In this document: one piece after another, positions 1-64,000 of the stretch
Layout: each line of letters begins with the position of its first letter
Numbering within the stretch: position 1 is the first letter of the stretch
Assembly (NCBI RefSeq): GCF_025755255.1
Contig: NZ_JALIEB010000008.1
Span: forward strand, 124,001-188,000
Reading direction: 5' to 3'
From: Roseobacter sinensis
GTDB taxonomy: Bacteria > Pseudomonadota > Alphaproteobacteria > Rhodobacterales > Rhodobacteraceae
DNA length: 64,000 bases
Notes under the pieces: model-generated
What the model saw: only the letters and a program-made list of their open reading frames with translations
Told to the model about the DNA's origin: nothing
Databases searched by the model: none
Translations under genes and position numbers: made by a program

Positions 1-1
1 T

Positions 2-439
2 CACTTCGACATGGTGCGCCCCGGCATCGGGCTTTACGGCGGCCTGCCCTTCGTCGATGCGCGCCCGGTGGTGGAGCTGCATATCCCGGTGATCCAGATC
101 CGCGATGTCGCGGTGGGTGAAACGGTTGGCTATGGCAACACCTGGGTCGCCCGCAGCCCCTCGCGCATCGCCACGATTTCGGCCGGCTACGCCGACGGGG
201 TCATCCGCGGCATGGGTCCGAAAGCACAGCTGCATACCGGCGCCTCCGCGGTGCCGGTCGTCGGGCGGATCTCGATGGACATGATCGGCGTCGACGTGAC
301 CGGGCTCGCCGAGGAGCCGGAGACGCTCGAGCTCATCGGCAGCCATCAATCGGTGGACACGGTCGCCGGGTTTGCCGATACCATCGGCTATGAAATCCTG
401 ACCTCGCTTGGAGGGCGCTACAAGCGCATCTACGTCTGA
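2..439 (+). CDS. alr: Alanine racemase, C-terminal part (start lies upstream of the window)
   Basis: PLP-dependent racemase that makes D-alanine for peptidoglycan in the cytoplasm. Only the last 145 residues are present; the frame is open to the left edge. What is seen is the C-terminal beta-barrel domain: a GYADG segment, which in the family carries the second catalytic tyrosine, and a GRISMD segment, which lines the substrate pocket. The protein ends at a TGA whose last base is the A of the mlaE start (TGATG), so translation is coupled to the next gene. The family identity is clear; the PLP-lysine half cannot be inspected. Confidence 0.93.
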
Positions 440-1212
440 TGAAACCGTTCGCCCTCCTTGGCCGCGCCGTGCTGGCCGCCTTGGCCATGATCGGCCGCAT
501 CGCGCTCTTTGCCGTGGATGCGGTCAGCCACATGCTGCGCCCGCCGTTCTATGGCCGGGAGTTTCTGTCCGCGCTGATGAACATCGGCTGGCTGTCGCTG
601 CCGGTGGTGGGCCTGACCGCCGTCTTCACCGGCGGTGCGCTCGCCTTGCAGATCTACGCAGGCGGCTCGCGGTTCAACGCCGAAGCGGTGGTGCCGCAGA
701 TCGTCGCCGTGGGCGTGGTGCGCGAGCTGGGCCCGGTGATGGTCGGGCTGATGATCGCCGCCCGCGTCACCTCCTCGATCGCCGCCGAGATCGGCACCAT
801 GAAAGTGACCGAGCAGATCGACGCGCTGGTCACCCTCTCCACCCACCCGATGAAATACCTCACCGTGCCGCGCGTGCTCGCGGGCCTGATCGTGGTGCCC
901 GGCCTTGTGGCTGTGGGCGACATCATCGGCGTTTTCGGCGGTTATGCGGTGGCCACCGGCACGCTGGGGTTCAACCCGGCGGCCTACATCCGCAACACCG
1001 TCGACTTCCTCGAACCGCTCGACGTGATCTCCTCGCTGACCAAGGGGGCCTTCTTCGGCTTCGCCGCAACCCTGATGGGCTGCTACCACGGTATGCATTC
1101 GGGCCGCGGCGCGATGGGCGTGGGCCGTGCGACAAAAACCGCCGTCGAAGGGGCCGCGGTGCTCATCCTCGCCGCGAATTTCGTCCTCACCGGAGTGTTC
1201 TTCACCCTATGA
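439..1212 (+). CDS. mlaE: MlaE-family ABC transporter permease (phospholipid/intermembrane lipid transport)
   Basis: Inner-membrane permease of the MlaE/YrbE family, 257 residues, which is normal for the family. Family members form the membrane core of the MCE lipid shuttle between inner and outer membrane. The sequence shows several hydrophobic segments and the conserved stretch around residues 90-135 with RELGPVM, followed by ARVTSSIAAEIGTM, a hallmark of the family. It starts within the alr stop (TGATG) and its own stop overlaps the mlaF start (ATGA). No mlaD (MCE substrate-binding) or mlaC gene follows within the window, so the other parts must be encoded elsewhere. Confidence 0.92.
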   Translation: MKPFALLGRAVLAALAMIGRIALFAVDAVSHMLRPPFYGREFLSALMNIGWLSLPVVGLTAVFTGGALALQIYAGGSRFNAEAVVPQIVAVGVVRELGPVMVGLMIAARVTSSIAAEIGTMKVTEQIDALVTLSTHPMKYLTVPRVLAGLIVVPGLVAVGDIIGVFGGYAVATGTLGFNPAAYIRNTVDFLEPLDVISSLTKGAFFGFAATLMGCYHGMHSGRGAMGVGRATKTAVEGAAVLILAANFVLTGVFFTL

Positions 1213-1955
1213 TCGAGATGAAAGACATCCGCAAATCCTTCGGATCGAACCACGTGCTGCGGGGCCTCAACCTCTCGATCCCCAAGGGGACGTCGATGGT
1301 GATCATCGGCGGATCGGGCACGGGCAAATCCATCGCGCTGAAATGTATCCTCGGGCTTGTGCATCAGGACAGCGGCACCATCACCGTCGACGGCAAGGAC
1401 GCGAGCAAAGGCGACCGCGACGCCTTCCTTGCCCGCTTCGGGATGCTCTTCCAGGGCGGCGCACTCTTTGACAGCCTGCCGGTCTGGCAGAACGTCGCAT
1501 TCCGCCTGTTGCGCGGCTCGCTCAAGCGCCCGCACGAGGAGGCGCGCGCCATCGCCATCGAAAAGCTCCGCCGCGTGGGGCTGAAAGAGGATGTCGCCGA
1601 CCGCTTGCCGGCTGAGCTCTCGGGCGGCATGCAAAAGCGGGTTGGCCTCGCCCGCGCTATCGCCGCGGAACCCGAGATCATCTTCTTCGACGAGCCCACC
1701 ACCGGGCTCGACCCCATTATGTCGGGCGTGATCAACGAACTCATTCGCGAGATCGTGGTGGAAATGGGGGCGACGGCCATGACCATCACCCACGACATGA
1801 CCTCGGTGCGCGCCATCGCCGACAACATCGCCATGCTGCACGAGGGCGTGATCCAGTGGACCGGCCCGGTGAGCGAAATGGACCAGAGCGGCAACCCTTA
1901 CCTGGAGCAATTCATCCAAGGCAAGGCTGAAGGTCCTATCGAGGCGGTGCGTTAG
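1209..1955 (+). CDS. mlaF: MlaF-type ABC transporter ATP-binding protein
   Basis: ATPase partner of the MlaE permease, 248 residues. Walker A GGSGTGKS lies at about residues 34-41, followed by a Q-loop MLFQGGALFDSL, the signature LSGGMQKRVGLARA and Walker B IIFFDEPTTGLDP. The GGALFDSL and MTSVRAIAD stretches are typical of the Mla/Ttg2A branch rather than of generic importers. The frame is open far upstream (to about 408), but the ATG at 1209 is right: it overlaps the mlaE stop by 4 nt, and the ABC fold begins immediately after it. Confidence 0.93.
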   Translation: MIEMKDIRKSFGSNHVLRGLNLSIPKGTSMVIIGGSGTGKSIALKCILGLVHQDSGTITVDGKDASKGDRDAFLARFGMLFQGGALFDSLPVWQNVAFRLLRGSLKRPHEEARAIAIEKLRRVGLKEDVADRLPAELSGGMQKRVGLARAIAAEPEIIFFDEPTTGLDPIMSGVINELIREIVVEMGATAMTITHDMTSVRAIADNIAMLHEGVIQWTGPVSEMDQSGNPYLEQFIQGKAEGPIEAVR

Positions 1956-2260
1956 ATCACCCGGTGAATAGTGTCTGGCGCTGTGCAGCCTGTTGGCGTC
2001 AGCGCTGCCGGGTCACCAAGTGTTCGGAGTCGTACTCCGTTTTCGCCGCGTGACTCCCGGAAAATTCGAAACGATTCCCGCCAGGAAGTCGCGCTGTTGA
2101 CGCTAGGGAAACAGTCCTCGCCTCAAAGTGGCAAGATTCACTAAGAATTGGTTTCTTCTAAAATTTTTCGATGTTTTATGATACCTTGCTATCGCTTACC
2201 GGGCAGCTTTCGAGCGGTCAGGTGGCGCTGGTGTTAACGATGATGCGGAAGAGTTGATCC
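1956..2260. other. 305-base intergenic region with terminator and AT-rich promoter-like stretch
   Basis: No gene is seen here. The first part contains a small hairpin followed by T residues (listed separately). The stretch 2140-2190 is much more AT-rich than its surroundings and contains a TATGAT hexamer at 2177-2182. It could be the -10 box for the coiled-coil protein that starts at 2261, but no good -35 hexamer stands 16-18 bases upstream, so the promoter call is weak. Confidence 0.4.
2025..2043 (+). terminator. Short rho-independent terminator after mlaF
   Basis: Perfect 6-bp stem (CGGAGT / ACTCCG) with a CGT loop, followed directly by four T residues, 70 bases downstream of the mlaF stop. 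The stem is short and the T tract modest, so termination may be partial. Confidence 0.4.
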
Positions 2261-3037
2261 ATGCAGACGATGCGACCGACCCTCGTTGCGACCCGGACCG
2301 CCCTGCAAGGCGCGGCCCTCACGCTGATCTGTCTTGCCACGCTGGCTGCAACGACCCTGAGTGGGCTTGCGGCGGTGGGTGTCGTGCCCTGGCTCGAACT
2401 GCCCTTGATGATCAATGAAACCGCGGTGCCCGACGGCGGGCTCTACCTGCAATTGGCACTGACCGGCCTGCTGCTCTGCCTCTGCGTCTTTTTGCCGACG
2501 AACCGCCGCGTCATGCAGCTCGAAAGCGCGCATCACAGCTTCTCGATGCGCATGGAGGATGTCGCGCGTGCCTACGCCACCGTACATGCCGCTGACCGTG
2601 CCGGAGCGTTTCAGGCCCCCTCCGAGTTCGACGCTGTGAAGGAGCGCATCACCCATCTGCGCAACCACCCCGACCTCGGCGGGCTGGAGCCCGACATCCT
2701 GGAAGTGGCCGCCCAAATGAGCCGGATCAGCGAAGATCTGGCGCAAACCTACTCCGACGAGCGGATGGAGCGCGCCTATGACTTCCTGCGCCAGCGCCAG
2801 CAGGAAATCGACAGCTTTCAGGAGCGTCTCGACCACGCCAAGGCGCTGCACGACGACATACGCCAATGGGCCAATCGGCTCGAAGTCGATGAGGATATCG
2901 CACGCGCCCAGCTCAATCGCATGGCCGCCGATCTGAACGAACTGTTGCCAGAGCTGGACCTCTCCAGCAGCCGGTCGACCAACAGCCCCACCGCGCCTGA
3001 CCGCGTTGTGCGCTTGTCGAACGTCGCTGCCGAATAG
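2261..3037 (+). CDS. Membrane-anchored coiled-coil protein, function unknown
   Basis: 258 residues. Two hydrophobic segments (about residues 14-45 and 63-82) are followed by a long charged, heptad-rich region from about residue 88 to 230, predicted by eye to be coiled coil. The tail is polar and Ser/Thr/Pro-rich. This suggests a protein anchored in the inner membrane by two helices with a cytoplasmic coiled coil. Similar Rhodobacteraceae proteins have been labelled 'DNA repair protein' in some annotations, but I see nothing that supports such a role. It stands alone between mlaF and a small minus-strand gene. Confidence 0.75.
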   Translation: MQTMRPTLVATRTALQGAALTLICLATLAATTLSGLAAVGVVPWLELPLMINETAVPDGGLYLQLALTGLLLCLCVFLPTNRRVMQLESAHHSFSMRMEDVARAYATVHAADRAGAFQAPSEFDAVKERITHLRNHPDLGGLEPDILEVAAQMSRISEDLAQTYSDERMERAYDFLRQRQQEIDSFQERLDHAKALHDDIRQWANRLEVDEDIARAQLNRMAADLNELLPELDLSSSRSTNSPTAPDRVVRLSNVAAE

Positions 3038-3130
3038 GCGCGGCGCGGCGGCACCGACGCACCCTCACCCACGGGTCGGGCGCTGCCAGCATCACCAGCC
3101 GCCACTGGCGTGGAATTTCAGACGGGCGTC

Positions 3131-3313
3131 CTAGCTCTGGTTGGCGCCGCGCAGCTGGCGGATGCTTCCCCGAATGGTGCGCCAACGCTGCGCTTCGTCA
3201 TGATTCCCAGCCTCTTTGGAGGTGCGCTCCCGTTGCGCCGCCTCGAGCTCGGCCTTGTCTCCATGCGCGTGGTACAGTGCACGCGCGATTTCCGCTGTCT
3301 TGATCACGTTCAT
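3131..3313 (-). CDS. Small conserved hypothetical protein (60 aa)
   Basis: 60 residues, starting MNVIKTAEIARALYHAHGDK, charged and helical, with no signal peptide or membrane segment. The frame is open further upstream, but the ATG at 3313 gives the compact, family-like N-terminus; the upstream part is arginine- and cysteine-rich and looks non-coding. Short proteins with this start are, to my recollection, common in Rhodobacteraceae, with no known function. It is convergent with the coiled-coil membrane protein. Confidence 0.6.
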   Translation of the reverse strand: MNVIKTAEIARALYHAHGDKAELEAAQRERTSKEAGNHDEAQRWRTIRGSIRQLRGANQS

Positions 3314-3540
3314 TGATGGTGTCCTCCGCATGTGCAGCACGGTACGCGTCGGAATGTTTTGGTCGCACCGCGCCGGTGACTGACGTCCTGCCCTGTGAGC
3401 TTTGCCGCAGCCCGCCTCCTCCCGGGGGTTGCGTTGCAACCAGAGGCAGAATTCACGTGGCAGCGTCGCCTCTGAGTATACATCGTCCGGTGCCGCGAAT
3501 CAAACCAGCCGCCCGGTCTCGGCCAAGCACTGCCGGCGGG

Positions 3541-3918
3541 TCAGGTGCTCTCGTCATCCATCGGAGAGGAGGGGGCGGTCACCTCCTGCCGGTCTCTAGA
3601 CGTTGGCGGGCTGGAGATCACGAGAAAGCGCACCGGGTCCCTGCCAGGGTTGCGCGCCTGATGCGGCGCACCCGGCGGCACCTCAAGCGCCTGCTCGGCG
3701 CCGATCTCGAAGACCGTCCCTGCCAATTCCATCTCCAGCAGACCGCTCAGGACAAAAAACAGCTGTCGCGCGCGGGCGTGCCGGTGACGCTGCTCTGCCG
3801 TTCCGGGGGGCATCTCCTCAAGCTTGACGGAGAGCTCTGGCCCTTCTGTCAAAGGCCATGCTGTGCAGCCCGCCCCCCAGGAAACCGGCGCCACGGAGCG
3901 TATATCCACGATTGCCAT
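3541..3918 (-). CDS. Cupin-domain protein
   Basis: 125-residue single-domain cupin. The two cupin motifs are visible: HRHARARQLFFVLSGLLEME with the metal-ligand histidines and the glycine turn, and VPPGAPHQARN with the second-motif histidine. Proteins of this type bind a metal and either catalyse small-molecule reactions or sense ligands; the substrate cannot be told from the sequence. I chose the ATG at 3918; an in-frame ATG at 3993 would add a cysteine- and arginine-rich stretch unlike a cupin N-terminus. The gene is divergent from radA across a 190-base gap. Confidence 0.8.
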   Translation of the reverse strand: MAIVDIRSVAPVSWGAGCTAWPLTEGPELSVKLEEMPPGTAEQRHRHARARQLFFVLSGLLEMELAGTVFEIGAEQALEVPPGAPHQARNPGRDPVRFLVISSPPTSRDRQEVTAPSSPMDDEST

Positions 3919-4109
3919 ATCGACGCACCCATGTGGCCGGAAACAACTTTCGCGACGATGCAGGAACGGCCAAACCCCGGCATTTCGATCCAAATGATTT
4001 CAACGCGATACCATTGCCTCGCCAGGATGTCAGTGCAAGCGGTCGAATATCAGTCGGCACGGCGGAGAAAAGGGGTTGAGCGCATCTGCCCGCTGGGTCA
4101 AAACGAGGC

Positions 4110-5471
4110 ATGGCAAAATCCCCGTCGTTCTCCTGCTCCGCCTGCGGCAATGTCACGTCAAAATGGGCCGGGCGCTGCGAGGCCTGCGGCGAGTGGAACA
4201 CCATCTCCGAAGACGCTGGCATCTCGACCGGGCCCGCCAAATCGCTCGGCGCCAGGCGCGGCGCGGCCATCGTTCTGACCGACCTCGCGACCGAAGAGCC
4301 GCCACCGCCGCGCACGACCTCGGGCATTGCGGAGCTTGACCGCGTGCTCGGCGGCGGCCTTGTGCCCGCCTCGGCCATCCTCGTGGGCGGCGATCCGGGG
4401 ATAGGCAAGTCGACCATCCTTTTGCAAGCCGCATCAGCTTTCGCCCGCAGTGGTCTGAAAACTATATATGTTTCCGGCGAAGAAGCCTCGGCGCAGGTGC
4501 GTATGCGCGCCCAGCGTCTTGGCCTTGCGGACGCGCCGGTCAAGCTCGCCGCCGAGACCAACCTGCGCGATATTCTGACCACGCTCGAAGCCGAGAAGCC
4601 GCAGCTGGCGATCGTGGACTCAATCCAGACCATGTGGGCCGACAATGTCGAGAGCGCCCCCGGCTCGGTGAGCCAGGTCCGCGCGGCCGCCCATGAGCTG
4701 ACGAATTTTGCCAAACGCAAGGGCATCAGCGTGATCCTCGTGGGTCATGTCACCAAGGAGGGCCAGATCGCCGGCCCCCGTGTCGTTGAGCATATGGTCG
4801 ACACGGTGCTCTACTTCGAGGGTGAGCGGGGGCATCACTTCCGCATCCTCCGCGCCGTCAAGAACCGCTTCGGACCCGCCGACGAGATCGGTGTTTTCGA
4901 AATGACTGGCAAAGGGTTGGCGGAGGTTCTTAATCCGTCTGCACTGTTCCTGAGCGAACGCGGCGAGCCGTCGCCCGGCTCCGTTGTCTTCGCTGGTGTC
5001 GAAGGCACGCGGCCGGTTCTCGTTGAGTTCCAGGCCCTCGTCGCTCCCTCGCCGCACGCCCAGGCGCGCCGCACCGTCGTCGGCTGGGACGGCGGGCGGC
5101 TCGCGATGATCCTCGCAGTGCTGGAAGCACGCTGTGGCATCCCCTTCGCGGGGCTCGACGTCTACCTCAACGTGGCCGGCGGCATGAAGGTGACCGAACC
5201 CGCTGCCGACCTGGCCGTTGCCGCCGCGCTCCTCTCGGCACGGGAGGACGCAGCCTTGCCGGCCGATACGGTGGTTTTCGGCGAAATCAGCCTCTCCGGC
5301 GCGCTCAGACCCGCCAGCCAGACGGAAAACAGGTTGAAAGAGGCGCAAAAACTTGGTTTCACCGCTGCCATCGCTCCTGCGGGAGGCAAACCACTCGGCG
5401 CACACGGCCTGAGCCTGACAACCATGGGCGATCTGACCGGCTTCGTGGGCGACGTGTTCGGGGCCGGCTGA
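4110..5471 (+). CDS. radA: DNA repair protein RadA
   Basis: RecA-like branch-migration ATPase for recombinational repair, 453 residues, the usual length. An N-terminal C4 zinc finger (Cys9, Cys12, Cys23, Cys26) leads into the ATPase core with Walker A GGDPGIGKST. The RadA-specific KNRFG motif follows in the middle of the protein, then a C-terminal Lon-protease-like domain (RRTVVGWDGGRLAMI through VFGEISLSG), which lacks proteolytic activity in this family. The gene is followed after 28 bases by a CvpA-family gene, a radA-cvpA-purF order familiar in alphaproteobacteria. Confidence 0.97.
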   Translation: MAKSPSFSCSACGNVTSKWAGRCEACGEWNTISEDAGISTGPAKSLGARRGAAIVLTDLATEEPPPPRTTSGIAELDRVLGGGLVPASAILVGGDPGIGKSTILLQAASAFARSGLKTIYVSGEEASAQVRMRAQRLGLADAPVKLAAETNLRDILTTLEAEKPQLAIVDSIQTMWADNVESAPGSVSQVRAAAHELTNFAKRKGISVILVGHVTKEGQIAGPRVVEHMVDTVLYFEGERGHHFRILRAVKNRFGPADEIGVFEMTGKGLAEVLNPSALFLSERGEPSPGSVVFAGVEGTRPVLVEFQALVAPSPHAQARRTVVGWDGGRLAMILAVLEARCGIPFAGLDVYLNVAGGMKVTEPAADLAVAAALLSAREDAALPADTVVFGEISLSGALRPASQTENRLKEAQKLGFTAAIAPAGGKPLGAHGLSLTTMGDLTGFVGDVFGAG

Positions 5472-5499
5472 GCGCAGAAAACAAAGGCGTTGAGGGACT

Positions 5500-6054
5500 A
5501 TGGAAGGCTTTACCATCATCGACGGCGTGGTCGCGCTTGTCATCGTTGTCTCGGCGCTGCTGGCCTACGGGCGCGGGTTCGTGCGCGAGATCATGGCCAT
5601 CGTCGGGTGGATCGCTGCGGCGATCCTGGGCTTTCTCTTCGCGCCGCAGGTCGAACCGTTGGTGCGCGAGATCCCGGTGGTGGGCGAGTTCATCGCCGAC
5701 AGCTGCGAGCTGTCGATCATCGGCGCCTTCGCCCTCGTCTTCGCCGTGGCCCTCATCGTGGTGTCGCTTTTCACGCCGCTCTTTGCCTCGGTGGTCCAGC
5801 GCTCGGCCCTCGGGGCCATCGACCAGGGCTTCGGCTTCGTCTTCGGCGTCGCACGGGGCATCCTGCTCGTCGCCATCGCCTTCTTCGTCTACGAAACCGT
5901 CGTGACGGGCGAAAGCTATACCGTGGTCGATGAGAGCCGCTCGGCCGTGGTGTTCGGTCAGGTCTCGGACCGCATCGAGAACTCGGAGCCCGAGCAGGCG
6001 CTTGGCTGGGTCACCCAGCAATATGAAACGCTCGTCGGCAACTGCGGCGCCTGA
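5500..6054 (+). CDS. cvpA: CvpA family membrane protein
   Basis: 184 residues with four hydrophobic segments within the first 140. The family opening is seen (TIIDGVVALVIVVSALLAYGRGFVREIMAI written in short, residues 4-33). CvpA proteins are inner-membrane proteins linked to colicin V export in E. coli and, more generally, to envelope stress resistance; their mechanism is unclear. It lies between radA and purF, a conserved placement. Confidence 0.9.
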   Translation: MEGFTIIDGVVALVIVVSALLAYGRGFVREIMAIVGWIAAAILGFLFAPQVEPLVREIPVVGEFIADSCELSIIGAFALVFAVALIVVSLFTPLFASVVQRSALGAIDQGFGFVFGVARGILLVAIAFFVYETVVTGESYTVVDESRSAVVFGQVSDRIENSEPEQALGWVTQQYETLVGNCGA

Positions 6055-6131
6055 TCTTTCGGCAGTTCCCGCACCGCGTGTCGGGACCGTGGCTTCGAGG
6101 CGACAATCGGGCCTTGCCTCGTGATAGTTTC

Positions 6132-6160
6132 GTGACAGGCCGGGTCGGACGCCCTACATA
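6132..6160 (+). promoter_or_regulatory. Possible sigma70-type promoter for purF
   Basis: GTGACA (6132-6137) and TACATA (6155-6160) with a 17-base spacer lie about 40 bases upstream of the purF start. The -35 box matches TTGACA at 5 of 6 bases; the -10 box is weak. Plausible only. Confidence 0.3.
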
Positions 6161-6209
6161 CGAAGTGACACAACGAACCGGATTCGGAGCTGCCCCGTTG
6201 TCCAAGATC

Positions 6210-7691
6210 ATGCCCCCCGCGCATCCTTTTGACACCTCCTGTCTCGATGATGTCGAGGATGGGGACAAACTCAAAGAGGAATGCGGCATCTTCGGCGTGA
6301 TCGGTGTGAGCGACGCCTCGAGCTTCGTGGCCCTGGGGCTGCATGCGCTGCAGCACCGCGGACAGGAAGCGGGCGGCATCGTCAGCCACGATCCCGAACA
6401 GGGGTTCCAGTCCGCCCGCCGCTTCGGCTATGTGCGCGACAACTTCACCAGCCAGGCGGTCATGGAGACCCTGCCCGGCCCACTTGCCATCGGCCATGTA
6501 CGCTATTCCACCGCCGGTTCGAAGGGGCAAACGGCGATCCGCGACGTGCAGCCCTTCTTCGGCGAATTCGCCATGGGGGGTGCCGCGATCGCGCATAACG
6601 GCAACATCACCAACGCCAATGCGCTGCGGCGCGAGTTGATCGAGCGCGGCTCGATCTTCCAAAGCTCTTCGGACAGCGAGTGCATCATCCACCTGATGGC
6701 CCGGTCGCTGCAACGCAACATCCCCGAACGCATGGAAGACGCGCTGCGCCGGGTCGAGGGCGCCTTTTCCGTGGTGGCCATGACCCGGACCAAGCTCATC
6801 GGCGTCCGCGATCCGCTGGGCGTCCGGCCGCTTGTTCTGGGCAAGGTCGGCGATGGCTGGGCGCTCAGCTCCGAGACCTGCGCGCTCGACATCATCGGCG
6901 CCGAGTTCATCCGCGAGATCAAACCGGGCGAGATGGTGGTAATCACGAAGGACGGCGTCGACAGCCAGTTCCCCTTCCGACCGCAAAAGCCCCGGTTCTG
7001 CATCTTCGAGCATGTCTATTTCAGCCGCCCGGACAGCATCCTGGGCGGTCGCTCCGTTTATGAAACGCGCGAGGCGATTGGTCGCGAGTTGGCCAAGGAA
7101 GCGCCCGTCGAGGCTGATCTCGTCTGCCCGGTGCCCGACAGCGGCACCCCGGCCGCCATCGGGTATTCCCTCGAATCCGGCATTCCATACGCCATGGGCA
7201 TCATCCGCAACCAATATATGGGCCGCACCTTCATCGAACCCACCGAGCAGATCCGCAACATGGGGGTGCGTCTCAAGCTCAACGTGAACCGCGCGCTGAT
7301 CGAAGGCAAACGCGTGATCCTCGTGGATGACAGCGTGGTGCGCGGCACCACCAGCCGCAAGATCAAGGAGATGATCCTTGATGCCGGTGCCAAGGAGGTG
7401 CACTTCCGCATCGCCTCCCCGCCCACCGCCTGGCCGTGTTTTTATGGTGTGGACACACCGCAACGTGAAAAGCTGCTGGCTGCGACCATGTCGGAAGAAG
7501 AGATGCGCGATCATCTTCAGGTCGACAGCCTGCGCTTCATCTCGCTCGACGGGCTCTATCGTGCCGTGGGCGAAGTCGAGGGGCGCAACAACGCGCAGCC
7601 GCAGTATTGCGATGCGTGTTTCTCCGGCGAATACCCGGTGGAGCCTGCGGATCAGATCGAAAGCGGCTTCGAGATGAAGGCGGCAGAGTAG
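6210..7691 (+). CDS. purF: Amidophosphoribosyltransferase
   Basis: First committed enzyme of purine synthesis: PRPP plus glutamine gives phosphoribosylamine. 493 residues from this start. The class II glutaminase domain begins at the EECGIFGV motif, where the cysteine is the nucleophile exposed after propeptide removal (about 24 residues here). The PRPP-binding loop VILVDDSVVRGTTS lies near residue 370. Start choice: the ATG at 6210 matches relatives, but it has no ribosome site at the right distance. A TTG at 6198, four codons upstream in frame, has GGAG (6186-6189) 8 bases before it and may be the true start. Confidence 0.96.
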   Translation: MPPAHPFDTSCLDDVEDGDKLKEECGIFGVIGVSDASSFVALGLHALQHRGQEAGGIVSHDPEQGFQSARRFGYVRDNFTSQAVMETLPGPLAIGHVRYSTAGSKGQTAIRDVQPFFGEFAMGGAAIAHNGNITNANALRRELIERGSIFQSSSDSECIIHLMARSLQRNIPERMEDALRRVEGAFSVVAMTRTKLIGVRDPLGVRPLVLGKVGDGWALSSETCALDIIGAEFIREIKPGEMVVITKDGVDSQFPFRPQKPRFCIFEHVYFSRPDSILGGRSVYETREAIGRELAKEAPVEADLVCPVPDSGTPAAIGYSLESGIPYAMGIIRNQYMGRTFIEPTEQIRNMGVRLKLNVNRALIEGKRVILVDDSVVRGTTSRKIKEMILDAGAKEVHFRIASPPTAWPCFYGVDTPQREKLLAATMSEEEMRDHLQVDSLRFISLDGLYRAVGEVEGRNNAQPQYCDACFSGEYPVEPADQIESGFEMKAAE

Positions 7692-7708
7692 CCGCCTCGT
7701 GCCGAAAC

Positions 7709-7736
7709 CTGTCAGCAGAGTGCGCCAGACTGACAG
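7709..7736. repeat. Spaced inverted repeat CTGTCAG-N14-CTGACAG
   Basis: Perfect 7-bp arms at 7709-7715 and 7730-7736, immediately in front of the DUF1801 start codon. It could be an operator or a hairpin covering the start region; no function is known. Confidence 0.3.
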
Positions 7737-7737
7737 C

Positions 7738-8142
7738 ATGCCGCCCCTGCCCGACGACGTCCATTCCTGCACCCTGCGCTGGCCGGCCCCGGCGCGGGCC
7801 CACTTCGACGCCCTGCGCGAGATCGTCTATCGTGTGGCAGATCGCGCGGGGGTCGGCGCCTTGACCGAAACGCTGAAATGGGGCCATCCCGCCTGGCTGC
7901 CCGCGCGGCCTCGCATCGGCTCCACCCTGCGGTGTGACTGGCATGAGACCATGCCAGATCGACTGAGCCTCTACGTGCACTGCCAGACCACCCTTGTCGA
8001 GACGATGCGAACGCTCTACCCGCGGGCCTTCACCTACGACGGCAGCCGCGCGCTCCACATGCCGCTCGCTCAGCCGATACCCGGCGATGCCGTCGACCAC
8101 TGCGCCTTTCTGACGCTCACCTACCACCGCAAGACCGCTTGA
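7738..8142 (+). CDS. DUF1801 domain protein
   Basis: 134 residues, no signal peptide. The pattern of a YdhG-like DUF1801 domain is visible: an early helix with Y/F-x-x-L-R, then ETLKWGHPAWL in the middle and a late LHMPLAQPIP segment. The fold resembles SRPBCC/YdhG proteins of unknown function. An upstream in-frame start at 7699 is possible, but the ATG at 7738 follows the spaced inverted repeat (listed separately) and gives a family-like start. It is followed by an SDR gene on the same strand after 31 bases. Confidence 0.65.
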   Translation: MPPLPDDVHSCTLRWPAPARAHFDALREIVYRVADRAGVGALTETLKWGHPAWLPARPRIGSTLRCDWHETMPDRLSLYVHCQTTLVETMRTLYPRAFTYDGSRALHMPLAQPIPGDAVDHCAFLTLTYHRKTA

Positions 8143-8173
8143 CGCCGCGCCCAATCGCGCTCATCACGCGCCC

Positions 8174-8824
8174 ATGACACAGACCGCCCTCATCACCGGC
8201 GCCTCGCACGGCCTCGGCGCCGCCCTCGCCGAAGCGCTTGGCGAAACCCACCATATCATTGCCGTGGCCAAAACCACCGGCGCGCTGGAAGAGCTCGACG
8301 ACCGCATCAAGGCCAAGGGCGGCAGCGCCACGCTGGCTCCAATGGACATCACCAAGCCCGAAGCCATGGCGACGCTCTGCCGCGGCATCTTCGACCGCTG
8401 GGGCCATCTCGATCTATGGCTGCACACCGCGGTCCATGCAGCCCCGCTGGCCCCGACCGATCACATCGATGCCAAGGATTTCTCCAAATCCATCGCCACC
8501 AACGTCACCGCCACGAGCACGCTGATCACCTATGTGGGTCCGCTTCTCGGTCAGGCCGGACAGGCCGTCTTCTTCGATCACCCCACCGCGGGCGAGAAGT
8601 TCTTCGGCAGCTACGGCGCCACCAAGGCGGCCCAAATCGCCCTGGCGCGCAGCTGGCAGGCCGAGACAGCCAAGACCGGTCCGACCATCCACATCATGAC
8701 CCCGGACGCGATGCCGACGGCCACCCGCGCCCGGTTCCACCCCGGCGAGGACCGCGGCAGCCTCGCCGACCCGCATGGCCAGGCGGCCTGCATTCTCGCG
8801 GAGCTCGCCGCTTCTTCTGGCTAA
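8174..8824 (+). CDS. Short-chain dehydrogenase/reductase
   Basis: 216 residues with an NAD(P) Rossmann motif TGASHGLG near the N-terminus and the catalytic YGATK (Y-x3-K) in the last third, preceded by FFGS. The substrate is unknown. It is somewhat shorter than most SDRs (about 250). Its stop TAA is the first part of the dispersed intergenic motif that continues to 8850, so the last codons (Ala-Ser-Ser-Gly) are encoded by that motif. surE follows. Confidence 0.85.
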
Positions 8825-8850
8825 AAATATCCCCGCCGGAGGCTCCCACC
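8811..8850 (+). repeat. Dispersed intergenic motif, copy A
   Basis: Reads CTTCTTCTGGCTAAAAATAT and continues CCCCGCCGGAGG. It matches two other places in the window (25397 and 28670) over about 34 positions. It supplies the stop codon of the SDR and precedes surE. Confidence 0.6.
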
Positions 8851-8898
8851 TTGCCGCCTGCACTGCCCTCGCCTATCAAGGCGCAAAGGGACCCACAC

Positions 8899-9684
8899 AT
8901 GCGTATTCTCATCACCAACGACGACGGCATCAACGCTCCCGGGCTCGAGGTTCTGCACGCCATAGCCGAAGACATCGCAGGGCCGAAAGGTGAGGTTTGG
9001 ACCGTGGCGCCCGCCTTCGAACAATCGGGCGTCGGGCATTGCATCAGCTACACCCACCCGATGATGATCAGCGAATTCGGCCCGCGCCGCTTTGCCGCCG
9101 AAGGCTCACCGGCCGATTGCGTGCTCGCCGGCCTGCATGACGTGATGAAGGACGCGCCGCCCGATCTGGTGCTCTCCGGTGTGAACCGGGGCAACAATTC
9201 GGCGGAGAACACGCTCTACTCCGGCACCATAGGCGGGGCGATGGAGGCGGCTTTGCAGGGGCTGCCTGCCATAGCACTGTCGCAATACTACGGCCCCGCA
9301 AACGGGCGCGCCGACAACCCCTTCGACGCCGCGGCAGAGCATGGCGCCGATGTGGTGCGCCGCATCCTCGCCTCCACCCCGGAGGAAAACGGCGGCTACC
9401 GGCTCTTCTACAACGTGAATTTCCCACCCGTGCTGGCGCGCGATGTGAAGGGCATCCGCCTCTCCACCCAAGGCATGCGCCCCGGAACCGGCTTCTCGAC
9501 CGAGCCACACACCTCGCCCTCGGGCCGCCGCTTCCTCTGGATCCGCGGCGGCAACCAGCAGATCGCAACGGCACCAGGATCGGATGCCGCCGACAACCTG
9601 GAAGGCTATGTCTCCGTGACGCCCATGCGGGCCGACCTGACAGCACATGAGATGATGGACCGGCTCACAGGCATTGCCACATGA
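8899..9684 (+). CDS. surE: 5'/3'-nucleotidase SurE
   Basis: Metal-dependent survival protein that hydrolyses nucleoside monophosphates, 261 residues. The metal-binding opening NDDGINAPG begins at residue 7, with PAFEQSGVG and [18 protein letters not shown] further on, all canonical SurE motifs. The start has AAGGGA 8 bases upstream. The frame is open farther upstream across the SDR gene, but the ATG at 8899 is certain from the N-terminal motif. The stop overlaps the pcm start (ATGA), the classic surE-pcm pair. Confidence 0.97.
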
Positions 9685-10325
9685 GCGACGACGCGGAACG
9701 CAAGATGCAGTTCCTCTATGCGCTGCGCTCCAAGGGCGTGACCGACAGCCGCGTGCTCTCGGCGATGGAGGCGATCGACCGGGGCCCCTTCATTCGCGGT
9801 ATCTTCTCGAACCGGGCCTACGAGGACATGCCGCTGCCCATCGCCTGCGGCCAGACCATCAGCCAGCCCTCGGTCGTGGGCTTGATGACCCAAGCCCTGC
9901 ACATCAGCCCGCGCGACAAGGTGCTGGAGGTGGGTACGGGCTCGGGCTACCAGGCCGCGATCCTCAGCAGGCTCGCGCGGCGGGTCTATACCATCGACAG
10001 GCACAGCCGGCTGGTCCGCGAGGCGCGCGAGCTTTTCGATGAGTTAGGCCTCACCAACATCACAGCGATCACCGGCGACGGCAGCTTCGGCTACCCCGAC
10101 CAGGCGCCCTTTGATCGCATCATCGTGACAGCGGCCGCCGAAGACCCGCCGGGCACGCTGATGGAGCAACTGAAGACCGGCGGCACCATGGTCGTTCCGG
10201 TCGGTCAATCGGATGCGGTGCAGCATTTGATCGTCGTGCGCAAGAAGCCCAGCGGCGTCGAATACGAGGAATTGCGGCAAGTCCGCTTCGTCCCGCTATT
10301 GGAAGGCTTGGGAAAGGACACATAA
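9681..10325 (+). CDS. pcm: Protein-L-isoaspartate O-methyltransferase
   Basis: Repairs isoaspartyl damage in aged proteins using S-adenosylmethionine; 214 residues, normal length. The SAM-binding motif [15 protein letters not shown] is at about residues 75-90, with [11 protein letters not shown] before it and the post-I motif VYTIDRH after it. It is translationally coupled to surE by ATGA and ends 72 bases before the NlpD-like lipoprotein, so the three genes may form a stress/stationary-phase unit (surE-pcm-nlpD is a common order). Confidence 0.96.
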
Positions 10326-10397
10326 GCTGTTATAAAGGGGTTAACAAAGTGTTGGACAAAACCAATGCATGGCAGTGGCCCGATTGAGGACAAGCAG

Positions 10398-11591
10398 ATG
10401 ACCCCGATGATCTCGCGCACCCGCGCGCGCCTTTCGCTGACGACGGCAACCGCGATTGTGATGCTCGCGGGCTGTTCCGATCCGCTCGACTTCGACTTGC
10501 GCGGCGGGCTCGGTCAGTTCAGTACGGCCAGTGCTGCGACGGGCGTGGTCACCGCCGACCGCCCCCGGCCCGACGACCGCGGCGTGATTTCCTACCCCAA
10601 CTATCAAGTGGCCGTGGCCGAGCGCGGCGACACCATCCAGAGCGTCGCCACCCGGCTCGGCGTCAGCGCGCCGGAGCTCGCCCGCTTCAACGGGATCGAA
10701 GCGGATGTACCGCTGCGCCAGGGCGAGGTCATCGCGCTGCCCAGCCGCGTGGCCGAGCCGTCGCCTGCCACGGGCGCCATCGCCACCGGCCCGATCCAGC
10801 CCAGCAATGTGGATATCGGCACGCTGGCGGGCGATGCGATCAACCGGTCGCCTCAGAGTGAGGGCGTGCGCACCGCGGCGCTGCCGCCCGCCACGGCTGC
10901 GGCCCCGCAGCCGCAGACCGGCGACGAGCCCACCCGCCACAAGGTCGAGCGCGGCGAGACGGCCTATACGATCGCGCGGCTTTACGACGTGCCGGTAAAG
11001 TCGTTGGCCGAGTGGAACGGTCTCGGCCCCGATTTCGCGATCCGCGAAGGTCAGTTCCTGCTGATCCCCGTTGCCAAGCAGGCCGCGCCCGCCCCGGCGG
11101 ACGCGGTGACCCGGCCCGGTGCAGGCTCGCCCACGCCCACGCCGCCGAGCGCCGAAAAGCCGCTGCCCGAGACCGACCCCGCACCTGCCGTCGAGGCTCC
11201 GCCCCCCGTGGACGTGGGCGAACAGACACAAACCGCCTCGGACGCCCGGATGGTCTTCCCGGTCAGCGGTTCAATCATCCGCGAGTATGCCAAGGGCAAG
11301 AACGAGGGCATCAACATCAAGGCCGAGGACGGCGCCCCTGTGAAGGCTGCCGATGCAGGCACCGTCGCCGCGATCACCAAGAGCGCCGATGGCATTCCGA
11401 TCATCGTGGTGCGCCACGACCCGGAACTGCTCACCGTCTATGCCAATGTCACCGATGTCTCGGTGGAGAAGGGCACACAGGTCACGCGGGGCCAGCCCAT
11501 GGCGAAACTGCGCAGCGGCAACGATGCTTATGTGCATTTCGAGGTGCGCAAGGGCTTCGACAGCGTCGACCCGATGCCCTACCTGCAATAG
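10398..11591 (+). CDS. NlpD-like lipoprotein with two LysM domains and a degenerate LytM (M23) domain
   Basis: 397 residues. A lipoprotein signal with lipobox LAGC puts the lipidated cysteine at residue 26. LysM domains are seen around residues 55-105 (VAERGDTIQSVATRLGV) and 175-225 (VERGETAYTIARLYDV), followed by a Pro/Ala-rich linker and a C-terminal LytM domain. In the LytM domain the zinc ligands are mostly lost: the first His-x3-Asp is replaced (KNEGIN), YAHL reads YANV, and HLHFEV reads YVHFEV. This is the pattern of amidase activators such as NlpD/EnvC, not of active endopeptidases. The start is set by GAGGA 7 bases upstream. It follows pcm. Confidence 0.9.
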   Translation: MTPMISRTRARLSLTTATAIVMLAGCSDPLDFDLRGGLGQFSTASAATGVVTADRPRPDDRGVISYPNYQVAVAERGDTIQSVATRLGVSAPELARFNGIEADVPLRQGEVIALPSRVAEPSPATGAIATGPIQPSNVDIGTLAGDAINRSPQSEGVRTAALPPATAAAPQPQTGDEPTRHKVERGETAYTIARLYDVPVKSLAEWNGLGPDFAIREGQFLLIPVAKQAAPAPADAVTRPGAGSPTPTPPSAEKPLPETDPAPAVEAPPPVDVGEQTQTASDARMVFPVSGSIIREYAKGKNEGINIKAEDGAPVKAADAGTVAAITKSADGIPIIVVRHDPELLTVYANVTDVSVEKGTQVTRGQPMAKLRSGNDAYVHFEVRKGFDSVDPMPYLQ

Positions 11592-11600
11592 GCGGCGGCC

Positions 11601-12446
11601 TCAGGCGCCCAGCGTCACGCCCTTGCGGCCCGCCAGATCGTTGACGTACTGCCAGGCGACCCGGCCCGAGCGCGCTCCGCGCGTGGCTTGCCATTCGATG
11701 GCTTCCGCGCGCAGGTCATCCTCGCCGATCTGGATGCCATAGGCATCGCAATAGCCGCGGATCATGGCGAGATACTGATCCTGGTCGCAGGGGTGGAACC
11801 CGAGCCACAGCCCGAAGCGGTCCGACAGCGAGACCTTCTCCTCCACGGCCTCGGAGGGGTTGATCGCGCTGCCACGTTCATTCTCGATCATGTCCCGCGG
11901 CATCAGGTGCCGCCGGTTCGACGTGGCATAAAGCACCACGTTTTCCGGCCGTCCCTCGATGCCCCCATCGAGTACCGCTTTCAGGCTCTTGTAATGCGCA
12001 TCGTCATGACCGAAAGAGAGATCATCGCAGAACAGGATGAAGCGGTAGGGTGCGCCGCGCAGCAGGTTCAGCAGCCGCCCGACGGAGGGCAGATCTTCGC
12101 GCTGCAGCTCCACGATCCGCAAGGCTTCATGCTTTGCGTGAACATCTCCATGTATAGATTTGACAAGGCTTGATTTTCCCATTCCGCGCGCGCCCCAGAG
12201 GAGCGCGTTGTTCGCCGGCAATCCACGGGCAAACTGCTCGGTATTCGCAAGCAGTGTGTCGCGCGCCCGATCCACCCCGATCAACAGCGAGAGATCGACG
12301 CGTGCCACCTGCTGGACAGGCTCCAGCCGGTCCGGCTCCACATGCCAGACAAAGGCCGGCGCGGCGGAAAAATCGGGCGCGGCGAGCGGCGCGGGCGCCA
12401 GACGCTCCAGCGCCGCCGCGATGCGCTCCATCGGGTCGTGGGTCAC
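11601..12446 (-). CDS. DUF815 family P-loop ATPase
   Basis: 281 residues. The Walker A motif [13 protein letters not shown] is near residue 85, and the [11 protein letters not shown] stretch contains a Walker B-like acidic pair; together with [16 protein letters not shown] these are typical of the DUF815/COG2607 AAA-type ATPases. Function is unknown. The start codon overlaps the tatC stop by 4 nt, so it is the last gene of the tat operon here. It is convergent with the NlpD-like gene, with 9 bases between. Confidence 0.85.
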
Positions 12447-13318
12447 TTGGTCCGCTCCTCCGCGAGGTCTTCCGCCTCTTCATCGTCCTCGAACCAGACA
12501 CCTTCCGCGCGCAGCTTGGCTTCGCGTTTCTTCTCGACCCGTTTCACAAGAAAGATCGACACCTCATAGAGCCCATAGACCACCACGAAGAGAATGATCT
12601 GCGTGATCACGTCGGGCGGCGTCACAAGTGCCGCGAGCACCAGGATCGCAACCACCGCATATTTGCGCACATTGCCAAGCCCCTCGGCGCTCACCAGCCC
12701 CGCCTTGCCCATCAGGGTCAGCAGCACCGGCAGCTGGAAACACATGCCAAAGGCCACGATGAACTTGATCGTGAGGTTCAGATACTCCTGCGCCGAGCCC
12801 TGGAACACCACGCTCAAGCCAGGATTGGTCGCCGGATCGCCGACCACCGCCTCGCCGCCCTCGCCAAACTGCTGGAACCCAAGGAAAAAGTCATAGGCCA
12901 GTGGCGTGACGATGTAGAAGGCAAAGGACGCGCCAAGCAGGAACATCACCGGCGAGGCGACGAGGAACGGCAGGAACGCATTCTTTTCGTTCTTGTAGAG
13001 CCCCGGCGCCACGAAGCGCCACATCTGATGCGCGATCACCGGGAACGCCAGGATAAACCCGCCCAGCAACGAGACCTTGATCGCCACGAAGAAGCCTTCC
13101 TGCGGGCTGATGAAGATCAGGTCGCAGTCCTGCCCGCGGTCGGAGAGCACGGCGCAGAGCGGATCGGTCAGGAAGTTGAAGATCGGTGTCGCGACGGTAA
13201 AGCAGATCACCATGCCCACCAGAAACGCCAGCACCGAGCGGATGAGCCGCGTGCGCAGCTCGGCCAGATGCTCGATCAGCGGGGCGGCGCTGTCGTCGAT
13301 ATCGTCGGATGAGCTCAT
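12443..13318 (-). CDS. tatC: Sec-independent protein translocase TatC
   Basis: Core receptor of the twin-arginine translocase in the inner membrane, 291 residues with six hydrophobic segments. The N-terminal [12 protein letters not shown] motif and the [11 protein letters not shown] loop are diagnostic and take part in signal-peptide recognition. The start overlaps the tatB stop (ATGA). The C-terminal tail is strongly charged (acidic, ending in EERTK), longer than in E. coli. Confidence 0.98.
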
Positions 13319-13767
13319 GTTTCACTCTTGGCAGGAGGCTCGGCATCGCGCACAGCTTCGAGCTCGGCGGCCTTGGCTTGCGCCTCTTGCGCCTCTTTCA
13401 TCTTGCGGTCCGCTGCGGCACGGGCGGTCGCCGCCTGGATCTTCTTGGCGTTCTCAGCCCGTTCCGCGGCCAGCTTGCCGGTTTCGCTGTCCGGATCGAA
13501 CTTGCCGAGATCGGCGGCCGCGTTTTTCACGCCGTCCATGGCGGAGTTGATCGGATTCGTCGCCGCCTTCAGCCCCTTGGCCACGTCCTTCACGCCCGCC
13601 TCGTCGGCGGCGTCGTTCATCGCGCGGCTGAACTCGCGCGCCATGCCCCTGGCCTTGCCCACGAACTGCCCCAGCGAGCGGAACAGCACCGGCAAATCCT
13701 TCGGGCCCACAACAATCAGCGCGACGATGCCGATGACCAGCATCTCCGTCCAGCCAATATCGAACAT
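13315..13767 (-). CDS. tatB: Sec-independent protein translocase TatB
   Basis: Single N-terminal helix ([20 protein letters not shown], residues 1-20) followed by the GPKDLP hinge, an amphipathic helix and a long alanine/lysine/glutamate-rich tail; 150 residues. The glutamate at position 8 is typical of TatB, which binds TatC and signal peptides. It sits 3 bases after tatA and overlaps tatC by 4 nt. Confidence 0.96.
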
Positions 13768-13770
13768 GCG

Positions 13771-13980
13771 CTAGACCTTGTCTTTTTCGGCCTCGGGGGT
13801 CACGTCCTTGGCTTCTTCGGACTTGGCGATTTCGTCCTGGCCTTCGCTGATGCCTTTCTTGAACGAGGTGATGCCCTTGCCCACTTCGCCCATCAGGCTG
13901 GAAATCTTGCCGCGTCCGAAGAGCACCAGCACAACGACCGCGATCAACAGAAGGCCAGGAAGGCCGATATTGTTCAACAT
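13771..13980 (-). CDS. tatA: Sec-independent protein translocase TatA
   Basis: 69 residues: short N-terminal membrane helix, FGRGK hinge, amphipathic helix with [17 protein letters not shown], then an acidic/lysine tail. This is the pore-forming Tat subunit. It is the first gene of the tat operon, with GGGAG 8 bases before the ATG. The promoter should lie in 13981-14120. Confidence 0.96.
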
Positions 13981-14126
13981 GATACGTCTCCCATAAGGTC
14001 ACGCGCCGCATCCGCAGCGCCGTCTGAGACAGCAATACGCAGCCAGCCCGAGTCACAGAAGCCTGAAACCGGTCCGACACCCGTGAATCTGGGACAAATG
14101 CACGGAAAATGAAGCCTCGCAAAACT

Positions 14127-14150
14127 CAACTGACAGGTTTATGTCAGTTG
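14127..14150. promoter_or_regulatory. Perfect 9-bp palindrome, likely operator of the WYL regulator
   Basis: Arms CAACTGACA (14127-14135) and TGTCAGTTG (14142-14150) around a 6-base GGTTTA centre. It lies 49 bases upstream of the ABM-like gene, the first gene of the two-gene unit that encodes a YafY/WYL-type regulator. Autoregulation through such a dyad is an inference from the position. Confidence 0.5.
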
Positions 14151-14198
14151 CAGAGTGCTAGACCGGGCCTGTCAAGAACACCAGCAAAGGACAGACAT

Positions 14199-14528
14199 AT
14201 GACCACGCCCACAGTCGCCGAGATCGTGACCTTCCGCTTGAAGGCGGGCAGCGATCCGCAAGCCTTCGCGGAGGCCGCAGAGGCGATGACTCCGTTCCTG
14301 CGCAGCACTGGGGCCATGATCTCGCGCACGCTCAGCGCCGATGCGGACGGTCTCTGGACCGAATTCATCACCTGGACCTCGCGCGACGCCGCGGAGGCGG
14401 CCGCGAAGGCGATATTCGACCGCCCCGAAGCCGGGCCTTTCATGGCAATGATCGACCAGACGGATATGTCCATGCGCCATGCAGAGATTTCGCTTTACCT
14501 GCCACCGGAGGATCATGCGCCGCACTGA
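14199..14528 (+). CDS. Small ABM-like (dimeric alpha/beta barrel) protein
   Basis: 109 residues, cytosolic. Pattern: a beta strand AEIVTFRLKAG, helices with EAAEAMTPFLR, a strand TEFITWTSR, then the helix DAAEAAAKAIFDRPEAG. This looks like the antibiotic-biosynthesis-monooxygenase/dimeric ferredoxin-like fold. No catalytic residues can be assigned. AAAGGA stands 7 bases before the ATG. Its last 14 bases overlap the start of the WYL regulator, so the two are co-translated; the regulator probably controls this gene in response to a small molecule. Confidence 0.7.
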   Translation: MTTPTVAEIVTFRLKAGSDPQAFAEAAEAMTPFLRSTGAMISRTLSADADGLWTEFITWTSRDAAEAAAKAIFDRPEAGPFMAMIDQTDMSMRHAEISLYLPPEDHAPH

Positions 14529-15180
14529 CCGCCTCTTTGACATCATCCAGATCCTGCGCGACGGCAAACTGCACCGCGCGCAGGACATTGCCGCGCGGCT
14601 GGAGGTCTCCACCCGCACGATCTACCGCGATATGGACACGCTGGTGGCCTCGGGCGTGCCGGTGCAGGGCGAACGCGGCGTGGGCTACATGATCACCGAG
14701 GCGATCAGCCTGCCGCCGCTGAACCTCACGGTGGCCGAACTGGAGGCGCTGAACCTCGGCATGGCCATCGTCGCCGAAGCCGCTGACCCCGATCTCAAGG
14801 CGGCCGCCCTCAGCCTTGCGGACAAGGTCGACGCGGTGCTGCCCACCCAGACCATCGCCGAGGCCGATCAATGGAAGTTCGCCGTCTACCCCTTTGCGGA
14901 TGCGGCCCGCGGCTTTGCCCACATGCCCACGCTGCGGGCCGCGATCCGCGCCAAGCAGAAGCTGCGGCTGACCTATACGTCGAAGGAGGCGCGCATGACC
15001 ACGCGCACGATCCGGCCGCTGCATATGGAGTATTGGGGCCGCATCTGGACGCTCACCGCCTGGTGTGAGCTGCGCGATGCGTTTCGCGTCTTTCGCGTCG
15101 ATCTGATCGAGACCGCGGAGGCCCTGCCCGAGCTCTTCGTGGACGAACCGGGCAAGACGCTGGCCGACTATACGCCCTGA
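14515..15180 (+). CDS. YafY-type HTH/WYL-domain transcriptional regulator
   Basis: 221 residues. The N-terminal DeoR-like winged helix is clear: RRTDRLFDIIQILRDG, then HRAQDIAARLEVSTRTIYRDMDTL (residues 20-43) as the recognition helix. The second half is a WYL ligand-sensing domain (residues 130-200, with IRPLHMEYWGRIWTLTAWCELR). GGAGG stands just before the ATG at 14515, inside the end of the previous gene. Such regulators usually act on the adjacent gene pair; see the palindrome at 14127. Confidence 0.9.
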   Translation: MRRTDRLFDIIQILRDGKLHRAQDIAARLEVSTRTIYRDMDTLVASGVPVQGERGVGYMITEAISLPPLNLTVAELEALNLGMAIVAEAADPDLKAAALSLADKVDAVLPTQTIAEADQWKFAVYPFADAARGFAHMPTLRAAIRAKQKLRLTYTSKEARMTTRTIRPLHMEYWGRIWTLTAWCELRDAFRVFRVDLIETAEALPELFVDEPGKTLADYTP

Positions 15181-15255
15181 TCGCAGAGGGTATGACGACG
15201 GCACGCGCCGTCAGCAGCGCGCCGCACGAATGCAGATTGGTTGAGAGGGGAGATT

Positions 15256-15283
15256 TGCTGTTTCGGTTCGGGCCGAAACAGCA
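15256..15283. terminator. Perfect 11-bp hairpin between convergent genes
   Basis: Arms TGCTGTTTCGG and CCGAAACAGCA around a TTCGGG loop. It lies between the end of the WYL regulator and the end of the glycine-zipper lipoprotein, so it could serve both transcripts. No T tract follows on either strand, so it is not a canonical intrinsic terminator. Confidence 0.4.
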
Positions 15284-15326
15284 GTGGGCTCCACCTTGGC
15301 GCGACAGTCTCCGCGCCAGGGCATCC

Positions 15327-15557
15327 TTAGCAGCCGGCGGCGTTGTTTCCGGCCAGACCGCCCGCGACGGCGCCACCCGCCATCAGGATGTCGCGACCTG
15401 TGCCGCCACCCAGCTGGCTGCCAACGGCCGCACCGGCCAGTGCACCGGCAACACCTGCACCGACGCACCCGACTTCTCTTTGTTGCTGCGGTGTGTTCGC
15501 GCAGGCGGTCAGCAGCGCGGTTGCGGCGACGGCCACTACAATACCAGATTTCTTCAT
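15327..15557 (-). CDS. Small glycine-zipper lipoprotein
   Basis: 76 residues. Lipobox LLTAC with the lipidated cysteine at residue 19; after a short polar linker comes a glycine-zipper stretch (GAGVAGALAGAAVGSQLGGG, residues 33-52, then GGAVAGGLAGNNAAG). This is the architecture of small outer-membrane lipoproteins of the 17-kDa antigen/Rick_17kDa type. The ATG at 15557 has AAGGA 8 bases upstream; the long open frame before it is not coding. Convergent with the WYL regulator. Confidence 0.8.
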   Translation of the reverse strand: MKKSGIVVAVAATALLTACANTPQQQREVGCVGAGVAGALAGAAVGSQLGGGTGRDILMAGGAVAGGLAGNNAAGC

Positions 15558-15678
15558 ATCACAATCCTTGTTACCTGTCCCATGAGATGACATGGGCTGC
15601 ACCGGATGTACAACCAGACGGTGACGCACGCAAGACACGCCTGCGCGAGTCCGTAGGGCAACAGGCCAACGCCGGCTG

Positions 15679-16038
15679 TCAGGATCTGAGCCGCCAGCCG
15701 GTCTGGGGCGGCAGGAAAGCCTCGACGCTCGCCTGCGCAATCACGATGGGGTCGTCGGTGTCGGTGCCCACGTTCAACCCGCCCTTGACCACACGCACCT
15801 CGGCCCGCCCGCGCGGCAGCGTTGCGACCAGAGCGTCCACATCCACCGCCTCGGGCTCTTGCACACCCACGGTCACCTGCACGCGCATCGCCTCATGGGT
15901 CAGCCCCACAGCGCCAAAGATCGGCAGCGAGGAATGGCGGAACGCATCCTCGATCGCGCGTTTGGCGGCCTTGGTATAGTCCTGCCCGTGCAGGTCGTTG
16001 CCCATGCCCATCTCGATGATCAATCGCTGCTCAGTCAC
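15679..16038 (-). CDS. Lin0512 family protein, copy 2
   Basis: 119 residues. It shares with its upstream neighbour the opening RLIIEMGMGNDLHGQDYTKAA, an early G-D-x-H/R-x-x-DYT motif, a central VQVTVGVQEPEAVDVD and a VVKGGLNV segment, which identify the Lin0512 family (function unknown). Paralogous to the gene at 16031. The start overlaps that gene's end by 8 bases, so the two products are made together and may form a heteromer. Confidence 0.8.
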   Translation of the reverse strand: MTEQRLIIEMGMGNDLHGQDYTKAAKRAIEDAFRHSSLPIFGAVGLTHEAMRVQVTVGVQEPEAVDVDALVATLPRGRAEVRVVKGGLNVGTDTDDPIVIAQASVEAFLPPQTGWRLRS

Positions 16039-16381
16039 CGCCGCGCTCCATGTCGAAGCCCACGGTCAGCGCCACATTGGCCATGATGGTCGGGTTGCCC
16101 TCACCCTCGGGCCGCGCGATGTCGAGCCCGCCGTGATGCACCACGACCTCAGCATGGCCATAGGGAAAGACCTTCAAAACCTCCGTCACATCCACCTGGT
16201 CGGGCTGTTGCACGCCGATGTCGACGCGGATCTGCATGTCGGTTTTCTCGAAGCCGAAAAGCTCGGCCAGGTTGATCGAATTGTGCCAGAGCGCGTCCTT
16301 CACACCCCGCATCGCCGCCTGCGTATAGTCGCCCCGCCGCAGCGACGTGCCCATTCCGAACTCCACCAGCAATCGCGTCAT
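16031..16381 (-). CDS. Lin0512 family protein, copy 1
   Basis: 116 residues, begins MTRLLVEFGMGTSLRRGDYT, with IRVDIGVQQPDQVDV in the middle and VVVHHGGLDIARPEGEG later. Same domain as the downstream copy, with clear similarity over the whole length. No signal peptide. It lies 18 bases after the orphan ABC ATPase and may be in one operon with it; the reason for the association is not known. Confidence 0.8.
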   Translation of the reverse strand: MTRLLVEFGMGTSLRRGDYTQAAMRGVKDALWHNSINLAELFGFEKTDMQIRVDIGVQQPDQVDVTEVLKVFPYGHAEVVVHHGGLDIARPEGEGNPTIMANVALTVGFDMERGGD

Positions 16382-16399
16382 AGCACTCCTCCTTGGCCC

Positions 16400-17494
16400 T
16401 CAGGCTTGAAAAACAAAACACCTGTCCCGCCGGATCGTCAGCCACATGACCGTGCCCGGTTTCGGCAGAAACACATTCGGCACCGTCGCCCGCAGGACGG
16501 CACCGCCGTAATCCATGGCGAACTCCACGAGGCTTTCGTTGCCCATGAAGCGCGCCCGCTGCACCACGCCGCGCGCCGCTGTGCCGTCCGTGGCCGTGGG
16601 CTTGGGGCCGACGCCGTTGCGGTCGAAGTCGATGCGCACATGCTGCGGACGAAAGACGATATCCACATCTGTCCCATCGGGCACTCCTGGCGCCAGGAAC
16701 TGCCCGAACGGCGTCTCGGCCAGCGCCCCCTGCACGCGCGCCTTCAGCACGTTGGTATCCGAGAAGAACGCCACCGCCGCGCGGTCCACAGGCCGGGTAT
16801 AGACGTTATAGGGCGCGCCGTGCTGCACGATCCGCCCGTCGCGCATGAGCGCGATCTCATCGGCCATGCGCATCGCCTCTTCTGGCTCATGCGTGACCAG
16901 CAGCACGGCGGTGTTCTCCTCCTTGAGGATGTTCAGCGTCTCGTCCCGAATGCCGTCGCGCAGCCGGTTGTCGAGGCCGGAAAAAGGCTCGTCCATCAGC
17001 ATGATCTTCGGCCGCGGCGCGAGGGCACGCGCCAGGGCGACGCGCTGCTGCTCGCCCCCCGAAAGCTGGTGCGGATAGCCGTCGATGAACCGCATGAGAT
17101 CCACCCGGGCCAGCAGTTCCTCAACCCGCGCGCGCTTCTCGGCCTTCGGGGCCCTCTTGAGGCCAAAGGCCACATTGTCGGCGACGCTCAGATGCGGGAA
17201 GAGCGCAAAGTCCTGAAACATCAGCCCGATCTCGCGCCGCTCGGGCGGCAGCCGGAAGACCGTGTCGCAGACGAGATGCCCGTCCACATAGATCTCGCCG
17301 CTGTCCTGCATCTCCACGCCCGCGATCATGCGCAGCGTGGTGGATTTCCCGCATCCCGACGGGCCGAGCAGGCAGGTGACCTGCCCGGGCTGGATCGCAA
17401 AGCTCACATCATCGACGACCGCGCGCCCGTCAAAGGCGCGGCGCAGGTTTCTGATTTCAAGCCGGGGGGGAGGCGTGGTCACGTGTCGGCCCAA
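16400..17494 (-). CDS. ABC transporter ATP-binding protein (FbpC/PotA-like) without neighbouring permease
   Basis: 364 residues: ABC ATPase followed by a TOBE domain. Walker A GPSGCGKST, Q-loop MFQDFALFPHLSV, signature LSGGEQQRVALARA and Walker B IMLMDEPFSGLD are intact. The C-terminal region (residues 240-364) is the OB-fold regulatory part found in iron(III), spermidine and thiosulfate importers. The start is TTG at 17494, or GTG at 17482; no ATG is available in frame. No permease or binding protein lies beside it; a sodium:solute symporter is upstream and Lin0512 genes are downstream. The substrate is unknown. Confidence 0.88.
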   Translation of the reverse strand: MGRHVTTPPPRLEIRNLRRAFDGRAVVDDVSFAIQPGQVTCLLGPSGCGKSTTLRMIAGVEMQDSGEIYVDGHLVCDTVFRLPPERREIGLMFQDFALFPHLSVADNVAFGLKRAPKAEKRARVEELLARVDLMRFIDGYPHQLSGGEQQRVALARALAPRPKIMLMDEPFSGLDNRLRDGIRDETLNILKEENTAVLLVTHEPEEAMRMADEIALMRDGRIVQHGAPYNVYTRPVDRAAVAFFSDTNVLKARVQGALAETPFGQFLAPGVPDGTDVDIVFRPQHVRIDFDRNGVGPKPTATDGTAARGVVQRARFMGNESLVEFAMDYGGAVLRATVPNVFLPKPGTVMWLTIRRDRCFVFQA

Positions 17495-17524
17495 ATCCGA
17501 TCAAATTCATCGGATAAGGGGCTA

Positions 17525-18883
17525 TCAGCCCTTCCGCGCCCCTGCAAGCACTGCCGCGAAGCCGACGCCCAGAACCACGACGCAGATCGCCAGCAGCTGT
17601 TCGTATTTGTGCCCCTCGGGCAGCAGCGCGGCTATGGTCGGCCAGCTGCGCGCGAAGTAAGCGAACGCGCCGAGCATCGCAGCACCGTAAGCCAGCAGAT
17701 AAGACCAGAGCGGCACGTGGCGCCCGCGGATCAGTCCAATCAGCAGCACCGGCGCAAGGAACATCGAGGCCGTCCCGCTGACAGCGACCGCATCGAAGAG
17801 GGTCGCATTGCCCCACAGTGTCAGTGCCGCCCCCAGCACCATCACAGCCACCATGACTCCGCGCCCGCCGGCCAAGCTGCGCGCGGCAAGGCCCAGCTCC
17901 TCGACCCCCAGACGGGCGGATGAGGCGAGGGCGGAGTCCAATGTGCTGAGCGCGGAGACCAGCAGCGATACAACCAGCAGCACGAAGACCCAGGGCGGAA
18001 ACATGCCCGCCCAGGTCCCGATGAGTTCGCCTTCGTAGTCAGCTCCGATCAGGCCCGCGTGGATGCCGAAAAACCCAAAGGCGATGATGCAGAGTGTCGA
18101 AATCCAGAACGCGTGAAGGAACGAGCGGCGTGTGGTCGCCTCATCCGCGAGGAACCCGCGATCCATCATGACAGGGTCGTGGGCGGGATAGGAGAAGACC
18201 TGCAGCGCCGCGACGGCCAGCAGAATCCAGCCGTTGTGGCTGCCGGACACACCCGAGGCCGTCAGCACCGCGCCGAGAGAGAATCCGGGCGAAAGCACCA
18301 GTGCACCGAAAGCCAGCATGAGGACCACGAGAAACAGTGTCATCTGCACCACATCGGTGCGCAAAGCCGCACTCAAGCCGCCCCAGGCCGAGTAGGCGAG
18401 CCCCAGGACCGACACGATGAGGATGGCCAGCGTGCCGCTGCCTCCCGCCAGCGCATCGAAGATAAGCCCGACCACCAGAAGGTTGGCGAACACCTCCGAG
18501 AGCAACCGCAAGCCGATCACCAGATTGTAGGTCCCCTGCCCGGCGGGCCCGAAGCGCGCGCCGAGCCAATCCTGCATCGAACCTGCCCCGTTGCGGCGCA
18601 GGTGCGCCACGATCAGTCCGCCGGTCAGGAAAGAGCCGTAATAGGCTGCATAGGCCAGCGTGCCGGCGATCCCGTAGTAGTAGCCGAGGATGGCGGAATT
18701 CATCAGCGAGCGGGCGAAAATCCAGGTGGTGACCTGGCTCAGCACCAGCATCCACAGCCCTGGCGCACGGCCCTCCGCGCTCAGCCCGCCGAAGAAGCCG
18801 TCAACCGTGGCGCGGCGGGGTGCGGCGAGCAGGCTCACCACCACGACGGCCGCGAAAAGAAGTATCAGAACAGTGGTTTGCAT
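17525..18883 (-). CDS. Sodium:solute symporter family transporter
   Basis: 452 residues with about 12-13 hydrophobic segments, SSS family. Recognisable stretches include an early QVTTWIFARSL, AAYYGSFLTGG and LAYSAWGGLSAALRTDVVQM in the middle, the typical SSS sodium-site region. The substrate is not evident; solute:cation symporters of this group include amino-acid and urea/choline-type carriers. The ATG at 18883 has AAAGGGCGAG just upstream and starts a hydrophobic helix at once; an in-frame start 11 codons earlier is less likely. Confidence 0.88.
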   Translation of the reverse strand: MQTTVLILLFAAVVVVSLLAAPRRATVDGFFGGLSAEGRAPGLWMLVLSQVTTWIFARSLMNSAILGYYYGIAGTLAYAAYYGSFLTGGLIVAHLRRNGAGSMQDWLGARFGPAGQGTYNLVIGLRLLSEVFANLLVVGLIFDALAGGSGTLAILIVSVLGLAYSAWGGLSAALRTDVVQMTLFLVVLMLAFGALVLSPGFSLGAVLTASGVSGSHNGWILLAVAALQVFSYPAHDPVMMDRGFLADEATTRRSFLHAFWISTLCIIAFGFFGIHAGLIGADYEGELIGTWAGMFPPWVFVLLVVSLLVSALSTLDSALASSARLGVEELGLAARSLAGGRGVMVAVMVLGAALTLWGNATLFDAVAVSGTASMFLAPVLLIGLIRGRHVPLWSYLLAYGAAMLGAFAYFARSWPTIAALLPEGHKYEQLLAICVVVLGVGFAAVLAGARKG

Positions 18884-18975
18884 GGATCTCGCCCTTTGGT
18901 CCTGTGCTGGACGCAAGGGCTATCGGAGCCGTGGGCCAAGCGCCACCGGCCTGTCGGGAATGTGATGCACCGCGA

Positions 18976-20094
18976 TCAGATCAGCTCGAACCCGGCCTCT
19001 GCCCGGTCAACACCATTCACCTGCACCGTGACCCGATGGGCCCCGGGATAAAGCCGGAAGGTGGTCGCATCGCCTTTGAGCTTGTGCACCTTCCGGGCCG
19101 CGAACGGTTTGGTGGCCGTGGCCGTTCCCTGCTTGAGCTTGAAGACCTTCTCACCCGCCTTGCCGTCCGGGCGGGCGAAGGTGATGCGATAGTCCACAAG
19201 GACGGGCAGCGCCTGGTCGCTGGTGACCGTGCAGCTGAAGACCAACGCCTCGCCGATCGCGACCTCCGCGGTCTCGATGTTCAGCGCGACGGTCACGGGC
19301 ACCTCCGCATCGAAGCCGAGCGCGGTCATGGCGCCCTTGTGCCCCTGCTTGATCAGCGTGCGCAGCGCGTGGCGCGTGATCCAGTCGAGCTCCTTGGGGG
19401 CCTGGCTGCCCTGCGCCTGCCAGGCGGCGAGCTGCGCGAGCACCAGATCGTCATGGGTCTTTGACAGATCATTGAGGTGATTGGCGACCGAGCGGGTGAC
19501 AAAGCGCGTCGGATCGTCGTGCAGCCGGTCCAGCAGCGGCAACGTCTGATCCGGGGTCAGCACCACCGCCTTGGCCCAGGGCAGCTTGGGCCGCGTGCCC
19601 TCGCTGACCAGCCGCCGCACATGGTAATTGCCGTCTTCGGCCCAGAGCGTCAGGTCAGCCAGGGTTTCTTCGGTCCAGCGGTTCAGAAAGGGCCGAATGT
19701 AGAACTCCATCGAGAAGCGCTGCGTTGCCTCGTAAAGCAACGCCATCGCCCGGACCCGGTGGTCTTCCAGCCCGTGGCGCACGGCGAGGATACCCGGCAC
19801 CGCATGGATGAACTGGCCAAAGTCGTCATCCCGCAATGTCGGGTCGAGCCGTGCGGGCATTGCCGCCTCAAGCTGATCCGCCATGGTGGGGAAATCCGTG
19901 GCCAGTTGCGCCTCGGCGCAATCGGCCAGCCACTCCATCCGCGCCATGAGCTCGCGCTCGGGAAAGCCTGCGAGGGCCTCCTGCTCGAAGCGCGCCGCAT
20001 CGAACCCCGGAACGCCCGCGGCAAACTCGCCGGCAAGCTGTGCGACGGTTCGTGCATTGAAGAGATCGTCCTTTAACGAAAACCGCTCCGCCAT
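18976..20094 (-). CDS. DNA alkylation repair protein (HEAT-repeat, AlkD/COG4335-like)
   Basis: 372 residues. Helical-repeat body with the family motif YHVRRLVSEGTRPKLPWA near residues 160-180 and a second FVTRSVANHLND helix pair; these resemble the AlkC/AlkD-like glycosylase group that removes alkylated bases. The last 100 residues (from about 270) read as an Ig-like beta domain, VPVTVALNIETAEVAIGEAL, present in this subgroup and possibly a DNA clamp. The start is 3 bases from the end of the SDR gene at 20098. Glycosylase activity is inferred from family only. Confidence 0.82.
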   Translation of the reverse strand: MAERFSLKDDLFNARTVAQLAGEFAAGVPGFDAARFEQEALAGFPERELMARMEWLADCAEAQLATDFPTMADQLEAAMPARLDPTLRDDDFGQFIHAVPGILAVRHGLEDHRVRAMALLYEATQRFSMEFYIRPFLNRWTEETLADLTLWAEDGNYHVRRLVSEGTRPKLPWAKAVVLTPDQTLPLLDRLHDDPTRFVTRSVANHLNDLSKTHDDLVLAQLAAWQAQGSQAPKELDWITRHALRTLIKQGHKGAMTALGFDAEVPVTVALNIETAEVAIGEALVFSCTVTSDQALPVLVDYRITFARPDGKAGEKVFKLKQGTATATKPFAARKVHKLKGDATTFRLYPGAHRVTVQVNGVDRAEAGFELI

Positions 20095-20097
20095 CGC

Positions 20098-20877
20098 TCA
20101 GATCGTGGCATTCGTGGCGCCGCCATCGCAGAGGATGTTCTGTCCGACGATGAAGCCTGCATGTTGCGAGCAGAGAAACGCGCAGGTCGCGCCGAATTCC
20201 TCGGATGTGCCATAGCGCCCTGCGGGGATCGTCGCCGCGCGACGCGCACGCGCCTCTTCCATGCTGATGCCCTCGCGCTCAGCCACCGGACCGTCGAGCG
20301 CCTGGGCGCGGTCGGTGGCGTGAATGCCCGGCAGGAGGTTGTTGATGATCACACCTGACCCCGCCACCTGCCGGCTGGTACCCGCCACATAGCCGGTGAG
20401 CCCGGTGCGTGCGGCGTTGCTGAGACCCAGCTGCGGGATCGGCGCCTTCACCGACTGGGAGGTGATATTGACGACCCGCCCCCAACTGCGCTCCATCATG
20501 CCGGGGACCAGCGCCTTGATCATGGCAATGGGTGCCAGCATGTTCGCATCGAGCGCCTTGATGAAATCCTCGCGGTCCCAATCGTGCCACATGCCCGGCG
20601 GCGGACCACCGGCGTTGTTCACCAGGATGTCCGCGTCGCCCGCCGTTGCGAGCACCGCCGCGCGACCCTCTTCTGTGGTGATGTCGGCGGGCACCGTCTC
20701 GACCGAGACGCCATGGGCCGTACGGATCGCCTCGGCCGTGCTGTCGAGCGCCTCGGCGCCCCGGGCATTGAGCACAAGATCGCAGCCCGCAGCGGCCAGC
20801 GCCTCGGCACAGCCCCGCCCAAGACCTTTTGACGACGCACAAACGACCGCGCGTTTACCTTTAATCCCCAAATCCAT
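20098..20877 (-). CDS. Atypical short-chain dehydrogenase (no Y-x3-K)
   Basis: 259 residues, Rossmann fold with ASSKGLGRG at residues 13-21 and NNAGGPPPG in the middle. At the place where classical SDRs have Tyr-x3-Lys, this protein reads LGLSNAARTGLTG (Ser-Asn-x2-Arg). An SDR subfamily with this pattern is known, so it may use another mechanism or be a non-classical reductase. AGGAGG stands 6 bases before the ATG at 20877. It is first in a unit with the alkylation repair gene (3-base gap) and divergent from the Hint-domain gene. Confidence 0.88.
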   Translation of the reverse strand: MDLGIKGKRAVVCASSKGLGRGCAEALAAAGCDLVLNARGAEALDSTAEAIRTAHGVSVETVPADITTEEGRAAVLATAGDADILVNNAGGPPPGMWHDWDREDFIKALDANMLAPIAMIKALVPGMMERSWGRVVNITSQSVKAPIPQLGLSNAARTGLTGYVAGTSRQVAGSGVIINNLLPGIHATDRAQALDGPVAEREGISMEEARARRAATIPAGRYGTSEEFGATCAFLCSQHAGFIVGQNILCDGGATNATI

Positions 20878-20950
20878 GGCATCCTCCTGATATGATTCAC
20901 GCATGCGTAGCATCGCCGTCCCGGACAAGACCAGCCAAAGACCGCCAAAG

Positions 20951-20979
20951 TTGACCGGACCGGGACGCAATTCTAGGTT
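20951..20979 (+). promoter_or_regulatory. Possible sigma70-type promoter for the Hint-domain gene
   Basis: TTGACC (20951-20956), a 17-base spacer and TAGGTT (20974-20979), 40 bases upstream of the GTG start at 21019. The -35 box is good and the -10 box poor. Confidence 0.35.
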
Positions 20980-21018
20980 TACCGGTCAAGATATCTCTTT
21001 CGAAAGCCCGCCAACCCC

Positions 21019-22017
21019 GTGTCAGACCCCGCATCCCACCAATTGATCGCCGCGCTTCGGGCGTCGGACATGATCGTTGTTTCGGGCGCGAACGAGGGAG
21101 ACGCCCTGAGCTTTGCCGCCGACCTCAGCATGGACGACATCTACGAGCTGACAGAAGGCACGGCCTGCAGCAAGCTGGCGCTGCACTGCGATGCAACCGG
21201 TGCGTTTCTCATCGCGCCCGACACCGAGCTTGGCCCGCCCGGCGCGTCGGTTCATGTGGATAGCCTGCTGACGTTCATGGCGCAGAACGCTCCTGTGACC
21301 GAGGTGCTGATCCTTGTGCAGACCGATGCGCAGGGCCATGCCGAGGATGTCTTTGCCCTGCCTCTCGCGCCGCTGGCGCCGAAGACCGAGTACCAGCTCG
21401 TCGGGATTGACCGCACCGAGGCTGTGCACAAGCTTGCGCAGATCGCCAGTGTGTCCTTCACCCGCAGCACGCAAATCACCCTCGGCTCGGGTCGTCAGAT
21501 GCCCATCGAAGACCTGCATCCCGGCGACGAGGTTCTGACGCGGGACGATGGCGTGCAGCCGATCCGCTGGATCGGTCAGAGCACCCTGCGGGCGGTCGGG
21601 GAATTCGCCCCGATCCGGATTACGGCGGGCACGCTCAACAACACGCGGGACCTGGTCGTCAGCCCGGACCACAGGCTGCTGATCTATCAACGCACGGACC
21701 GCCTCGGCGCAGGCCGTCCGGAGGTGCTGGTCAAGGCGCGCCATCTGGTGAACGGCACGACAGTGACAGTCGATCAGGGTGGCTTTGTCGATTATTTTCA
21801 GCTGCTCTTCGACACCCATCAGATCATCTATGCAGAGGGCATTGCAGCCGAATCGATGCTGCTGGACGGGCGGACCGCGGCCCTGCTGCCGCCCGACCTG
21901 CGGACCGCGGACGGTGAGCCGCATCACCGCAGCGACATGACGCGGCTCGAGGTGCAGGAAGAGGTGCTGAAGCGCGCCGATGCCGCCGAGATTCTGCGCC
22001 GCGCCTCGCTGCGCTGA
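21019..22017 (+). CDS. Hint-domain protein
   Basis: 332 residues, GTG start. The N-terminal 150 residues have no known motif. From about residue 150 a Hint_2-type (hedgehog/intein-like) domain is seen: SFTRSTQITLGSG, then MPIEDLHPGDEVLTRDDG, IRWIGQ and SPDHRLLI with the block-B-like histidine. In the usual family member the domain opens with a cysteine (CFT-G-T); here that residue is serine. There is no obvious secretion signal. Rhodobacteraceae carry many Hint-domain proteins of unknown role. It is monocistronic, between the divergent SDR and prfC. Confidence 0.82.
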   Translation: MSDPASHQLIAALRASDMIVVSGANEGDALSFAADLSMDDIYELTEGTACSKLALHCDATGAFLIAPDTELGPPGASVHVDSLLTFMAQNAPVTEVLILVQTDAQGHAEDVFALPLAPLAPKTEYQLVGIDRTEAVHKLAQIASVSFTRSTQITLGSGRQMPIEDLHPGDEVLTRDDGVQPIRWIGQSTLRAVGEFAPIRITAGTLNNTRDLVVSPDHRLLIYQRTDRLGAGRPEVLVKARHLVNGTTVTVDQGGFVDYFQLLFDTHQIIYAEGIAAESMLLDGRTAALLPPDLRTADGEPHHRSDMTRLEVQEEVLKRADAAEILRRASLR

Positions 22018-22104
22018 CGCGCGGGTGGCCTGAAAGCCCACCCCACCTGCCTGCCTCACCCACAGCGCTTGCCGCCGCACGCGCGCGTCGCTATACGCTC
22101 GCAC

Positions 22105-23712
22105 ATGTTGGACAGCCCCAGAAATCGCCCCGATCTGCCGCCGGAAATCGCACGCCGCCGCACCTTTGCGATCATCAGCCACCCGGATGCGGGCAAGACC
22201 ACCCTGACCGAGAAGTTCCTGCTCTTCGGCGGGGCGATACAGATGGCCGGACAGGTCCGCGCCAAGGGTGAGGCGCGGCGCACGCGATCGGACTTCATGG
22301 CGATGGAGAAGGACCGCGGCATCTCTGTCTCCGCCTCCGCCATGTCCTTCGATTTCAAGGAGTATCGCTTCAACCTAGTCGATACGCCCGGCCACTCGGA
22401 TTTCTCCGAAGACACCTATCGCACGCTCACGGCTGTCGATGCGGCCGTCATGGTGATCGACGGGGCGAAGGGGGTCGAGAGCCAGACGCAGAAGCTCTTC
22501 GAGGTCTGCCGGATGCGCGACCTGCCGATCCTGACCTTCTGCAACAAGATGGACCGCGAAAGCCGCGACGTGTTCGAGATCATCGACGAGATCCAGGAGA
22601 ACCTCGCCATCGATGTCACCCCGGCGAGCTGGCCCATCGGCATGGGCCGCGACTTCCTGGGCTGCTACGACATCCTGCGCGACCGGCTGGAACTGATGGA
22701 TCGCGCCGACCGCAACCGTGTCGCTGAAAGCATCGAGATAGCGGGGCTCGACGATCCGAAACTGGCCGAGCACGTGCCTGCCGCCCTTCTGGAGAAGCTG
22801 CGCGAGGAGTTGGAGATGGCCCGCGAGTTGCTGCCGCCGCTCGACGTGGCCGCGATGCACGAAGGCTCGCTGACGCCGATCTGGTTCGGCTCGGCCATCA
22901 ACTCCTTCGGGGTCAAGGAACTGATGGAGGGTATCGCCGCCTACGGACCGCAACCCCAGATCCAGACCGCCGAGCCGCGCCAGATCCTGCCCGAAGAGAG
23001 CAAGGTCGCAGGCTTCGTCTTCAAGGTGCAGGCCAATATGGACCCAAAGCACCGCGACCGGGTGGCCTTTGTCCGCCTCGCCTCGGGGCATTTCGAACGC
23101 GGCATGAAACTGACCCACGTGCGCTCCAAAAAGCCGATGGCGATCACCAACCCGGTGATGTTCCTCGCCTCCGACCGGGAGTTGGCCGAGGAGGCCTGGG
23201 CGGGCGACATCATCGGCATCCCGAACCACGGGCAGCTGCGCATCGGCGATACGCTGACCGAGGGCGAGGCGATCCGGGTGACCGGCATCCCCTCCTTCGC
23301 ACCAGAGCTTCTGCAGGGCGTACGCGCGGGTGACCCGATGAAGGCAAAGCACCTGGAGAAGGCGCTGATGCAGTTCGCCGAGGAAGGCGCCGCCAAGGTT
23401 TTCAAACCGGCCATTGGCTCCGGCTTCGTCGTTGGCGTCGTGGGCCAGCTGCAATTCGAAGTGCTGGCCAGCCGGATCGAGCTGGAATACGGGCTGCCGG
23501 TGCGCTTTGAAGCCTCGCAATTCACCTCCGCCCGCTGGGTCAGCGGCCCAAAGCCGGCCGTCGATGCCTTTACCGAGGCCAACAAGCAGCACATCTCGCA
23601 TGACCACGATGGCGACATCGTCTACCTGACACGCCTGCAATGGGACATCGATCGGGTGGGTCGCGACTATCCCGACGTCACGCTCAGCGCGACCAAGGAA
23701 ATGATGATCTAG
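22105..23712 (+). CDS. prfC: Peptide chain release factor 3
   Basis: Translational GTPase that recycles RF1/RF2 after termination; 535 residues, normal length. G1 SHPDAGKTTLTEK, switch II DTPGHSDFSEDT and G4 NKMDRESRD are intact, followed by the RF3-specific C-terminal domains with VGVVGQLQFEVL. The ATG at 22105 was chosen because relatives begin a few residues before PPEIARRRTFAI; the upstream ATG at 22069 would add an arginine-rich stub. Confidence 0.96.
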   Translation: MLDSPRNRPDLPPEIARRRTFAIISHPDAGKTTLTEKFLLFGGAIQMAGQVRAKGEARRTRSDFMAMEKDRGISVSASAMSFDFKEYRFNLVDTPGHSDFSEDTYRTLTAVDAAVMVIDGAKGVESQTQKLFEVCRMRDLPILTFCNKMDRESRDVFEIIDEIQENLAIDVTPASWPIGMGRDFLGCYDILRDRLELMDRADRNRVAESIEIAGLDDPKLAEHVPAALLEKLREELEMARELLPPLDVAAMHEGSLTPIWFGSAINSFGVKELMEGIAAYGPQPQIQTAEPRQILPEESKVAGFVFKVQANMDPKHRDRVAFVRLASGHFERGMKLTHVRSKKPMAITNPVMFLASDRELAEEAWAGDIIGIPNHGQLRIGDTLTEGEAIRVTGIPSFAPELLQGVRAGDPMKAKHLEKALMQFAEEGAAKVFKPAIGSGFVVGVVGQLQFEVLASRIELEYGLPVRFEASQFTSARWVSGPKPAVDAFTEANKQHISHDHDGDIVYLTRLQWDIDRVGRDYPDVTLSATKEMMI

Positions 23713-23804
23713 TGCAGACACAGCGGCGGCGCCACAAAACCGCGCAATTGGGCGCTTTCGCAGCCTTATTTTTTCAAGGATTCACCAATAGATAGTATGG
23801 TGAT

Positions 23805-23833
23805 TTGACGCTGCGCACACATGTTGCTATGCA
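23805..23833 (+). promoter_or_regulatory. Sigma70-type promoter of the DEAD-box helicase gene
   Basis: TTGACG (23805-23810), a 17-base spacer and TATGCA (23828-23833). Transcription starting near 23840 would give a leader of about 90 bases before the ATG at 23932. The rest of the 219-base gap after prfC holds no gene that I can see. Confidence 0.5.
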
Positions 23834-23931
23834 GGCCCGCATGTCGCGGCTCAGCGCCGCCAGTTTGGGCCATACGGGCCGACATGAACGCTGCTGCGGG
23901 CCAAGACAGTGTCCGCCAAAATCGGACACAT

Positions 23932-25359
23932 ATGACCAAATTCTCTGATCTGAATCTGAATCCAAAAGTTCTGAAAGCCATTGCCGAGGCGGGCTACGAA
24001 ACGCCTACACCGATCCAGGCCGGAGCGATCCCGCCTGCACTCGAGGGCAAGGATGTGCTCGGCATCGCGCAGACCGGCACGGGCAAGACCGCGAGCTTCA
24101 CGCTGCCCATGATTACCCTGCTGGCCCGTGGCCGCGCCCGGGCGCGCATGCCTCGCAGCCTCGTGCTCTGCCCCACGCGGGAGTTGGCGGCCCAGGTGGC
24201 CGAGAACTTCGACACCTATACAAAGCATCTGAAGCTGACCAAGGCGCTGCTCATCGGAGGCGTCTCGTTCAAGGAGCAGGACAAGCTGATCGACAAGGGT
24301 GTTGACGTGCTGATCGCCACGCCGGGTCGCCTGCTCGATCACTTCGAGCGCGGTAAGCTGCTGCTGACCGGCGTTCAGATCATGGTGGTGGACGAGGCCG
24401 ACCGGATGCTCGATATGGGCTTCATCCCGGATATCGAGCGCATCTTCAGCCTCACACCGTTCACGCGGCAGACGCTGTTCTTCTCCGCCACCATGGCGCC
24501 CGAGATCGAGCGGATCACCAACACCTTCCTCTCGGCGCCCGAACGCATCGAAGTGGCACGGCAGGCCACCACGGGCGAGAACATCGAACAAGGGGTGGTG
24601 ATGTTCAAAGGCTCACGCAGGGATCGCGAGCCTTCGGAGAAACGCAAGCTTCTGCGCGCGATCATCGACGCGGAGGGCGAGGCCTGTACCAACGCGATTG
24701 TCTTCTGCAACCGCAAGGTCGATGTGGATATCGTCGCGAAATCGCTCAAGAAATACGGCTATGATGCCGCGCCGATCCACGGCGATCTCGATCAGTCGCA
24801 ACGCACCCGCACCCTGGACGGGTTCCGCGACGGCACCTTGCGCTTTCTCGTGGCCTCCGATGTTGCCGCGCGCGGCCTCGATGTGCCTTCGGTCAGCCAT
24901 GTGTTCAACTTCGACGTGCCCAGCCACGCGGAGGACTACGTGCACCGGATCGGCCGGACAGGTCGCGCCGGACGAGACGGCAAGGCCGTGATGATCTGCA
25001 TCCCGCGCGACGAGAAAAACCTGGCCGATATCGAAAGCCTTGTCCAGCGCGAGATACCGCGGCTCGACAACCCGCTGAAGAGCGGCAGCCCCGCCGAAGA
25101 GACAAAACCCGAAGGCGAGGCCAAGCCCAAACGCGGGCGCCGCAAGAAGGATGCGGATACACCGCAGACCACCGAGCGCCCGGCGGCCGAAACCCCGGGC
25201 AAAACCAACGACGGCCCGAAACGCAGCCGCGGGCGGCGCGGCTCCGGCGGAGGTGGTGCCGGCGAAAAGTCGGACAAGGGTGGCAACAAGGTCGTGGGTC
25301 TTGGGGATCACACGCCCGAATTCATCGGCCTCAGCTTCAAGGAACGCAGCGCCGGATAG
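23932..25359 (+). CDS. DEAD-box ATP-dependent RNA helicase (RhlE-like)
   Basis: 475 residues. All core motifs are present: the Q motif PTPIQ, AQTGTGKT, PTRELA, DEADRML, SAT and HRIGRTGRAGR. A basic, Gly/Arg/Lys-rich tail (about residues 385-450, with RGRRKKD and RSRGRRGSGGGG) follows, as in RhlE/RhlB-type helicases that assist RNA decay and ribosome assembly. The leader is about 90 bases. A convergent RNase J gene lies just downstream. The tail and leader suggest cold or RNA-turnover roles; that is inference. Confidence 0.94.
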   Translation: MTKFSDLNLNPKVLKAIAEAGYETPTPIQAGAIPPALEGKDVLGIAQTGTGKTASFTLPMITLLARGRARARMPRSLVLCPTRELAAQVAENFDTYTKHLKLTKALLIGGVSFKEQDKLIDKGVDVLIATPGRLLDHFERGKLLLTGVQIMVVDEADRMLDMGFIPDIERIFSLTPFTRQTLFFSATMAPEIERITNTFLSAPERIEVARQATTGENIEQGVVMFKGSRRDREPSEKRKLLRAIIDAEGEACTNAIVFCNRKVDVDIVAKSLKKYGYDAAPIHGDLDQSQRTRTLDGFRDGTLRFLVASDVAARGLDVPSVSHVFNFDVPSHAEDYVHRIGRTGRAGRDGKAVMICIPRDEKNLADIESLVQREIPRLDNPLKSGSPAEETKPEGEAKPKRGRRKKDADTPQTTERPAAETPGKTNDGPKRSRGRRGSGGGGAGEKSDKGGNKVVGLGDHTPEFIGLSFKERSAG

Positions 25360-25396
25360 GACCCGAAGACGGGCTGACCATCTGGCGGTACCCCCG

Positions 25397-25432
25397 CTTC
25401 TTCTGGCCAAAAATATCCTCCCCGAAGGGCCG
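25397..25432 (+). repeat. Dispersed intergenic motif, copy B
   Basis: CTTCTGGCCAAAAATATCC core preceded by CTT and followed by TCCCCGAAGGGCC. It sits between the converging helicase and RNase J genes. Same sequence family as 8811 and 28670. Confidence 0.6.
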
Positions 25433-25457
25433 GGCTGCCACCAGCGCCGCGCCCGCC

Positions 25458-27125
25458 TCAGCTCAGCCGGCTGACCACAACCGTGACTTCAGGCTTGCGC
25501 CCGATCTCATCGAGCGCGGTCTGCCGCACCGTGCGCTTCAACCCCTCGTGCAGCTTGTCGTCGTCACGCAGGGTCTTCGCCCCCGCCCGCGCCAACCATT
25601 GCCCGAGATCGGCCTCCAGCACATCGGCCAATGATGCGCGGCTGCTGCCCGTCTCCGGCAGCCCCATCAACTCGCACCAGGGCTCGCCCAGCGGTTCATC
25701 TTCGTCATCAAGGATCACGGTGACCACCACATGGCCGTTCAGCGCCATGCGGATTCGGTCCCGCACCACCCCGTCGAGCGCACCGATCTGCACCGTCCCG
25801 TCGAGATAGGTGCGGCCCGTCTCGATGTATTCCGCAATCGTCGGCTGGTTGCCGGACAGATCCACCATCATCCCGTTCACCGCCAGCACCCCGGTCATGC
25901 CGTTGCGCTCGGCCAGCTTCACATGCTCGCGCAGATGCCGGTGCTCGCCGTGCATGGGGATCACCACCTGCGGCTTCACGATCCCGGTCAGACGCTCCAG
26001 ATCGGGGCGGTTCGCATGGCCCGAGACGTGATAGAGTCCGGTGCTGTCATCCACCACATCCACACCCTGTTCGGAGAAGGCGTTGATGATGCGGATCACA
26101 CCTTTTTCGTTGCCGGGGATGGTCTTGGAGGAAAAGAGGAAGAGATCGCCCTCCTTCATCTCGACCCCCTGATACTTGCCGCGCGACAGCTGCGCCGAAG
26201 CCGCCCGCCGCTCGCCCTGGCTGCCAGTGACCAGCAGCATCAGGTTCTCGCGCGGGATATCCTTGGCGTCCTCCGGCTGCACGATCCGGGGGAAATCGGA
26301 TAGCACACCGCTCTCCACCGCGGCCTCGACCATCCGCTTCATCGCCCGCCCCATCAGCACGATGGAACGGCCCGCTCGCTCGCCCGCCTCGGCCAGCGTC
26401 TTCACCCGTGCCACGTTCGAGGCAAAGGTTGTCGCCACCACCATGCCCTTGGCCTGCTCCACCAGCTTGGTGATTTCAGGACCGACGCTCGCCTCCGAGC
26501 GCCCCGCATGCTGCGAAAACACATTGGTGCTGTCGCAAATCAACGCCTTCACGCCCGGTTTGCTCACCTCCGCCCAGAGCTCCGCATCGAAGGGCTCGCC
26601 CACCAGCGGCGTCTCATCCAGCTTGAAATCGCCCGAGTGAATGACCCGCCCATCGGGGCTGTCGATCACCATCGCCGAGCTTTCCGGGATCGAATGGGAA
26701 ATCGGCAGAAACCCCACCGAGAACGGCCCTGCCGTCAGCTGCTGCGGCCAAGGCGAGACCACCTGCACCGCATCCTCCGGATGGCCCTGCTCTTCCATCT
26801 TGCGCTGCGCGATGTTGGCCGTGAAAGGCCGCGCGTAGATCGGCGCGCGCAGCTGATCGTAGGTATGGGCCACGGCCCCGATGTGGTCCTCGTGGGCATG
26901 GGTGATGAACACCGCCTCGATCCGGTCGCGCCGCTCCACCAGCCACGAGATATCCGGCAGGATCAGGTCGACACCGGGGCTTGTCTCCATATCCGGAAAG
27001 GCCACACCCAGGTCGACGACGATCAACCGCTCCTTGCCAGGTCGGCCGTAGCCGTAGACATAACAGTTCATACCAATTTCACCCGCGCCCCCCAGCGCGA
27101 GGTAAATCAATCTCTCATTGCTCAT
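25458..27125 (-). CDS. rnj: Ribonuclease J
   Basis: Metallo-beta-lactamase/beta-CASP ribonuclease, 555 residues. The zinc motif HAHEDHIGA lies near residue 75, SGDFKLDETP follows, and the beta-CASP signature motifs continue (HVSGHANRPDL, then VIPMHGEHRHLREH). RNase J processes mRNA and rRNA 5' ends and is the main exo/endonuclease in many alphaproteobacteria. It is the last gene in the nuo-birA-coaX-rnj run, 5 bases after coaX. The C-terminal domain is present. Confidence 0.95.
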   Translation of the reverse strand: MSNERLIYLALGGAGEIGMNCYVYGYGRPGKERLIVVDLGVAFPDMETSPGVDLILPDISWLVERRDRIEAVFITHAHEDHIGAVAHTYDQLRAPIYARPFTANIAQRKMEEQGHPEDAVQVVSPWPQQLTAGPFSVGFLPISHSIPESSAMVIDSPDGRVIHSGDFKLDETPLVGEPFDAELWAEVSKPGVKALICDSTNVFSQHAGRSEASVGPEITKLVEQAKGMVVATTFASNVARVKTLAEAGERAGRSIVLMGRAMKRMVEAAVESGVLSDFPRIVQPEDAKDIPRENLMLLVTGSQGERRAASAQLSRGKYQGVEMKEGDLFLFSSKTIPGNEKGVIRIINAFSEQGVDVVDDSTGLYHVSGHANRPDLERLTGIVKPQVVIPMHGEHRHLREHVKLAERNGMTGVLAVNGMMVDLSGNQPTIAEYIETGRTYLDGTVQIGALDGVVRDRIRMALNGHVVVTVILDDEDEPLGEPWCELMGLPETGSSRASLADVLEADLGQWLARAGAKTLRDDDKLHEGLKRTVRQTALDEIGRKPEVTVVVSRLS

Positions 27126-27130
27126 ATGTG

Positions 27131-27904
27131 TTAAGCGGCGTCCTTGTTAAACTCGTGGATCACGGTCAGCCCGTGAATGGTCAGATCATCCTCGAAGGCA
27201 TCAAAGAGCGCTTCGGACTGCTGGAACAGCGGGGCCAGCCCCCCCGTGGAAATCACCCGCATCTCGCGGGACCGTTCAGCCTTGATGCGGGCACATATCT
27301 CACGCACGAGCCCGATGTAACCCCAGAAGACGCCCGACTGCATGCAGGCGACCGTATTGGTGCCCACCACGGCCTGCGGCTTGGAGATATCCACATGCGG
27401 CAGGGCCGCCGCCGCCTGATGCAGCGCCTCGAGGCTCAGGTTCACGCCCGGCGCGATCACCCCACCCACATAGGCCCCGTCGCTGGCGACCACGTCAAAG
27501 GTGGTCGCTGTGCCAAAGTCCACCACGATCAGGTCGCCGCCATAAAGGTTGTGCCCGGCCACGGTGTTCACCAGCCGGTCAGGGCCCACCTGCGTGCCTT
27601 CATCCACCCGCACATCCACCGGCAACAGGCAGTCGGATTTGCCCACCACCAAGGGCCGCGTGTTGAAGTACCGGTCCGCCAGGACCCGCAGGTTGAACAC
27701 CACGCGCGGGACTGTGGAGGAGATGATCATATCGGTGATCGTCACATCGATGTTCTGCAGCCGCATCAGCGTGCTCAGCCAGACATAATACTGATCCGCC
27801 GTGCGCTGCCATTCGGTGGAGGTGCGCCACTGGGCGACGAACTGATCCCCGTCCCAGATCGCGAAGACGGTGTTGGTGTTGCCGCAATCAATCGCCAGAA
27901 GCAT
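27131..27904 (-). CDS. coaX: Type III pantothenate kinase
   Basis: First step of coenzyme A synthesis; 257 residues. The ASKHA-fold phosphate loop MLLAIDCGNTNTVFAIWDG opens the protein; VGPDRLVNTVAG and VDFGTATTFDVV in the middle carry the acidic catalytic residues; the family-typical ISTGGLAPLF follows near the C-terminus. It lies between birA (12-base gap) and rnj, the usual Rhodobacteraceae order. Confidence 0.95.
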   Translation of the reverse strand: MLLAIDCGNTNTVFAIWDGDQFVAQWRTSTEWQRTADQYYVWLSTLMRLQNIDVTITDMIISSTVPRVVFNLRVLADRYFNTRPLVVGKSDCLLPVDVRVDEGTQVGPDRLVNTVAGHNLYGGDLIVVDFGTATTFDVVASDGAYVGGVIAPGVNLSLEALHQAAAALPHVDISKPQAVVGTNTVACMQSGVFWGYIGLVREICARIKAERSREMRVISTGGLAPLFQQSEALFDAFEDDLTIHGLTVIHEFNKDAA

Positions 27905-27916
27905 CGGCCGATCCTC

Positions 27917-28663
27917 TCAGAAAAACACATCCGCCGCGGCGATGGTGCGCGCACCCTCGGGCGTGCGCAAGACAAGGCTACCATCCGCATCCACATCCTC
28001 AAAGGTGCCCGCAACCTCGTCGCGCCCCGTGCGCGCCACGATCCTCTCACCCAGACGCGCCGCCAGAGCCATCCAGGCCGTGCGAATGGGCGCAAATCCA
28101 TGGGTGGTGAACTGCTGCTCAAGAGGGGCATAGGCGCTGGCCAGCGCATCGAGGAAGGCCTCGGGCGCCACGGTCAGACCCGTCTCACCGCGCAGAGACA
28201 CCGGCCGCACTGCCCCGGCCTCAACATCATTCGCCCCTGGTGCTGCCTTGAGATTGACGCCGACCCCAATCGCCAGCGGTCCCATCGCACCGCCCTGCCC
28301 CGATCCTTCCAGAAGGATGCCGGCCACCTTGCCGCCGCGCAACAGCACATCGTTCGGCCATTTCAACGCGAAGAGATCCGCACGCCCGCAAACCTCCACG
28401 AATGCACGGTGCAGCGCCAATGCCATCACGAAAGACCGCAGGGCCGCTACGCCCGGCGGCTCCTTTGGCTGCAGCAGCAAGCTCGCCGCGAAATTCCCCT
28501 CAGGCATCGCCCAGGCCCGCCCCCGGCGGCCCCGCGCCGCCGTCTGCCGATGGGCGAGCACCCAGAACGGCACAGGCTCTGTCCCGGCCCGCTGCTGCGC
28601 CTCGTCCAAAGTCGATTCCGCCTCGTGCAGGATCACCCGCCCATATCCGTCGGGCCAGGGCAT
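27917..28663 (-). CDS. birA: Biotin--[acetyl-CoA-carboxylase] ligase
   Basis: 248 residues, catalytic domain only (no N-terminal HTH repressor). Motifs AARGRRGRAW for biotinyl-AMP and LKWPNDVLL with GGKVAGILLE are present. It biotinylates carboxylases, which here include the liuD product. The ATG at 28663 is preceded on its own strand by the reverse complement of dispersed motif copy C. It follows nuoN by 64 bases, so it may be read through from the nuo operon. Confidence 0.94.
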   Translation of the reverse strand: MPWPDGYGRVILHEAESTLDEAQQRAGTEPVPFWVLAHRQTAARGRRGRAWAMPEGNFAASLLLQPKEPPGVAALRSFVMALALHRAFVEVCGRADLFALKWPNDVLLRGGKVAGILLEGSGQGGAMGPLAIGVGVNLKAAPGANDVEAGAVRPVSLRGETGLTVAPEAFLDALASAYAPLEQQFTTHGFAPIRTAWMALAARLGERIVARTGRDEVAGTFEDVDADGSLVLRTPEGARTIAAADVFF

Positions 28664-28669
28664 CACGGG

Positions 28670-28703
28670 TTCTTCTGGCCGGAAATATCCCCCCCGGAGG
28701 GTC
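28670..28703 (+). repeat. Dispersed intergenic motif, copy C
   Basis: TTCTTCTGGCC, GGAAATATCC, then CCCCCGGAGGGTC. It lies between nuoN and birA, antisense to both genes. Same family as 8811 and 25397. Confidence 0.55.
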
Positions 28704-28727
28704 GCTCCGCCATGCGCTGCACCGGGA

Positions 28728-30170
28728 TCAGTTGACGAGCATGGCCGCAGCCGCAGCGGCCGCCGCCTCGACGCCAAACATATTCGCGATACCCAGCACC
28801 ATGATCGCCGCCGAGGCCATCAGCAGACCTGACAGAAGCGGTGCACCGCCCCCGTCGACACCCTCTTCCGCCTCGTCGCCGAAATACATGTAGAAGACGA
28901 TTCGCAGATAATAGTAGGCCCCGATGACCGAGGCGATCACCCCCGCGACGGCGAGCCAGGCGAGCCCGGCTTCATAGGCCGCCCGCAGCACGTAGAACTT
29001 GGCGAAGAAGCCTAGCATCGGCGGCACCCCGGCGAGGCTGAAGAGCAGCACCAGCATCGCCAGCGCCTTGCCGGGCTCGCGCTTGGCATACATGTTGAGC
29101 GCGCCGATATCCGTGACCGGCTGGCCATCCTTCTCCATCATCAGGATGAAGGCGAAGGTGCCGACATTCATGGTCACATAGATGGCCATGTAGATCAGCA
29201 TCGCCTGCACACCCAAGACCGTGCCCCCTGCCAGGCCCATCAGCGCATAGCCCATATGGGCGATCGAGGAGAACGCCATCAGCCGCTTGATATTGGTTTG
29301 CCCGATCGCCGCCACGGCACCCAGAAACATCGACAACACCGACAGAAGGGCCACGATCTGGCTCCAGTCGCTCACCGCATTGCCAAAGGCATCATGCAGG
29401 ACGCGCGCAAAGAGCGCCATGGCGGCCACTTTCGGTGCAGTCGCAAAGAATGCCGTGACGGGGGTCGGCGAGCCTTCATAGACATCCGGTGTCCACATGT
29501 GGAAGGGCACGGCCGAGACCTTGAAGGCCATCCCCGCCATCAGGAACACCAACCCGAAGAGCAGCCCCAGCGACACCTCCCCCGCCTGTGCCGTCTCGAT
29601 AATGCCAGAGAACAGCGTGGTGCCCGCATAGCCATAGACCAGCGAGGCGCCATAGAGCAGCAGGCCTGACGAGAGCGCGCCGAGCACAAAGTACTTCAGC
29701 CCCGCCTCGGTCGATTTCACGGAATCGCGGCGCAGCGAGGCCACCACGTAGAGTGCCAGAGATTGCAGCTCCAACCCCATGTAGAGCGCCATCAGGTCCG
29801 CGGCCGAGACCATCACCATCATTCCGACGGCACTCAGTGCGACGAGCAGCGGGTATTCGAAGCGCAAGAGCCCGCGCGCCTTCATGTAGCCTTCCGACAT
29901 CACCAGTACGACGGCGGCGGCCAGCAGAATCGTGACCTTGGCAAAGCGCGCAAAGCCGTCGATCATCAGCATCCCGTTGAAGGCGCTCTTGGCGCCCTCG
30001 CCGGTCGTGCCGATCCAGGCGGCCATGGCGATCATGACGCCCGCGGTCATCCACACCAGCGTGGAGGCGAGCCCGTCCTTGGTGGTGTAGACCGCCACCA
30101 GCAACATCAGCATCGCATAGCAGGCGAGCAGGATTTCCGGCAACACAAGGGTCAGATCAGCGGCAGTCAT
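28728..30170 (-). CDS. nuoN: NADH-quinone oxidoreductase subunit N
   Basis: Proton-pumping membrane subunit of complex I, antiporter-like, 480 residues with about 14 hydrophobic helices. Stretches [37 protein letters not shown] (residues 225-248) and the charged lysine region are typical. It is 11 bases after nuoM and is the last complex I gene. Confidence 0.97.
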
Positions 30171-30181
30171 CGCATCGTCCT

Positions 30182-31723
30182 CTAGTTCGACGCCAGCTGC
30201 GTCGCGGTCTCTGCCGCGGCCAGCGCCGTCTCGTAATTCTCAACCAGATTGGCCACCGCGGGCCCGGTGATATCCAGCACCAGCGCCGGGTAGACACCCA
30301 GCAGAAGCGTCATCGCCACCAGCGGCGCAAAGATCCAGCGCTCGCGCGGGCTCATATCGGTGATCGAGCGCAGGCTCTCCTTGATCAGGTCGCCCATGAC
30401 CACCCGGCGGTAAAGCCAGAGCGCATAGGCCGCCGAGAAAATCACGCCCGTGGTCGCCACCGCCGCCACCCAGGTGTTGACCTGGAAGGTCGCCATCAGC
30501 GTCAGGAATTCGCCAACAAACCCGGAGGTGCCCGGCAGCCCCACATTGGCCATGGTGAAGAGCATGAAAATGAGCGCGTAAGCGGGCATCCGGTTCACCA
30601 GCCCGCCGTAAGCGTCGATCTCCCGCGTGTGCATCCGGTCGTAGATCACGCCCACGCAGAGGAAGAGCGCGCCGGAGATGAACCCGTGGCTGATCATCTG
30701 GAAGATCGCGCCATCAACCCCCTGCTGGTTCGCCGCAAAGATCCCCATCGTCACAAAGCCCATATGCGCGACCGAGGAATAGGCGATCAGCTTCTTCATG
30801 TCCTCCTGCACCAGCGCCACCAGCGAGGTGTAGACAATCGCAATGGCGCTCATCCACAAGATCAGCGGCGTCAGCACCTCCGCCCCCACCGGGAACATCG
30901 GGATCGAAAACCGCAGGAAGCCGTAGCCGCCCATCTTCAACAGGATCGCGGCCAGCACAACCGAGCCAGCCGTCGGCGCCTGCACATGCGCGTCGGGCAA
31001 CCACGTGTGCACCGGCCACATGGGCATTTTCACGGCGAAACTTGCAAAGAAAGCGAGGAACAGAAGCGTCTGCAAGCCGCCTACGATGGTCACGCCCGCA
31101 ATTGAGAAGGTCTCGAAATCGAACTGGTGCCGCAGCAGCTGTTCAATATCCGTGGTGCCCGCTTCAGCGAACATGCCGACCATCGCCACCAGCATCAGCA
31201 CCGAGCCGAGGAAGGTGTAGAGGAAGAACTTGAAGCTCGCATAGATGCGGTTCGCGCCGCCCCAGATGCCGATGATCAGGAACATCGGGATGAGGCCGGC
31301 CTCAAAGAAGAGGTAAAAGAGCACCAGATCCAGCGCCATGAAGACGCCCAGCATCAGGGTCTCCAGCATCAGGAAGGCGATCATGTACTCCTTCACGCGC
31401 ACCGTCACATTCCATGAGGCGGCGATCACCAGGGGCATCATGAAGGTGGTCAGCATCACGAAGAGCACCGAGATGCCATCGACGCCCATCTTGTACTGCA
31501 GGCCCAAAAGCCAGGGCGCCTCTTCCACGAACTGGAAGCCGGTATCGTTCGGGTCGAACTCGGCCAGGATGAATAGCGAGACGAGGAAGGTCATCGTCGT
31601 CGCGGCCATCGCCAGCCACTTGGCATTGCGGTTGGCCGCCTCATCGTCGCCGCGCAGGAAGATCAGCAGGATCAGCGCCGCAACCGCCGGGATGAAGGTC
31701 ACAATGGAAAGCAGGTTATCCAT
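30182..31723 (-). CDS. nuoM: NADH-quinone oxidoreductase subunit M
   Basis: Antiporter-like proton-pumping subunit, 513 residues, about 14 helices. Recognisable: [37 protein letters not shown] and [10 protein letters not shown]. The ATG at 31723 overlaps the nuoL stop by one base (TGATG), and GGGGGAG precedes it, so the longer upstream start is rejected. Confidence 0.97.
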
Positions 31724-33795
31724 CAATTGGCTCCCCCGGAGAGCGACATCCACGTGACCAGCACCGCGATGCCGATCACCATGGCAAAGGCGTAGGTGAA
31801 GATATACCCGGACTGCGCACGGCCCGCGAGGCGGGTGAAGAAGGGGATGATGCCCATGGCGACACCGTTGAGGCTGCCGTCAATCACATCGCCGTCGCCC
31901 CGCCGCCAGAAGAAACGGCCGATGGCCTTCGCCGGGCCCACGAAGATCGCGTCGTAAAGCTCATCGAAGTACCATTTGTTCTTGAGGAAGAGGTAGAGAG
32001 GCCGCTGGTTCTCGGCCAGACGCTTCGGCAACTCCGGGTTCACGAGGTAGAACCAGATCGCCACGACGAGCCCCAGCACCATCGCGACGAAGGGCGAGAG
32101 CTTCACCCAGGTGGGCACGTAGTGCGCCTCGTGCAGCACGGTGTTCTCGGGCGCGATGTAAATGCCAGCGCCGCCGGGTCGATCTTCCATCACATAGTGA
32201 AGCTCGGAGGCTTTGGGACTGCGCTCCGCGACCGCGGCCTTGATCTCGTCGCTTGGCTCTTCGTAGTGGCCGCCGAAGAAGGTGATCACCTCGTTCTGCT
32301 TGCCGAAGAAGCTCGAATACCAGATCGCCCCGGCGAAGATCGAACCGAGCGCCAGAACGCCCAAGGGCAAGATCATGGTCATTGGGCTTTCATGCGCGTG
32401 CTCATGCGTGTGCTTGTCGCCCCTCGGCTCCCCCCAGAAGGTCAGGAACATCAGCCGCCAGGAATAGAAGGAGGTAAACAGCGCTGCGATCACCAGCGCC
32501 CAGAAGGCAAAGCCACCGGGGCCCGCCGCATAGGCGCTCTCGATCACCGCATCCTTCGAGGCAAACCCGGCAAACCCGATCCACCCGGTGAGCGGAATGC
32601 CCACCCCGGTGATCGCCAGCGTGCCGATCAGCATGGCCCAGAAGGTGTAGGGCAGCTTCTTGCGCAGCCCGCCGTAGTTCATCATGTCCTGCTCATGGTG
32701 CATCCCGTGGATGACCGAGCCCGCGCCGAGAAACAACATCGCCTTGAAGAACGCATGGGTGAAAAGGTGGAACATCGCCACCGAATAGGCACCCACGCCT
32801 GCGGCCACGAACATATAGCCCAGCTGCGAGCAGGTCGAATAGGCGATCACGCGTTTGATGTCGGTCTGCACCAGCCCCACGGTCGCCGCAAAAAAGGCCG
32901 TGGCCGCGCCGAGCACCGTCACGAAGGCCATCGCCTCGGGCGCGAATTCCATCACCGGCGACATGCGGCACACCAGGAAAACGCCCGCCGTCACCATGGT
33001 CGCAGCGTGGATAAGTGCCGAGACCGGCGTCGGCCCCTCCATCGCGTCCGGCAACCAGGTGTGCAGCAGAAGCTGCGCCGATTTGCCCATTGCCCCGATG
33101 AAGAGCAGGAAGGCCACGAGATTGGCCGCGTTCCATTCGCCCCAGAGGAAGGTGAGCTGCGTCTCCGCCAGATCGGGGGCGGCGGCAAAGATATCGTCGA
33201 AATTGATGCTGTCGGTCAGGAAGAACAGCGCGAAGATCCCCAGCGCAAAGCCGAAATCGCCCACGCGGTTGACCACGAAAGCCTTGATCGCGGCGGCATT
33301 GGCGGAAGGTTTGCGATAATAGAAGCCGATCAGCAGATAGGAGGCGACGCCGACGCCCTCCCAGCCGAAAAACATCTGCACCAGATTGTCCGCGGTGACC
33401 AGCATCAGCATCGCGAAGGTGAAGAAGCTCAGGTAGGCAAAGAAGCGCGGCTTATAGACCTCGCCTTCCCGCCACTGCGGATCGTGATCCATGTAGCCAA
33501 AGGAATAGAGGTGCACGAGGCTGGAAACCGTGGTGATCACGATCAGCATGATCGCCGTCAGCCGGTCGAGCCTTATGGCCCAATCCGTGCTGAGCGTGCC
33601 ACTCTCGATAAACCGCAAGATCTGGATCTGCTCGGTGGTGCCGTCGAAGGTCAGGAACACGACCCAAGACAGGACCGCTGAGACAAAGAGCAGCGAGGTG
33701 GAAATCCACAGCGCCGCCGTCTCGCCAAAGATGCGCCAGCCGAAACCGCAGAGCAGCGCGCCAACCAGCGGGGCAAAGAGGATGATGGTTTCCAT
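31723..33795 (-). CDS. nuoL: NADH-quinone oxidoreductase subunit L
   Basis: Largest antiporter-like subunit with the long lateral C-terminal helix, 690 residues. Motifs: [36 protein letters not shown] and [10 protein letters not shown]. It is translationally coupled to nuoM and starts 6 bases after the end of nuoK. Confidence 0.97.
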
Positions 33796-33801
33796 GATGT
33801 C

Positions 33802-34107
33802 TTAGCCCTTCATCACGTTGACGTCTTCCACGGCGATGGTGCCGCGGTTGCGGAAGAAACAGACCAGGATCGCGAGCCCGATCGCCGCCTCCGCTGCGGC
33901 CACGGTCAGCACGAAGAGCGTGAAGACCTGACCAACCAGATCGTCGAGGAAGCTGGAGAAGGCCACCAGATTGATGTTCACCGCCAACAGCATCAGTTCG
34001 ATGCTCATCAGCAGGATGATGATGTTCTTGCGGTTCAGGAAGAGGCCAAAGATGCCGATGACAAAGAGCGTCGCCGCCACTGTAAGGTAGTGTTCAAGTC
34101 CGATCAT
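33802..34107 (-). CDS. nuoK: NADH-quinone oxidoreductase subunit K
   Basis: 101 residues, three hydrophobic helices, normal length. The conserved glutamates within [15 protein letters not shown] and [13 protein letters not shown] take part in proton transfer. The ATG at 34107 is used; the open frame upstream of it is part of the intergenic/accessory gene region. The start is 46 bases after the accessory gene that ends at 34154. Confidence 0.97.
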
Positions 34108-34153
34108 GTCGCCCCTCCGGGATGCATCCCGCTTGTCTTCCTGATGCCGGGCT

Positions 34154-34786
34154 TCAGCCCAGCACAAATTCCGTCTTATCGCCGCGCGTCTCCGGGTAGA
34201 AGGCCGCGCAGGCGCATGTTTCGCCGTGGCGTGTCTCAATGCGCACATCGCGTGTGAACGCCTTTAGCTCTTCCGCCATCCGCTCCAGCGTCGCAAAAAC
34301 CCGCGCGCCGGATTCATGCGTTGCAATGACCTTCAGCGCGTCCTCGACCCGATTGAAGGGGAAGCGCGCGTTCATGTTCTCTTCGGCCGCCCGAAAGGTC
34401 AGCGCCGCTCCGGGCCCGCAATCCATCACCGTGATGTCAGTGGCCGAGCCTTCCTGAGACCACCAGTCGCGCCACATCACGCGGCCCTCGCCGAGGTCAA
34501 TATGATCCGCCTCGCCGCCATGGCTGATATGCGTGACGCGGGTGCAGTCCTCGACTGAGAGGGCGTGAAGAGGTGTTGAGACAAGAAGCGCAAAGCCCAA
34601 AGCCAACGCCCGGTGGGAACCGCCGGGCAGCGCCCGACCGCCTCCGTCAAACCTGTGGTTTGCCTTTGGCAAAACGGCGGACGCTTCGCGCGACGCCCGC
34701 GGTCGGCCGCTGCCCTCGTTTCCAAGCACACCCGGGGGTTTGGTCGAAATCAGCGCTCCCCATGGCGTATTGATAGCTTGCCCCAT
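34154..34786 (-). CDS. Accessory gene in nuo operon, N-terminal part formed by a repeat insertion
   Basis: 210 residues from ATG 34786, with AAGGA 7 bases before it. From about residue 60 comes a signal-peptide-like run [16 protein letters not shown] followed by a soluble domain with three cysteine-containing segments ([24 protein letters not shown]). No family is recognised. The first 55 or so residues are encoded by a dispersed GC-rich repeat (34618-34760) read in frame. If the repeat is a recent insertion, the functional start may be TTG at 34606 or 34600, which directly begins the signal peptide. It sits between nuoJ and nuoK, where an extra gene is unusual outside this family. Confidence 0.6.
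34618..34760 (-). repeat. REP-like dispersed repeat inserted in frame
   Basis: About 140 bases made of nested palindromes: CGGGC-AGC-GCCCG (34624-34636), CAAACC-TGT-GGTTTG (34648-34662) and TTTGCC-TTT-GGCAAA (34659-34673). The last two share bases, so they exclude each other. On the minus strand the unit translates into an Arg/Gly/Pro-rich stretch that I recall from many unrelated hypothetical proteins of the Roseobacter group; this is memory, not a database result. Confidence 0.55.
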
Positions 34787-34805
34787 CGTGTCGTCCTTGC
34801 CGGCT

Positions 34806-34886
34806 TCAGCGCCGGTTGAAATATCCAAAGGCCGCGAGCACCGCGACCGCCATGGCCACCAGAATAGCAATCTGATCACCGTCCAT
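34806..34886 (-). CDS. 26-residue membrane miniprotein coupled to nuoJ
   Basis: ATG at 34886 shares its last base with the nuoJ stop (TGATG) and the frame closes at TGA 34806-34808. The product starts [20 protein letters not shown] and ends YFNRR: a short acidic N-terminus, one hydrophobic helix (about residues 6-22) and a basic end, the shape of an inner-membrane miniprotein. Its coupling to nuoJ and its position between nuoJ and nuoK suggest it is made in step with complex I. Too short for normal gene prediction; no homologue can be checked here. Confidence 0.55.
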   Translation of the reverse strand: MDGDQIAILVAMAVAVLAAFGYFNRR

Positions 34887-35488
34887 CAGAGGCCCTGCCC
34901 CGGTTTCACGTCCTTCAGCTCCATCGCGACAGCCGGGTCGCGCATCATCTGTGCGACCACATCCTGCCGCTTCACATCCGAGCGGTGGCGCAGTGTCAGC
35001 ACAATGGCCCCGATCATCGCCACCAGCAGGATCAGCCCCGCCAGTTGGAACAGCAGGAAGTACTGATCATAGAGGATCATCCCCAAGGCCTCGGTGTTGT
35101 GCCGGTCCACCGGTGTGACCTGCGCGCGGAAGCCTTCAGCCGCGACATTGGCCTCCCAGGACCCAAAGGCTATGACAAACTGCATCAGGATCACCACCCC
35201 GATCAGCAGCGCCAGCGGCATGTATTTCGCCATCTCGGCCTTGAGCTCGGCGAAATCCACGTCGAGCATCATCACCACGAAAAGGAACAATACCGCCACC
35301 GCGCCCACGTAGACGATGATCAGCAGCATCGCCACGAACTCCGCGCCCAGCAGCACAAAGAGCCCGGCAGAGCTGAGAAACGCGAGGATCAGCCAGAGCA
35401 CCGAATGCACCGGGTTGCGGCTGATCACGGTGAAGAGCCCGCCGGCGATCACGCTGATCGCGAAGAGATAAAAGGCAAAAACCGTCAT
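34886..35488 (-). CDS. nuoJ: NADH-quinone oxidoreductase subunit J
   Basis: 200 residues, five hydrophobic helices. [20 protein letters not shown] and [30 protein letters not shown] are the family core, including the helix with the pi-bulge region. Overlaps the CMD gene upstream by 4 nt (ATGA). Confidence 0.97.
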
Positions 35489-35904
35489 TCCTCGTCCTTT
35501 CCTTCGTCCAGCACCTGCTGCGCCAGTTCCAGCGCGCGGGTCATCGCAGGCAAACCCGCGAACATCGACATCTGGCCGATGGTCTCGACGATGTGCTGTT
35601 CGGTGGCGCCGGCCTCCAGCGCGTGGCGCACCGCCTGCCGGAACGCGATGTCGTTCTGCGCGCCCTGCATGGTCAGCCCCGCCAAGGTCAACAGCATCCG
35701 TGTGCGCGCATCGAGCGCGCCTTCGTTCAGCGCATTGCCGAACATCATTTCCATCAGGTCCTTGGGCATGGTGCCCATCATCTTCTCGAAGCCCTTGGGC
35801 GTGAAAGCCTCCATCGCCGGGAAGGCCTTGGCCATCTCCTGCGCCTGCGTGAACATTGCCGCGAAGGGATTGGCCCCTTCGAAGGGGTTTTTCGGCTCGC
35901 TCAT
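35485..35904 (-). CDS. Carboxymuconolactone decarboxylase-like protein in nuo operon, copy 2
   Basis: 139 residues. The N-terminal 45 residues are Met/Phe-rich ([18 protein letters not shown]). The CMD/AhpD-like helical domain follows with [16 protein letters not shown] and [19 protein letters not shown]. The AhpD CxxC pair is absent, so peroxidase-reductase activity is unlikely; it may be structural or act on a quinone-like ring. Coupled by ATGA to the copy upstream and to nuoJ downstream. Confidence 0.8.
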
Positions 35905-36284
35905 GCGGCCTCCTCCTCGAAGACCTCGAGCGCGGAATTGAGCGCGTTGATCATCGCCGGGAAGCCACCGTAGAGCGCCATCTGGTTGATTACCTCCGCC
36001 ACCTCGCGCTGGGTCGCGCCTGCGCGCAGGGCGTTTCGGATGTGCACCTTCAACTGCGGCCCGGTCTGACCGCCAAGCGCCGCAAGTGCTGCCACGGTCG
36101 CGAGATACCGCGTACGATCGTCTAGCCCTTCGCGTGTGTAGTAGTGCCCGAAGGCCACTTCCATCATGGTGGTCGAAAAGCCCGGCAGGATCGCATCATA
36201 GCGCTCTGCCAGCGTCGCCTCGATCCCCGGGTTGGTCGCCTCCGCCATCGCCTTGCCGCGTTGATATGCGTCAGAGTTGGTCAT
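35901..36284 (-). CDS. Carboxymuconolactone decarboxylase-like protein in nuo operon, copy 1
   Basis: 127 residues, CMD domain with [19 protein letters not shown] and [26 protein letters not shown] (residues about 85-110). It is similar to the next gene over the domain and has no CxxC. The start overlaps the nuoI stop by 4 nt. Two tandem CMD-like genes inside the operon between nuoI and nuoJ suggest a heterodimer that assists or modifies complex I; function unknown. Confidence 0.8.
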
Positions 36285-36775
36285 CGGTAGGGCGCATCCA
36301 GCTCCAGATTGCGGGCGATCTCGGCCTCCCAGCGCTCGCCATTGGCGAGCAGCTTCTCCTTGTCGTAGTAGAGCTCCTCGCGGGTCTCGGTGGAAAATTC
36401 GAAGTTCGGCCCTTCGACAATCGCATCCACCGGGCAGGCTTCCTGGCAGAAGCCGCAGTAGATGCATTTGGTCATGTCGATGTCATACCGCGTGGTCCGG
36501 CGCGAGCCATCGTCGCGCGCCTCTGCATCAATTGTGATCGCCTGCGCGGGGCAGATCGCTTCGCAAAGCTTGCAGGCAATGCAGCGTTCCTCGCCGTTCG
36601 GATACCGCCGCAGCGCGTGTTCGCCCCGGAACCGCGGGGAAAGCGGCCCCTTCTCATGCGGGTAGTTCACGGTTGCCTTGGGGGCAAAAAAGTACTTCAG
36701 CCCCAGTTTCATGCCGACCCAGAAATCCTGCAGCAGGAAATACTTGGCGGCACGGGTGTAGTCGATCTGTGTCAT
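36281..36775 (-). CDS. nuoI: NADH-quinone oxidoreductase subunit I
   Basis: Peripheral-arm subunit with two [4Fe-4S] clusters (N6a/N6b), 164 residues. The cysteine motifs [16 protein letters not shown] and [16 protein letters not shown] are both complete. Overlaps its neighbours on both sides by 4 nt. Confidence 0.98.
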
Positions 36776-37185
36776 TGAGCAGCCTCCGCTGTTTGCCTCA
36801 GTGAGCTTCGGTCTTTGTCAATTGTCTTGTAAAAGTCGCTGAAAAACTCAATCGCTATCGGTGTGTCAGGCTCATACCCAAGCCCTTCCGTGCAGGTCAG
36901 CCAATCATCAACCAGTATGAATCGAGTTGCGGTTGTGGAGCTTACTGGTCGGTCTCGGTCCAGATTGTATTTAACCTTAACCATTTCGTCGATGTACTTG
37001 TAGATGGCCATGGCGTGTTCTTTGCCTGCATGGGTCTTTGCATCCATGTACATTTCCTGCGCACCCGCCGCCTGCCAGTCGGGCAACGCGTCAAGCCACC
37101 GCGTAAATTCAGCTTCGCAGTCCGCGACAGCGCCAGAGCCTTGCATCGCAAAAGAGAAACCGAGGATCGCAGCAGTCACCCTCAC
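36772..37185 (-). CDS. Exported accessory protein of the nuo operon, unknown
   Basis: 137 residues from a GTG at 37185 that overlaps the nuoH stop as GTGA. The product begins [20 protein letters not shown], a signal peptide, followed by a soluble domain with cysteines in VADCEAEF and WLTCTEG and many acidic residues. Periplasmic location is inferred. No family recognised. An ATG at 37224, inside nuoH, is less likely since it would put a charged stretch before the signal. Downstream overlap with nuoI is ATGA. Confidence 0.7.
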
Positions 37186-38219
37186 CCCCCAATGCCCCAG
37201 CGCGCATAAGCGCCCCAGAACCACTCGAATTTGGCTGCAAAGGCCACAAAGACCACCCAGACGAGGCTGAACGGCAGGAAGACTTTCCAGCCCAGCCGCA
37301 TGAGCTGGTCATAGCGGTAGCGGGGCGTGATCGCCTTCACCATCGCGAAGATGAAGAAGAAGAACGCCATCTTCGCGACCATCCAGAGCGCCCCATCGGG
37401 CAGCCCCGGAATGGGCGAGAGCCAACCGCCGAAGAACAAGAGCGAGGTCAGCGCGCACATCAGGAAGATCGCGATGTATTCGCCAGCCATGAAGAGCAGG
37501 AAGGGTGTTGAGGAATACTCCACCTGATAGCCCGCCACCAACTCAGACTCCGCCTCGGGCAGATCAAACGGTGGGCGATTGGTCTCGGCCAGACAGCTGA
37601 TGAAGAACAGGAACACCATCGGGAAATGCGGCAGCCAGTACCAGCTGAAGAAACCATAGGGCCCGTCCTGTGCGGCCACGATGCCGCCAAAGTTCATCGA
37701 CCCGGTCGAGATGATCACCCCGATGATGATCAGCCCCAGCGACACCTCGTAAGAAATCATCTGCGCGGCGGACCGCAGGCTCCCGAGGAATGGATACTTC
37801 GAGTTCGACGCCCAGCCGCCCATGATCACGCCGTAGACCTCCAGCGAGGAGACGGCGAAGACGAAGAGGATGGCGACGTTGATGTCGGACAAAACCCACG
37901 TCTCGTTGAAGGGGATCACCGCCCAGGCGATCAGCGCCAGCACGAAAGACGTCATCGGCGCCAGCATGAAGACGGTCTTGTCCGCGCCGGCGGGCACCAC
38001 GACCTCTTTCACCACATATTTGAGCGCGTCCGCCACGGTCTGCAACAGCCCGAAGGTGCCGACCACATTCGGCCCGCGCCGCATCTGCACTGCAGCCCAG
38101 ATCTTGCGGTCGCCGTAAACCAAGAACAGCAGCGAGATCATCACAAAGCCAACAACCGCAAGCACTTGCGCCAGTATGATCACGGCAATGCCGCCCGGGG
38201 TGGTAAAGAAATCAGCCAT
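37182..38219 (-). CDS. nuoH: NADH-quinone oxidoreductase subunit H
   Basis: 345 residues, eight hydrophobic helices; joins the peripheral and membrane arms and lines the quinone channel. Key stretches [37 protein letters not shown] (split by eye) and [20 protein letters not shown] are conserved, including the acidic loop near residue 215. Confidence 0.98.
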
Positions 38220-38225
38220 AGGTCC

Positions 38226-38609
38226 TCACACCGTGGGAATGCGTTTTTGCCTGCAGTGCGCGGCGACCGCCGCCGCGTCGATCACCCGGATACCGCGCGG
38301 CCGCTCCACCGAGGTGATGTAAACAACATCTGCCGCCCAGACGCCACCCTCTCTGTCGAAATTCGAGCGCACGTATCGCGCATATGGCACAGCATCTTCC
38401 TGCATGAAAGACGCCACGGCGCAATCCGCATATTCAAAGACCGTGGCCGCGGTACGCGCCTTGGTCATGCGCGCCTCGACTTGTACGAGATCACCTGCGA
38501 GCTGCGTGATCTCGGCGCCCAGATAGTCGGGCACGAAATCCGAGGCCAGCGGCGCCCGTTCCGTGCAGGCCGCCAGCAGAACCGCCGAGGTCAGCACAGC
38601 CCCTCTCAT
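38226..38609 (-). CDS. Small lipoprotein between nuoG and nuoH
   Basis: 127 residues, starting [15 protein letters not shown]: lipobox LAAC, lipidated Cys15. The mature part is a small alpha/beta domain with a conserved-looking [12 protein letters not shown] and [12 protein letters not shown]. No known family. ATGA overlap with the nuoG stop. An outer-membrane or periplasmic face is inferred. Confidence 0.7.
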
Positions 38610-40642
38610 TCCGCCGCAAGCGCCTCCTGTCGGCGCGCCTTGGCATTGGCCGAAAGCTCCGCCATCAGCTCGGACGCGCGGGCAATCGGATTGGTCAGAT
38701 AGAAGTCCGTGACGGCACTGTGGAAGTCGCCGGACCCCAGAGCACCCTTTTCGAGCGCCTGCCACGCGTTTTCCGGCACCTCGTCGATGTCACCCAGATG
38801 CGGATGCCGTTTGACCAGTTCCTGGCGCAATTGGCCGAGGCTGTCGAAGGGAAAGCCGAACCCACCCGGGATCGGAATGTTCCGCAGCTGTCCCGCAATC
38901 GCCCGGAGGATGGCCCAGTTCGGCTTGGCTTCGCCCGGCGGGAAGCCCGCGCGCGCAGCCAATTGCGGGCGACCTTCGGTGTTCACGAACAGCCCGTCTT
39001 CTTCGGTATAGGCCGCGCCCGGCAGGATGATGTCGGCGCGATGCGCCCCCCGGTCGCCGTGGCTGCCCTGGTAGATCACGAAGGGGCCCTCGGCGATGTC
39101 GATCTCATCAGCCCCGAGGTTATAGATCACCTCGGCCTGCTGGACCGCCGCCATCCCGTCGGGGTTTGTCGCATCCACGTCCATCGCGCCAACGCGGGAG
39201 GCTGCGCTGTGCAGCACCAGAAGCTTGCCGCCGGATTTCTCGCAAATGCCCTGCACCTCGGCGAGCACGGCGGCACCATCCTCACCGGTCAGCGCGCCCT
39301 GCCCCACGACCACAACGCAATTCTTGTCGTGCAACTCGGTCATGTCGAGCCCGGCCACATGCGCCAGCGTCGCGCGATCCGTGCCCATATGCTCGTACTC
39401 ATAGGTCAGATCGACCGCTTCACCGACGACGATCACATCGGCTCCCTTGGTCCAGGCCTTGCGGATGCGCGCATTCAGAACCGGGGCTTCGAGCGCGGGA
39501 TTTGTCCCGACAAGCAGGATTTTGTCCGCAAACTCAAGGTCCTCAATGGTCGCGGTGCCGACATAGGCCGAGCGGTTGCCGGCGGGCAGCTTCGCCCCAT
39601 CGGTCCGGCACTCCACAACCCCGCCGAGACCCTCGATCAGCGTCTTCAGCGCGAATGCAGCCTCCACCGGCGCTAGATCGCCCACCATACCGGCCACCTT
39701 GCCGCCGGTCAGCGCCTTCGCCGTCGCTTCCAGCGCCTCGGGCCAGGTCGCAGGCCGCAGCTTGCCGTTCTCGCGGATGTAGGGCTTGTCGAGCCGCTGC
39801 CGCCGCAGCCCGTCCCAGACAAAGCGCGTCTTGTCCGAGATCCACTCTTCGTTCACGCCGTCGTGGTTGCGCGGCAAAAAGCGCATCACTTCGCGGCCCT
39901 TGGTATCGACGCGGATGTTCGACCCCAGCGCATCCATGATGTCGATGCTCTCGGTCTTGGTCAGCTCCCAAGGCCGCGCGGTGAAGGCATAGGGCTTTGA
40001 GACCAATGCGCCAACGGGGCACAAGTCAATGATATTGCCTTGCAAATTAGAGTCGAGCGTCTGCCCGAGATAGGAGGTGATCTCCGCATCCTCGCCCCGG
40101 CCAGTCTGGCCCATCTGGTGAATGCCCGCCACCTCGGTGGTGAACCGCACGCAGCGGGTGCAGGAGATGCAGCGGGTCATGTGCGTCTCGACCAGCGGGC
40201 CCAGATCGAGATCTTCGACAGCGCGTTTCGGCTCGCGATACCGCGAGAAATCCACGCCATAGGCCATCGCCTGGTCCTGCAGGTCGCATTCGCCGCCCTG
40301 GTCGCAGATCGGGCAATCGAGCGGGTGGTTGATGAGCAGGAACTCCATCACCCCCTCGCGCGCCTTCTTGACCATGGGCGAGTTGGTCTTGACCACCGGC
40401 GGCTGACCCTCCGGCCCCGGCCGCAAGTCCTTCACCTGCATCGCACAGGAGGCGGCGGGTTTGGGTGGCCCGCCCACCACTTCGACCAGACACATGCGGC
40501 AGTTCCCCGCAATCGTCAGTCGCTCGTGATAGCAGAACCGCGGAATTTCGATGCCCGCTTCTTCGCAGGCCTGGATCAGCGTCATCGCACCGTCCACCTC
40601 GATCTCGGTCCCGTCGATGACAACCTTTCGTAAGTCGCTCAT
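38606..40642 (-). CDS. nuoG: NADH-quinone oxidoreductase subunit G
   Basis: 678 residues. The N-terminal ferredoxin domain with [22 protein letters not shown] carries the [2Fe-2S] cluster (N1b). [18 protein letters not shown] and the [14 protein letters not shown] set give the [4Fe-4S] clusters, followed by a molybdopterin-oxidoreductase-like C-terminal region without the cofactor site. Length fits Rhodobacteraceae NuoG. Confidence 0.97.
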
Positions 40643-40690
40643 ATCACTCGCCTCTCGCTCCGGCCCGCCCGCCTCTTGCAGCGGCGCGCC

Positions 40691-41098
40691 CTATTCCTCT
40701 GCCCGCAGCAGCACGCCCACCGTGCTGTTGCGTGCGATTTCCTCTTTGCCAAGCGCACAATAGCCCGCCTGATCCATCGTCAAATCCTTCGACGCCATGT
40801 ATTGCTGGGCCCTGGCGCGCAGCCGGTCCTTCTCGACATCCGAGTCCACATGGGCGTCGATCTCCGCCTGAGTATAGCCCATGTCCTTCGCTTGTTGGCT
40901 CAAATTCTGCAATGCAGAAAGCGCCGGCAGAATGCGCGCCGAGATCTCCGGGCAGTTCTTGCGGATCTGATCCGCCAGCCCGATTGCGAACAGCCCATCG
41001 TCAATGGGCTTTACCTCGCGTAGCGGCGGCTTGGCCAGCCCGACCTGCGGTGCAGCCACAAGCGCCCCAAGCATCAGTGAGACAACGAATTTCCTCAT
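40691..41098 (-). CDS. DUF5333 protein, copy 2, exported
   Basis: 135 residues. Signal peptide MRKFVVSLMLGALVAAPQVGLA, written here as residues 1-22, without lipobox. The mature part is a helical domain with DQIRKNCPEISARI, MGYTQAEIDAHVDSDVEKDRLRARA and GYCALGKEEIARNSTVGVLL. This matches the Rhodobacteraceae DUF5333 type: two conserved cysteines and an N-terminal C-P pattern. Function unknown. It precedes nuoG by 48 bases. Confidence 0.72.
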   Translation of the reverse strand: MRKFVVSLMLGALVAAPQVGLAKPPLREVKPIDDGLFAIGLADQIRKNCPEISARILPALSALQNLSQQAKDMGYTQAEIDAHVDSDVEKDRLRARAQQYMASKDLTMDQAGYCALGKEEIARNSTVGVLLRAEE

Positions 41099-41127
41099 AT
41101 CCAACCTCCTGCAGGGCACACCGCGCA

Positions 41128-41149
41128 CCCCATCCCCTCAGAGATGGGG
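41128..41149. repeat. 7-bp hairpin inside the nuo operon
   Basis: CCCCATC (41128-41134) pairs with GATGGGG (41143-41149) around an 8-base loop, in the 97-base gap between the lipoprotein gene and the DUF5333 gene. No T tract. It may slow transcription or protect a processed end. Confidence 0.3.
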
Positions 41150-41195
41150 GCCGGGGCGGCCGCTATGCAATAGCAGGGATATGACGGGTGGCGGA

Positions 41196-41519
41196 TCACT
41201 GCGGACAGGCCCCTTCCAGCGTCAGCGTGTCATTGGCAATCGGCAGCACCTCATCGGCATCATCGGGGCCCACGACCCACTCGATGGCCGAGCTGCCGTA
41301 TTCGTTCACACAGAAGACAGTCGCCTCATAGCGCGCCGCCTCCCGCGCACCCAGCAGCGAGGCCGAGACCGGCGCTGCCGTCACCTGGAACTTGTGCCGC
41401 TCATCGAGATCACTGATGCCCGTTCGATAGAATTGCCCGTCAAAGGCGATGTCCTCCGCCCCGCTGCCACAGGCTGTGAGCAGTCCTGCCATCATCAAAA
41501 TCGTGTAAACTGGTCTCAT
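41196..41519 (-). CDS. Small lipoprotein of the nuo operon
   Basis: 107 residues. Signal with lipobox LLTAC, lipidated Cys17. Beta-rich mature part with VCVNEYG, FYRTGISDLDERHKFQVTAAP and a final cysteine (GACPQ); a disulfide between the two later cysteines is possible. No family recognised. It starts 4 bases after the DUF3291 gene ends. The 97-base gap after it is one of the few in the operon. Confidence 0.7.
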   Translation of the reverse strand: MRPVYTILMMAGLLTACGSGAEDIAFDGQFYRTGISDLDERHKFQVTAAPVSASLLGAREAARYEATVFCVNEYGSSAIEWVVGPDDADEVLPIANDTLTLEGACPQ

Positions 41520-41523
41520 CTTT

Positions 41524-42018
41524 CTACTCCGCCGCGACAGGTGCGCACCGGTTGCCCTGCCACTGGCTTGCTTGCTTCAGGTGCGCCCAGCCAAACGCGT
41601 GGTCGCTGTCTCCGTGGGTCTTGAGGTGCTCGAGCCGCGCCAGGGCCTCCTCCAGCGTCGGGCGGTGGTCTTCCGGCACCCACCACATCACGAAATGCAT
41701 CTCTCCCAGCACCTCGAACCACTCCGCGCGCCGCTGGTAGAATTGCTTGTGGATCGTGCCCCAGACGAATGTCTCGAGCTGCTCGACGCTCTCCCAGACG
41801 CTCAGGTTCGGCACGAACCTTGGGTCGCCCCCAATCGCGTTCTCGGTATTGCCCGTGCCCGGCGCGCCCGAGCCTTCCATCATCCAGACAAACCCGGGCA
41901 TCCGTTTGCCCAAGCCGTTGATCCGGTCGATGTTCGCCATGAACTCTGCCACGCGCGGATCGTCCAGTGGGGCCACCAACCGGCCGACGTTGAGCTCTGC
42001 GAGGTGATATCTGCCCAT
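41524..42018 (-). CDS. DUF3291 domain protein
   Basis: 164 residues, cytosolic. The family pattern is clear: an opening YHLAELNVGRLVAPLDDPRV, NIDRINGLGKRMPGFVWMM, then LSVWESVEQLETFVWGTIH and a FVMWWVPEDHRPTLEEALARL ending. Such proteins resemble dimeric alpha/beta-barrel monooxygenases (polyketide or haem degradation folds). No obvious catalytic residues beyond family histidines. It lies 4 bases after the DUF5333 lipoprotein gene. Confidence 0.85.
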   Translation of the reverse strand: MGRYHLAELNVGRLVAPLDDPRVAEFMANIDRINGLGKRMPGFVWMMEGSGAPGTGNTENAIGGDPRFVPNLSVWESVEQLETFVWGTIHKQFYQRRAEWFEVLGEMHFVMWWVPEDHRPTLEEALARLEHLKTHGDSDHAFGWAHLKQASQWQGNRCAPVAAE

Positions 42019-42022
42019 CTCT

Positions 42023-42514
42023 TCAGACCTGCCTTTCTGTGTCGATCAGGAACCGCGCGACCTTGCTGTTCGCGGCGAGCTCCGCCTTGCCAGCCGCGCA
42101 GAAGGTCTCGGGCCTGTCCTCGTCCAGCAGCCAGCGCTGGATATAGGCGCTCTGATCCGCCGAGAGCCGCCGCTGGAACTCGGCATTCTCATCCAGCCCC
42201 TTGAAGATCGCGTCCATCTGGTTCGGCGTGATGCCGTCCTCCAGCACCCGTTCCTTCAGATCGCGCAGCATCCGGTCTTCCTCCACCTGGCTGAAGGCGA
42301 TGGTGTCGCAGTTGTCCGAGATGTAGCCAGCTGCCGAGAGCGGCACGATCTCGTCATATATATAATTCAGCGACGGCCCCCCGCCCTCCGTGGTGCCGAA
42401 GATGTCTCCAGGCGTCCCCTGCGGCGCCACGCCCACCGGCCCACAAGCGGCCAGCGCCAGCGTCGCGGCCCCCGTCACGGCCCAACCGGGGCAGGATGGG
42501 CGCAGCTGCCTCAT
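42023..42514 (-). CDS. DUF5333 protein, copy 1, lipoprotein
   Basis: 163 residues. Signal and lipobox LALAAC, lipidated Cys24. The mature part contains AGYISDNCDTIAFSQVEED and ETFCAAGKAELAANSKVARFL, similar in layout to the protein at 40691: a cysteine near the first helix, a second cysteine before the (A)GK-E-(I/L)A-NS segment. ATGA overlap with the 46-residue upstream gene. Two related proteins in one operon suggest duplication. Confidence 0.72.
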   Translation of the reverse strand: MRQLRPSCPGWAVTGAATLALAACGPVGVAPQGTPGDIFGTTEGGGPSLNYIYDEIVPLSAAGYISDNCDTIAFSQVEEDRMLRDLKERVLEDGITPNQMDAIFKGLDENAEFQRRLSADQSAYIQRWLLDEDRPETFCAAGKAELAANSKVARFLIDTERQV

Positions 42515-42651
42515 GCCGCCGCTCCGCAGGGTCGCCTGGCCCAAACGCCCGAACCGGTCACGATCTCGACCAGAAGCTGGTCCTCCCAATTGAATTGGAG
42601 CGCGCCGATGTTGGATTCAGCGAGGTGCATCTTTGAGCTGCGACGAGTCAT
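42511..42651 (-). CDS. 46-residue protein, possible DUF3291 remnant
   Basis: ATG at 42651 shares 4 nt with the stop of the membrane protein upstream (ATGA), and its stop shares 4 nt with the DUF5333 lipoprotein start. Residues 8-17 read MHLAESNIGAL, similar to the first strand of the DUF3291 protein two genes downstream (HLAELNVGRL), but the rest differs. It could be a truncated duplicate or a short real gene that keeps the reading chain. Confidence is limited by its size. Confidence 0.4.
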   Translation of the reverse strand: MTRRSSKMHLAESNIGALQFNWEDQLLVEIVTGSGVWARRPCGAAA

Positions 42652-42965
42652 CTTTGCCCCCCAGACACCTGAGGTTGATATCGAAGGGCGATCGTCCACA
42701 GCATCGCGGTCAAAAGAACGGGAGAAAGCACGTTTGCCCAAAAGAACAACAGGCTGCCGCCAGTCCTGCCGAGGTCAGCGACAAAACGGACATCCAGCCC
42801 AACTATGTTGAACACCATCATCAGGAAGATCAGCAGTGGTCCCGATGCTGCGAGCACACACATGATCCGCCATGTAAAGCCGCCGCCCGTCCTCATGCCC
42901 AATCTCCAAAAGCAAATCGCACAGGAGGTCAGACAAAAATAGGTGAGGGCCAGCCAAGCGAGCAT
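42648..42965 (-). CDS. Three-helix membrane protein of the nuo operon
   Basis: 105 residues. Hydrophobic segments at about 2-20, 30-55 and 72-92, with short charged loops (RRLGMRTGG is not exact; RLGMRTGGGFTWR). The ends are a short N-terminus and a polar basic tail. No family recognised. Starts 4 bases after the nuoF stop. Confidence 0.6.
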   Translation of the reverse strand: MLAWLALTYFCLTSCAICFWRLGMRTGGGFTWRIMCVLAASGPLLIFLMMVFNIVGLDVRFVADLGRTGGSLLFFWANVLSPVLLTAMLWTIALRYQPQVSGGQR

Positions 42966-42969
42966 TCAA

Positions 42970-44265
42970 TCACTCCGCCGCCACCGCGCTCACGCGGCCC
43001 GTGCGCTTGTGCTTGATGCGGTCCTCGATCTCGTCGCGGAAGTGGCGGATGAGGCCCTGAATGGGCCAGGCCGCTGCGTCGCCGAGGGCGCAGATCGTGT
43101 GGCCCTCCACCTGCTTCGTCACGTCGAGCAGCATATCGATCTCCTCGACCTCCGCCTCGCCGGTCACCAGCCGGTCCATCACCCGCATCATCCAGCCGGT
43201 GCCCTCGCGGCAGGGCGTGCATTGGCCGCAGGACTCGTGCTTGTAGAACTTCGACAACCGCCAGATCGCCTTGATCACATCGGTCGAGTTGTCCATCACG
43301 ATCACCGCCGCCGTGCCGAGGCCTGACCGCTGTTCGCGCAGGTAGTCGAAATCCATGATCGCCTCGCGCATGTCCTTGCCCGGAATGCAAGGCACGGAGG
43401 AGCCGCCGGGGATCACCGCCTTGAGGTTGTCCCAGCCGCCGCGAATGCCGCCGCAGTGGGTCTCGATCAGCTCCTCGAAGGTGATCGACATGGCCTCTTC
43501 GACCACACAGGGGTTGTTCACATGGCCAGAGACCGCAAAGAGTTTCGTCCCTGCGTTGTTCGCCCGGCCAAAGCTCGCGAACCACTCCGGGCCCCGCCGC
43601 AGGATCGTTGGCACAACGGCGATGGATTCCACGTTGTTCACCGTGGTCGGGCAGCCATAAAGCCCCGCGCCCGCCGGGAAGGGCGGCTTCATGCGCGGCA
43701 TGCCCTTCTTGCCCTCAAGACTTTCGAGCAGCGCGGTTTCCTCACCGCAGATATAGGCACCCGCCCCGTGGTGCAGATAGAGATCGAAATCCCAGCCGGA
43801 GCCCGCCGCATTCTTGCCGACAAGCCCCGCGTCATAAGCCTCGTCAATCGCGGCCTGTAGCGCCTCCTTCTCACGGATGTACTCGCCACGGATGTAGATG
43901 TAGCAGGCATGCGCGCCCATGGCGAAAGATGCGATCAGGCAGCCTTCGACCAGCGTATGCGGGTCGTGCCGCATGATCTCGCGGTCCTTGCAGGTGCCGG
44001 GCTCGGATTCATCCGCGTTCACCACCAGATAGGCCGGGCGCCCGTCGCTCTCCTTCGGCATGAAGGACCACTTGAGCCCGGTCGGGAAACCCGCGCCGCC
44101 GCGTCCGCGCAAACCAGAGGCCTTCATCTGGTCCACGATCCAGTCGCGGCCCTTCTTGATGATGTCCGCCGTGCCGTCCCAATGGCCGCGCGCCTGCGCC
44201 CCCTTCAGCGTGCGGTCATGCATGCCGTAGAGATTGGTAAAGATCCGGTCCTTGTCCTGAAGCAT
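42970..44265 (-). CDS. nuoF: NADH-quinone oxidoreductase subunit F
   Basis: NADH- and FMN-binding subunit with [4Fe-4S] cluster N3; 431 residues. [15 protein letters not shown] (FMN/NADH loop), [17 protein letters not shown] and the cluster motif [15 protein letters not shown] are present. The operon is locally rearranged relative to E. coli, with NuoE before NuoF separated by two accessory genes. Confidence 0.98.
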
Positions 44266-44277
44266 CCGCTTCCCCTC

Positions 44278-44526
44278 TCACTCGGGCCCGCGCGCGGCCT
44301 TGCGCGCGCGCCGTATCTGTAATGACACCACCAGCGCCCAGAAGAGCCCCGCCAATGCCGCAAAATCGAAGAGAAACGCGTAGCGCCCGGGCATGCCCAG
44401 CTTCGGCCCCAGCCAGAGCGCCAGCAGCCACAGCCCCATGGTGCCCACGATCACAAGGCTCACCAACCGCCCCTTGGCGGCCAGTGCGCGCTCTTGCGCC
44501 TGCCTGTCCTGATCCTGCGCACTCAT
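44278..44526 (-). CDS. DUF5337 two-helix membrane protein
   Basis: 82 residues with a charged N-terminus (SAQDQDRQAQERALAAKGR) and two hydrophobic helices (about 24-42 and 52-70), a basic tail RRARKAARG. This matches the Rhodobacteraceae DUF5337 proteins that sit beside nuoF. Function unknown. Starts 41 bases after the hairpin-domain protein. Confidence 0.7.
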   Translation of the reverse strand: MSAQDQDRQAQERALAAKGRLVSLVIVGTMGLWLLALWLGPKLGMPGRYAFLFDFAALAGLFWALVVSLQIRRARKAARGPE

Positions 44527-44567
44527 GATCAGTTCTGCCTTTCCGTCTCTTCCGTGGCGGCCGCGGC

Positions 44568-45239
44568 CTATCCGCCGCTCGCCAGTTTCTTCGCCTGTCC
44601 GACCCAATCGTCCCGTTCGATCCGGCCCTTGAAGCGCAGCCGTTCATCGACCCAGGCGATATCCTCCTTGGTCAGCGCTGCCACTTGATCGAAGTGCCAG
44701 ATGCCCAGGGAGTTCAGCGTTTCCTCCAGCTTTGGTCCGACACCGCTGATCTTCTTCAGATCATCTGCGCCGCCGTCACGCGGGCCGTCGGTGAAGGTTC
44801 CGGGGCGGTCGGTGTCGGAGGTTACAACGGGCGCCACCTTCTTCGCCACTTTCTTGATGCCCTTGGTCTCAGGCTCTTTCTCGTAGGTCCACTCGCCTTT
44901 GCGAGCGGCCAGTTCCTCTTCCCCGGCCAGCCGCTTCGACGGCTGCACCTTCGGCGCCTCGCTTGCAGTCGTCGGGGCCGAGGCCGTCGCGGGAGCCGGG
45001 GCAGGCTTCGGAGCGGCGGCCACCTCGGCGCCCATGTCAGCCGGGCCGGGCAGTGGCCGGGTCATGATCCAGCTGATGATGGCCCCGAACACGATCCAAA
45101 CAACAAAGCCCGCAAAGGCGCCTTGCATAAAGCCCCAGTCGCCGAGCACCATCAGCAGCACTGCCGCCAAGACACCACCTGCCAAAGCCACGAGCCAGCT
45201 GCCCAGAGCCATCCCGATCATACCTTGATTGTTGTCCAT
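44568..45239 (-). CDS. Membrane protein with C-terminal hairpin domain shared with NuoE
   Basis: 223 residues. Two hydrophobic segments (about 8-30 and 38-60), an Ala/Pro-rich linker, a lysine-rich stretch and a C-terminal domain of about 65 residues (DDLKKISGVGPKLEETLNSL, then FDQVAALTKEDIAWVDERL). The domain is a helix-hairpin-helix-like fold and is about 60% identical by eye to the NuoE C-terminus in the same operon. It may recruit NuoE or bind the same partner. 70 bases separate it from nuoE. Confidence 0.75.
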   Translation of the reverse strand: MDNNQGMIGMALGSWLVALAGGVLAAVLLMVLGDWGFMQGAFAGFVVWIVFGAIISWIMTRPLPGPADMGAEVAAAPKPAPAPATASAPTTASEAPKVQPSKRLAGEEELAARKGEWTYEKEPETKGIKKVAKKVAPVVTSDTDRPGTFTDGPRDGGADDLKKISGVGPKLEETLNSLGIWHFDQVAALTKEDIAWVDERLRFKGRIERDDWVGQAKKLASGG

Positions 45240-45309
45240 CCCGTCCCTCTTTTCCTGTTGGTCGTCCGTTCAGACTCTCATTCTAACCAGCTTTTGCGCT
45301 TTTGGAAAT

Positions 45310-46323
45310 TCAGGTGGCCTTGTCCTCGGCCAGATCACGGGCCTGCTGCACCCAGTTGTCCCGGCTGACACGGCCCTTGAAGCCTTCGAGGTTCTCGTCG
45401 ACCCAGGCCACTTCCGCCTCGGTCCAGGCCGCGACCTGATCGAAGTGGAAAAACCCCATGGAATGAAGCAGCTTTTCGAGCTTCGGCCCGACGCCCTTGA
45501 TCTTCTTCAGATCGTCCGGCCGGCCTGCGCGCGCCTCGGTCAGGGTCGCCGGCTTCTCGCCGGTTGGCGCTGTCTCGGCCGACTTGGCCGACGGCTGCGA
45601 CGGCGTGTTCGCCGCCTTGGCCTGCCACGGCATGACCAGCGGCACCTCGGTCCCGTCGATCCGCTTGACCGTGTCGCCAATGTCGACCGCAAGCTGCACG
45701 GACGCGTTGTACTGGGTCTTGCCGCTGTCGTAGTCTGTCAGCGAGGTCAGCCCCTTGAGCGGTTCGGCCGCGTAGCGACCGTTCTGGGGGCCCGGGACCG
45801 GCACCTTGCCCGCCGCCAGTTCGTCGATGATCTCCCCCATCCGCTCGGCGGTCAGATCCTCGTAATAATCCTTGCCGATCTGAGCCATCGGCGCGTTCGA
45901 GCAGGAGCCGAGGCACTCGACCTCCTCCCAGGAGAAATTCCCGTCCGCCGACAGCGCATGCGGCTCGGGCGCGATCTTCTCCTTGCAGACGGCGACAAGG
46001 TCCTCCGCTCCGCAGATCATGCAGGAGGTCGTCCCACAAACCTGAATATGCGCAATTTTCCCAACGGGTTGCAGCTGAAACATAAAGTAGAATGTCGCGA
46101 CCTCCAGCGCCCGGATATAGCTGAGCCCCAGCATATCCGCGACCGTTTCGATCGCCGGTTTGCTGAGCCACCCCTCCTGCTCTTGCGCGCGCCACAGGAG
46201 CGGAATGATCGCCGACGCTTGCCGCCCCTCGGGGTATTTCGTGATCTGCCCCTCGGCCCAAGCGAGGTTGGCGTCGGTGAACGCGAAACTGTCGGGTTGG
46301 TCGGGATGAAGTCTGCGGAGCAT
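45310..46323 (-). CDS. nuoE: NADH-quinone oxidoreductase subunit E with C-terminal hairpin extension
   Basis: 337 residues. The N-terminal 170 residues form the thioredoxin-like domain with the [2Fe-2S] cluster cysteines in [14 protein letters not shown] and [10 protein letters not shown]. About 100 extra linker residues and a C-terminal domain ([36 protein letters not shown]) follow. E. coli NuoE is only 166 residues. Such extended NuoE is typical of this bacterial family. The ATG at 46323 has AAAGGA 8 bases upstream. Confidence 0.96.
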
Positions 46324-46362
46324 GTCAGTGTCCTTTGGGTGCCTCACGGCACGTCGATGTCG

Positions 46363-46626
46363 TCAGAGGCGGTGAACCGCTTCGTGAGGTTTGGCGTTTG
46401 TCCAAAGACGCGGGGACGTATCGCAGTGTCCACCGTTCGGACAGATCTCAGGCGCCTCATAGCACTCCGCACCCGGGCCCGGATTGGTCCAATACTTCGG
46501 CGTTTCACAGGCCGGCCGCTCTGCCTGCTGCGTCTCGAGCGGTGCGGTCCCATCGGGGCCATCAGCAAACTTCAGGACCAGAGCCAGCGCCACGCAGAGG
46601 CCAAGCGCAATCATCCGGCCCGTCAT
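46363..46626 (-). CDS. Small hypothetical protein between nuoD and nuoE
   Basis: 87 residues: a hydrophobic N-terminal segment (about 4-20, an anchor or signal), then a cysteine-containing Pro-rich part ([30 protein letters not shown]). Five cysteines suggest disulfides or metal binding in the periplasm. Overlaps the nuoD stop by 4 nt (ATGA). No known family. Confidence 0.6.
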
Positions 46627-47843
46627 CGGTCAATCTCCCCGAAGACCACGTCCATGGTGCCGATGATGGCCGCCACATCGGCCAGTTGGTGGCCCTTCGA
46701 GATATGGTCCATCGCTTGCAGGTGCAGGAACCCCGGCGCGCGCAGCTTGGCGCGGTAGGGCCGGTTGGTGCCATCGGCCACGAGGTAAACGCCGAACTCG
46801 CCCTTCGGTGCTTCGACCGCGCAATAGACCTCGCCCTCGGGCACGTGGAAGCCTTCGGTGTAGAGCTTGAAGTGGTGGATCAGCGCTTCCATCGACTGCT
46901 TCATATCCTTGCGGCTGGGCGGGGTGATCTTGCCGCGGGCAAGGATGTCGCCCTGCCCCTCCGGCGCGCGCAGCTTTTCGATGGCCTGTAGGATGATGCT
47001 GACCGACTGGCGCATCTCCTCCATGCGCACGAGGTAGCGGTCATAGCAATCGCCATTCTTGCCCACGGGGATCTGGAAGTCGAACTCGTCGTAGCACTCA
47101 TAGGGCTGCGCGCGGCGCAGATCCCAGGCGAGGCCACTGCCCCGCACCATCACGCCGGAGAAGCCGTATTCGAGGATATCCTCTTCGGTCACGATCCCAA
47201 TATCCGCGTTGCGCTGCTTGAAGATGCGGTTCTCGGTGAGCAGCCCGTCAATATCCGCCATCACCTTCGGGAATTCCTGCGCCCAGGTCTCGATATCGTC
47301 GAGCAGTTCGGGCGTCAGGTCCTGATGCACCCCACCGGGGCGGAAATAGGCCGCGTGCAACCGCGCGCCGCAGGCGCGTTCATAGAAGATCATCAGCTTT
47401 TCGCGCTCTTCGAACCCCCAGAGCGGCGGGGTCAGCGCGCCCACGTCCATCGCCTGCGTGGTCACGTTCAGCAGGTGGTTGAGCACCCGCCCGATCTCGC
47501 AGAAGAGCACGCGGATGAGGGAGGCGCGGCGCGGCACCTCCACGCCGGTGAGCTTCTCGATGGCCAGACACCAGGCATGCTCCTGGTTCATCGGCGCCAC
47601 ATAGTCGAGCCGGTCGAAATAGGGCAGGTTCTGCAGGTAGGTCCGGCTCTCCATCAGCTTTTCAGTGCCGCGATGCAGGAGGCCAATGTGCGGGTCACAG
47701 CGCTCCACGATCTCGCCGTCCAGCTCCAGCACCAGCCGCAAAACTCCATGCGCCGCAGGGTGTTGCGGCCCGAAATTGATGTTGAAGTTGCGGATCTTCT
47801 GTTCACCCGTGAGGGCGTCGTCGAATTTGGAGCCGTCCATCAT
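46623..47843 (-). CDS. nuoD: NADH-quinone oxidoreductase subunit D
   Basis: Quinone-site subunit, 49-kDa family, 406 residues. [41 protein letters not shown] and [14 protein letters not shown] are the recognised stretches; they are derived from [NiFe]-hydrogenase large subunits but lack the nickel cysteines. GGAGG stands 7 bases before the ATG at 47843. The start overlaps the preceding miniprotein stop (ATGA). Confidence 0.98.
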
Positions 47844-48043
47844 GCGCGTTCCTCCGTTGTTTGAACCGGATCACGAAATGCAAAAATCCAACAGAATATG
47901 AAAACAAAAGCCGGATTGACTGCCGGAATCGCCCACCACTTTGACATTCCGAATTTCGGCAACAGCATCCATATGGGCGTCGCAAATACTGCCGCCATTA
48001 TGAACACTAGAACTACCGAAGGAAGCCCGAGGTCAAATCCCAT
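47840..48043 (-). CDS. Small membrane protein of the nuo operon, paralogue B
   Basis: 67 residues. Two hydrophobic segments (about 10-30 and 38-55). The core P-x3[12 protein letters not shown] (residues 23-38), with a downstream P and an FAF run, is the same as in the gene just upstream (48043), which reads P-x3-LLPFFGINKYWA. The pattern is also found in many small two-helix bacterial membrane proteins. Its stop overlaps the nuoD start. Coupled to the paralogue by TGATG. Confidence 0.7.
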
Positions 48044-48216
48044 CACCGCTTCTCCAGTTCTTGCAGCTTCAGACCCATCCACCACAGCAGGGCAATCGTG
48101 CCCAGCGGGATCAGGCAGGCCGCGGCCCAGTATTTGTTGATGCCGAAGAACGGCAGCAGCTTGACCATCGGGATGGCCGTGAGCGCCGACAGGACCAGCC
48201 ACCAGAAGCCACCCAT
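48043..48216 (-). CDS. Small membrane protein of the nuo operon, paralogue A
   Basis: 57 residues, read by hand from TAGATG after nuoC to TGATG at the paralogue B start. It opens MGGFWWLVLSALTAIP; the core P-x3-LLPFFGINKYWA lies at residues 16-31; a second helix (about 37-48) and a charged end KLQELEKR follow. Directly abutting nuoC with no space. Function unknown; co-translation with nuoC and nuoD suggests a stoichiometric assembly factor or accessory subunit. Confidence 0.65.
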   Translation of the reverse strand: MGGFWWLVLSALTAIPMVKLLPFFGINKYWAAACLIPLGTIALLWWMGLKLQELEKR

Positions 48217-48834
48217 CTACTTGGCCTCCGCTTTCTCGTCCGCCTTGTCATCGCCGGGCAGGATGTACTCCGCCCCCTCCCAGGGGCTCATGAAGTCGAA
48301 CTGCCGGTATTCCTGCACCAGGCTCACCGGCTCGTAGACCACACGCTTCTGCGCCTCGTCATATCGCACCTCGGTGTAGCCCGTGGTCGGGAAGTCCTTG
48401 CGCAGCGGATAGCCGCGGAAGCCGTAATCCGTGAGGATGCGCCGCAAATCCGGGTGGCCGGAGAAGAGGATGCCGAACATGTCGAAGACCTCACGCTCGA
48501 ACCAGTTGGCCGAGGGGTGCACCGAGATGATCGACGGCACCATCGCCTCCTCGCGGATACTCACCCGCAGCCGGATACGGTGGTTCTGGTACATCGACAG
48601 CAGGTGATAGACCACGTCGAAGCGCTTGGCGCGCCCGGTGTAGTCCACCGCCGTGATGTCCACGAGCGTCGAGAACTGGCAGGTCGCATCCGCCTTCAGG
48701 AACTCCACCAGCCCGGTGATGTTCGAGGGCGTGACATCGAGGTTCAGCTCACCATGGGTCACATCCCAGGCCAACACGCAATCCGTGCGTTTCGCCTCGA
48801 TATAGCCGCCCAGCTCGTTCAATGCGTCAGACAT
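48217..48834 (-). CDS. nuoC: NADH-quinone oxidoreductase subunit C
   Basis: 30-kDa subunit of the peripheral arm, 205 residues. [10 protein letters not shown], the family signature [31 protein letters not shown] (cited in parts, residues 110-140) and PLRKDFP are present. The C-terminus is Lys/Asp-rich. The stop TAG abuts the ATG of the next gene. Confidence 0.98.
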
Positions 48835-48843
48835 GAGGCCTCC

Positions 48844-49733
<890 letters not shown>

Positions 49734-50040
49734 GGCTTGGCTCCTTTGTTGTTGCACTGGCGCGCAGGCGCTATGCTGCCCCGCGGCGACAGGGGCTGAC
49801 CCGGGTTTACGCCGCTCACCCCGCAGGGTCAACAGATGCGCGGCGGGAAAACCCTTGATCTGACAGCCATTCGTGCCGCGGCGTTAGCGCTGCCATTGTG
49901 CGTATTTCCGCTCAAAAAGCCAGCGATTCAAGAGAGATGTGATCTGTTGTCACACCCGCACCGTATAGACAGCTCACGACAGGGATGCAGGGCCACTCTG
50001 GCCCTGCACACACAACTTCTCCGAACACGAAGGACAGATC
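49734..50040. other. 307-base divergent region between nuoA and the fasciclin gene
   Basis: No gene is seen. It must contain the nuo promoter(s) (minus strand) and those of the fasciclin lipoprotein (plus). A perfect palindromic hairpin sits at 49987-50007, and a TGTGA-N7-TCACA dyad at 49938-49954 resembles a CRP half-site pair with one base too many in the spacer. No convincing -35/-10 pair was found. Confidence 0.4.
49987..50007. repeat. Perfect 9-bp palindromic hairpin in the fasciclin leader
   Basis: Arms GCAGGGCCA (49987-49995) and TGGCCCTGC (49999-50007) with a CTC loop. Located 33 bases before the fasciclin start and upstream of nuoA on the other strand. Confidence 0.45.
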
Positions 50041-50547
50041 ATGAACCGACGTTCCGCCCTCAAGGCCGCTCTTACCGCCAGCGCGCTCGCTGCACTCACC
50101 GCCTGCGCCCCCGCCGATCAAGGCAGCGACATTGTCGATATCGCCGCGGCAGACGGCAATTTCACGACGCTTGTAGCCGCGGTGCAGGCCGCAGGGCTGG
50201 AAGAGACGCTGCGCAGCCCGGGCCCATTCACGGTCTTCGCTCCGACCGATACGGCCTTCGCTGCCCTGCCTCCCGGCACGGTCGAGAGCCTGCTGCTGCC
50301 CGAGAACCGCGATCAGCTGGTAAGTATCCTGACCTATCACGTGCTGCCGGGCGCGGTGCAATCCAGTGACGTGCTGGGCTCGGTGACCAATGTGGCGACC
50401 GTCCAGGGCCAGACCGTGCGCGTCGATGGCACCGGCGGCAAGTTTGCTGCGGCCGTTCGTGTGAATGACGCCAATGTGACCGCCGCGGATATCCTCGCCA
50501 CCAATGGCGTGATCCACGTGATCGACAAGGTGCTGCTGCCGAACTAA
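50041..50547 (+). CDS. Fasciclin-domain lipoprotein
   Basis: 168 residues. Lipobox LTAC with lipidated Cys22 (twin-arginine RR near the start but no full Tat motif), then a single FAS1 domain: [49 protein letters not shown] and [16 protein letters not shown]1 proteins act in adhesion or surface interaction. The AAGGACAG just before the ATG is a good ribosome site. Confidence 0.9.
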
Positions 50548-50608
50548 GGCCGACTCTGCTCAACCGCGGGCGCGGCAGTACATCTGCCGGGCCCGTCCAC
50601 TCAACCCA

Positions 50609-51526
50609 TCATGACCCCGCAGCAGGTCCCGCCCGCCAGCACTGCGTCGAACGATCGAGCTCCGCCTGCAGCCAGGATTTGAACTTGGTCACGCTGGGCT
50701 TGCGCGCGGCCAGCCGGCTCACAGCAAACCAGTAGGTGGCTCCTGTTTGCGCTCTCACATCGAAGGGCGCCGCGATCTGCCCCCGCTCCAGCGCGTCGCA
50801 GGCCAATGTCTCCCAGGCCATGAACACACCCTGTCCGGTCATCGCCGCATCTAAACACAGTGCGGCATCGGCATAGATCGGGCCGGGCCTCAGCCGCTGA
50901 TCGGAAAGGCCCATGGCAGACAGCCAAGCCTTCCATCCATGGAGCGCTTCGGTCTCGCGGATGACCGGGAGCCGGAACAGATCCTCTGGTGTCGTGACCT
51001 GTGCGGCGAGCTCGGGCGCGCAAACCGGAAACACCCGCTGGTCGAGCAGCTTCGTCGCGCCCTGCCCCAGTGCTGCCTCCGGCCCGACGCGCAGCCCCAC
51101 ATCCACTTCGGAATGATCGAGGTCGACCACCTCCAGCGTCGGGAGAACGCGCAGGCTGATCTCCGGGTTCAGATCGCTGAAGCGCTTGATTCTCCATATG
51201 AGCCAACGGCTTGCAAAAAGCGGTGCGGCCGAAACCGTCAGCTGGTTGCCCTGGTCTGGCGCCAGTTCCGCCACCACGGCCGAGAGCTCCGTAAATGCCG
51301 CAGACAGACGCGATCTGATCCGCACGCAGGCTTCGGTCGGCAGAAGCCCCTTCGACGATCTTATGAAGAGTGGCTGGCCGAGGGCCGCTTCGGCCTTCGC
51401 CAGCCGCTGGCTGAGCGCGCCCGGTGTCACGCCAAGGTCCTTGGCCGCTGCGCGCAGGGTTCCGTGGCGGGCGATGACTTCGATGGTGCGCAGCGCAGAC
51501 AGCGGGATCGTGTTGAGGTTCTGCAT
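50609..51526 (-). CDS. LysR-family transcriptional regulator
   Basis: 305 residues, normal length. HTH in LSALRTIEVIARHGTLRAAAKDLGVTPGALSQRLAKAEAALG (cited in parts; residues 9-50), effector-binding domain with SAAPLFASRWLI. GcvA/AmpR-like branch. It faces a 59-codon gene that starts 71 bases away on the other strand, the typical layout for a LysR regulator and its target. Confidence 0.93.
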   Translation of the reverse strand: MQNLNTIPLSALRTIEVIARHGTLRAAAKDLGVTPGALSQRLAKAEAALGQPLFIRSSKGLLPTEACVRIRSRLSAAFTELSAVVAELAPDQGNQLTVSAAPLFASRWLIWRIKRFSDLNPEISLRVLPTLEVVDLDHSEVDVGLRVGPEAALGQGATKLLDQRVFPVCAPELAAQVTTPEDLFRLPVIRETEALHGWKAWLSAMGLSDQRLRPGPIYADAALCLDAAMTGQGVFMAWETLACDALERGQIAAPFDVRAQTGATYWFAVSRLAARKPSVTKFKSWLQAELDRSTQCWRAGPAAGS

Positions 51527-51596
51527 TTAGAAAATCTAAACGGCGATGCTCGCGAAGTCGATTCCCGTCTGACACCTGAAGGCTCAGACTGCCCGC

Positions 51597-51776
51597 ATGA
51601 CATCCCGCCTTACCTTGCACCTGAGACGCGCGTTTTGGGCGTGGTTTCTCCCGGACATTCAGGACGACAGCCTCCGCTACGCCCGCGATCCGCTGTCTCA
51701 TCCCGACATCGCACGCATGTCAGAGCGGGAGCGCGCCGACCTGCCCTTCTGCCCGGCCCGCGTGCGGTCCGAATGA
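51597..51776 (+). CDS. 59-residue DUF1127-like protein divergent from LysR
   Basis: Read by hand: ATG 51597, TGA ending at 51776. Basic N-terminus (TSRLTLHLRRAFWAWFLPD), then DDSLRYARDPLSHPDI and an RMSERERADLPF segment, which resembles the DUF1127 motif (LSDRELADIG). DUF1127 proteins bind RNA or alter phosphate/carbon responses in relatives; here the similarity is partial. Position and size suggest the target of the LysR gene. Confidence 0.5.
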   Translation: MTSRLTLHLRRAFWAWFLPDIQDDSLRYARDPLSHPDIARMSERERADLPFCPARVRSE

Positions 51777-51795
51777 CGAGGTCGCCCCCAATGCG

Positions 51796-52581
51796 TTAGG
51801 GCACCACCCAGCCCGGCTTACGCTTCTCGAAGAAGGCCCCGATGCCTTCAGCCGCCTCCTCCGTCTCCCAGCGCGCAGCAAGTGCTGCAATCGTCCGGTC
51901 CACGACGACATCGTCAATCCGCGGCCCCAGATCCCGCGCCAGCTGTTTCGCCGCCGCCACGGCCCCCGGCGCACAGGCGAGATATGGCGCCACTTCCGCT
52001 TCGACCGCCTCCGCCAGAGCTTCGTCAGGCACGACGCGCGCAATCACACCCAGCTGCACCGCCTCGGCCGCATCGAAGAGTCGCGCCGACATGAACACCC
52101 GCCGCGCGCGCCCCTCGCCCATGCGGGCCAGCACATAAGGTCCGATGGTGGCCGGTATGATGCCAAGGCGCGTCTCGGTGAAGCCGAACTTTGCGACGTC
52201 AACGGCAATCGCCACATCGCAGACACAGGCCAGCCCCACGCCACCGCCGAAGGCATTGCCCTGCACCGCCCCGATCAGAGGTTTGGGCAGCGCATTCAAC
52301 GCCCCGAGCATGGTCGCGAGCTTGCGCGCCTCGGCCGATCGCGTCTCTGCATCCATCTCGCGCTGCGCCTGCATCCAGGCCAGATCGCCGCCTGCGCAGA
52401 AACTCTTGCCCGCGCCGGCCAGGACCACCGCGCGGACTTTTGCATCCGTGCCCAGACACGCCGCCGCTTCGGTCAACTCGGCCAGCATCTGCGCCGACAT
52501 GGCATTGTGCTTCTCGGGGCGGTTGAGCGTCAGCGTCACTACGCCGCGGGCATCAGTCTCCAGCTTCAGCGTCTCAAACAT
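51796..52581 (-). CDS. liuC: Enoyl-CoA hydratase/isomerase (methylglutaconyl-CoA hydratase)
   Basis: 261 residues, crotonase fold. The oxyanion-hole segments AGAGKSFCAGGDLAWMQ and NAFGGGVGLACVCDVAIA are present, with a family ETRLGIIPATI region. In the leucine pathway the enzyme hydrates 3-methylglutaconyl-CoA to HMG-CoA. AGGAGGTGG stands before the ATG. Overlaps liuE by 8 bases. The specific substrate is inferred from the neighbours (HMG-CoA lyase, MCC subunits). Confidence 0.9.
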   Translation of the reverse strand: MFETLKLETDARGVVTLTLNRPEKHNAMSAQMLAELTEAAACLGTDAKVRAVVLAGAGKSFCAGGDLAWMQAQREMDAETRSAEARKLATMLGALNALPKPLIGAVQGNAFGGGVGLACVCDVAIAVDVAKFGFTETRLGIIPATIGPYVLARMGEGRARRVFMSARLFDAAEAVQLGVIARVVPDEALAEAVEAEVAPYLACAPGAVAAAKQLARDLGPRIDDVVVDRTIAALAARWETEEAAEGIGAFFEKRKPGWVVP

Positions 52582-53443
52582 CGGCCACCTCCTGGCGCAT
52601 CGCCTGGGCCGTCGCGGCTGCCTCGTCGATCACATCGAGGTCGAGCCCCGTCTCATAACCCAACGCCGAAAGGTGCCGCGCGACGGCCTCGGTGGCAACA
52701 TTGCCTACCGCGCCCGGGGCGTAGGGGCAGCCCCCGAGCCCGCCCACCGCCGCATCGAAAACCCGAAGCCCGAGGCTGAGGGAGGTGTCGATGTTCTCCA
52801 GCGCGCGCCCTGTCGTGTCGTGGTAGTGGCCCGCCAACCGCCCGGCGGGCACCACGTCTCGCACCGCCAGCAGCATCCGCGCGATACTGTCGGGCGTGCC
52901 GGCCCCGATGGTGTCCCCGAGGCTGATCTCATAGCAGCCCATGGCAAAGAGCTTGTCCGCCACCTCGGCCACTGCTGCAGGCGCCACGGGCCCGTCATAA
53001 GGACACTCGACCACGCAGGAGACATAGCCGCGCACCGGCAGGTCGATGTGCCGCGCCTCTTCGAGAATGGGCGCAAACCGCTCCAGGCTTTCGGTGATGC
53101 CGGCATTCACATTCGCACGCGAGAATCCTTCGGAGGCCGAGGCGAAGACGGCAATCTCATCGGCGCCTGCGGCGCGCGCATCCTCATAGCCGCGCATGTT
53201 CGGGGTGAGTGCGGCATAGCGCACACCGCCCGTCCGGGTGATCCCTGTCAGCACCTCGGCCGAGCCCGCCATCTGCGGCACCCACTTCGGCGAGACGAAG
53301 CTCGCAACCTCGATACGCGAGAACCCCGCGCGGCTGAGACAATCGACCAAGGCGATCTTCTCCGCGACCGGAATGTCGCGTGCCTCGTTCTGCAGCCCGT
53401 CACGCGGCCCGACTTCGAAAATCTCGCACGGCCCAAGGCTCAT
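52574..53443 (-). CDS. liuE: Hydroxymethylglutaryl-CoA lyase
   Basis: Last step of leucine degradation: HMG-CoA gives acetyl-CoA and acetoacetate. 289 residues, TIM barrel. GPRDGLQNE is the N-terminal metal motif; HYHDTTGRALENI and the catalytic loop LGGCPYAPGAVGN with its cysteine are present. AGGAGGG stands 5 bases before the ATG at 53443; the longer start is rejected. Confidence 0.96.
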   Translation of the reverse strand: MSLGPCEIFEVGPRDGLQNEARDIPVAEKIALVDCLSRAGFSRIEVASFVSPKWVPQMAGSAEVLTGITRTGGVRYAALTPNMRGYEDARAAGADEIAVFASASEGFSRANVNAGITESLERFAPILEEARHIDLPVRGYVSCVVECPYDGPVAPAAVAEVADKLFAMGCYEISLGDTIGAGTPDSIARMLLAVRDVVPAGRLAGHYHDTTGRALENIDTSLSLGLRVFDAAVGGLGGCPYAPGAVGNVATEAVARHLSALGYETGLDLDVIDEAAATAQAMRQEVADV

Positions 53444-53547
53444 GACATCCCTCCTGACATCCGCTTCAGCCCTCTCGCGCCCCACGTGATCATCTGCACA
53501 GCCCTCCCCTTCACCCGTCCAAAAATACTCAGATCCGACAGCGGCGG

Positions 53548-54213
53548 CTAGCCCACCGGCCAGGGCACGTAGAAATCCCTCTCGTAGATACCATCGCCCT
53601 GCGGCAAAGCCGTACGAAAGCCCTCCCGCGCCGTGATCCGGTCATACCACGCCGCCACAGCGGGAAAGCCCTCCAGCGTCACGAAATGCCGCGCCATATA
53701 GACCGCCTGCCCCACCGAGATATCGGCTGCGGAGAACCCGCTGGTCAGCAGGTAGTCGCGGCTTTCGATCGGCGTCGACAGCCGCGCCTCGATCGCCGCA
53801 TAGCACTTGCCCACCCGCGCGGCTTCCAGCTTCATCACGATCGGGCTGCGCATCGCGTCCTCGTAGAGGGCCACATGCTGCTGGGTCAGCGCCGCGGTGT
53901 GCTGGCTCACGGTCTCGGCGAAATGCAGCCACACGAGCCAGCTCATCCGGTCAGGGCTGCCCGGGCTCCGGCCCAGCCCGTCCGGGCTGAACCGCTCGCA
54001 GAGATACTGCGTGATCGCCCCCGTTTCGAACATCCGCTCGCCCTCGATCTCCAGTGCGGGCACGCGACCCGCGGGCGAGAGGCTCAGAAACTTCGGGCTG
54101 CGCAGCGTGCGATCGAAGGGGTAGCTGCGCAGTTGAAACTCCACGCCCAGTTCGTGCAACAGCCACAGTGTGCGCATCGACCGCGTCTGCGGACAGTGAT
54201 GCAGGGTGATCAC
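53548..54213 (-). CDS. Glutathione S-transferase family protein
   Basis: 221 residues. Thioredoxin-like N-domain with CPQTRSMRTLWLLHELGVEF, SLSPAGRVPALEIEGE and FETGAITQYL; all-helical C-domain. The start is a GTG that overlaps the liuD stop by 4 nt (GTGA), so it is co-translated with liuD. A detoxification role in the pathway is inferred. Confidence 0.9.
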   Translation of the reverse strand: MITLHHCPQTRSMRTLWLLHELGVEFQLRSYPFDRTLRSPKFLSLSPAGRVPALEIEGERMFETGAITQYLCERFSPDGLGRSPGSPDRMSWLVWLHFAETVSQHTAALTQQHVALYEDAMRSPIVMKLEAARVGKCYAAIEARLSTPIESRDYLLTSGFSAADISVGQAVYMARHFVTLEGFPAVAAWYDRITAREGFRTALPQGDGIYERDFYVPWPVG

Positions 54214-56144
54214 GCCTCCGCCTCCAGCCGGATGAGCGCCGCCCCCGCCTCCACCTGATCGCCCGCCTTGGCCAGCACCTCGGCCACCACACCGTCGCGC
54301 GCGGCCAGGAGCCCATGTTCCATCTTCATCGCCTCCAACACGGCCAGCCGGTCGCCTTGCGCCACGCTCTGCCCCGGTGTCGCATCGATCGCCTTCACCA
54401 GCCCCGGCATCGGCGCCTCGATCAGATTGCCATCGCCCGCCGCGCCCGCCGCCTGGTCCAGCGGGTCGACCACCTCGAACGTCAGCCCGTAGTGATCGAA
54501 GACCGTCACAACGCGCTTGTCGAGGGCCACCGAAGGTTGCGGCACACCGTCGACCTGCCAGAGATCGCCCCGGCGTTCGGCCCACACCTCACGACCGGCG
54601 ACATCCCACCGCTGCCGGACCGGCGACAGCACCTCCACCGTCAGATCATACCTCTCGTCCTGCGAGATCAGGGACACGCTGCGCCGCAAGGGCTGCCAGA
54701 GCGTGAACCCCGCCATGTCGCTCAGTTCAAAGAGATTCAGCGCCGCCATCCCGGCCACCGCCAGATGCCGCGGCGCAACACCGGGCACCTCAGTCAATGC
54801 CTCGAGATCCCGCGCGATCAGCCCGGTATCGACGTCTCCGCGCCCAAAGCCCGCGTGCCCGGCCAAAGCGCCCAGAAAGGCCAGATTGGTCACCGTGCCA
54901 CCCACTTTCGTGCCACGGAGCGCCGCCGACAGACGCTTGAGCGCGACCGCCCGCGTCGGCCCATGCACGATGACCTTCGCGATCATCGGATCATAGAAGG
55001 GGCTGATCGTGTCGCCCGCGCGCACGCCGCTGTCGGCCCGCGCGCCGTCCGGAAAGCGCAGATGGCTGAGCGTTCCGGTGGCGGGCAGAAATCCGGCCGG
55101 CACGTCCTCCGCGTAAAGCCGCGCCTCGAAGGCGTGGCCGGTGATGGTGAGCTGCTCCTGCGTCAGCGGCAGCCCCTCTCCAGCGGCTACGCGCAGCTGC
55201 CACTCGACCAGATCGACGCCCGTGATAGCCTCGGTCACCGGGTGCTCTACCTGCAGCCGCGTGTTCATCTCCATGAAGAAGAACCCGTCCGGCGACAGCC
55301 CGCCCGCGCCATCGACGATGAACTCCACAGTACCCGCCCCCGCATAGCCGATGGCCTCCGCCGCGCGCACCGCCGCCGCGCCCATCGCCGCGCGCATCTC
55401 CTGCGTCATGCCCGGTGCGGGAGCCTCTTCGATCACCTTCTGATGCCGGCGCTGCAGCGAACAATCCCGCTCGAAGAGATGCACCGCGCGTGTCCCGTCG
55501 CCAAAGACCTGCACTTCGATGTGCCGCGGCTGGCTCACGAATTTCTCCACGAGCACATCCGCATTGCCGAAGGCGGTCTGCGCCTCGCCGCGTGCCGAGG
55601 CCAGGGCCGCTGTGAAATCGCCTGCGCGCTCGACCAGCCGCATCCCCTTGCCGCCGCCGCCCGCCACGGCCTTGATCAGCACCGGATAGCCGATTTCTCC
55701 GGCCTCCTCGGCCAACAACGCGTCGTCCTGCTCCGTTCCGTGATAGCCCGGCACCACCGGCACGCCCGCCTCCACCATCAGCGCCTTGGCCGCGTCCTTC
55801 AACCCCATCGCGCGGATCGCCTGCGCCGAGGGCCCAATGAACACGAGCCCCGCCGCCTCCACCGCCTCGACGAACTCGGGGTTCTCGCTGAGAAACCCAT
55901 AGCCGGGGTGGATCGCGCGGCACCCCGTGTCTAGCGCCGCCTGAATGATCACATCGCCCCGCAGATAGCTCTCTGCCGGGGCCGAGCCGCCGATATGCAC
56001 AGCCACATCCGCCATAGCCACGTGTTTCGCACCGGTGTCCGCATCGGAGTAAACGGCCACCGTGCCCACGCCCATGGCCCGCGCCGTTTCCATCACGCGA
56101 CAAGCAATCTCGCCCCGGTTTGCAATCAGAATTCGGTCAAACAT
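54210..56144 (-). CDS. liuD: Methylcrotonoyl-CoA carboxylase, biotin-carboxylase/BCCP subunit (alpha)
   Basis: 644 residues. ATP-grasp biotin carboxylase (AVAGGGGKGMRLV; EMNTRLQVEHPVTE), a BT-like linker and a C-terminal biotinyl domain whose EAMKMEHGL has the biotinylated lysine. Carboxylates 3-methylcrotonyl-CoA together with liuB. The alpha subunits of propionyl- and acetyl-CoA carboxylase are close relatives, so the methylcrotonyl assignment rests on the neighbouring liuB, ivd and liuE. Confidence 0.94.
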   Translation of the reverse strand: MFDRILIANRGEIACRVMETARAMGVGTVAVYSDADTGAKHVAMADVAVHIGGSAPAESYLRGDVIIQAALDTGCRAIHPGYGFLSENPEFVEAVEAAGLVFIGPSAQAIRAMGLKDAAKALMVEAGVPVVPGYHGTEQDDALLAEEAGEIGYPVLIKAVAGGGGKGMRLVERAGDFTAALASARGEAQTAFGNADVLVEKFVSQPRHIEVQVFGDGTRAVHLFERDCSLQRRHQKVIEEAPAPGMTQEMRAAMGAAAVRAAEAIGYAGAGTVEFIVDGAGGLSPDGFFFMEMNTRLQVEHPVTEAITGVDLVEWQLRVAAGEGLPLTQEQLTITGHAFEARLYAEDVPAGFLPATGTLSHLRFPDGARADSGVRAGDTISPFYDPMIAKVIVHGPTRAVALKRLSAALRGTKVGGTVTNLAFLGALAGHAGFGRGDVDTGLIARDLEALTEVPGVAPRHLAVAGMAALNLFELSDMAGFTLWQPLRRSVSLISQDERYDLTVEVLSPVRQRWDVAGREVWAERRGDLWQVDGVPQPSVALDKRVVTVFDHYGLTFEVVDPLDQAAGAAGDGNLIEAPMPGLVKAIDATPGQSVAQGDRLAVLEAMKMEHGLLAARDGVVAEVLAKAGDQVEAGAALIRLEAEA

Positions 56145-56147
56145 ATC

Positions 56148-56837
56148 TCACCACCACGACCCCGAGGTCCCGTCGTCCAGATGTTGCCGCACGTAGTTCG
56201 GCAGCGGCCAGGCATCATAATCCACGCCCGTGAGGCGCCCCGGCGGCTGCCCACGCCAGGCGTGCCGGTAGAGTTCCATGTGCAGCGAAATCTCGATTTC
56301 GCTGAGTGCCTCGTCGACCTTGCTGCGGGTCTCGGTGATGCCGTCTTCGAGTTTCTGCGCATCGGTCTTCGGCTGCGTCCAACTGCCGGGCAGGATCTGC
56401 CCCAGCACCTTTGTCCCCGCCGAGACAGCAACCAGCAGCACCAGGTTCGCCAGCATCCCCGGAATCGACGGGGCTGCAATGTCGCGAAAGAACCCGGGCA
56501 GCCCGCCGAACCAGCCGCGCTTGGTGTCCTTCTGCTGGGCAAGCTCGACCCGCGCCAGTTCGAATTCCTGCGCAAAGCTTTCGCGGAACTGCCGCGCAAA
56601 GGCGCGGCGGTTGAAGTCCGACCGCCCGGCCCAGAGCCGCAGCTTGGGCCGCACGAACCAACCCTGACGCGACTGCTCGACGAACTCCTCGAAGTCGAAG
56701 ATGAAGAAGTAGTCCTCCGCATCCGGCGAATTGTGGATAAGGTACACAGACAGCTCGACCTCGCGCCCAAGGGTCGGCAGGCTGAGCCCGCCCACCGTCT
56801 CGGCGATCCGGTCACCCAAGGCACGGATGCCCTTCAT
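56148..56837 (-). CDS. Membrane-anchored hypothetical protein inside the liu cluster
   Basis: 229 residues. Soluble N-terminal part with YFFIFDFEEFVEQSRQGW and WAGRSDFNRRAFARQFRE, one or two hydrophobic segments (about 125-150), and a charged helical C-terminus. No known family. Three bases before liuD; ATGA overlap with the ASCH-type gene upstream, so it belongs to the same transcript, although leucine catabolism does not need it. Confidence 0.65.
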   Translation of the reverse strand: MKGIRALGDRIAETVGGLSLPTLGREVELSVYLIHNSPDAEDYFFIFDFEEFVEQSRQGWFVRPKLRLWAGRSDFNRRAFARQFRESFAQEFELARVELAQQKDTKRGWFGGLPGFFRDIAAPSIPGMLANLVLLVAVSAGTKVLGQILPGSWTQPKTDAQKLEDGITETRSKVDEALSEIEISLHMELYRHAWRGQPPGRLTGVDYDAWPLPNYVRQHLDDGTSGSWW

Positions 56838-57256
56838 CCGCCAGCTCCGAAATCCTCGACGACCTCGAACCGCTCCCAGATCAGCTTCATGTCCGGCGCA
56901 AAGATGCCGTGGCGCGTGAAGTAGTCCTTGTGATCGGCCTGCCAGCCCTCCAGCGTCTCGTTCTCACCCTCGGCCAGCGCCATCTCTTCAGGCATCGTCT
57001 CCCAGGTCGTCTCGCGCAGCTCAAGCGTCTCGATGACAAAGGCGGGCGCCCCACCTTCGTCCAAGACGATATCCCGCCGCCCGACCTGAGGCGCCTCCTG
57101 ACGACCCGCTTCGATATCGACCACGGCGGAGCATGTGGCCCGTTTCGCGCCCGAGCGCACAAGCGCCGTCAACGCCGCGATCAGCTCTGGCGTGTCACCA
57201 AAGCTAAAGACTTCCGCATCGGGGTAGCGCGCCTTGACCTCTGCAAGTGTCACCAT
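56834..57256 (-). CDS. ASCH-domain protein
   Basis: 140 residues. The ASCH layout is visible: YPDAEVFSFGDTPELIA, ALVRSGAKRATCSAV, then a beta region with RRDIVLDEGGAPAFVIETLELRET (cited in parts) and a C-terminal DYFTRHGIFAPDMKLIWERFEV. ASCH domains are RNA-binding or amidohydrolase-like (acetylcytidine). The ATG at 57256 was chosen over 57346, which would add a basic stub. Overlaps liuB end region by spacing of 10 bases only. Confidence 0.75.
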   Translation of the reverse strand: MVTLAEVKARYPDAEVFSFGDTPELIAALTALVRSGAKRATCSAVVDIEAGRQEAPQVGRRDIVLDEGGAPAFVIETLELRETTWETMPEEMALAEGENETLEGWQADHKDYFTRHGIFAPDMKLIWERFEVVEDFGAGG

Positions 57257-57266
57257 GGTGCTGCCC

Positions 57267-58871
57267 TCACATCCGGAAGACGCCGAAGCGCGTCTCTTCG
57301 ATCGGGGCATTGAGCGCAGCGGATAGCGACAGGAACAGCACGTCACGGCTGCGGCGCGGATCGATCACGCCATCATCCCAGAGCCGCGCCGAAGCATAGA
57401 GCGGGTGGCTTTGCCGCTCGAACATATCGATCGTCGGCTGCTTGAACGCCGCTTCTTCCTCGGCGGACCAGGTCTCGCCCGCGCGCTCCATCGCGTCGCG
57501 TTTCACGGTGGCCAGCACCCCCGCCGCCTGCGGCCCGCCCATCACCGAGATGCGGCTGTTCGGCCAGGTCCAGAGGAAGCGCGGGCTATAGGCGCGCCCG
57601 GCCATCCCATAGTTGCCCGCCCCGAAGGACCCCCCGACCAGCAGCGTGATCTTCGGCACCTCGGTCGAGGCGACGGCGGTGACCATCTTGGCCCCGTGCC
57701 GCGCGATGCCTTCGTTTTCATACTTCCGCCCGACCATAAAGCCGGTGATATTCTGAAGAAAAACCAGCGGGATACGGCGCTGCGAGCACAGCTCGACAAA
57801 ATGCGCGCCCTTCTGCGCGCTCTCGGAAAAGAGCACGCCGTTGTTTGCGACGATCCCGATGGGGCAGCCCTTGAGATGCGCAAAACCGGTCACCAGCGTC
57901 TCACCGAAGCGCGGTTTGAACTCGTCGAACCGCGAGCTGTCGACCAGCCGCGCGATCACCTCGCGGATGTCATAGGGCGTGCGCAAATCTGCCGGCACGA
58001 CCCCAAGAATCTCTTCAGGGTCATAGGCGGGCTCCTCCGGGTTCTCCCACTGCACCGTCGCGGGCTTGGCGCGGTTCAGGCCGCCGACCGCACGCCGGGC
58101 CAGTGCCAGCGCATGCGCATCGTCCTCGGCCAGATAATCCGCCACCCCGCTGAGTCGCGTGTGAACCTCGCCGCCGCCGAGATCTTCGGCGCTCACCACC
58201 TCACCTGTCGCCGCCTTCACCAGTGGCGGCCCGGCGAGGAAGATCGTCCCCTGATCTCGCACGATAATCGTCACATCCGACATCGCGGGCACATAGGCGC
58301 CACCAGCGGTGCAGGAGCCCATGACAACCGCGATCTGAGGGATGCCGAGCGCCGACATCCGCGCCTGATTGTAGAAGATGCGCCCAAAGTGGTCGCGGTC
58401 CGGGAAAACCTCATCCTGATTGGGCAGGTTCGCCCCGCCACTGTCGACGAGGTAAATGCAAGGCAGGTGGTTCTCCTGCGCGATCTCCTGTGCGCGAAGG
58501 TGCTTCTTCACGGTCATCGGGTAGTAGGTGCCGCCCTTCACGGTCGCGTCGTTGCAGACGACCATGACCTCCTGCCCCTGCACATGTCCAATGCCCGCAA
58601 TCACCCCGGCGCAAGGCGCCGCCCCATCGTAGAGCCCGTGGGCCGCCGTCGCCCCCACTTCCAGAAACGGGCTGCCGGGGTCGAGCAGGTTCGCCACCCG
58701 CTCGCGCGGCAGCATCTTGCCCCGGCTGACGTGCCGGGCGCGGGATTTCTCGCCGCCGCCCATCGCTGCAGCTTCGGCAGCGGCCGAGATGTCCGCCAGC
58801 CCCTTAAGATGGGCCGCACGGTTGGCTTGGAAGTTTTCAGAGGAGGGCAGCGCCTGTGATGTAAGCTTCAT
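57267..58871 (-). CDS. liuB: Methylcrotonoyl-CoA carboxylase, carboxyltransferase subunit (beta)
   Basis: 534 residues, normal length. Carboxyltransferase domains with [40 protein letters not shown] and [22 protein letters not shown] (short of 20 in each cited part). The ATG at 58871 starts the family N-terminus ([16 protein letters not shown]). It pairs with liuD, three genes downstream. Confidence 0.96.
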
Positions 58872-58911
58872 GACAACCTCTTGTCGCGTGTCAGTGAGGT
58901 CTTGGCAGCGC

Positions 58912-59226
58912 TCAGGTCTCCGGCACGCCTGGCGGCGACGTCTCGGGCACCGCGAGCAACCGCCCAAACCGGTCGACCGGGTAGTCGTACCGGCCACCCG
59001 GTCCGAGACAGCGCACCACCAGCCAGACGCCAGCCTGCCGTCCCGGACGTGCCGCGCAATCGGTCAGCTGTGCATCTGCGCCCGCTTCCTTCAGGTACCT
59101 TTGTGCATAGCTGGTGATCACGTCGGTCTCGGTGATCGTTGCCGCGATCCAGCCCCAGCGGAACGCCCAGACAGCACCCGCCAGGATCAGAAGAGCGAGC
59201 GGCGCGAACCACATCCAGCGCGGCAT
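58912..59226 (-). CDS. Single-span membrane-anchored hypothetical protein
   Basis: 104 residues. N-terminal hydrophobic helix (about 7-25, after PRWMWF), then a soluble domain with [23 protein letters not shown] (two cysteines, cited in parts) and a [12 protein letters not shown] end. No known family. It precedes liuB by 40 bases and may be co-transcribed with it. Confidence 0.6.
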
Positions 59227-59318
59227 CAAACCCCCGCATCCTGCGCCTCCGTCAGGCGGCCCCGCGCACCGGTCCAACCGCGCTGCGGCGTTTTTGCACA
59301 GGCACTTCGCAGGCCCTC

Positions 59319-59332
59319 TTGATCTGCATCAA
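59319..59332. promoter_or_regulatory. Perfect FNR/FnrL-type box
   Basis: TTGATCTGCATCAA, which fits the TTGAT-N4-ATCAA consensus exactly. It lies 61 bases upstream of the OmpW-type gene, a distance usual for activation near -41. Oxygen control is inferred. Confidence 0.75.
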
Positions 59333-59393
59333 TGCAGTAGCAATCCACAGGGAGCATCACCGGATCGAACTCAATACCGGAAGGAAAAAACCA

Positions 59394-59996
59394 ATGAGAG
59401 TTGCCATCAAAACCCTCCTTCTGAGCAGCGCCCTTGCGGTCTGCGCTCTGCCTGCCCTCGCACAATCCCAAGGCGATTGGACCTTCGGGATCGGTGTCGG
59501 CAGCATCGATCCGAAATCCGACAACGGCCCGCTTGCGGGGAACCCTGCGGATATCGCCAGCGATGAAGCCCTCACCCTGACCTTCGAGTACTTCATCCGC
59601 GACAACATCGGGATCGAACTGCTGGCCGCCACACCGTTCGAGCATGGCATCTCGATCGCCAACGTCGGCGAGGCCAGCACCAAGCACCTGCCGCCGACCC
59701 TCTCGGTGAACTATCACTTCACCAACGCGAGCCCGTGGAAACCCTATGTGGGCGCGGGCATCAACTACACCACTTTCTTCGAGGAAGAGACCAACCTTGG
59801 CACGCTTGAGCTGGATGATTCCTTCGGGATTTCCGTGCAGGTCGGTGTGGACTACAAGATCAGCGATAACGGATGGCTGCGCGCCAATGTGCGCTGGTTC
59901 GACATCGACACCGAAGCAACCCTGGACGGCGCGGACATCGGTACTGCCGAGATCGATCCGTTCCTCTTCGGTGTCGCCTACGTACACAAATTCTGA
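59394..59996 (+). CDS. ompW: OmpW-family outer membrane protein
   Basis: 200 residues. Signal peptide RVAIKTLLLSSALAVCALPALA (residues 2-23), then an 8-stranded barrel: VGSIDPKSD, TLTFEYFIRDNIGIELLAATP, KHLPPTLSVNYHF, and WKPYVGAGINYTTFF are the usual OmpW stretches, ending in the Phe (VAYVHKF) required for barrel assembly. It is a small hydrophobic-molecule channel of the outer membrane. The only plus-strand gene in a minus-strand cluster; an FNR box precedes it. Confidence 0.93.
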   Translation: MRVAIKTLLLSSALAVCALPALAQSQGDWTFGIGVGSIDPKSDNGPLAGNPADIASDEALTLTFEYFIRDNIGIELLAATPFEHGISIANVGEASTKHLPPTLSVNYHFTNASPWKPYVGAGINYTTFFEEETNLGTLELDDSFGISVQVGVDYKISDNGWLRANVRWFDIDTEATLDGADIGTAEIDPFLFGVAYVHKF

Positions 59997-60016
59997 AGCA
60001 GGAAAAGGGCTGGTGT

Positions 60017-60049
60017 GGGTTGATCCGATGTTCCCCATCGGGTCAGCCC
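60017..60049 (+). terminator. 14-bp hairpin shared by convergent ompW and ivd ends
   Basis: A 14-bp stem (60017-60030 with 60036-60049) has two G-U wobble pairs and a TTCCC loop when read as plus-strand RNA, downstream of ompW; on the minus strand the same pairs would be mismatched. No T tract follows. It overlaps the last codons of ivd. Confidence 0.45.
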
Positions 60050-61206
60050 ATCGCCGCCATCAATTCACGGCCCACCAGCATCCGCCGGATCTCTGAGGTG
60101 CCTGCGCCGATCTCCATCAGCTTTGCATCCCGGAAAATCCGCGCGACGGGGCTGTCATTCAGGAACCCTGCGCCGCCCATCGCCTGCACCGCCTGATGCG
60201 CCTGTTTCATCGCTTCTTCCGAGGCATAGAGACAGCAGGCCGCCGCATCCTGACGCGTCACATCCCCCCGGTCGCAAGCCTTGGCAACCTCATAGACATA
60301 GGCGCGGGCGGAGTTCATCGCCGTGTACATATCCGCAATCTTGCCCTGCATCAGCTGGAAGCTCCCGATCGGCTGGCCGAACTGCTTGCGCTCGCTCAGA
60401 TACGGCATGATGGCATCGAGGCAGGCCGCCATGATGCCGGTGCCGATGCCCGCCAGCACGACGCGCTCATAGTCGAGGCCCGACATCAACACGCGCACGC
60501 CCTTGCCCTCTTCGCCGAGGACGTTCTCGAAGGGCACCTCGACGTCCTCAAAGACCAGCTCCGCCGTGTTCGAGCCGCGCATCCCCAGCTTGTCGAAATG
60601 CGGTGAGGTCGAGAACCCGGTCATCTCCTTCTCGATCAGAAACGCCGTGATCCCCTTCGATCCCGCCTCCGGGTCGGTCTTGGCATAGACCACCAGCGTG
60701 TCCGCGTCGGGGCCATTGGTGATCCAGTATTTCGTGCCGTTGAGCCGATAGTGATCGTTGCGCTTCTCGGCACGCAGCTTCATCGAAACGACGTCCGATC
60801 CCGCACCCGCCTCGGACATCGCGAGCGCGCCCACATGCTCTCCAGAAATCAGCCCCGGTAGGTATTTTGCCTTCTGCTCGGGCGTGCCGTTGAGCTTGAT
60901 CTGGTTCACGCAGAGGTTCGAATGCGCGCCGTAGGACAGCGAGACCGAGGCGCTCGCCCGCGCGATCTCCTCGATTGCGACGGTATGGGCGAGGTAGGAC
61001 ATGCCCGCGCCACCGAACTCCTCTTCGACCGTGATGCCCAGCAGCCCAAGCTCACCCATCTCGGGCCAAAGCTCTGGAGGGAAGGCATTTTTGGCGTCGA
61101 TCTCGGCGGCCATGGGCTTGACGCGGTCCTGCGCCCAGCGGTGCACGACCTCGCGCAGCGCGTTCACATCCTCGCCCAGATCGAATGCCATGGTGGCCAT
61201 GAACAT
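60043..61206 (-). CDS. liuA: Isovaleryl-CoA dehydrogenase
   Basis: First committed step of leucine degradation after transamination and decarboxylation. 387 residues, acyl-CoA dehydrogenase fold with [36 protein letters not shown] and [17 protein letters not shown] are recognised; the glutamate in the last one is at the catalytic place used by isovaleryl-CoA dehydrogenases rather than the C-terminal place of other members. GGGAGG 8 bases before the ATG at 61206. Its gene is separated from liuB by the inverted ompW. Confidence 0.95.
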
Positions 61207-61232
61207 CGCGCGGACCTCCCCTCAGATTTTAT

Positions 61233-61246
61233 TGAACATGCGTTCA
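61233..61246. promoter_or_regulatory. Dyad TGAAC-N4-GTTCA upstream of ivd
   Basis: TGAACATGCGTTCA, perfect 5-bp arms, 26 bases upstream of the ivd start. The shape is that of TetR-family operators. No TetR gene lies in the window. Confidence 0.45.
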
Positions 61247-61284
61247 TTAATGTCACAGCGGGCCGCACCGGTCAAGCGGGCGGC

Positions 61285-62493
61285 TTACTCCGCGGCGGTC
61301 GACTGCTCCTGATAAACCGCGCCGACTTCGGCTCGGATGATGCGGGCAATCAGGTCACAGTCCTCCAGCGAAAATGTCAGCGGCACGCGCATGTCGAGGA
61401 TGCCCGCCAACACCCGGTCAGAGGCCGGCAGGCTGGGTGTCTCGGCGTAGCGCCAGCTATCGTAGCGGCTGGTGAAGCCCACAGGCTCCGCGCCGCCGAA
61501 CCACTTCAACTCGACCCCGCGCGCAGCACAGCGCGCCACCACGGCCTGCACGTCCGCTGCCGCCCAATCCAGGAGCAGCACCTGAATGGATGAGCCCACG
61601 ATGGTCTCCGCCTCGGGCCGCTCGATCACGGTCAGACCCGGCGTGCCGCGGAGCCCGGCCTCCAGCCGCCGATAGCGCTCGTTCCATCGCGCGCATTGCG
61701 TGGGAAGGTCGGCAACCTGCGGGCGCAGGATCGCCGCGCGCAGGTTGTCCATGCGGCCCGAGATATTCGGCGTCTCGTAGCGGATCGTCTCGAACGCCTC
61801 CATCGGCGGCGCCGCCAGATGCCGCTCGTAGAGCATGTAGGAGCCCGAGAGCATCACCGCCCGCGCCGCCACCTCCACGTCATCGGTCACAAGGAACCCG
61901 CCCTCGCCAGAGTTCACATGCTTGTAGGTCTGGCAGGAATAACAGCCCGCGACCCCGTAACGCCCGGAGGGCACGCCGTTCCAGGCGGCCCCCATGGTGT
62001 GGGCGCAATCCTCGATGACCTTGATACCAGCGCCGTCGCAGATCTCCATCAGCGCCTCCATGTCGCAGATATGCCCGCGCATGTGGCTCAAGAGCAGCAC
62101 CTTCGCCTGCTCCGCCTTGGCGCGCAGATCGTCGAGGTCGATGGTCAGCGCTTCGGTCACACCGACGAAAACCGGTTTTGCACCCACCGCCGCAATTGCC
62201 CCAGGCACCGGCGCCAGCGTGAAGGCATTGGACAGCACGGCATCACCCGGTTTCACGCCGACCGCACGCAAGGCTGTCGCCATCGCATAGCCGCCCGAGG
62301 CCACGGCAAGACAGTACTTCGCGCCCACCGCGGTTGCGAACTCCTGCTCCAGCAGGGCCGTTTCACTGATCTCACCCGGCGCGGTGTTATAGCGGTGCAG
62401 CCGCCCGCTGCGCATGACCTTCAGCGCCGCTTCGATGCCCGCTTCGGGGATCGCTTCCTGCTGGGTGAAACTGCCTTCGAAACGCTCTGTCAT
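61285..62493 (-). CDS. DegT/DnrJ/EryC1/StrS-family aminotransferase
   Basis: 402 residues. PLP enzyme of the sugar aminotransferase group. The lysine that binds PLP lies in CQTYKHVNSGEGG; the aspartate-histidine pair is in IEDCAHTMGAAW; the N-terminus contains a GRLHRYNTAP segment. It makes an amino sugar or transfers an amino group to a cyclic ketone. No neighbouring sugar genes, so its substrate is unknown. Transcribed towards ivd, 78 bases before it. Confidence 0.85.
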   Translation of the reverse strand: MTERFEGSFTQQEAIPEAGIEAALKVMRSGRLHRYNTAPGEISETALLEQEFATAVGAKYCLAVASGGYAMATALRAVGVKPGDAVLSNAFTLAPVPGAIAAVGAKPVFVGVTEALTIDLDDLRAKAEQAKVLLLSHMRGHICDMEALMEICDGAGIKVIEDCAHTMGAAWNGVPSGRYGVAGCYSCQTYKHVNSGEGGFLVTDDVEVAARAVMLSGSYMLYERHLAAPPMEAFETIRYETPNISGRMDNLRAAILRPQVADLPTQCARWNERYRRLEAGLRGTPGLTVIERPEAETIVGSSIQVLLLDWAAADVQAVVARCAARGVELKWFGGAEPVGFTSRYDSWRYAETPSLPASDRVLAGILDMRVPLTFSLEDCDLIARIIRAEVGAVYQEQSTAAE

Positions 62494-62539
62494 CTGATGC
62501 CCTCACTCGCAGGGACCTTGCAGGCGGGCGGCGCCCCGG

Positions 62540-63205
62540 TCAAGCCAGCAGACGGTCCACCAGCGCAGGCAAGGCCGCATAGTCGTCTAGCAGTGCGTCC
62601 GGCTCCAACGCGGCCATGTCGCCGCCCGCCGGCCCGAAGGTGACCAGCACGCAGGGCGCGCCGGCGGCCCGCGCGGTATTGCGGTCGGTATCGGAATCGC
62701 CAATGAGCACGCAACGGGCTGGATCGCCGCCCGCACGGCGCGCAGCCTCGAAGAGCGGCTCGGGGTCCGGCTTGCGGACGGGCAGCGTATCGGCACCCAC
62801 CAGCGCGCCGAAGGCTTCTCGCACGCCCAACCGCTGCAACAGCGTCTCGGCCAGACCCTCGGGCTTGTTCGTACAAATGCCAACGCCATAGCCTCCGGCC
62901 TTCAACACCTCGACCGCCTCCATCGCGCGGGGATACATTTGCGTATGCACGTCGATGGCTGCGCCGTAAGCCTCCAGCAGCATCGGATAGTAACGATCGA
63001 TCGTCGCCACCTCGTCCCCCCGCCCCAGCCGGGACATGCCGAGGGTCAGCATCGCCCGCCCGCCCCGCAGAGCGGTGCCGGCGTCCTGCACGGGGTCAAG
63101 CACATCGCCCGCCCCCATGTCGCGGAAACAGTGATTGGCCGCCGCGATGAGATCACCGCTGGTGTCCGCCAGCGTGCCGTCGAGATCGAAGATCACCGTT
63201 TTCAT
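62540..63205 (-). CDS. gph: HAD-family hydrolase, phosphoglycolate phosphatase-like
   Basis: 221 residues. Motif I VIFDLDGTLADTSGDL with the nucleophile Asp, GICTNKPEGLAETLL (motif II region), and VLIGDSDTDRNTARAAGAP (motif IV) are intact, with a small four-helix cap. Phosphoglycolate phosphatase is the likely role; a nucleotide or sugar phosphatase is possible. Divergent from glmU across 138 bases. Confidence 0.92.
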   Translation of the reverse strand: MKTVIFDLDGTLADTSGDLIAAANHCFRDMGAGDVLDPVQDAGTALRGGRAMLTLGMSRLGRGDEVATIDRYYPMLLEAYGAAIDVHTQMYPRAMEAVEVLKAGGYGVGICTNKPEGLAETLLQRLGVREAFGALVGADTLPVRKPDPEPLFEAARRAGGDPARCVLIGDSDTDRNTARAAGAPCVLVTFGPAGGDMAALEPDALLDDYAALPALVDRLLA

Positions 63206-63343
63206 CTCTGCTCCCCGGTCTCAATCTGGGCAGAACACCGCCCAATCATATTGCAAGCCGCAACCTTCTTTGATGGGCCTGTGCCTTGCGCCGCTGCGCC
63301 AGACGGATAAAGAGGTGTGCAGCAGAATACAAAGAGAAACGAC

Positions 63344-64000
63344 ATGACAACCGCTTTGGTCATCCTGGCCGCAGGCAAGGGCACACGGATGAACTCGGAT
63401 CTGCCCAAGGTCCTCCACCCGCTTGCCGGTGCCCCGCTGTTGATCCATGCCATGCAGGCCGGCGCAAGCCTCGCGCCCGAGCGCACGGTGATCGTCGCCG
63501 GACATGGCGCAGACGAGGTGCGCACGGCAGTACTAGCGCATGACCCCGAAGCCCAGGTGGTCGAGCAGGCTGAACAGCTCGGCACCGCCCATGCCGCCGC
63601 GCAGGCCCGCGAAGAGCTCGCGGGGTTCAGCGGCACGGTCATCGTGCTGTTCGGCGATACGCCCTTTATCAGCTCTGATACCCTGCAGGCGATGCTCGAC
63701 GCCCAGGCAACCCATGACGTGGTCATCCTGGGCTTCGAGGCGGCGGATCCGGGGCGCTATGGGCGGCTGGTGATGCAGGGCGACACACTCGAGCGTATTG
63801 TCGAATTCAAGGATGCGGACGACACGCAGCGCGCGATCACGCTCTGCAACAGCGGCGTGGTGGCCTGCCGGTCCCAGCTGCTCTTCGAATTGGTGGATGC
63901 CATCGGCAACGACAACGCCGCGGGCGAGTATTATCTGACGGATATCGTCGGCCTCGCCCGGGCGCGCGGGCACAGCGCGACGGTCGTGGTCTGCGACGAA
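63344..64000 (+). CDS. glmU: Bifunctional UDP-N-acetylglucosamine pyrophosphorylase/glucosamine-1-phosphate N-acetyltransferase, N-terminal part
   Basis: The last gene runs off the right edge; 219 codons are seen. The pyrophosphorylase domain starts with LAAGKGTRMNSDLPKVLHPL, and EQAEQLGTAHAA, VLFGDTPFI, then GRYGRLV and FKDADD follow. It makes UDP-GlcNAc for peptidoglycan and LPS. A weak AAAGAGAAA precedes the ATG. It pairs by divergence with gph, a common order. Confidence 0.96.
   Translation, partial: MTTALVILAAGKGTRMNSDLPKVLHPLAGAPLLIHAMQAGASLAPERTVIVAGHGADEVRTAVLAHDPEAQVVEQAEQLGTAHAAAQAREELAGFSGTVIVLFGDTPFISSDTLQAMLDAQATHDVVILGFEAADPGRYGRLVMQGDTLERIVEFKDADDTQRAITLCNSGVVACRSQLLFELVDAIGNDNAAGEYYLTDIVGLARARGHSATVVVCDE

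What the first reader, a model, noticed from the sequence alone, without database searches (positions are those of the whole stretch)
47840..48216. Tandem paralogous miniproteins between nuoC and nuoD
Two adjacent genes of 57 and 67 codons share the core pattern P-x3-LLP-x-FG-x2-K-x-WA and both form two helices. The first abuts the nuoC stop with no gap, the second overlaps the first by one base and overlaps nuoD by 4. They look like a duplicated small membrane partner of the quinone-site subunits NuoC/NuoD, made in step with them. The same pattern is seen in many small bacterial membrane proteins of unknown role.
Basis: partly seen in the sequence, partly recalled or inferred. Interest (0 to 1): 0.75.

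Follow-up and report, generated by a model that had tools for sequence, protein, structure and literature searches.

The report
Paired miniproteins inside complex I operon
Between two genes of its main respiratory enzyme, this marine bacterium carries two tiny related membrane proteins: one is a conserved but undescribed companion of that operon in many relatives, the other looks like a recently acquired cousin, and what they do for the enzyme is still unknown.

Summary
Two tightly packed genes (57 and 67 codons) lie between nuoC and nuoD and are homologous; AlphaFold2 predicts helical hairpins for both. I found no Pfam, NCBIfam or PDB-sequence family for either. In 140 genomes of the window's family, all 37 strong profile matches (34 genomes) lie in the nuo operon: 36 downstream of nuoC, one between nuoF and nuoG; 13 weak matches lie elsewhere. 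ORF1 is under purifying selection (dN/dS 0.03-0.16 in 15 comparisons).

The interpretation needs correcting. ORF2 is not a fresh copy of ORF1: it fits a sister subfamily better, has foreign codon composition (GC3 0.49 against 0.88), and sits in a variable slot before nuoD that in relatives is empty or filled by 19 kinds of ORF. Against Roseobacter sp. H9, ORF1+ORF2 are 98% identical but nuoB/C/D only 85-89%, so the cassette was probably exchanged recently. Wider relatives in other Alphaproteobacteria mostly stand in tandem (21 of 30 loci), often beside rlmN or argG; two of six tested reach the DUF805 threshold.

Best reading (0.45): a dispensable accessory or assembly factor of complex I. This rests on location and selection only; 99 of 133 surveyed genera have none between nuoC and nuoD.

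The parts
48217..48834 (-). nuoC (NADH-quinone oxidoreductase subunit C)
   Evidence: NCBIfam NF004733, 344.6 bits
48225..48229 (-). GGAGG, ribosome-binding-like site of ORF1, inside the end of nuoC
   Evidence: sequence; function inferred
48043..48216 (-). ORF1, 57 aa, type-1 miniprotein; predicted helical hairpin
48052..48055 (-). GGAG, ribosome-binding-like site of ORF2, inside the end of ORF1
   Evidence: sequence; function inferred
47840..48043 (-). ORF2, 67 aa, divergent type-2 miniprotein; GC 0.48, GC3 0.485; fills the variable slot before nuoD
47851..47855 (-). GGAGG, ribosome-binding-like site of nuoD, inside the end of ORF2
   Evidence: sequence; function inferred
46623..47843 (-). 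nuoD (NADH-quinone oxidoreductase subunit D)
   Evidence: NCBIfam NF004739, 618.4 bits

Best explanation
ORF1 and ORF2 are two members of one superfamily of 55-75-residue, two-helix membrane proteins. In the Rhodobacteraceae examined, that superfamily is found almost only inside the complex I operon, mostly between nuoC and nuoD. Shown: homology, position, tight packing with overlapping or abutting reading frames, purifying selection on ORF1, the foreign composition of ORF2, and the near-identity of the pair with that of Roseobacter sp. H9 against diverged flanks. Inferred: the two are translated in step with NuoC and NuoD and insert in the membrane as hairpins. Also inferred: ORF1 is a dispensable accessory of complex I, either a peripheral membrane subunit or an assembly and stability factor for the joint between the Q module and the membrane arm. 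ORF2 is a second, horizontally acquired member that may pair with ORF1 or modulate it. The pairing idea leans on the wider family, where two such hairpins usually stand in tandem and the second resembles the last two helices of the four-helix DUF805 domain.
For: In 140 genomes, 37 of 37 strong matches (E up to 2.4e-14, 34 genomes) lie in the nuo operon: 36 within 2 kb downstream of nuoC on its strand, one between nuoF and nuoG. With ORF1 alone as query, all 31 matches examined with E up to 0.002 lie just downstream of nuoC; with ORF2, 30 of 32 do and one of the other two is the nuoF-nuoG copy. All 80 named loci kept (best 80 of 145) carry a type-1 gene beside nuoD, 79 with nuoC on the other side and one cut off by its contig end. 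ORF1 dN/dS is 0.03-0.16 in 15 comparisons. One member stands between nuoC and nuoD in a genome of another family (L306). A second family member beside the first recurs: window/H9, L123, L146, L106, L138.
Against: 99 of 133 surveyed genera have no member between nuoC and nuoD, and in 23 of these the two genes overlap by 4 bases, so complex I works without it. The Paracoccus denitrificans complex I structure names only NDUFS4, NDUFS6, NDUFA12 and a PIMT as extra subunits (passages of PMC11522691); whether Paracoccus carries the gene was not tested. No PDB chain sequence matches (the one low E-value is a repeat artefact in a lectin). nuoC-nuoD and nuoD-nuoE are loose junctions in general, so position alone may be weak evidence. 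The wider family sits beside rlmN/argG, which have no known link to complex I. The profile was built mostly from nuo-linked rows, and 13 weaker matches (E 7e-6 to 0.009) lie elsewhere. ORF1 distances follow NuoD distances poorly (Spearman 0.12, 65 of 999 permutations as high) and NuoC distances only modestly (0.27).
Confidence: 0.45

Rival explanations
1. Passenger: a general small membrane protein, with no contact with complex I, that settled in a permissive junction of a strongly expressed operon and stayed there by descent.
For: Wider relatives stand beside rlmN and/or argG motifs in 16 of 30 loci. nuoC-nuoD and nuoD-nuoE junctions take up many unrelated genes, whereas nuoA-B and nuoB-C stay tight. 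Presence is patchy: at least 21 changes on a weakly supported NuoD tree.
Against: The strong family members in 34 genomes are all in the nuo operon, in one genome at two separate places, and second members repeatedly join the first, which a passenger does not explain well. ORF1 is stable while its neighbour slot turns over.
Confidence: 0.33
2. The pair is mainly a translational relay: short frames with overlapping stops and starts that carry ribosomes from nuoC to nuoD, the peptide itself being of little account.
For: Frames abut or overlap, each start has a ribosome-binding-like site, and many slot ORFs of different sequence also end in a 4-base overlap with nuoD.
Against: ORF1 protein sequence is strongly conserved at non-synonymous sites with 13 invariant positions among 29 genomes; a relay would not need that. 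Many genomes overlap nuoC and nuoD directly (23 of 132).
Confidence: 0.12
3. Recent tandem duplication in this lineage.
For: Adjacent genes, shared motif, true homology.
Against: ORF2 scores 57.5 bits on its sister subfamily (without itself) against 32.4 on ORF1's; GC3 0.485 against 0.879; other genomes have a type-2 gene alone (16 of 133).
Confidence: 0.05

Closest known systems
DUF805 (PF05656)
   Same: Second members of the rlmN/argG tandem pairs match its last half, profile positions about 47-100 of 111, at 30.3 and 26.1 bits against a cut-off of 25.7; those pairs align with types 1 and 2 by profile comparison.
   Different: ORF1 and ORF2 do not match DUF805 at all. They are half as long, with two helices. 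The link is transitive only.
DUF5684 (PF18936)
   Same: Weak match of one pair member, 23.1 bits against a cut-off of 27.4.
   Different: Below the curated cut-off; ORF1 and ORF2 do not match.
Tandem hairpin proteins beside rlmN and argG in other Alphaproteobacteria (no family name found in the libraries searched)
   Same: Profile-profile probability 88.9-97.4% with types 1 and 2, nine reversed controls at most 2.3%; tandem arrangement in 21 of 30 loci, the window locus included.
   Different: Different neighbours; C-terminal tails end in a W-P motif instead of KLQELEKR (type 1) or AFKD (type 2).
Supernumerary subunits of Paracoccus denitrificans complex I (NDUFS4, NDUFS6, NDUFA12, PIMT)
   Same: Accessory proteins of the same enzyme in the same bacterial class (PMC11522691, passages).
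   Different: Those act on the hydrophilic arm; no sequence match of the miniprotein profiles to any PDB chain beyond artefacts.
DUF5337 (PF17272)
   Same: Another small protein of unknown function in the same operon (window 44281-44526, 102.9 bits).
   Different: Another family; ORF1 and ORF2 do not match it.

Membership tests
DUF805 (PF05656) | Score at or above Pfam's gathering cut-off | tested here: not met
   No match of ORF1 or ORF2 up to E 10; DUF805 not among the 11 families listed for the 29 type-1 members up to E 1
DUF805 (PF05656) | Full-length domain (profile of 111 positions) | tested here: not met
   57 and 67 aa; AlphaFold2 models show one hairpin each
DUF5684 (PF18936) | Score at or above Pfam's gathering cut-off | tested here: not met
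   No match of ORF1 or ORF2 up to E 10
Superfamily of tandem hairpin proteins (rlmN/argG pairs) | Significant profile similarity over the hairpin | tested here: met
   HHalign 88.9-97.4% against reversed controls of at most 2.3%
Superfamily of tandem hairpin proteins (rlmN/argG pairs) | Location beside rlmN or argG | tested here: not met
   In the window the genes lie between nuoC and nuoD
Complex I supernumerary subunit or assembly factor | Encoded with complex I genes across genomes | tested here: met
   37 of 37 strong matches in 34 of 140 genomes
Complex I supernumerary subunit or assembly factor | Physical presence in the complex or an assembly intermediate | not testable with these tools
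   No structure holds it; complexes could not be modelled
Complex I supernumerary subunit or assembly factor | Effect of its loss on complex I | not testable with these tools
   Needs a deletion strain

The most novel reading that the evidence does not exclude
Rhodobacteraceae complex I has an undescribed, exchangeable membrane module. A conserved hairpin (ORF1) docks where the quinone module meets the membrane arm. A swappable second hairpin (ORF2 here) pairs with it into a split, four-helix, DUF805-like unit that tunes the enzyme, and the nuoC-nuoD junction is a recombination site at which such modules are traded between strains.
Probability: 0.15. Interest if true: 0.8.

Novelty: new variant of a known kind. 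Interest (0 to 1): 0.52.

Why it matters
Complex I is among the best studied membrane enzymes, and Alphaproteobacteria are used as models of the mitochondrial one. A selected, operon-bound miniprotein family with no Pfam, NCBIfam or PDB counterpart here would be an overlooked accessory factor testable with one deletion and one pull-down. The variable slot beside it suggests that complex I operons trade small accessory genes between strains. The tandem hairpins also suggest how a four-helix DUF805-like domain could be split into, or built from, two small genes.

Tried and rejected
Profile search of PDB sequences: none for type 1. For type 2, a lectin (6gxr) with whole-sequence E 2.6e-6 was rejected because it is the sum of seven tiny repeat matches of at most 6 bits each, and a glyoxalase was at E 0.86. 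Foldseek of the ORF1 model against the PDB: 3 matches, best E 3.7, none meaningful, although one is a chain of a plant supercomplex I+III2 (E 6.2). A small hairpin gives little to search with.

Pfam and NCBIfam matches of single members below cut-off were rejected as chance.

ORF1 distances against NuoC/NuoD distances gave only a modest correlation with NuoC and none clear with NuoD, so strict vertical descent is not shown. The NuoD tree has 8 well supported inner branches of 129, so its count of changes is rough.

In one search the nuoD comparison is void, because an insertion near the start threw the naive codon alignment out of frame; with a proper alignment replaces it. One search was a first gap listing with wrong orientation for part of the loci; one search replaces it. 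One search failed with a script error and was redone.

Literature: no paper on these miniproteins, or on DUF805, DUF5684, DUF5337 or DUF5333 with the terms used, was found. The library holds only open-licence PMC papers, so this is no proof of absence. Seen only as passages: PMC11522691, PMC8115037, PMC4859585; none of these passages mentions a gene between nuoC and nuoD.

Rows dropped: 2 of 135 genomes with a nuoC match (G030 split, G155 truncated) were left out of the gap survey. L132 and L142 were not located by the ORF1 pattern (78 of 80 used). 72 of 80 loci were used. The slot ORFs are simply the longest ATG/GTG frame of at least 30 codons, so some singletons may not be genes.

Full report
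What is there. On the minus strand, nuoC (48834-48217) is followed without a gap by ORF1 (48216-48043, 57 aa), which shares one base with ORF2 (48043-47840, 67 aa), which shares four with nuoD (from 47843). NCBIfam confirms NuoB, NuoC, NuoD and NuoF in the window. Each of ORF1, ORF2 and nuoD has GGAG(G) 7-8 nt before its start. Leave-one-out profiles give ORF2 57.5 bits on its own subfamily and 32.4 on ORF1's, and give ORF1 43.7 on ORF2's subfamily; the best of about 2000 shuffles is 10.6 to 12.8. AlphaFold2 gives one hairpin each, the second helix kinked: ORF1 pLDDT 87.6, ORF2 77.4.

Link with complex I. A search of 295 genomes of the window's family with ORF1 and with ORF2 gave matches whose fetched loci (29 with ORF1 beyond the window's own, 29 with ORF2) hold nuoC and/or nuoD. 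For genomes whose nuoC place was known, ORF1 matches lie just downstream of nuoC in 31 of 36 cases. The five others have E 0.0025 or worse. ORF2 matches do so in 30 of 32; of the two others one is the nuoF-nuoG copy described below. With a broad profile of 22 members, 45 of 140 genomes have some match at E 0.01 or better. The 37 strong ones (E up to 2.4e-14, 34 genomes) are all in the nuo operon: 36 within 2 kb downstream of nuoC, and one in G130 between nuoF and nuoG. Thirteen weaker matches (E 7e-6 to 0.009) lie elsewhere and are mostly partial; the best of them (G002) may be a true distant member. That profile was built mostly from nuo-linked rows, so it may under-detect others. In the named collection 145 stretches encode a relative of type 1 and the best 80 were kept. 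All 80 stand beside nuoD, 79 with nuoC on the other side and one at a contig end. The closest titles are Roseobacter species, so the window is inferred to be a Roseobacter relative.

How common. In 133 genera with a readable nuoC end, 34 have a member between nuoC and nuoD: 16 type 1 only, 16 type 2 only, 2 both. The other 99 have none there, and in 23 of 132 the two genes overlap by four bases with nothing between. Presence is more clustered on a NuoD tree than shuffled labels (21 changes against a mean of 29.4, 0 of 500 shuffles as low), but the tree is weakly supported. The gene is therefore accessory.

Selection. ORF1 against 15 relatives has dN/dS 0.03-0.16, and 13 positions are invariant in 29 genomes. 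ORF1 diverges faster than its neighbours (mean amino-acid difference 0.28 against 0.20 for NuoC and 0.11 for NuoD), and its distances follow NuoC's only modestly and NuoD's hardly at all. For ORF2 the only close copy is in Roseobacter sp. H9, with two synonymous and two non-synonymous differences, too few to judge.

ORF2 is an arrival, not a fresh copy. Its GC is 0.48 and GC3 0.485 against 0.62 and 0.88 for ORF1; the lowest of 1384 windows of 68 codons in six other nuo-operon ORFs is 0.72. Type-2 genes stand alone in many genera. The space between ORF1 and nuoD is a variable slot: of 78 named loci, 27 have at most 60 bases there, and 51 hold sequence whose longest ORFs fall into 19 sequence clusters. 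By eye these include NTF2-like, sulfotransferase-like and GFA-like proteins and several kinds of tiny membrane protein; those names are recalled and were not searched. Five of the 51 hold a second member of the miniprotein family (L093, L106, L123, L138, L146). Between the window and Roseobacter sp. H9, ORF1 and ORF2 are 97.7% and 98.0% identical while nuoB, nuoC and nuoD are 84.9%, 88.7% and 85.8-88.4%. Synonymous differences are 5 of about 89 sites against about 48 of 142 in nuoC (Fisher p 3e-7). Other Roseobacter loci are closer to the window in nuoB (91-92%) but have different slot contents. The simplest account is a recent exchange of the ORF1-ORF2 cassette by recombination. nuoC-nuoD and nuoD-nuoE are loose junctions in these genomes (43 of 79 and 27 of 74 gaps over 300 bases), nuoA-nuoB and nuoB-nuoC tight ones (3 of 77 and 3 of 78).

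Wider family. In the class, 36 of 269 genomes have a match at E 1e-6 or better. Of 30 loci read, 21 (the window included) carry two or more members in tandem, up to four. An rlmN motif stands near 12 of 30, an argG motif near 7 and either near 16; NCBIfam confirms rlmN and argG in the three loci tested. Profile comparison gives type 1 with type 2 99.3%, type 2 with first and second pair members 97.4% and 96.5%, type 1 with them 88.9% and 89.1%; nine reversed controls reach at most 2.3%. Two of six pair members tested pass the DUF805 cut-off over its second half, and one comes near the DUF5684 cut-off. ORF1 and ORF2 match neither. One genome outside the window's family has a member between nuoC and nuoD (L306).

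How it probably works. Shown: position, packing, homology, selection on ORF1, foreign make-up of ORF2, tandem habit of the wider family. Inferred: coupled translation, membrane insertion as a hairpin, and contact with complex I during or after assembly. I put 0.45 on an accessory or assembly factor of complex I and 0.33 on a passenger protein that merely lives in this operon. The known extra subunits of Paracoccus complex I do not include it (PMC11522691, passages only); whether Paracoccus has the gene was not tested.

Verdict. The thing is new in the libraries searched but of a recognisable kind: a small operon-bound membrane protein family with DUF805-like relatives.

Noticed in passing
window 47840-48043 and L092-L171 between ORF1 and nuoD: The stretch before nuoD is a variable accessory slot: 51 of 78 named loci hold extra sequence there, whose longest ORFs fall into 19 clusters.
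   Followed up: partly
window 47840-48216 against L093 (Roseobacter sp. H9): The ORF1-ORF2 cassette is 98% identical while the flanking nuo genes are 85-89%, a sign of recent recombination.
   Followed up: partly
L305 5700-5930 (G130): A second member of the miniprotein family lies between nuoF and nuoG in the same genome that has one between nuoC and nuoD.
   Followed up: yes
L319 (G322): Four hairpin proteins of the wider family stand in a row downstream of rlmN, with an argG motif further on.
   Followed up: partly
window 44281-44526: A DUF5337 protein of unknown function lies just upstream of nuoF.
   Followed up: no
window 45310-46347 and 44568-45239: NuoE and a separate neighbouring protein end in similar helix-hairpin-helix-like tails, matched only below the Pfam cut-offs, as if the tail had been copied within the operon.
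   Followed up: no
window 46363-46626: An 87-codon ORF between nuoD and nuoE with several cysteines and no Pfam match at E 0.01; poorly conserved among Roseobacter relatives.
   Followed up: no
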